From the IMG/VR virus record IMGVR_UViG_3300022413_000041, positions 1 to 23,497 of that record: a DNA stretch of 23,497 nt; one strand, given 5' to 3'. The position numbers and the translations under genes were made by a program. Below, in pieces: positions 1 to 23,497 of the stretch. The DNA is from a virus. The notes beneath the pieces were generated by a model. That model did no database searches. It saw only the letters and a program-made list of their open reading frames with translations, and was not told where the DNA came from. The first letter of the stretch is position 1; every line of letters starts with the position of its first letter.

Positions 1-792
1 GAGGTCGAGGGCGCACCGTCGGCGGACGACCTCAAGAAGGTCAGCGACGCTTTGGCGGCCGAACGGACTGCCCACTCCGAAACCGCCAACAAGCTCAAGC
101 CATTCGATACGATCGGCAAGACTCCGGACGAGATCAAGGCGGCGATGGTGGAGCTGGAGGAAGCCAAGACGAAGCTCGAGGCTGGCGGCGGTGAGAAGTT
201 CGACCAGGCCAAGTACGACGAGTTGGTCGACCGCAAGGTTGCTCTACAGATCGAGCCCCTGAACCGGCAGATCGAGGCCCTGACCACTGAACGAGACGCC
301 GCCAAGACAGAGGCTACTAATACCAAGACACAGCTCACCCGGCGCGATCTCGGCACCGAGCTGAATGCCGCGGCGACTGCCGAGAAGATGCCAGCTGAAG
401 CGATCCCGTTCTTCGTCAACCAGGCTCTAGATCAGTTCGAGAAGTCGGAGGCGGACGGCCGTTTCTTGACAGTGCGCAAAGACGGCTCCGACACCCTGCC
501 TGGACTTACGCCGGCGCAGATGGTCGCCGAGGCTAAGAAGACGATGCCGTTCCTCTGGCCGGACACGACGGGCGCCGGAATCAAGCCGGGCGAGCCCGGC
601 GGGCCCGATACGACCAACAATCCCTGGATGCCTGGCGCAGCTTGGAACAAGAGCGAGCAGTCTCGTATCCACAACGAAAAGGGTCCGGACGAGGCCAAGC
701 GATTGTCTCAAGCTGCTGGTGCTGGGGACAATCCTTACATCGTTCGCCACCCGAAAGACGTCGAGGCGCAAAAGGGCGGCCGCGCTGCCTGA
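1..792 (+). CDS. Probable capsid scaffold protein, 5' end missing
   Basis: The frame is open from the first base, so the true start lies outside the window and 263 residues are visible. The protein is highly charged and looks helical: Glu/Lys/Ala-rich stretches, including a heptad-like segment around visible residues 45-115, suggest a coiled coil. The C-terminal part is Gly/Pro/Asn-rich and probably flexible. Scaffold proteins typically look like this and are encoded directly before the major capsid gene, as here. They guide procapsid assembly and are later removed or cleaved. No motif was recognised, so the function rests on position and composition. A head-associated minor structural protein is the main alternative. 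A TTG at 52 is not a convincing start because the frame continues upstream of it. Confidence 0.6.
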   Translation, partial: EVEGAPSADDLKKVSDALAAERTAHSETANKLKPFDTIGKTPDEIKAAMVELEEAKTKLEAGGGEKFDQAKYDELVDRKVALQIEPLNRQIEALTTERDAAKTEATNTKTQLTRRDLGTELNAAATAEKMPAEAIPFFVNQALDQFEKSEADGRFLTVRKDGSDTLPGLTPAQMVAEAKKTMPFLWPDTTGAGIKPGEPGGPDTTNNPWMPGAAWNKSEQSRIHNEKGPDEAKRLSQAAGAGDNPYIVRHPKDVEAQKGGRAA

Positions 793-794
793 AG

Positions 795-822
795 TTGATT
801 TCCGCACTGCTTTGTGTATTTA
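795..822 (+). promoter_or_regulatory. Weak candidate promoter upstream of the capsid gene
   Basis: TTGATT at 795-800 and TATTTA at 817-822 are separated by 16 bases in a locally AT-rich patch just after the scaffold stop codon. The match to sigma70 boxes is mediocre, especially at -10. If used, it would start transcription near 830 and place the twin stem-loops at 850-919 in the 5' leader of the capsid mRNA. Confidence 0.2.
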
Positions 823-849
823 ACGAGGTGATGCCGACTTGATGTGGCC

Positions 850-870
850 GCGGAGGGGTGATCCCTCCGC
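850..870 (+). promoter_or_regulatory. Stem-loop 1 of a twin pair in the capsid leader
   Basis: Bases 850-857 pair perfectly with 863-870, giving an 8-bp G+C-rich stem that closes the loop GTGAT (858-862). No U-tract follows, so it is not a standard terminator. The 11-mer GGGGTGATCCC at 855-865 recurs exactly at 903-913 in stem-loop 2. It could be an RNA-binding site, an mRNA stabiliser or a DNA operator. Confidence 0.5.
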
Positions 871-893
871 CGCTACTGACCCGGCAGTAGGAG

Positions 894-919
894 GTCTCCA
901 AAGGGGTGATCCCGGAGGC
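894..919 (+). promoter_or_regulatory. Stem-loop 2 of a twin pair in the capsid leader
   Basis: Bases 894-899 pair with 914-919 (one G-U pair) and 903-905 pair with 911-913. This leaves an AAA bulge at 900-902 and the loop GTGAT at 906-910. The apical part GGGGTGATCCC is identical to that of stem-loop 1, 48 bases upstream. Confidence 0.4.
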
Positions 920-994
920 TTCTTGGCATGGCGCACCGCCGGCCGCGCAGAAACAGCAATCGGGCTGACTGCAACGCCATAGCGGAGATGCCCC

Positions 995-2023
995 ATGGCG
1001 GATACCCAAGTAGTCGACGTCGTCACACCGGAAATATTCACTCCTTACGCCCAGCAGATCACCGAGGAGCGTGCCAACCTGGTCACCACTGGTGTGATCA
1101 CGGTCGACCCGTTGTTGAGTGAGTTCCTGGCCGGCGGCGGTATCACGTTCAACGTGCCGAGCTGGCGCGATCTGTCGAACGTTGCTGAGAATGTCGCATC
1201 CGATAATCCGGCCACACTGGCAACCCCGCAGAAGACTCAGGCGGATAGCGAGATCGCCGTTCGGCTTTCCCGCAACCAATCCTGGTCGACCATGGACTTG
1301 GCGCAGGCGCTCGCCGGTTCCGATCCCATGGCATCGATCGGCAACCGTGTGGGTTACTACTGGTCACGTCGTTTGCAGGCCGTTGTCATCGCCTCCATGA
1401 ACGGCATCTTCGCCGATAATGACGCTGCGCCTGGTGGAACCGAGCACGTCCAAGGTGACCTGACCACTGACATCTCCGGTGCCTCTTTCATCGCTGGCGT
1501 CACCAACTTCAACAGCGCTGGGTTCATCGACGCTCTTACGACCATGAATGAGGCCGAGGAAGACTTGGGGGCCATGTTCGTGCACCCGGTCGTCTACGGC
1601 ACGATGAGGAAGAACAATCTCATCGATTTCGTGCCGGATGCGGTCAACCCGAACGCGGCCGCCGTGCCGACGTTTTTGGGGCGCAGGGTCATTCAAGACA
1701 AAGGGCTGCCGAACGCTTCCGACGTCTATGAGACCTGGATGCTTGGCGGCGGCGCGGTTCGTTGGGGCGTCGGTACGCCGCGGCGCGCAACAGCCGTCCG
1801 GCGAGAGGAAGATGCCGGCAACGGCGCCGGGCAGGAGATCTTGCACAACCGGATCGAATGGATCGTGCACCCGGCTGGTCATGCCTACGTTGGCACGGCT
1901 GCGTCTGGCGGACCGGACAACACCGCGACAACCGACAATCTGGCCGACGCGGCTTCTTGGATCCGGCGCTTCCCCGAGCGGGAGCAGATCAAGATCGCCC
2001 GCTTGGTGACCCGCGAGGCTTAG
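995..2023 (+). CDS. Major capsid protein
   Basis: This 342-residue protein forms the icosahedral head lattice. The N-terminal half has the pattern of one phage coat-protein group: a segment on the theme FTPYAQQITEE near residue 16, then VDPLLSEFLAGGG and ITFNVPSWRDL around residues 37-60. The family is probably Gp13-like, with an HK97-type fold expected; I recall this pattern and did not search it. Residues 180-260 include a conserved-looking stretch in which a capsid sample is compared with a wall or position (VHPVVYGTMRKNN). Its length is normal for a coat protein. The ATG at 995 has GGAG 7 bases upstream. It follows the scaffold gene and precedes a probable decoration protein, which fits its role. 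The flanking hairpins (850-919 and 2032-2059) may adjust its high expression. Confidence 0.85.
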   Translation: MADTQVVDVVTPEIFTPYAQQITEERANLVTTGVITVDPLLSEFLAGGGITFNVPSWRDLSNVAENVASDNPATLATPQKTQADSEIAVRLSRNQSWSTMDLAQALAGSDPMASIGNRVGYYWSRRLQAVVIASMNGIFADNDAAPGGTEHVQGDLTTDISGASFIAGVTNFNSAGFIDALTTMNEAEEDLGAMFVHPVVYGTMRKNNLIDFVPDAVNPNAAAVPTFLGRRVIQDKGLPNASDVYETWMLGGGAVRWGVGTPRRATAVRREEDAGNGAGQEILHNRIEWIVHPAGHAYVGTAASGGPDNTATTDNLADAASWIRRFPEREQIKIARLVTREA

Positions 2024-2031
2024 CCCATAGC

Positions 2032-2059
2032 GTGGGGAGGGGCACCTGCCTCTCCCCGC
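2032..2059 (+). promoter_or_regulatory. Strong intercistronic hairpin after the capsid gene
   Basis: Bases 2032-2043 can pair with 2048-2059 in a 12-bp stem with two G-U pairs and a four-base loop ACCT. It starts 9 bases after the capsid stop codon. No T-run follows and the next ribosome binding site (AAGGAG) begins soon after, so full termination is unlikely. A 3' mRNA-stabilising or partially terminating element is more plausible, giving more capsid than downstream product. Confidence 0.5.
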
Positions 2060-2077
2060 CAGACAAGGAGTTTCGTT

Positions 2078-2617
2078 ATGCCACATGGGCTGCCCTACTC
2101 TCTCTCTCGTCAGATTCAGCCGCAAGGCGGGCTCGAGCACGGAGCGCAGAAGAAGGTCAAACTGACCTTCAAAGACCTAGCGATTGCGCTAACTGACGAA
2201 GCCGGCGTCGTCGCTTATGGCGGGCTGAAGATCTACGACTTCGATCCTGGCCTGATCACATTCCACGGTGCTGTCGGCACGCTGACCATCACCAAGTCTT
2301 CCGCTGGTGTCGATGATGACGCCGCAGGCGACCTCGCGGTTGGGACGGTCGTGGCGAGCAACAATGCGACGCTCGCGACCACCGAGCAGGATCTGATTCC
2401 AACCGGAGCCTTCACCTTGGTTGCCGGGACGGACACGGTTGCCATTCAGAGCACGGCAACCGAGATCGGCGCTGTCTTCGACGGTACCAGCACCGCGATC
2501 GATGTTTTCTTGAACTTCCTGGTCGACGATGTCGACCATGATGTCACCACCACGCCAGCCAACATCATCGTGAACGGCTCTCTCACGCTGGTGTTCACCA
2601 ACGTTGGCGACAACTAG
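2078..2617 (+). CDS. Probable head decoration or head fiber-type protein
   Basis: The product has 179 residues, rich in Thr, Val, Ala and Asp with few Cys or aromatic residues. That composition suits an all-beta virion surface protein. Its N-terminus (Ser/Gln-rich, then a KKVKLTFKDLAIALTD segment) leads into repeated beta-strand-like stretches and ends with VNGSLTLVFTNVGDN. It starts at an ATG with an excellent AAGGAG at 2065-2070. Genes placed directly after the major capsid gene commonly encode decoration proteins that bind and stabilise the expanded capsid. I recognise no specific family, so decoration protein is inferred from position and composition. Confidence 0.5.
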   Translation: MPHGLPYSLSRQIQPQGGLEHGAQKKVKLTFKDLAIALTDEAGVVAYGGLKIYDFDPGLITFHGAVGTLTITKSSAGVDDDAAGDLAVGTVVASNNATLATTEQDLIPTGAFTLVAGTDTVAIQSTATEIGAVFDGTSTAIDVFLNFLVDDVDHDVTTTPANIIVNGSLTLVFTNVGDN

Positions 2618-2629
2618 GAGCGACGGATA

Positions 2630-3214
2630 ATGGACACACTTATCGAGACGCTTAGGCAACTCGACCCAGCGAACAACGCTCACTGGACGCAGAACGGCCT
2701 CCCGCGCCTCGACGTCCTATCCGCTTCGATCGGCAGCGACGTCTCCCGCAACGATGTCGCTGCCGCCGCTCCAAACTTTCGGCGGGACAACCTCGAGCTT
2801 CCTCCGCCCCCGGCACCAGAACCCGAAGCACCAACCCACCCTGACATGGCTGAGGATGTTGCGAAAAACCGAGCGTTGATTGAGCAACAGCTCGCCGGCC
2901 TGCGCGTGCAGATCGAAAATTGCCGGAGCGACATTGAGCGCATCAAACACCGCCAGTCCGAGTTCAGAGACGAAGAGATCAGACTCGCAACGCTGCTCAA
3001 GGAGAAGTACCCGGAGGTATCTCCCGGCGAGCGCATGAAAAGGCACGTACAGCGCCAGCATGAAATCCGTGTGGCCGCGGCGCAAGAGGCACGGAGATCA
3101 GGACAAAAGGTCGTCGCGCCATCGCCGCTTGATCAAGCTCTCGCAGCTCGGCCTCGCCCGTATCAACAGGTGGTCATGCAGCCGGCGCCAAAGCCGGTCA
3201 CGTCCAGGACTTAA
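2630..3214 (+). CDS. Phage virion-associated coiled-coil protein
   Basis: The 194-residue product begins with a segment containing LDPANNAHWTQNGLPRLDVL. I recall this pattern, a Trp followed by a short Asp- and Pro-containing loop, at the N-terminus of many uncharacterised phage head-region proteins. Residues 45-75 are Pro-rich linker. Residues 75-135 are a charged helical segment likely to form a coiled coil (IEQQLAGLRVQIENCRSDIE). The C-terminus is basic and Pro/Gln-rich. A GGAG overlaps the preceding stop at 2617-2620. No function is known to me; it may be a minor head or head-tail protein. Confidence 0.55.
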   Translation: MDTLIETLRQLDPANNAHWTQNGLPRLDVLSASIGSDVSRNDVAAAAPNFRRDNLELPPPPAPEPEAPTHPDMAEDVAKNRALIEQQLAGLRVQIENCRSDIERIKHRQSEFRDEEIRLATLLKEKYPEVSPGERMKRHVQRQHEIRVAAAQEARRSGQKVVAPSPLDQALAARPRPYQQVVMQPAPKPVTSRT

Positions 3215-3217
3215 GAG

Positions 3218-4087
3218 ATGCCCCTGGTTCCAAGTCAGCGAACCGGGCGATCGACGGCGCTCTTTCTCAACGCGCAGAGAAAGCGGCAACAGCGACTGTT
3301 CGCCCAAGGTCAGGATGTTCCGGTTAATCCCACCCGAATCGGTTTGTTGCCGGGCGATATCGATCCCGGACAGGAGATCAATCGATCGCTTTTGTTCTGC
3401 TGCGGCAGTCATCCGGCCGGCAGCCCATTGCTTGGCGTCGATTTGATCAAACGGCGACCAGCGACACTGCTTGGATCAGCAGATCTCAGCGCTGATCATC
3501 CCGATATCGGATGGAAATCGTTTAACTCGCCAGCCGCTGCCGATCTGGTCTTCTTTCGCTCGGCTGCCTTGCGCGGGATTGGGGAATCTTTTTCGATTGG
3601 GGCCTATATCGCGGTCGATTCTGCCGAATCTAACGCGATGATCTGTTGCGTGCCCTGGTTCGACCCTGGGTGGAGTTCACCTTTTGCTTCGTTGAGCTGG
3701 GGCCGCGAGGGAACGACCTCGGCCGGGGCCGAGGCGCGATGGAGTGACGGCAACACGCTGATTACGGTTGCCAATACCAGTGGCAGCGATATGTGGCCGG
3801 ATGACACCAATGGGCATTGGCTGGTCTGGACTCGGATGGGCACGACGCACCGCTTTTATTTCGACGGGGTCAAGCAGGGTCTCGACGTTACGGGTGATGC
3901 TTCGACGCCCGTGTTCAATTCCGATGGCTCGCGTGATCTGTTTCTCTTCGGTCGGAACGATCAGAACCCGGGCCATAATCTAAACGGCAAGATCTACGCG
4001 ATCAGCATCTGGCAACGCGAGCTGTCCGCGGCCGAGGTCTCTGCGCTCGCCGCCAATTCGACAGTTCAGTTCATCGGGGGCAGCTGA
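3218..4087 (+). CDS. LamG/concanavalin A-like lectin domain protein in the head module
   Basis: The product has 289 residues. About 55 N-terminal residues, basic and probably flexible or virion-anchoring, precede a LamG-like jelly-roll domain (about 58-285). Visible signatures are HPAGSPLLGVDL at 65, the segment HWLVWTRMGTTHRFYFDGV, and the ending IYAISIWQRELSAAEVSAL, the typical last strands of LamG domains. Such domains bind glycans or other surface ligands. It sits between head genes and the connector genes, so it may be a head-displayed adhesin. A clear paralogue lies at 21320-22117. The ATG lies 3 bases after the previous stop with only a weak AAGAG in front, so the start is less certain; the stop overlaps the next ATG (TGATG). 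Confidence 0.75.
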   Translation: MPLVPSQRTGRSTALFLNAQRKRQQRLFAQGQDVPVNPTRIGLLPGDIDPGQEINRSLLFCCGSHPAGSPLLGVDLIKRRPATLLGSADLSADHPDIGWKSFNSPAAADLVFFRSAALRGIGESFSIGAYIAVDSAESNAMICCVPWFDPGWSSPFASLSWGREGTTSAGAEARWSDGNTLITVANTSGSDMWPDDTNGHWLVWTRMGTTHRFYFDGVKQGLDVTGDASTPVFNSDGSRDLFLFGRNDQNPGHNLNGKIYAISIWQRELSAAEVSALAANSTVQFIGGS

Positions 4088-4641
4088 TGGCGTTCGTGGT
4101 TGAAGACGGGACGGTCGTCGCCAGCGCCAACAGCCTGGTGTCGATCGCCTTTGCCGACAGCTTCTTTGCCGATCGGCGCGAAGCGCGATGGGTTGGCACC
4201 GTTGCCGCCAAGGAGGCGGCGCTCGTGCGAGCGACTGATTGGTTCGAGCAGGCGCACGGTTTGAACATCAACGGATCCCGAACCATTGTGACGCAACTGC
4301 TCTCGTTCCCTCGGGACTACCTCTATGTGCATGGATTCCTGATCGATAACGACGTGGTTCCAGACACGATCCAGAAGGCGGTTTGTCTCTATGCGCTCCG
4401 TGCCTTGGCTCGGGCCGACATAGTGCCCGACCCAGATCTGCCGGGTGGCAGGGGCGCTGTCACGCACGATGAGATCGAGGTCGGACCAATCACACTGATC
4501 ACCAAGTTTGCGTCGCCCAAGGACACGCCAGGCGATGATACCATTCCGAAGATGCCCGAGGTCGATCTGCTCCTGGCACCGTTCCTCAGCTCGATCGCGG
4601 ATTCGAGTGGGGTCAGCTTCGGCGATGCGGGCCGTGGCTGA
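4087..4641 (+). CDS. Head-tail connector (DnaT-like/gp6-like adaptor)
   Basis: The product has 184 residues. The opening MAFVVEDGTVVASANSLVSI and a following helix with RATDWFEQAHG (about 55-65) match the pattern of phage proteins annotated as putative DnaT-like ssDNA-binding proteins. In many phages these occupy the place of the head-tail adaptor that docks on the portal ring. The central helices (VPDTIQKAVCLYALRALARAD) and the C-terminal segment VDLLLAPFLSS fit that group. Translation is probably coupled to the lectin gene by the TGATG overlap. The family assignment is from memory of the pattern; the connector role is also supported by position before a terminator-like gene. Confidence 0.65.
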   Translation: MAFVVEDGTVVASANSLVSIAFADSFFADRREARWVGTVAAKEAALVRATDWFEQAHGLNINGSRTIVTQLLSFPRDYLYVHGFLIDNDVVPDTIQKAVCLYALRALARADIVPDPDLPGGRGAVTHDEIEVGPITLITKFASPKDTPGDDTIPKMPEVDLLLAPFLSSIADSSGVSFGDAGRG

Positions 4642-5033
4642 TGGCGACCACAACAGAACGCATCCAGGACGGCCTGAAGACGCTCCAAGCTAAGCTGGAA
4701 AATCCTGACGATCAGATCGGTCAGTCGATCATACTTCGCACCATCTCGACGGTCTTGCGCGACGCCTCGCAGCCTTGGCTGGGAACGGTGAACGTCCCCG
4801 TTGATCTCGAGCTGGTCGGATTGGTGGAGCTCTACACGGTCCGCGAGATCAACGGCGAGACGATCCAGCAGGGTGACGTCCAGTGCATCCTGCTGCGCGA
4901 AGGTCTCGGCACGACCGTGCCCACGACGGTCAACCAGGTCACATGGGAGGGCACGACCTACGCCGTGAACCACGTCACGCCAACGTTCGTCGGTGATACT
5001 GCCGAAGTCTACGAGCTCAGGCTTCGGGCATGA
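4641..5033 (+). CDS. Probable head-tail joining/stopper protein
   Basis: The product has 130 residues. An N-terminal helix with TTERIQDGLKTLQAKLENPDD is followed by a mostly beta region ending in TWEGTTYAVNHVTPTFVGDT and YELRLRA. A small beta protein between the adaptor and the tail terminator is the usual place of the stopper/head-closure ring in siphoviruses. No family motif is certain. Its ATG overlaps the upstream stop (TGATG) and its stop overlaps the next ATG (ATGA), so the three neck genes are likely translated in a coupled way. Confidence 0.5.
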   Translation: MATTTERIQDGLKTLQAKLENPDDQIGQSIILRTISTVLRDASQPWLGTVNVPVDLELVGLVELYTVREINGETIQQGDVQCILLREGLGTTVPTTVNQVTWEGTTYAVNHVTPTFVGDTAEVYELRLRA

Positions 5034-5458
5034 GCGCTGATTACGAGACCCTGCACGGCGAGGTTCTGACCGCGTTCAAAGCGCAATGGACCACGCGACA
5101 GCCGACCTGGTCGCAAACGACCCGCGTGCAATGGCCCGATGGCGACCCGCCGGCGCATGGGCGCCAGCAATGGATCAGGCTGGCACTAACAGACGTCGAC
5201 GGCTTCGACTCTGCCATCGGGATAGCTGATGTAGTGATCGGCCTCTTCACGGTCGATCTGTTCACGCCGTTGCCCGAGCTTGCCACCAATCAGCACAACA
5301 TCATCAAGCTAGATCTGCGCAACGCGATGCGCGCGGTGCTGCCGGCGGCGCTGCGGCCCGTGCGGTTCTGGACGCGAGACTTCGGCCGCAACCCCGATGG
5401 GTTCAAGCATTCCCGAGCAGCGCTTGCCTTCCACTTCGATCTGCCGGATCCGAGTTGA
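5030..5458 (+). CDS. Tail terminator-like protein (DUF4128-type)
   Basis: The product has 142 residues with an alpha/beta layout: an N-terminal helix (DYETLHGEVLTAFKAQW), a strand with RVQWPDGD, then WIRLALTDVDG, a central beta segment ending DLFTPL, a helix IIKLDLRNAMRAVLP, and a C-terminal strand ALAFHFDLPDPS. This order resembles tail terminator/tail completion proteins that cap the tail tube and join it to the head. The place between the stopper and the HK97 gp10-like gene agrees. The DUF4128 link is recalled, not searched. Start and stop both overlap neighbours. Confidence 0.6.
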   Translation: MSADYETLHGEVLTAFKAQWTTRQPTWSQTTRVQWPDGDPPAHGRQQWIRLALTDVDGFDSAIGIADVVIGLFTVDLFTPLPELATNQHNIIKLDLRNAMRAVLPAALRPVRFWTRDFGRNPDGFKHSRAALAFHFDLPDPS

Positions 5459-5667
5459 TGATCTGGACGCCGATCAAGCGTTACCTCGATTACATCTTCG
5501 GAACTGATGTGCGCTCATTCCGCGAGGCGTGGCAAGACCGGGCTTGGGACATCGTGATCCCGTCGATTATCGCCAATGTGGTGGCGATCTCTTGCTTGAT
5601 CGGCCTTTGGTTTGTCTTCGCTATTGGCACCATCCACGTCCTCGATTGGCTTGGCTGGATGCCCTAG
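5458..5667 (+). CDS. Small single-helix membrane protein in the neck gene cluster
   Basis: The product has 69 residues. A basic, amphipathic N-terminus (residues 1-31) precedes one clear transmembrane helix at about 33-57 (PSIIANVVAISCLIGLWFVF is its core), then a short Trp-rich tail. An ATG at 5458 overlaps the previous stop as TGATG; a TTG at 5455 in the same frame is a less likely start. Membrane proteins are unexpected among neck genes, which normally encode soluble virion parts. It could act in lysis control, superinfection exclusion or host takeover, but nothing here decides between these. Confidence 0.65.
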   Translation: MIWTPIKRYLDYIFGTDVRSFREAWQDRAWDIVIPSIIANVVAISCLIGLWFVFAIGTIHVLDWLGWMP

Positions 5668-5670
5668 GCG

Positions 5671-6057
5671 ATGGCGCTGACCATCACCGTCAACGGCATC
5701 GAGCAAGATCTCGAGTTTTTTAGCCGCGAATACGGCAAGTTCATCGTCGAGGTCGGCAGCACCCTACTTCAGGTGATCCAGGTCGGGACGCCGGTAGACA
5801 CCGGGCATGCACGCAACAACTGGATCCCTGAAATTGGCTCGATCACGGGGCGCGTGATCGGGTCTCGGGAAAGCCCTGGATCACCCCAAGGCGACGGTGC
5901 GATTCAGCGGTGGCAACCCGGTGCAGGCGACATCACTATTCACAACTCGGTTGAGTACATTGTCTATCTGGACCAAGGTAGCAGCGCTCAAGCTCCCCAG
6001 GGAATCGTGGACCCGGCGGTCGCCGCGGTTGAAGGAAGGTTTCGCGGGGGACCATAA
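5671..6057 (+). CDS. HK97 gp10-like neck/tail completion protein
   Basis: The product has 128 residues. The diagnostic pattern is TPVDTGHARNNW at about residues 40-51, followed by a beta region with ITIHNSVEYIVYLDQGSSAQAP and a C-terminal helix. In HK97 gp10-like minor tail proteins the same order appears as TPVDTG, N-x-x-xY and an EYG- or DQGSS-like turn. These proteins take part in joining head and tail. The start lies 3 bases after the preceding stop, with no strong ribosome binding site visible, so coupling with the membrane protein gene is likely. The stop overlaps the tape measure start (TAATG). Confidence 0.75.
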   Translation: MALTITVNGIEQDLEFFSREYGKFIVEVGSTLLQVIQVGTPVDTGHARNNWIPEIGSITGRVIGSRESPGSPQGDGAIQRWQPGAGDITIHNSVEYIVYLDQGSSAQAPQGIVDPAVAAVEGRFRGGP

Positions 6058-9000
6058 TGCCGACCATCAAGGTAACGCTCGACACGAGTGATTTTGACGC
6101 CGGCATTACCCGCGTAAAAAGTCAGCTTGGAACGCTCGGCACATCTGCCCAACAGGCTGGCCAGAACCTCAAGATCGACCAAAAGGGACTTAGGGATACC
6201 ACTGCCAATCTGAACGCGACGACCGCAGCTGCCGGCGGTGCTGCCGCAGGGTTGGGGAAAATCAAGACGGCAGTTGCTGGCCTTGGCATAGCGACAGCGT
6301 TCAGGAGCGCAATAACACTTCTCGGCGGCTTCGATGAGAAGATCCGTTTGGTCGGGCAGGTTGCCGGTGCGACTGGGCGGGAGTTCGATGCTCTGCGGCA
6401 GAAAGCTACCAGCCTCGGCGAAACCACGAGGTTCACCGGGACGCAAGCAGCCGAGGGCCTTCAGGCGCTTGCTCAAGCTGGCCTTTCGGCCCGAGAAGCC
6501 ATCGCTGCCATCGACGCCACTCTGAATCTGGCGATCGCTGGGCAGCTGGAACTGGCTCGCTCTACGCAGATCACAGTTTCGACAATGGCACAGTTCAGCA
6601 TCGAGGCTGAGAACGCTGGCCGAGTGGTGGACGTCCTCACTAAGGCTTCGCAAAGCACGCTCGCCAATGTCGACCAGCTTGCTGTCGGATTGCGCCAATC
6701 CGGTGCCGTGGCATCTGACTTCGGCATTTCGCTCGAAACGACGGTTGCAGCTCTTGGTCTTCTCGTTAGCAGCGGTCTGCGAGCCGAGCAGGCAGGTACC
6801 GGCCTCCGCAACGTGCTTCTCCGCCTTGAGAGTGGCACGACAGAGGTCACAAAGGCTCTGGAGGCTGTCGGTCTATCTGTCGATGACGTTGAAGTATCGA
6901 CCCGTGGCTTGATCCCTGTGCTTGAAACTCTCGGAGATGCCAATCTCTCGAACGCCCAAAAGGTAAAGCTCTTCGGGGTTGAGGGCGTTACTGCCTTCAA
7001 TGCTCTGGTGAAGCAAATCCCCAGCATCCAGGGCCTTTCGGATGCACTTGATGAAGCCGGAGGATCAGCAGCCGCAACAGCGGCCGCTCTGGACGAGTCG
7101 CTACTCGGTGCCGTGTTTAGAGCTACATCTGCATTCCAGGGGTTTATCCAGGCGATCGGCGATGCCGGCCTGACAGCTGTTCTGAAGTCAGTGATCACCG
7201 CCGCTGCCGGAACGTTCACCGATCTAACGGCTGCGGTTAACCAGAGTGCCGATGCCGTCCGCGCGCTAATCCGCCTATTCACTGGTGATTTCTCGGTGAT
7301 CACGAATGCGGTCACGGCGGTCATCAACAAATTTATTTCGTGGCGTGATGTGATCGTGGACCTCGGGGCAAGGCTCAAAGCATCGATTTTTGGGGCGTCA
7401 ACCGAGGTCGACAAGATAACCAGCAGCACGGCGAAGCTCGAAGGGGCCACAATCTCCGCGAAGCGCCGAGCGGACGAGCTCTTCGGCGGTGTTGGAGATG
7501 ATTCGCTTGCTGGCGCGGCCGGCGTCGACACACTGACCTCTGCAATCGGAGGTATAGAAACGGCTACGGCCAAAGCCACGGTTAGCACGGGATCACTCAC
7601 GACCGCCATCAAGGGAATGTCGTCAAGCTCCAAAGAGGGCGCCACGGTCGCTGCAATCGGCATGGCCGATCTCGAAGCGAAAGTCTCAGCTGCAACGGCG
7701 TCCACCGAGGCTCTGGCCACGAAGATGCGCGAGGATTTGGTGGCCGCTACCACGACTGGCGTGACCAACATCACCGCACTGTTCGGCCAAGCATTCACAG
7801 ATATTGGCGCAGGCGGCCAACAGCTCTTCGAAAATCTCGATCGACTGGCCCAAGGGCTCGGGGTGCAACTCGGGGCCACGTTCGCTGGCATCAGTGAAAC
7901 GATCGGCAACGCCCTCGGCCTGGCGGCGAACGAGGTCAACGGGACACTCTCACTGCTCGGCAAATCTCTTGGCGCCTTCGGCGTCACGCTCCAAGACGTA
8001 TTTGGCACTCAAGCAGCAGCTGCAATCCAATTCTTTGGCACGCTGACGAAGAACGAAATCGATGCCATCGTTGCCGCTGGATCAAAGCTGCTCGATTTTT
8101 TTGGGTTCCTGTTCCCCTCGGCGACCGCCACGGCGACGGCGGCCCACACGGCGCACTCCACATCCGTGGTCGCCAGTACCACCAGCACCACTGGTATCCT
8201 GACGACGCTTTGGGGAGGGTTCCAGACCTTCTTCGGCGGGATCGTCTCCGGGATCACGACGCTCTGGACCAACTGGACCACGACATCCACGGCGGCGTCC
8301 ACCGCTGGCGTGGCAGCCAAGGCCGGCTTGTGGCAGCAGTTCCTCGGGTTCTTCCAGGGGATAGGATCTTCGCTACTGTCGATCTGGAACAGCTGGACCA
8401 CGACATCCACTGCGACGACCGCCAGCGGTACCGCGGCGAAGGCTGGGCTGTGGGCCCAGTTCCAAGGGTTCTTCCTCGGTGTGGTCGGGAACCTGCAGGC
8501 AGTCTGGTCTGGCCTTACAGCTTTCCTCACGGCCAACTTCGGTGGGTCGACCGGCGCGATGACAGCGCTGTTCGGTGCGTTCGCAGCATTCTTCGGCAGT
8601 CAAACCGGCAGCATGTCTGGTGTCTTCTCCAGTTTTTCCGGCGCTATGGTCAGTGCGTTCAACAGCGCCATCGGCGCCATGAGGTCAGCGTTCTCCGCTT
8701 TCGGTTCGTTCTTCAATGGTCTCGTGGGTGGGCTCGCATCCAGCTTCGGCAGCTTCATCAGCGGTGCCATTTCCGGATTGAATGGGCTGGTCGGGGCGGC
8801 GAGCAGTGCGGCGAGCGGTATCAGCAGCTCGATCGGCGGCGCGGTCTCCGGCGCAATTGGTGCAGCCCAAGCGGCAGCCAGCACTATCGGTGGCCTTCTC
8901 GGTTTCCAGGGAGGCGGCGTGATTGGTACGGGCCCGGGTGGGACCGGACCGACACGGCAGTTCGACCCGCAAAACGCCACTGTTGCCTTCGGCGGACAGC

Positions 9001-9686
9001 AGTTCGGTGTGGCATCACAAACCTTCGGCGGACAGGTTGGCGGCGTCCTCGGCAGGTTCGTCGGTGGCAACTTTGGATCAGCCTTTGGCGCCGGCGTTGG
9101 AGGTGTTGTTGGTGGGCTCTTTGGTCCTGCCGGTATAGCCGCTGGCGCTGCACTCGGGGCAGTTATTGGGCGCATCGCCGGTGGGGCTCTCGGTCGCTTT
9201 ACCGGCACTGTGGCTGGATCTGGCGGCCCTTCCTTCGTTGGCAGCCCCGGGGGCGGCGGTCTCGGTCAAGAGGGGTTAGGCTCTGGTATCTCTGGCGGCA
9301 GCTTCGGCGGCGAACGGACATCCAGCCCGGGCGGCATTGGCGGCTTCCAGACCGGTGGGTCGATCGTTCGGTCGCGCTCGTTCTTCCGAGTACTCGATAG
9401 CGCCAACAAGCCGGGTGTCGGGCAGGTTGGTGAGGCGGCAGCACCCGAGGCGATCCTGCCACTTGAGCGCAACTCGCGCGGTCGGCTCGGTGTCATTGCA
9501 AAGGTCGATGCCAGCGGCGTTGGTGGCAAGGGCGGTCCGACGACCTCGAACACCTTCATCATCGATGCACGCGGCGCCGACCAGGATGCCATCCAGCGGT
9601 TGGAGCGACTGATCAGAGAGGTCAACGGTTCGGTCGAGTACAGGGCAGCGGCGACGTTTGAACAGATTGTCCGGAGGGCTTCATGA
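6057..9686 (+). CDS. Tail tape measure protein
   Basis: The product has 1209 residues. The TP901-type tape measure core lies at about 70-330 and shows the expected run EFDALRQKATSLGETTRFTG, then AAEGLQALAQAGLSAREAI, and later SGLRAEQAGTGLRNVL. A Ser/Thr/Ala-rich helical middle contains two exact-length 40-residue tandem units (from about 718) and part of a third. A Gly/Ala-rich hydrophobic stretch (about 830-1110) follows. The C-terminus has the common ending GEAAAPEAILPLERNSRGR. Tape measures set tail length and are ejected into the host envelope; at about 0.15 nm per residue the tail would be near 180 nm. No peptidase motif was seen. Start and stop both overlap neighbours. Confidence 0.95.
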   Translation: MPTIKVTLDTSDFDAGITRVKSQLGTLGTSAQQAGQNLKIDQKGLRDTTANLNATTAAAGGAAAGLGKIKTAVAGLGIATAFRSAITLLGGFDEKIRLVGQVAGATGREFDALRQKATSLGETTRFTGTQAAEGLQALAQAGLSAREAIAAIDATLNLAIAGQLELARSTQITVSTMAQFSIEAENAGRVVDVLTKASQSTLANVDQLAVGLRQSGAVASDFGISLETTVAALGLLVSSGLRAEQAGTGLRNVLLRLESGTTEVTKALEAVGLSVDDVEVSTRGLIPVLETLGDANLSNAQKVKLFGVEGVTAFNALVKQIPSIQGLSDALDEAGGSAAATAAALDESLLGAVFRATSAFQGFIQAIGDAGLTAVLKSVITAAAGTFTDLTAAVNQSADAVRALIRLFTGDFSVITNAVTAVINKFISWRDVIVDLGARLKASIFGASTEVDKITSSTAKLEGATISAKRRADELFGGVGDDSLAGAAGVDTLTSAIGGIETATAKATVSTGSLTTAIKGMSSSSKEGATVAAIGMADLEAKVSAATASTEALATKMREDLVAATTTGVTNITALFGQAFTDIGAGGQQLFENLDRLAQGLGVQLGATFAGISETIGNALGLAANEVNGTLSLLGKSLGAFGVTLQDVFGTQAAAAIQFFGTLTKNEIDAIVAAGSKLLDFFGFLFPSATATATAAHTAHSTSVVASTTSTTGILTTLWGGFQTFFGGIVSGITTLWTNWTTTSTAASTAGVAAKAGLWQQFLGFFQGIGSSLLSIWNSWTTTSTATTASGTAAKAGLWAQFQGFFLGVVGNLQAVWSGLTAFLTANFGGSTGAMTALFGAFAAFFGSQTGSMSGVFSSFSGAMVSAFNSAIGAMRSAFSAFGSFFNGLVGGLASSFGSFISGAISGLNGLVGAASSAASGISSSIGGAVSGAIGAAQAAASTIGGLLGFQGGGVIGTGPGGTGPTRQFDPQNATVAFGGQQFGVASQTFGGQVGGVLGRFVGGNFGSAFGAGVGGVVGGLFGPAGIAAGAALGAVIGRIAGGALGRFTGTVAGSGGPSFVGSPGGGGLGQEGLGSGISGGSFGGERTSSPGGIGGFQTGGSIVRSRSFFRVLDSANKPGVGQVGEAAAPEAILPLERNSRGRLGVIAKVDASGVGGKGGPTTSNTFIIDARGADQDAIQRLERLIREVNGSVEYRAAATFEQIVRRAS
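8208..8516 (+). repeat. Tandem 120-bp repeats inside the tape measure gene
   Basis: Two complete in-frame units (8208-8327 and 8328-8447) and about 70 bases of a third begin with LW and end with AAKAG. Each carries WTTTSTA near its middle. The DNA TGGACCACGACATCCAC recurs with a 120-base period. Confidence 0.8.
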
Positions 9687-9871
9687 GCGCCGATGTGGAT
9701 CCACAGACAGCAGCCGACGTGATGCACTTCGAGTTCCGGCGGATCAACCGACGGCGGCGGGGAGCTGTCGAGATCTACTATGTACGCGCCGGGGTCTATA
9801 GGGACGGGATTCGCATCATGTTCAAAGACCCGCTGAAGCGTGCCGGGTACCGACGTGGGGTGGCCAGATGA
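9683..9871 (+). CDS. Small basic protein after the tape measure
   Basis: The product has 62 residues and is strongly basic (a run RRINRRRRGA near residues 19-28). It could carry a short beta segment (AVEIYYVRAGVYRDGIRIMF). It overlaps the tape measure stop by ATGA and its own stop overlaps the next ATG in the same way, which supports real translation as part of a coupled series. No family was recognised. Position between tape measure and distal tail protein suggests a tail tip assembly function, but this is only inference. Confidence 0.6.
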   Translation: MSADVDPQTAADVMHFEFRRINRRRRGAVEIYYVRAGVYRDGIRIMFKDPLKRAGYRRGVAR

Positions 9872-10494
9872 CGATCAACTATCCGATCCGGATCCCCGTC
9901 TATGAGTTCGCCGAGATCTCCTGGGCTCCCCTCTCGGTGGTCGCCAACCCTCGCTCTGCTTTCACCGGCAAGGGACAGATCCAAGTCTTCGAGGGCCAAT
10001 GGTGGGAGGGGCAGGTGACTTTTCCGCAGCTGCCGGTTGAGCTCGCTTCGTCCCTCACTGGATTCCTGACGGCGCTCAACGGTCGCGAGGGAACCTTTCT
10101 GCTCGGCGATCCATCGCACCAGAAGCCTCAAGGACAGGCTAAGGACAACGCTTCGTCTCCGCTGATCAACGGGGCTGGCCAGATAGGAAACCAGATCTCG
10201 ATCAGGAATGGTCCTGTCGCGGTGACTGGATGGCTGGCCCAAGGCGACCTCCTGCAACTCGGCGCGGAGGGGACGGCGTCGCTCCACAAGGTCACCAAGT
10301 CGACGGACACGGATGCGAGCGGCTTGGCCACGATCGACATCTGGCCGCGTCTGCGCAAGTCGCCGGTCGACGGGGCAGGGATCATCCTCGAAGGCGCCCA
10401 GGGGCTGTTCCGCTTGAACCAGGACGGCGCTTCTTGGTCGGTCTCTCCTCCGACGCAGCACGACTCGGGCTTTGCCTGCATCGAGGCGTTCTGA
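9868..10494 (+). CDS. Distal tail-like protein (tail tip assembly)
   Basis: The product has 208 residues. The N-terminal half has the pattern RSAFTGKGQIQVFEGQWWEG, then a helix and the motif NGREGTFLLGDPS at about 71-83. I recall this layout from a group of siphovirus tail proteins encoded just after the tape measure, which take the place of the distal tail protein. The C-terminal half is beta-rich with an ILEGAQGLFRLNQDG segment near the end. It would link the tail tube end to the central tip protein encoded next. The ATG overlaps the previous stop (ATGA). Confidence 0.65.
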   Translation: MTINYPIRIPVYEFAEISWAPLSVVANPRSAFTGKGQIQVFEGQWWEGQVTFPQLPVELASSLTGFLTALNGREGTFLLGDPSHQKPQGQAKDNASSPLINGAGQIGNQISIRNGPVAVTGWLAQGDLLQLGAEGTASLHKVTKSTDTDASGLATIDIWPRLRKSPVDGAGIILEGAQGLFRLNQDGASWSVSPPTQHDSGFACIEAF

Positions 10495-13433
10495 TGGTGA
10501 CACGGGCGCCATTCGCCGAGCTATTCCCCCCCGAGTCTGAAGCTCGCAACGATGCGGCTCGACGTGCGGCCCTCGCTTTGCGCGCGGCGCGCAGCACTCC
10601 AGTCACCGAGGGGTTACTGGCCGAATTGCGAACAGCGCTCGATGAGATCGACGCCAATCGCGACACCGGCGCCAGCTTCCGCCACATCACCTATGGGATC
10701 TCTCGACTGGAGGCGGAGCCGATCTTCGCCGAGGTCGACACGGATGGGAACCTGCACGCCGTCTATGCCATCGCCGGCCACCAGATCATGAACGTGATCA
10801 CCTATGAGGTCGGCGACAACATCGTCTTTCCATCGCAGATAGACGCCGACGGCAATGTCACCACCGGGCGCCTGGCCGGGCTCGCTCGCCTTCGTCTGTC
10901 CAAGGGTGCGCCTGGCCAGGAGGCGGACCCGGTGTTGGTCGCCGAGACGACGCTCGACAGCACGGCCCGCGGTACCGATACCGCGTACATCTATGCCCGC
11001 TACATCTTCGATGCCGACGTGTTCTCGTCCGGCGTCCCCTCACTTGTGGTGGTCCCGATGGGAAAGCCAGTAGTTGACCCTCGCGATGGTCTGATGAAGT
11101 GGTCCAACAACCCGGCGCTCGCCATCTATGATGCACTTATCCGCCCGGACGAAGAGGGCGGACTGGCCGTGCCGCTTGAGCTCATCGATGTGGACAGCTT
11201 CAAGGAGATCGCCGACCTTGCCGAGGAGACTGTTGCCACCAAGCGGTTCACCGCCGTGGTCACCAACACGGTCCCAGCCACGTCAGCGCTTCTGATGTCG
11301 GAGGCGATCAATCCTTTCCAGTGGTGTGACCAGGTCCAGGTGAACCTCCAAGACGGCGAGGTACTGCCGAGCGGCCTATCGATCGGCAGCACCTACTACG
11401 TGATCATCCGGCACGACCGGGCCAACGATGTCACCCTGCCGGCGGTCGCCTTGGCTCTGACGTTCGACGATGCGGTCAACAACATAGCGGTGGCAATCGG
11501 ACCGGCGGCGACGACGTTTGGGCTGACCAAGGTTGCCGAGCCGCGCTACACGATCGGAGCCACCTTCCGCACCAACGACAGTAGGTCTGCTGTGGTGACC
11601 GAGCTGGTCCGCAGTATGGCAGGTTCGCTACTTTTCAGCAGAGGATTGCTGCGCCTCCTGGGTGGGCAGTACACGGAGCCGGTGGCCAAGATCAACCTTG
11701 ACAACGTGATCGGGGCGATCAACCTGGACACCCGGCGGCCGCGGTCGGAGCGCTTCAACCACATAAACGGCGACTACACGTCGCCTGGCAACCTCTACCG
11801 CTCGGCCCCCTATCCGATCGTGAACGGCGGGGGGGTGTTTCAGGGCGACGATGGCGGCGAGATCACCTTCGCCACGCTCGACTTGCCGTTTGTCCAGCGG
11901 CCGCAGCAGGCCCAGAGACTGGCGAAGCTCGAGCTGTTCAAAGCTCGGCAAGAGGTCAGGGCAACGATGCCGTTCGATCTCCGCGTCTACAACGTGCGCG
12001 CCGGTGAGAACATCGAGCTCACCGTGACCGAGCTTGGATGGTCCGATAAGCTCTTCGAGGTCACCAGCCGGCAGCTGTTCCTGTCCAGCCTCGACAACCG
12101 ACCGTTCTTCGGTATCGAGATGAGCCTCCGTGCCACAGACCCGATCGTCTACGACTTCGATGCGGATGAGGAGGTGGTCTCCAGCACGGCGCGTCTGACC
12201 TCGCTATCGAGCATCAGGACTGTCGCGCCGCCGGGCGTGCCTTCGGTAAGCGAAAGCTTGTTTCAAACCTCGGTCGGAGCTGGACTTAGGGTCAAGGTGA
12301 GACTCGACTGGCAGGCGGCACCGGAGCCTTTCTTTGCGCATTACCATGTTCGGTACCGGCTTTCGTCGGAGACCGATTGGATCCTGCTTCCAGACATCGA
12401 AACGAACTTCGCCGAGATCCTGGATATCGCGGCGAACACCTATGATTTCGAGGTCGCGACGGTCAACACGATCGGTGTGCAAAGCGAGGTCCGGCAGTTG
12501 CTGGGCGTGCGGATCTTAGGGCTATCGGCTCCGCCGGAAACTCCAACTAACCTGAGTGGTCAGATTGTCGGCAACTCGACCATCCTGCAGTGGGATCGAC
12601 ACCCCGCTCTCGATGTTAGCCATGGCGGCACTATCGAGGTCAGGCATCATACCGACTGCTTGGGCGGACGCGCCGAAGATGCAGTGCTTCTGGCGACGGT
12701 CACTGGTGATCTGACGATCGTGCAAGTCCCGGCAAAACGCGGGTGCTATTACGTCCGCGCCATCGACCAGACCGGGCAAGCCTCCGGCTTTGCGGAATGG
12801 GGGACGGACTTCCTTGGCCCTGTGGTCTTCGCGCAGCTGATCAGCGGCGGCGCGTTCTCGGCGAACGATAGCGACGAGACCAAGATCACCATCCAGGAAG
12901 ATCCGACCTTTCCCAGTACCAACGTCAACAACACGTTGCTCGAGGATGTCGGGCTTCAGGTACTCAAGCTCGCCCCAGACAACACCTGGGATGATGCAGC
13001 CGACGTGGATGCGATCGCTGATGTGGATCTATTCGCCGCTGATCCAGGGGCGATCTCCGCTGAAGGGGTTTACTATTTCTCCAGCGGTGTCGCACTCACC
13101 GACCTTACCAGGATGCGAGTTGAAACCCTGATCGAGACGCTGGCGGTCAACACTGCCGACAGCTTCGATGAGCGTCCCGGTCTTGTCGATGATTACGCAG
13201 ACTTCGATGGCACGCCGGAGGTCGGAGCGATCGACGCTTGGATCGAGGCGCGTTTTACTCGTGATGATCCACTAGCGTCGCCAACTTGGACGCCGTGGCA
13301 GCGGATCGATACGATCAACCTGTTTCACCGCGGCGTCGAGTTCAGGCTGCAGGTCCGCAGCAACAATCCGTCGTACAACTGCCATGTCTCGCAGCTGCGA
13401 GTGCTCATCCGCGAAATCACTTCGGCGGATTAG
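10494..13433 (+). CDS. Central tail tip/fiber protein, gpJ-like with FN3 domains
   Basis: The product has 979 residues from the ATG at 10494, which overlaps the previous stop (TGATG); an in-frame start at 10230 would lie inside the upstream gene and is rejected. The gpJ-like tail hub region (about 60-585) has AVYAIAGHQIMNVITYEV, DTAYIYARYIFDADVF, WSNNPALAIYD and a late strand with RAGENIELTVTELGW. Between about 252 and 348 an extra module with GLSIGSTYYVI interrupts it. Two FN3-like domains follow (about 590-680 and 681-775). The C-terminal domain (780-979) contains FRLQVRSNNPSYNCHVSQL. Such proteins close the tail tip, touch the host receptor and open the channel for DNA. Confidence 0.85.
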   Translation: MVTRAPFAELFPPESEARNDAARRAALALRAARSTPVTEGLLAELRTALDEIDANRDTGASFRHITYGISRLEAEPIFAEVDTDGNLHAVYAIAGHQIMNVITYEVGDNIVFPSQIDADGNVTTGRLAGLARLRLSKGAPGQEADPVLVAETTLDSTARGTDTAYIYARYIFDADVFSSGVPSLVVVPMGKPVVDPRDGLMKWSNNPALAIYDALIRPDEEGGLAVPLELIDVDSFKEIADLAEETVATKRFTAVVTNTVPATSALLMSEAINPFQWCDQVQVNLQDGEVLPSGLSIGSTYYVIIRHDRANDVTLPAVALALTFDDAVNNIAVAIGPAATTFGLTKVAEPRYTIGATFRTNDSRSAVVTELVRSMAGSLLFSRGLLRLLGGQYTEPVAKINLDNVIGAINLDTRRPRSERFNHINGDYTSPGNLYRSAPYPIVNGGGVFQGDDGGEITFATLDLPFVQRPQQAQRLAKLELFKARQEVRATMPFDLRVYNVRAGENIELTVTELGWSDKLFEVTSRQLFLSSLDNRPFFGIEMSLRATDPIVYDFDADEEVVSSTARLTSLSSIRTVAPPGVPSVSESLFQTSVGAGLRVKVRLDWQAAPEPFFAHYHVRYRLSSETDWILLPDIETNFAEILDIAANTYDFEVATVNTIGVQSEVRQLLGVRILGLSAPPETPTNLSGQIVGNSTILQWDRHPALDVSHGGTIEVRHHTDCLGGRAEDAVLLATVTGDLTIVQVPAKRGCYYVRAIDQTGQASGFAEWGTDFLGPVVFAQLISGGAFSANDSDETKITIQEDPTFPSTNVNNTLLEDVGLQVLKLAPDNTWDDAADVDAIADVDLFAADPGAISAEGVYYFSSGVALTDLTRMRVETLIETLAVNTADSFDERPGLVDDYADFDGTPEVGAIDAWIEARFTRDDPLASPTWTPWQRIDTINLFHRGVEFRLQVRSNNPSYNCHVSQLRVLIREITSAD

Positions 13434-13445
13434 GAGGAGGGTGCC

Positions 13446-14936
13446 ATGAGTCAAGTTGCTGATTTCTCGGTCGCTAACGGATCGGGTCTCCAGGTCCGAT
13501 CTGGGCTCAACGCCGTGTCGGACGCGATCGTGAGCAAGAGCTCTGGGTCGGTGGCGCCAACTGATCTTCAGGCGTACATGAGCTGGTTTGACACATCCGG
13601 CGCCAATGCGATCTGGAACATCCGCAATGGTGCGAACTCTGCCTGGATTCAGCTCGCCGAAGAGATCGGCAGCAACCTAAGGCTATCGTCGGATGGGGCG
13701 TCGATACCCAGCGTCGGGGCGGCGAACACCTTCACCGCAGACCAGAAGATCCGCTTGGCGGCCGCGCTTGGTCAGCTGCTGCTCGGCGGACAGGTCACAA
13801 GCGGCATCGCCTCTCGCCTCGCCATGATCGGCAACAATAGCGGGGCGGCTGAGACGATCTACGCCAAGCTCGAGGCGGACATTGAGACCAACAGTGCAGG
13901 CAACGAATCCGGGCGCCTCCTGGCATCGCTGATCCGGGGTGGATCGCAGCAGGAGATCTTACGTCTCGGCGACGGCGTCCAGATCGGATCGCCGACGGGC
14001 GGACTTAAGGGGCTCGGTACCCTCAACCTGGCAGGCGGCCTGTACATCAACAACGTCGACATCCTGACGACCATCGCTGCGGCTTCGGCGGCGTCGTGGG
14101 AGACTTCGACCCACACGACCAGCCCCCAGGACATGAACCTGGCGAGCAATCGCAACTACGACCTGACCTTCTCGGCCGGCGACATCACGCTGAACTTCGA
14201 CAATCCGACGTCACAGATCGGTCGGTTCGGCCTGATCCGCTTGAACAACACCTCTGGTGGCGACCGCACCATCACCTTCTCGAATGCAAACAGCGTCGAG
14301 ATCGGCGGCGGGTTCACGACAGACGGGACCAAGGTGGTGAGCACCGGCGCCGAGGTCTTCCTGCTCTACATCGTGAAGTCTGCAACGCTGGTCTACCTGT
14401 TCGAGTTCGTCGGCGAGACTGTGGTGTCCGGCAATGGCTTCAGCTCGTTCGTCCAGTGGGATCTAACCACTGGCGAGGCTGCCGATCCATTGCAGCGACT
14501 GCAGGCCATCAGCGACGGCGAGACGCAACGGGTGGTGATCCATGAGCTCACCATGAATGCCAGCGGCGAGCGGCGAGCGTTGATCCGAGCATCTGATGGC
14601 GTTGCCGTTCATGCTCCTGGATCTGGGACGTACAAAGGAACTAGCGATATTGGAGGCAGTGCGGGCAGCGACGCCGGCATTGCGATCGGACAACTGGGCG
14701 AGACGGCGGATAAGCTGTTTGGCGAGTTGTTGATCCGGAGAACTAACAGCACGCTTTGGGTCAAGGGATTGACGACGAGACTTGAGTATGGGGCGAGCGG
14801 GGGCGATGCTAATGGTGTGTGGGAGACCGCGGGGCTTTTCTTTGGAGACACGATCACGCATTGGGTGCCAGCTTTTGTCTCGAGTGTGCAGCCGGCGTCG
14901 GGCAGCAAGTTTACTGTCTTTAGGGATGTCGCGTAA
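13446..14936 (+). CDS. Tail fiber protein
   Basis: The product has 496 residues. Its N-terminal 75 residues follow a pattern shared by many phage tail fibers: MSQVADFSVANGSGLQVR, then YMSWFDTSGANAIWNIRNGA and NSAWIQLAE. This part usually attaches to the tail tip. A Thr/Ala-rich segment beginning NTFTADQKIRLAA comes next, followed by a long, beta-rich shaft and a C-terminal domain with many Gly and Thr residues, likely the host-contacting end. The start has a strong GGAGGAG at 13433-13439. No endosialidase, chaperone or lyase motif was noticed in the C-terminus. No separate fiber assembly chaperone follows. Confidence 0.75.
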   Translation: MSQVADFSVANGSGLQVRSGLNAVSDAIVSKSSGSVAPTDLQAYMSWFDTSGANAIWNIRNGANSAWIQLAEEIGSNLRLSSDGASIPSVGAANTFTADQKIRLAAALGQLLLGGQVTSGIASRLAMIGNNSGAAETIYAKLEADIETNSAGNESGRLLASLIRGGSQQEILRLGDGVQIGSPTGGLKGLGTLNLAGGLYINNVDILTTIAAASAASWETSTHTTSPQDMNLASNRNYDLTFSAGDITLNFDNPTSQIGRFGLIRLNNTSGGDRTITFSNANSVEIGGGFTTDGTKVVSTGAEVFLLYIVKSATLVYLFEFVGETVVSGNGFSSFVQWDLTTGEAADPLQRLQAISDGETQRVVIHELTMNASGERRALIRASDGVAVHAPGSGTYKGTSDIGGSAGSDAGIAIGQLGETADKLFGELLIRRTNSTLWVKGLTTRLEYGASGGDANGVWETAGLFFGDTITHWVPAFVSSVQPASGSKFTVFRDVA

Positions 14937-14972
14937 TTGCTGATTGGCCCGCGACCAGGTTGGCAACCCTAG

Positions 14973-15917
14973 ATGGCTAGCTCGTTCCTCCTGATCAATG
15001 TCGGCGGCGACCGACTGCTGATCAATGTCGGCGGCGATAAGCTGCGGATCGACGATGGGCTGAGCGTGGACGGCACTGCGGTGGCAGTGTCTGGCACCGA
15101 AGCCAACATGACCACCGATATCCTGTTTTCCGGTACCGCCGCAGGTGTCAGTGGTGCCAGCGCATCACTGGGTATCCCGAGAAAGTTCTCCGGGGTCGCT
15201 CAGGGGATATCGGGCTCCAATTCGCATCTGTCTGGGCCGACACGCTTCCAGGGCATTGCAGCGCCGTTCTCGGCGAGCGAAGCCACGATTGATGTGGATC
15301 GGGCGCTTGGCGGTACCGCAGAGGGCGTAAGTGAGGCGTCTGGTTTTCTCTCGATCGCAATTGCTGAAGTCGACATCGGAGAATTACTCCAGGATGACGT
15401 CGTGCGACCGGCGGTGTTTGTTGATCTTGAGCTCGACGAAGGCACTGTCACGATCTGGTCGGGCATGACGGATCTGGATGTGCGTGGTGTTGTCTACCGG
15501 TCTCTCAATGGCTGGGATGCAGGCGCCCAGGTCAGGGAAAGCATCGGGGTCGATTCACTAGGTACCGATTTCCGCCTGAGCGGTTTGCAGCTTGAGTTCG
15601 TGTCGATCTCGCTCAATGAGAACTACCAGGGGCGCATCGCCCGGATCTATCTCGGCCTGATGGATCAGCGTGGCCTGCTGCGCGGTCGCGAGCTGGTCTA
15701 TACCGGCTATCTCGATAATATGCCCATCACCCTCGATGGCCGCTCGGCCGAGATGGTGATCCAGATGGCCAGCATCCTATCCCGCAATACGACTGCGAAA
15801 GGGTTGCGCTACTCGAAGGAAGATCAAGCCTGCGTTGATGAAGGTGATACCCTGTTCGACTTCGTAACGGGTCTCAACGCCTCTCAGATCGAATGGGGCG
15901 GCACCGCGAATATCTAA
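14973..15917 (+). CDS. Tail-tip protein with 20-residue repeat array
   Basis: The product has 314 residues in three parts. Residues 6-24 hold a doubled 9-residue unit (LLINVGGDR, LLINVGGDK). Residues 32-131 are five consecutive 20-residue units on the theme F-S-G-T-A-x-G-V-S-G-x-x-A-x-L. Residues 132-314 form a globular domain with VRPAVFVDLELDEGTVTIW, a segment on the theme YQGRIARIYLGLMDQRG, LVYTGYLDNMPI and a final FVTGLNASQIEWGG. I associate the latter with phage tail-tip or baseplate-type proteins, but cannot name the family. No clear ribosome binding site precedes the ATG, 36 bases after the fiber stop. Confidence 0.6.
   Translation: MASSFLLINVGGDRLLINVGGDKLRIDDGLSVDGTAVAVSGTEANMTTDILFSGTAAGVSGASASLGIPRKFSGVAQGISGSNSHLSGPTRFQGIAAPFSASEATIDVDRALGGTAEGVSEASGFLSIAIAEVDIGELLQDDVVRPAVFVDLELDEGTVTIWSGMTDLDVRGVVYRSLNGWDAGAQVRESIGVDSLGTDFRLSGLQLEFVSISLNENYQGRIARIYLGLMDQRGLLRGRELVYTGYLDNMPITLDGRSAEMVIQMASILSRNTTAKGLRYSKEDQACVDEGDTLFDFVTGLNASQIEWGGTANI
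14991..15037 (+). repeat. 27-bp-period direct repeat at the start of the tail-tip gene
   Basis: The 20-mer CTGATCAATGTCGGCGGCGA occurs at 14991-15010 and again at 15018-15037. Both copies are in frame and encode LINVGGD. Confidence 0.85.
15066..15365 (+). repeat. Five in-frame 60-bp protein repeats
   Basis: Units of exactly 20 codons start at 15066, 15126, 15186, 15246 and 15306. They share a GTA or GIA core, a Ser/Gly turn and a hydrophobic residue near the end; DNA identity is low, so this is an old array under protein selection. Confidence 0.7.
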
Positions 15918-15934
15918 CTACCTTTTCTCGTATG

Positions 15935-15940
15935 TAAAAT
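15935..15940 (+). promoter_or_regulatory. Isolated -10-like box before the tail tube gene
   Basis: TAAAAT at 15935-15940 lies in an AT-rich patch (about 15918-15950) between the tail-tip gene and the tail tube gene. No acceptable -35 box is present 16 to 18 bases upstream, so this is weak. Confidence 0.15.
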
Positions 15941-15988
15941 CAGGCTAGCATCCGCGCACCCAGGGCATCTTCGACGGAGCGCGTGGCT

Positions 15989-17593
15989 ATGGTCGTGGAA
16001 GTCCAGAAGATCGATTCAAGCTTTACCGGGGCGCGGATTGCGCTGGAAGCCAGTCTCGGTGTGCTTCCTGGGACGCCCCTCTGGTACATCATGGAACCCA
16101 ATAGCTACACCGACACCGGCGGATCTGTCGGGGGTGTGGCGAGACGACCGATCACCACCAAGCGCTTGCGGAAGAAAGGCACGACTACGATCGTGACTGC
16201 CGGCGCGGGCATGAATGTCGATCTCACGCCGACCATGATGACGCCCTTCTGGCCGGGCATGCTGCTCGCCGCCGGGCGGAAGCATGCGCAGCACGGGGGC
16301 CGGTTCGTCATTCCTAACCCGGTAACTGTGGTCGGTACCGGTTTTGACATCGGTGAGGACGCCGCGGCCGCCGGCTATGCTGCTGATCAGCTGGTGTGGG
16401 CCGATGGCTTTACCGACCAGGCCAACAACGGCCTGAAATTGGTCACAGGTACTGCAACCAACGTCGTGCTTTTCGCTGGCTCTGTCGTCGAAGCCTCGCC
16501 GCCGGCAGACGCCTCGATCAGAGTGGTCGGCTACGAGTTCCCATCGGCCGATGTCGATGTGGTCAACGCTGGCGGTTCCCTCCCGACCCTCGTCTCTGCC
16601 GCGGACGACTTCACCAACCTCAACCTGCAGCGCGGCGACTGGATCTGGATCGGCGGAACGGCGGCGAGCAGCAAGTTCGTCAATGCCGAAAACAACGGCT
16701 TGGCACGGGTTCGCTCCGCAACGACAGGGGTACTGACGCTGGATAAGGCGCCCGGCGGCGCAGATCTGGCAACTGACTTCGTGGCGGAAACCGGTACCGG
16801 CCTGTCGATCCGGATCTTCACTGGTGACGTCTACGGAACAGTGGCATCGGATGACGCCAACTTCGCCGATCAAACCTTCACAATCGAGCGGCTGCTGGGA
16901 AAGCCGAATCCGGTCGCTGCTCCGACAATCACCCAAGGCGAGGCCGTGCGCGGCTGCCAATGGGCCAACATGGCAATCAACGTGCCTCTTCCCGGCGATG
17001 ATTCGAAGGTAACCTTCGACGTGACCTGGCTGGGCACTGACAGCGAACAGCATCTCGGGACCGGGCCAGATCCGTTGCTCTCCGACACAGGCAACGTGGT
17101 AGCGATCCCATCCCGGGACGTGTTCAATCCTGCCGGCGACGTCATCCGGCTCAAGCTCAACATCGTACCGCCCGATACCGATGGAAACGGTGCAGCTGAT
17201 CCGCTCTTTGCGCGGATCAGTCAGCTCACGCTCTCTCTCTCCAACGGCAGTGTGGCCAACAACTCGGTCGGCAGCGACACTGCCTTTGCCATCACGGCGA
17301 ACCTATTCACGGTCGACGCAAGCCTCACTGCCTACTTCTCCGACATCGCCGCCCAACAAGCGGTTCGGAACAACGAAGACACCGAGCTCGAGCTCTGCCT
17401 CGCCAAGGCGGTCGGCGGCACCCATCGCGAGGCGGTGTTATTCGATCTCCCGCTCGGCGCACTCACTGGCGGTCTCGCCAACGTCGAGCAGGATGCGCCG
17501 GTTAGCGTGCCGCTGACTTTCGCCGATGGTGAGGACGAGGGTCTTGGCCGAAGCTTCACAGTGATGGACTTCGGGTATCTGCCGCTTGTCTAG
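15989..17593 (+). CDS. Major tail tube protein
   Basis: The product has 534 residues. The ATG at 15989 is preferred because GGAG at 15976-15979 is 9 bases upstream of it, while an in-frame GTG at 15983 would leave only 3. The N-terminal part (RIALEASLGVLPGTPLWYIM, then RRPITTKRLRKKGTTT) and the late beta region (LTAYFSDIAAQQAVRNNEDT) match the pattern of a phage tail tube family. Between them sit two similar beta modules (about 115-182 and 200-276), each with an N-N-G-L motif. The protein polymerises in stacked rings around the tape measure. It is longer than most tube proteins. The gene lies downstream of the tail tip genes, an unusual place. Confidence 0.75.
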   Translation: MVVEVQKIDSSFTGARIALEASLGVLPGTPLWYIMEPNSYTDTGGSVGGVARRPITTKRLRKKGTTTIVTAGAGMNVDLTPTMMTPFWPGMLLAAGRKHAQHGGRFVIPNPVTVVGTGFDIGEDAAAAGYAADQLVWADGFTDQANNGLKLVTGTATNVVLFAGSVVEASPPADASIRVVGYEFPSADVDVVNAGGSLPTLVSAADDFTNLNLQRGDWIWIGGTAASSKFVNAENNGLARVRSATTGVLTLDKAPGGADLATDFVAETGTGLSIRIFTGDVYGTVASDDANFADQTFTIERLLGKPNPVAAPTITQGEAVRGCQWANMAINVPLPGDDSKVTFDVTWLGTDSEQHLGTGPDPLLSDTGNVVAIPSRDVFNPAGDVIRLKLNIVPPDTDGNGAADPLFARISQLTLSLSNGSVANNSVGSDTAFAITANLFTVDASLTAYFSDIAAQQAVRNNEDTELELCLAKAVGGTHREAVLFDLPLGALTGGLANVEQDAPVSVPLTFADGEDEGLGRSFTVMDFGYLPLV

Positions 17594-17612
17594 CCTTGCT
17601 CTAAGAGGGCGC

Positions 17613-17658
17613 GGAGGATATTCCGGGAACGTAGTGTAGAAATTCCTGGAGATCTTCC
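17613..17658 (+). promoter_or_regulatory. Possible RNA stem covering the chaperone ribosome binding site
   Basis: Bases 17613-17628 can pair with 17643-17658: 14 of 16 positions are Watson-Crick or G-U pairs, with mismatches at 17620/17651 and 17624/17647 and a 14-base loop. The GGAG at 17648-17651, the only plausible Shine-Dalgarno of the next gene, lies inside the stem, which ends directly before the GTG start. Confidence 0.4.
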
Positions 17659-18138
17659 GTGCCCAAGCAACCCGCAACGCAACGACCGATCGTCCCTGAG
17701 ATACGAGTCCACGGTGCCTTGGCGAAGTGGAGAATGGCGCCAGAGGCGACGATCGACTGCGATGGCTTCAAGGCCGTAGTCCGCTTCTTCGGCGCTTCGA
17801 ATCAGCTGGTGCAAGCCGAGGTCGCTAAGCGGCAGAACAACACGGCGCTGTCTGCAGGCGTCGAAGTCGCCACAACCTTGAGTGATGAAGAGTTCAAGCA
17901 GGACGTTGAGAGCTGGGTGCGCATCGCTCTTGTGTCATGGGACATGATGAGTGATCCGATAGTGGACGATGACGGCAATGTCATCCAAGAGCCGATCCCG
18001 GTACCGATAGAGATGGCTTCCGACATCTTCTGCAACCACGGAATCGGCGGCAAAGAGCTTTACTCCGCCATGTTCCAAGCGTCTCGCGAGCGCCAACGGT
18101 TCCTGATCACCGAAGAGATGGCCAAGGAAAAAAACTAG
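17659..18138 (+). CDS. Tail assembly chaperone, short product (lambda gpG analogue)
   Basis: The product has 159 residues and begins at GTG 17659, with GGAG 7 bases upstream. The sequence shows FKAVVRFFGASNQLVQAEVAK, a strongly acidic middle with DEEFKQDVESW, and a C-terminal helix with ASRERQRFLITEEMAKEKN. This fits a small protein that binds tube subunits and the tape measure during tail assembly. It lies right after the tube gene, the normal relative order. Its last codons overlap a slippery heptamer A AAA AAC (18129-18135), immediately before TAG. A fraction of ribosomes should shift -1 there to make the longer product. Confidence 0.75.
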   Translation: MPKQPATQRPIVPEIRVHGALAKWRMAPEATIDCDGFKAVVRFFGASNQLVQAEVAKRQNNTALSAGVEVATTLSDEEFKQDVESWVRIALVSWDMMSDPIVDDDGNVIQEPIPVPIEMASDIFCNHGIGGKELYSAMFQASRERQRFLITEEMAKEKN

Positions 18139-18488
18139 CGGAGGTCGCCTGGTTCACGTTCTCCGGCGCCGGACATGTCGAAGCTATCATCCTGCAAAGC
18201 CGCTCTATGGGGATCGAGCCCCCCCGCGAACTGACCGAAAAGGTAAGGATGATCGAGCCGTGGATGAGGTTCTACATTCAGGCTTACGTGGATCTATCGA
18301 CTGAGGCCAACGATAGGGGCTATATTCCTTGGCGAGCGATCAATGACTATGCCCAACGTTACGGTTTTGTGGACTGGGGCTTCGAATGGTTCAATCGGTG
18401 CATTCGCGCGATCGAAGAACACGTCCTCGCCAAACGCGCGGCAGCATCTGGAGGGCAGGCTGATGTTCAACAGCCGGAGAGCGCATAA
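17659..18488 (+). CDS. Tail assembly chaperone, frameshift fusion product (lambda gpGT analogue)
   Basis: Reading 17659-18135 in the first frame and then 18135-18488 in the -1 frame gives 276 residues: 159 from the short product plus 117. The second frame is open from the slip site (next residues LAEVAWFTFSGAG) to TAA at 18486-18488. It includes the helical segment MIEPWMRFYIQAYVDLSTEA and a Gln-rich tail. An internal ATG at 18207 has no Shine-Dalgarno, which argues against independent translation. In lambda the G part binds tube protein and the T part contacts the tape measure. The family link rests on position, frame arrangement and slip site rather than strong sequence similarity. Confidence 0.75.
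18129..18135 (+). promoter_or_regulatory. Programmed -1 ribosomal frameshift site
   Basis: The heptamer A AAA AAC matches X XXY YYZ exactly, with AAA and AAC as zero-frame codons and TAG directly after. A possible stimulatory stem is short: 18139-18143 (CGGAG) with 18161-18165 (CTCCG), beginning 3 bases downstream; a 12-base palindrome at 18162-18173 is an alternative. Confidence 0.8.
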
Positions 18489-18490
18489 CG

Positions 18491-18841
18491 ATGGCCGATC
18501 AACTCGACCACCAAACTTATGTCGAGCGTCAACTTGCCGAACTGCATCGAGATCTCGCGCAAACACGGGCGCAGCAACACGAGCACGATTTAGTTTACGA
18601 ACGTCTGCGCACTCAACTCGAGCGGTTTGTTGTGGCGATGGACAATGTCTGTACGCCAGCAGATCTCGAAGCTATTCGAGCGACACAAATCAGAGTCGAA
18701 GACCGGCAACTCCAGATCCTAGCCTTGCTTCGGACGATCGCTCTGCGCACGCTTGGAATCGGGATTGCCGCGTCTGCTGTTCTAGCTGGCCTGAAGCATG
18801 GAAATTTTCTCGATGGGATCATTAGCCGTTTCATCACTTAA
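18491..18841 (+). CDS. Small membrane-anchored coiled-coil protein
   Basis: The product has 116 residues. Residues 5-50 are charged, Gln/Arg/Glu-rich and probably form a coiled coil; a second helix covers about 57-80. One transmembrane helix follows at about 83-101 (IALRTLGIGIAASAVLAGL), with a short C-terminal tail. It begins 3 bases after the chaperone stop and overlaps the next gene by 44 bases. It opens the lysis region, and small tail-anchored proteins here may act in holin control or envelope disruption. No family was recognised. Confidence 0.65.
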   Translation: MADQLDHQTYVERQLAELHRDLAQTRAQQHEHDLVYERLRTQLERFVVAMDNVCTPADLEAIRATQIRVEDRQLQILALLRTIALRTLGIGIAASAVLAGLKHGNFLDGIISRFIT

Positions 18842-19364
18842 ACGATGGACCTGGCCGGTACTACGTGAACTCGCCATAGCGATCGGCGCCGCAACGTTGC
18901 TCGTGGTTGTAGGAGTTGTCGTCTGGGAGTGGGCAACTCGGCTACCCTTCCAGTTCGGCGAGATCGAAATTGGGTATCTCCCGGCGCAGGATACGCATAG
19001 CGTCTATCTCGGGATCCACTACACCTATCGGGGTGGCTGCTCGAAAATCGCATGGACCCATTCGGCGACTGATGGATCGGGCAACGTCTATCAATTGGGC
19101 ACTTACGAGGGGCCCGTCCGGTGGGTCGAAATTGATAAAGAAGGATTGTTTCAGTCGGTCGCGACGCTTGATGAGCCGATGCCCGAGGGAATCTACGAGT
19201 GGCGCGGATTGATGGTTTGCACCACCGGCGGCGATGGAAGCGAAAGACAGATACCGATCTGGACATCGATCAAGCGTTTGTATGTCGATCATGATCTCTC
19301 AAAAGGACCGACACGAACGCCTCTAGCTGGGCTCGGGAGCGCTTGGCTCTTCACGCCGCTGTAG
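18798..19364 (+). CDS. Membrane-anchored protein with periplasmic domain
   Basis: The product has 188 residues from the ATG at 18798; an in-frame ATG at 18813 is equally possible because neither has a strong ribosome binding site. A basic N-terminus (LKRWTWPVLRE) precedes one transmembrane helix at about 25-43 (LAIAIGAATLLVVVGVVVW). The following domain of about 145 residues looks beta-rich and has two Cys (in RGGCSKIAW and LMVCTTGGDG) that could form a disulphide, so it is likely periplasmic. No lipobox was seen and no family recognised. Its place before the endolysin suggests a role in lysis or exclusion. Confidence 0.6.
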   Translation: MEIFSMGSLAVSSLKRWTWPVLRELAIAIGAATLLVVVGVVVWEWATRLPFQFGEIEIGYLPAQDTHSVYLGIHYTYRGGCSKIAWTHSATDGSGNVYQLGTYEGPVRWVEIDKEGLFQSVATLDEPMPEGIYEWRGLMVCTTGGDGSERQIPIWTSIKRLYVDHDLSKGPTRTPLAGLGSAWLFTPL

Positions 19365-19371
19365 GCTGTCA

Positions 19372-19401
19372 TTGCCAGCAGGAGCAAACGCCGGCTATAA
19401 A
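19372..19401 (+). promoter_or_regulatory. Candidate sigma70-like promoter before the endolysin
   Basis: TTGCCA at 19372-19377 (5 of 6 matches to the -35 consensus) and TATAAA at 19396-19401 (5 of 6 to the -10) are separated by 18 bases. They lie in the 74-base gap between two genes, and the predicted transcript would begin near 19408, about 30 bases before the endolysin ATG. Confidence 0.4.
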
Positions 19402-19438
19402 TTCCCGACCCAGGGTGTGAAATTGCAGAGATGGCCGC

Positions 19439-19870
19439 ATGCCCGGGGTCACAGACGTCACGATCGACACAGTTGCCCGAACGGTCTGGGGTGAAGCCAG
19501 ATCCGAAGGCATCAATGGTATGCGGGCGGTTGCTCATGTCATTTGCAACCGAGCCGGGGATAACAGATGGCCATCCGACCACGCTGACGTCTGCACGCAA
19601 CCATCGCAATTCTCTTGCTGGAACCAGGACGACCCGAACCGAGAACGCTTGGTTGGGGTCGAATGGACGGATGTCAATTTTCAGCACGCCTATGCTCTAA
19701 GCTGTACTGCCATCATCCCTGTGAGCCACGGCTCGCACGGCAATGGCGATCCTACCCACGGCGCGAACCACTACTGCACCGCGCAGCTTCTCGAAGATTC
19801 ACCGCCGGCATGGGCCGATCTAAAGAAGATCACGGCCCGGATCGGCAACCATGTGTTCTTCCGGTTATGA
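19439..19870 (+). CDS. Endolysin, SleB-type cell wall hydrolase
   Basis: The product has 143 residues. Almost the whole protein matches the SleB/Hydrolase_2 pattern: TVWGEARSEGINGMRAVAHV at 15-34, with Glu19 as the likely catalytic acid of the lytic transglycosylase type; VCTQPSQFSCWN at 51-62; and THGANHYC at 106-113. It should cut peptidoglycan to release progeny. It lacks a signal peptide, so it probably needs the holin encoded directly after it (ATGA overlap at 19867-19870). The short length fits a single catalytic domain without a binding domain. SleB-type endolysins are frequent in phages of alphaproteobacteria. Confidence 0.9.
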   Translation: MPGVTDVTIDTVARTVWGEARSEGINGMRAVAHVICNRAGDNRWPSDHADVCTQPSQFSCWNQDDPNRERLVGVEWTDVNFQHAYALSCTAIIPVSHGSHGNGDPTHGANHYCTAQLLEDSPPAWADLKKITARIGNHVFFRL

Positions 19871-20112
19871 ACCGCTTCGGCACGGCCGCCAACAAGGCAT
19901 GGATCGGAGCCGTGGTCCCTGCCGCTTTGGTCCTGCTCAAGTATGGCATGGCGCTGCATGCCGGTACCGAAACGCCGAGTGATGCCGAGATCGGCGCAGC
20001 TGTCTCCACCATCATCGAAGGTCTGTTAGTCGCCGTGGCCGCCGGCGGCGTTGGTTTTGGTGCGGTCTACTCCATCCCCAATCGGCCACCAAAGGAGGGC
20101 GCCGACCCATGA
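19867..20112 (+). CDS. Holin, two transmembrane helices
   Basis: The product has 81 residues, starting at the ATG that overlaps the endolysin stop. Two hydrophobic helices span about 12-30 (WIGAVVPAALVLLKYGMAL) and 49-68 (IIEGLLVAVAAGGVGFGAVY). A polar loop with an acidic SDAEI joins them, and the C-terminus has YSIPNRPPKEG, an ending I recall from phage holins. Class II holins have this size and topology, and the endolysin is adjacent. It would form the membrane lesion that gives the endolysin access to the wall. An upstream in-frame start near 19615 would lie inside the endolysin gene and is rejected. Confidence 0.75.
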   Translation: MNRFGTAANKAWIGAVVPAALVLLKYGMALHAGTETPSDAEIGAAVSTIIEGLLVAVAAGGVGFGAVYSIPNRPPKEGADP

Positions 20113-20534
20113 GTTTCGCCACTCGCACAGCCAAGGGGCTGCTAGACACCCTCTTTGGCAAGACGTCTGTTTTTGGTGCCCTCGGCACTGCACCCGTCAT
20201 CCATGTCGGATTGAGCTCAACCACGCCTGCGGCGGATGGGACCAATATCACGGAGGAAGCGGCTAACGGCTACGCCCGTGATGCCACAGTCGCTGGCGAC
20301 TGGGTTACGGCGACGTCGGCTGACCCATCGGTTCTCGACAACGGCAATGCCATCACCTTCGCAACGGCGACTGGCGACTGGGTCAGTGCGGCCAATTTGA
20401 CGTACTTCGTCCTGATGGACGCCTTGACCGTCGGGAACATGCTGATCGCCGGCGCTCTCGGTACCGCCAAGCCCGTCCTCAATGGTGATACGGCTTCGTT
20501 CCCGGTTGGCGACCTAAACGTCACGCTGACCTAG
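20109..20534 (+). CDS. Phage structural protein, tail fiber-associated type
   Basis: The product has 141 residues. It matches a pattern I recall from many uncharacterised virion proteins: an N-terminal helix ending the LLDTLFGK segment, then HVGLSSTTPAADGTN, NGYARDATVAGDW, NAITFATATGDW with YFVLMDALTVGNMLIAGAL, and GDTASFPVGDLNVTL at the end. The repeated GDW and the GDTxxF strand suggest a compact beta domain. Such proteins often lie among tail fiber genes and may be adaptors or receptor-contacting parts. Its ATG overlaps the holin stop (ATGA). Confidence 0.65.
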   Translation: MSFATRTAKGLLDTLFGKTSVFGALGTAPVIHVGLSSTTPAADGTNITEEAANGYARDATVAGDWVTATSADPSVLDNGNAITFATATGDWVSAANLTYFVLMDALTVGNMLIAGALGTAKPVLNGDTASFPVGDLNVTLT

Positions 20535-20544
20535 GCCGTGCCGT

Positions 20545-20928
20545 ATGGCCAAGGCCAACCAGAACGTCGGAGACGACGCGGCCACCCCTGTCGTTCGCGG
20601 GACGAAGATCGCGTTGGTGTTCAACGTGACTCCACTCGCGACGGGCGAGGTGTCGAGCGCGACTTACCGCTTCCTTGACGAAGACCCCGAGGTACCTGGT
20701 GCGGACGAGATCTTCACCAAGACCTCAGGGGGCGGCGGGATCACGTTCGCCGATGGCGCAACAGCCGGTGTCGATTTTACTGTAGTGATCGACAAGGCCG
20801 ATCTCGCACCGTTGTTCGCGGCAACCTATTACCATCAGCTCGAGATCACCAAGAGCAACGCCGACGAGCTCGTGGTTTCCACCGGAACCTTCCAACTGAC
20901 GGCGGGCGCTCCGGCGCTCAACACTTGA
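20545..20928 (+). CDS. Small beta-sandwich virion protein
   Basis: The product has 127 residues. The alternating pattern (VRGTKIALVFNVTPL, ATYRFLDEDPEV, GVDFTVVIDKADLA, YYHQLEITKSNADELVVSTG) is typical of one Ig-like or BppU-N-like beta sandwich, a fold found in tail adaptors and fibers. The gene starts 10 bases after the previous stop with no good ribosome binding site visible, and its stop overlaps the next ATG (TGATG). The role is inferred from fold impression and place in the adhesion cluster. Confidence 0.5.
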   Translation: MAKANQNVGDDAATPVVRGTKIALVFNVTPLATGEVSSATYRFLDEDPEVPGADEIFTKTSGGGGITFADGATAGVDFTVVIDKADLAPLFAATYYHQLEITKSNADELVVSTGTFQLTAGAPALNT

Positions 20929-21320
20929 TGGCAGATCTTCGAGGCGATCAGCTCCCAGTCGCGACCCTTCCGCTCACGACTGAACCTACATTCTGCTGGC
21001 AGGGAGGTGAGATGCGGCGCCTGCCGGCTGACAGCATGATCGGGACAATTGCCAATCCGATCGCGATCTCCGGCTCGCGTAATCTGGCGGACACAGACAA
21101 CGGAAAGGTCTTGCGCTGCACGAGCAGTGTGACGCTGACTGTCATCACCGGCTTGACCGACGGCTTTGCTTGCTTGGTGCTCAATCGTGCCGGCGCGGCT
21201 GTTACGATCGCCGCAGGCGCTGGCTTGACGCTCGATGGCGACACGTCGATCTCGGACGACCACTTTGGCACCATTGTCAAGGACGCGGCGGCCACCGCCC
21301 TCAGCCGGGCTTCCGGTTAA
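20928..21320 (+). CDS. Small virion protein of the adhesion cluster
   Basis: The product has 130 residues from the ATG at 20928; a TTG one codon earlier is less likely. About 45 extended N-terminal residues (with TLPLTTEPTFCWQGGEMRRL) are followed by a beta-rich part containing NLADTDNGKVLRCTSSVTLT and AGAAVTIAAGAGLTLDGDTS. That second part resembles a surface-stabilising segment often present in tail fiber shafts. The stop overlaps the next ATG (TAATG). It may be an attachment adaptor for the lectin encoded next. No family name is certain. Confidence 0.55.
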   Translation: MADLRGDQLPVATLPLTTEPTFCWQGGEMRRLPADSMIGTIANPIAISGSRNLADTDNGKVLRCTSSVTLTVITGLTDGFACLVLNRAGAAVTIAAGAGLTLDGDTSISDDHFGTIVKDAAATALSRASG

Positions 21321-22117
21321 TGTCTCGGATCGTCCGAATCGCCGGAGGTGCTCTCGGTAGTCCAAAGGGCGATCTCAAGGCCGGGGCTGCCATCAACAAT
21401 AACCTTGTGTTCTGCCTGGGCGCACATCCTGCCGGCTCACCTTTGCTTGGTATTGATCTGGTCTCTCGGGATGCGTTGACGCTCGGTGGCGGCGCGGCCA
21501 TGACGGCGGACCATCCGGACGAAAGCTGGAAATCGCTCGATCTGGCCACTGCTGATGATTACGCCAGGTGGGATCTGTCCTCGGCCTTCGAAACGGCGAT
21601 GGATGGCGCCGAGGTCTACAGCTTCGCCGCTTATTGCGAGGTGTTCGGCGCCTCTGAGAGCTTTGCGGTCTTCTTTGCGATCCCGTACAATGACGGCTCG
21701 CACTCCTCTCCATTCCACACCCTGACCATGTCGAGGCAGTCTACAAGCCAGCAGGTTGTCATTCACTTCTGGAATGGCAGCGGCGGGCTTAGAAATTTCG
21801 ACAACGACGATGGGGGAGCACAGGGGGATATGTGGTTGCCGGATGGGAGCGCGCATTGGCTCGTGTTCACCCGCAATGGCCAATCGCACAAGATCTATGC
21901 TGATGGCGTCGAGCAGCACTCTGGTTCCGCGCAAGATGAGCCTATCGTCTTCAACAGCTTCGGCAGCAGCAAGCTGGTTATAGGCACGAGGAACGACTCC
22001 GACCTGGGCGAGAGTTTGGTTGGCGAGATTCACACGCTGGCGATCTGGGATAGGGAGCTGTCAGCAGCTGAAGTCAGCTCGCTCAACTCGGACCCCACAC
22101 AAATGTTTGTGACGTAG
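21320..22117 (+). CDS. LamG/concanavalin A-like lectin domain protein, tail adhesin module
   Basis: The product has 265 residues starting at the ATG that overlaps the previous stop; an in-frame start at 21170 would lie inside the upstream gene. Its single domain matches the protein at 3218-4087 across its length. Both have HPAGSPLLG-I/V-DL (here residue 36), DHPD..WKS, MW..D...HWLV.TR with a following Y.DGV.Q, and a final IW.RELSAAEVS.L. The long basic N-terminus of the head copy is replaced by about 25 different residues, so the two are probably attached to different partners. LamG domains bind glycans; a receptor-binding role fits the neighbouring spike and fiber genes. Confidence 0.75.
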   Translation: MSRIVRIAGGALGSPKGDLKAGAAINNNLVFCLGAHPAGSPLLGIDLVSRDALTLGGGAAMTADHPDESWKSLDLATADDYARWDLSSAFETAMDGAEVYSFAAYCEVFGASESFAVFFAIPYNDGSHSSPFHTLTMSRQSTSQQVVIHFWNGSGGLRNFDNDDGGAQGDMWLPDGSAHWLVFTRNGQSHKIYADGVEQHSGSAQDEPIVFNSFGSSKLVIGTRNDSDLGESLVGEIHTLAIWDRELSAAEVSSLNSDPTQMFVT

Positions 22118-22131
22118 CAAGGCGCTGAGAC

Positions 22132-23013
22132 ATGGCATGTGATCTATTAATTCGAGGAATCGATAAGGCGGTCGGTGATGGCACACTGCCGCCAGAGGAA
22201 GAGATGAAATATTCGAATCGAAAGGGGGCTGTGGTCGGATGCCACATCGCTGGCCCGGAGGTTCCGAGCCTACATCTCTCGGGAAACCAGGTTCCCCCGA
22301 ATTGGTGCGTGGTGCGAAGCGACGTCACGGTTGCGCAAGTCGAGCAATATCTGCAACCCTGGTACCCCGAAATCGACTTTTCTCGGCAATCACTCGATAC
22401 GGCGCAGGATCTCTGGCACGGCACCGCAACGGCACAGCTTATCCGAGCGAGTGATGGTCACGGTGGTGTAACCCAAGCTCAGGCCGAGACCTTTTTGCAG
22501 GGCTGGAACGTGAGCAACTTGGCATTCTCGGCAAACACAGCCGAGGGTGATTTTACCATCTTCGAATTGGCAACCTCTCCTCGGTTCTTGGGGCGTGACC
22601 TAACCGGCCTGACCTTCGAATCACGAAATTACATCGAGTCGACCGGCGAGCATGAGATACGGCTCGACTATGGAGCAGTATTTCCGGCGCAGGATGCTCA
22701 GGTCTTGGCTTGGATTGAGCAGCGCGCCGAGGTTCGGCGACAGAACACGGGGCGGAACGACATCGATTATTGCGTCTGGCGTGGCGTGCCGCCGCACGAT
22801 CCTACGCCACGGCAAGCCTTGCCTGGTGACGATATGTTCGTCGCGATCAAGGAAGACATCGAGGAAGCCTTGAACGAGAAGATCGCAACGCGGCGCTGGC
22901 GATTCTTGCCGGCCGCGGTCGATCAGGTCATGGCGGCCTCGCCCGATCCCGGCTTCATGGAAGTGACGCCGGCGCAGCTTCTCGCAAACCTCGAAGACGT
23001 CACGGCGCTGTAG
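22132..23013 (+). CDS. Uncharacterised protein of the adhesion cluster with internal repeat
   Basis: The product has 293 residues. No family was recognised. The first 60 residues are polar with VVGCHIAGPEVPSLHLSGNQ. Two similar segments follow: one from about residue 66 (VTVAQVEQYLQPWYPEIDFS) and one from about 112 (VTQAQAETFLQGWNVSNLAFS). The C-terminal 60 residues are helical with an acidic run DIEEALNEKIATRRW. Neither signal peptide nor membrane segment was seen. It stands between a lectin and a spike gene, so a tail or spike-associated function is possible. Several stretches look less G+C-rich than the structural genes. Confidence 0.5.
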   Translation: MACDLLIRGIDKAVGDGTLPPEEEMKYSNRKGAVVGCHIAGPEVPSLHLSGNQVPPNWCVVRSDVTVAQVEQYLQPWYPEIDFSRQSLDTAQDLWHGTATAQLIRASDGHGGVTQAQAETFLQGWNVSNLAFSANTAEGDFTIFELATSPRFLGRDLTGLTFESRNYIESTGEHEIRLDYGAVFPAQDAQVLAWIEQRAEVRRQNTGRNDIDYCVWRGVPPHDPTPRQALPGDDMFVAIKEDIEEALNEKIATRRWRFLPAAVDQVMAASPDPGFMEVTPAQLLANLEDVTAL

Positions 23014-23025
23014 GGGGCCGGCTCG

Positions 23026-23497
23026 ATGGCCGATAGCGTCAACACAGTCAACTCAGGTGGGGGCGCAGACTACACCACCATACAGGCCGCGATCGACGAT
23101 TCCGATTTCACGGGCATCGATCGGTGGGTCATCGAGATCCAAAATAACGCGGCATACGCTGAAAATTTAACAGTCGGCGGTAGCACGGGCACCCCCAGCG
23201 CCACTAGCCACATCTTCATCACCGCGACCGACGCCGCCTATCACGACGGCCAGCCGGTCAATGGTGCGCGGGTCGCTCCCACCTCCGCGGGCAACAGTAT
23301 CGAGATCACCGAGGATTTCGTTCATCTGCACAAGCTCGGCGTGCTGATGTCGAGTGCGTCGGGCAATTCGAACGAGTGCATTCGGGTCGTGACCAGCGAC
23401 GACATTTTGATCGAGCGCTGCTTTATCGACGGGCAGGCGCGAAATCGAACGACCAACGACGGAGATTGCCTCTACAACGACGATGACAACGACATCA
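23026..23497 (+). CDS. Probable beta-helix tail spike, 3' end missing
   Basis: The frame is open from ATG 23026 to the window edge (157 complete codons visible). The beginning ADSVNTVNSGGGADYTTIQA followed by AID is the usual entry into pectate lyase-like right-handed beta-helix proteins. Coils with repeated short strands follow (FITATDAAYHDG, IEITEDFVHLHKLGVLM, CIRVVTSDDILIERCFIDG), with Asn/Asp at turn positions. Tail spikes of this fold bind or depolymerise surface polysaccharides. Active-site residues cannot be judged from the fragment. A passive structural beta-helix protein is the alternative. Confidence 0.7.
   Translation, partial: MADSVNTVNSGGGADYTTIQAAIDDSDFTGIDRWVIEIQNNAAYAENLTVGGSTGTPSATSHIFITATDAAYHDGQPVNGARVAPTSAGNSIEITEDFVHLHKLGVLMSSASGNSNECIRVVTSDDILIERCFIDGQARNRTTNDGDCLYNDDDNDI

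Follow-up and report, generated by a model that had tools for sequence, protein, structure and literature searches.

The chaperone locus and its predicted products

The window, by which we mean the whole stretch of 23,497 nucleotides analysed here (IMG/VR record IMGVR_UViG_3300022413_000041), encodes on its + strand a major tail tube protein (15983-17593) that is recognised by phrog_290 (E 4.6e-38) and Pfam Phage_tube_2 (43 bits, cutoff 27), and that shares 37% identity over 99% with the tube proteins of Stenotrophomonas, Bordetella and Pseudomonas phages. Immediately 3′ of this gene lie two overlapping frames on the same strand, the second of which is -1 relative to the first and has no start of its own. 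The first, zero frame (17659-18138) opens at a GTG codon with the Shine-Dalgarno sequence GGAGA (17648-17652) 6 nt ahead of it, closes at a TAG stop and encodes a G-like tail assembly chaperone of 159 aa. Taken alone, the G half had no family match in PHROG, Pfam or protein searches, and a profile of other G proteins failed to recognise it. For this reason, G is named by its position and junction rather than by clear homology. The score against phrog_8233 rises from 20.7 to 32.3 bits once the last 50 residues of G are fused to T, and the match of the G-T fusion reaches back to residue 110 of G. A single-sequence structure model of G is helical, of low confidence (pLDDT 47) and too poor for a structure search.

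The -1 frame would add a T domain of 117 aa after the slip (18135-18488, + strand) for a full G-T fusion of 276 aa. This domain matches the phrog_3817 tail chaperonin (E 5.7e-11) and phrog_8233 (E 4.8e-4), and scores 26.6 bits against Pfam Phage_TAC_18, slightly below the cutoff of 27. Aligned with the T domains of other, isolate phages, it reaches an hhalign probability of 98.4 (E 6e-15). In the relatives, a conserved T block (L-x-E/A-V-L) starts at the first residue after the slip, ahead of any start codon. A GGAGG just 3′ of the slip (18140-18144) was considered as a start signal for T and ruled out, because there is no in-frame start codon near it and the codons of the conserved L-A-E-V in the T alignment explain it.

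The slip site and its conservation

Direct reading of the sequence confirms the original prediction that the first frame ends AAA AAC TAG: the last codons of G are GAA AAA AAC TAG, with AAA at 18130-18132, AAC at 18133-18135 and TAG at 18136-18138. The slippery heptamer A AAA AAC (18129-18135, + strand) has the X XXY YYZ phase correct for a -1 tandem slip, and the zero-frame TAG abuts its 3′ side. The -1 frame, predicted to be free of stops until 18488, proved to be open from 17973 up to its TAA stop (18486-18488). The first ATG, GTG or TTG of this frame is the ATG at 18207-18209, which is its sole early ATG, lies inside the T domain 24 codons past the junction and has no purine-rich Shine-Dalgarno sequence in front of it, in keeping with the prediction that the second frame lacks an independent start. 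The window is 60% G+C and has a single AAAAAAC on each of its strands. When the codons of the G ORF were shuffled, 0.8% of shuffles had an in-frame AAAAAAC somewhere, and in 0.006% it formed the last two codons. Given this rarity and these frequencies, the placement of A AAA AAC at the end of G exceeds chance.

A DNA search gave no match of the window to isolate phages, and no relatives came from scanning viral contigs with single G, T, tube or hub proteins. Aligned all together, the T domains proved too diverse for a scan; a narrower alignment succeeded. Scanning IMG/VR with four T domains, with patterns that lay within T and excluded the heptamer, recovered 80 loci, all of which carry a heptamer at the homologous place (AAAAAAC in 52, GGGAAAC in 27 and GGGAAAT in 1). 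In isolate phages, the T relatives sit directly after a first chaperone frame, and an in-phase heptamer (AAAAAAC, GGGAAAC or GGGAAAA) is found at or near the end of that frame in 11 of 11 phages, whose hosts are Rhodobacter, Paracoccus, Vibrio, Pseudomonas, Xanthomonas, Stenotrophomonas and Bordetella. Two contigs reached through their capsid protein (G001 and G002) have the heptamer at the junction too. Altogether, the homologous junction heptamer is found in 93 related loci, comprising the 11 isolate phages and 82 IMG/VR contigs. The one exception among 94 relatives is a divergent contig, also found through its capsid protein (G003), that reads A AAA AGC TGA, where an Asn-to-Ser change breaks the heptamer and the stop is still adjacent. 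Either this contig uses a different mode of slipping and the heptamer is not absolutely required, or its sequence is in error. The G003 junction, which is also our locus L066, lies near 1501 on the reverse strand, and its T frame stays open despite the broken heptamer. Loss of the heptamer by synonymous change, which had been proposed as evidence against the frameshift, was sought in the relatives and found in none of the 93.

The same picture holds after redundancy is removed. In 71 loci that are less than 85% identical around the junction, the window included, the heptamer is AAAAAAC in 47, GGGAAAC in 22, GGGAAAT in 1 and GGGAAAA in 1. Elsewhere in the same G frames, away from the heptamer, lysine is encoded by AAA in 211 of 668 cases, asparagine by AAC in 371 of 491 and glycine by GGA in 43 of 548, indicating that the uniform AAA AAC or GGA AAC at the junction is not due to codon bias.

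These observations establish the site, its phase, the homology of the T domain and the conservation of both the site and the -1 frame. In our interpretation, 17659-18488 is a G/GT gene for tail assembly chaperones, belongs to a siphophage-like virus with a long tail and is expressed by programmed -1 ribosomal frameshifting, a reading to which we assign a probability of about 95%. The T-domain matches and the conserved junction support the original prediction of two tail chaperone frames joined by a -1 shift in a lambda-like G/GT arrangement. Most ribosomes would begin the G frame at GTG 17659, read AAA AAC in frame and terminate at TAG 18136, which would yield the 159-residue G. A minority would slip by -1 on A AAA AAC, with the tRNAs at AAA and AAC re-pairing with AAA AAA, and would resume at CTA to produce the 276-residue G-T fusion that ends at 18488. 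As in lambda, the G portion may coat the tape measure protein, with the T portion recruiting the tail tube protein, and it is these roles that would make the G:GT ratio matter. That ribosomes slip in the host itself, how often they do so and what the products do are inferred. A recoding device familiar from textbooks is confirmed for an uncultured virus.

Other routes to the T product, or to the apparent split, were weighed against frameshifting. G and T could be two genes, with T starting independently at ATG 18207 through re-initiation after the TAG. The presence of that ATG, with the G stop upstream, makes coupled re-initiation conceivable, and the records of several relatives do call T a separate gene from an internal codon. 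However, 18207 has no ribosome binding site, nothing upstream of it in the -1 frame could serve as ATG, GTG or TTG start, and a protein begun there would lose 24 T residues whose alignment with the relatives begins at the very first one. In many relatives the surroundings of the T block contain no start codon at all, and an independent start leaves the conserved heptamers unexplained, so we regard this reading as very improbable. The seven A's in a row at 18128-18134 could instead invite transcriptional slippage, giving mRNAs with one extra A, although such slippage generally requires longer runs. Moreover, about a third of the relatives have GGGAAAC, with just three A's, at the same place, most of the others have six A's, and the conserved feature is the ribosomal X XXY YYZ pattern. 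Homopolymers are also error-prone and the window is a metagenome contig, so a mistake made in sequencing or assembling the A run might have split one continuous gene, but the same split is found at the same codon in 93 other records, isolate phage genomes among them, and this conserved arrangement appears in practice to refute an error. We find transcriptional slippage and sequencing error each scarcely credible and reject both, given that GGGAAAC variants are conserved and that so many independent records show the arrangement.

Programmed frameshifting in a G/GT gene has several known counterparts. The lambda slip site is GGGAAAG, and its stop codon does not touch the heptamer. As in the lambda G/GT chaperones (Levin 1993; Xu 2004, 2013, 2014, as reviewed in PMC5009743), a -1 frameshift near the end of G would produce a minor G-T fusion and the gene follows the tail tube gene, whereas the tape measure gene, which normally follows the chaperones directly, lies upstream in the window. 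Acinetobacter phage Loki (gp12/gp13) and its relatives, which include Paracoccus phage KP162168, share with the window an AAAAAAC directly adjoining the stop, such that the device, the heptamer and even the stop contact are already published for related phages (PMC5313236). Because KP162168 is among the matches of the window T, the window T and the T of the Loki group belong to the same domain family; the window differs from these relatives in that its T is ~32% identical to that of KP162168 and in that they have the canonical gene order. The best match of the window T (30%, E 5e-7) is that of Rhodobacter phage RcSimone-Hastad (genes 78/79, MW677525), where G-T is annotated as a two-piece joined CDS and the stop likewise touches the heptamer. 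This phage differs in its heptamer (GGGAAAC), in a G half that is not recognisably similar and in its usual tube-G-GT-minor tail gene order. In annotating such genomes, T should be joined to G, not called from an internal codon.

Stimulators and the adjoining stop codon

The weak 5-bp stem originally predicted 3′ of the slip (18139-18165; CGGAG 18139-18143 with CTCCG 18161-18165) is present in the window, and the region downstream folds less well than shuffles (z +1.3 to +1.5). A pseudoknot scan of the same region was not significant, as 17% of shuffles were as good. The description of a weak stem, which stands for the window at z +1.5, does not hold family-wide: significant folding immediately 3′ of the slip is seen in about half of the relatives, and 32% are at or below 5% in the pseudoknot scan. 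Across the family, folding beats shuffles only in 50-nt segments starting 5 and 50 nt past the heptamer (mean z -1.8 and -2.3), with mean z of about -0.7 to +0.1 at other offsets. On the upstream side, the 8-mers most complementary to the 16S rRNA tail across the family are those that start 15 to 11 nt 5′ of the heptamer, and positions -12 to -9 mostly read GGAG, which agrees with the 9-14 nt spacing at which a Shine-Dalgarno sequence is known to stimulate -1 frameshifting (PMC5009743). The window has no such upstream stimulator (-3.6 kcal/mol versus a family median of -5.9). About 20 of the 71 loci are weaker than the window on either count, fold or Shine-Dalgarno energy.

Members of the family therefore share the kinds of stimulator used by E. 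coli dnaX, a Shine-Dalgarno sequence 9-14 nt ahead of the slip and a stem after it (PMC5009743), whereas the window has neither the upstream GGAG nor the downstream fold and does not qualify as a dnaX-like stimulated frameshift. The dnaX site also differs in its heptamer (A AAA AAG), its high rate and its protein. In E. coli, A_AAA_AAC shifts less readily than A_AAA_AAG (PMC5009743). Given that the heptamer is only moderately slippery and that the usual stimulators are missing, the slip rate in the window is likely to be low, perhaps a few percent. A low rate would suit tail assembly, as in lambda, where the mechanism is known and the G:GT ratio is ~30:1 (PMC5009743).

The stop codon abuts the heptamer in 60 of the 71 non-redundant loci and is one codon further on in 7. 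From the remaining CTN codons of these T genes, such a stop would be expected in 14.5% of cases; as the loci are related and so not independent, a formal probability for the difference should not be read at face value. In other phage collections, the mean distance from slip to stop is 26 nt (SEA-PHAGES annotations) or 36 nt (the Xu phage set) (PMC10885494). Together, this contact rate and these longer distances suggest a reading that would add to the G/GT explanation, not oppose it: the abutting stop may act as a functional slip-or-stop switch that makes the G:GT ratio depend on release factor, either by a pause that stimulates slipping or by competition that restrains it. We consider such a switch possible but rather unlikely, since selection for an exact G C-terminus or a compact overlap yields the same pattern, and the abutting stops are of mixed type (TAA 32, TGA 19, TAG 9) with no single weak context. 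The conserved contact may merely fix the end of G.

With regard to the two versions of the switch, a stop placed directly after the HIV-1 slip site lowered -1 frameshifting with bacterial ribosomes and in human cells, and more cognate release factor lowered it further (PMC4373837). These experiments favour competition over pausing and speak against the original suggestion that termination pausing may promote the slip. A more specific and still more doubtful proposal is that the heptamer-fused stop is, family-wide, a selected control element that sets G:GT through competition between release factor and slip, and that the lineage of the window uses the heptamer and stop alone, having lost the upstream Shine-Dalgarno sequence and the downstream fold still present in most relatives. 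We did not meet a family survey of stop contact and stimulators in the cited literature. With the stop found fused in most loci, and the stimulators usual in the family but missing in the window, the survey opens the role of the adjacent stop to testing.

Gene order around the chaperones

The G/GT gene of the window has the tube gene directly upstream but does not lie between the tube and tape measure genes, a placement that is usual and not strictly defining. Upstream of G/GT, the genes for head-tail adaptor (4087), head closure (4641), terminator (5030), tail completion (5671-6057) and tape measure (6057-9686) form a run interrupted by a single small ORF at 5455, and the tube-G-GT block (15983-18488) is downstream of distal tail, central fibre and other tip genes. 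This order is unusual, as nearly all relatives place tube and G/GT between the terminator and completion genes. The completion gene comes directly after T in 60 of the 63 relatives with enough sequence, and in annotated isolates the tape measure gene is next after it. Among capsid relatives that have both modules, the nearest (G001) keeps the usual order. Window positions 1-7284 recur with 100% identity in a contig assembled separately (L013), so the gap at the expected place of the block is not the flaw of one assembly; the downstream position of the block itself is seen in the window contig only.

Several neighbouring features were recorded in passing. Two similar laminin-G/lectin-like proteins that have the stretch HPAGSPLLG...DLxxR in common are encoded at 3218-4087, in the head region, and at about 21317-22117, near the end of the window, and appear to be paralogs 17 kb apart. 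Within the lectin-like ORF of the head region, ARAGORN calls a 93-nt tRNA-Arg at 3586-3678 that is probably a false positive. Shortly after the chaperones, 19439-20112 holds probable lysis genes, one for a cell wall hydrolase (Hydrolase_2, 67.7 bits) and one for a small membrane protein, perhaps a holin. In three Vibrio phages (L004, L006 and L010), a block of small genes on the reverse strand, including thyX or MazG-like genes, is inserted between the tube and chaperone genes.
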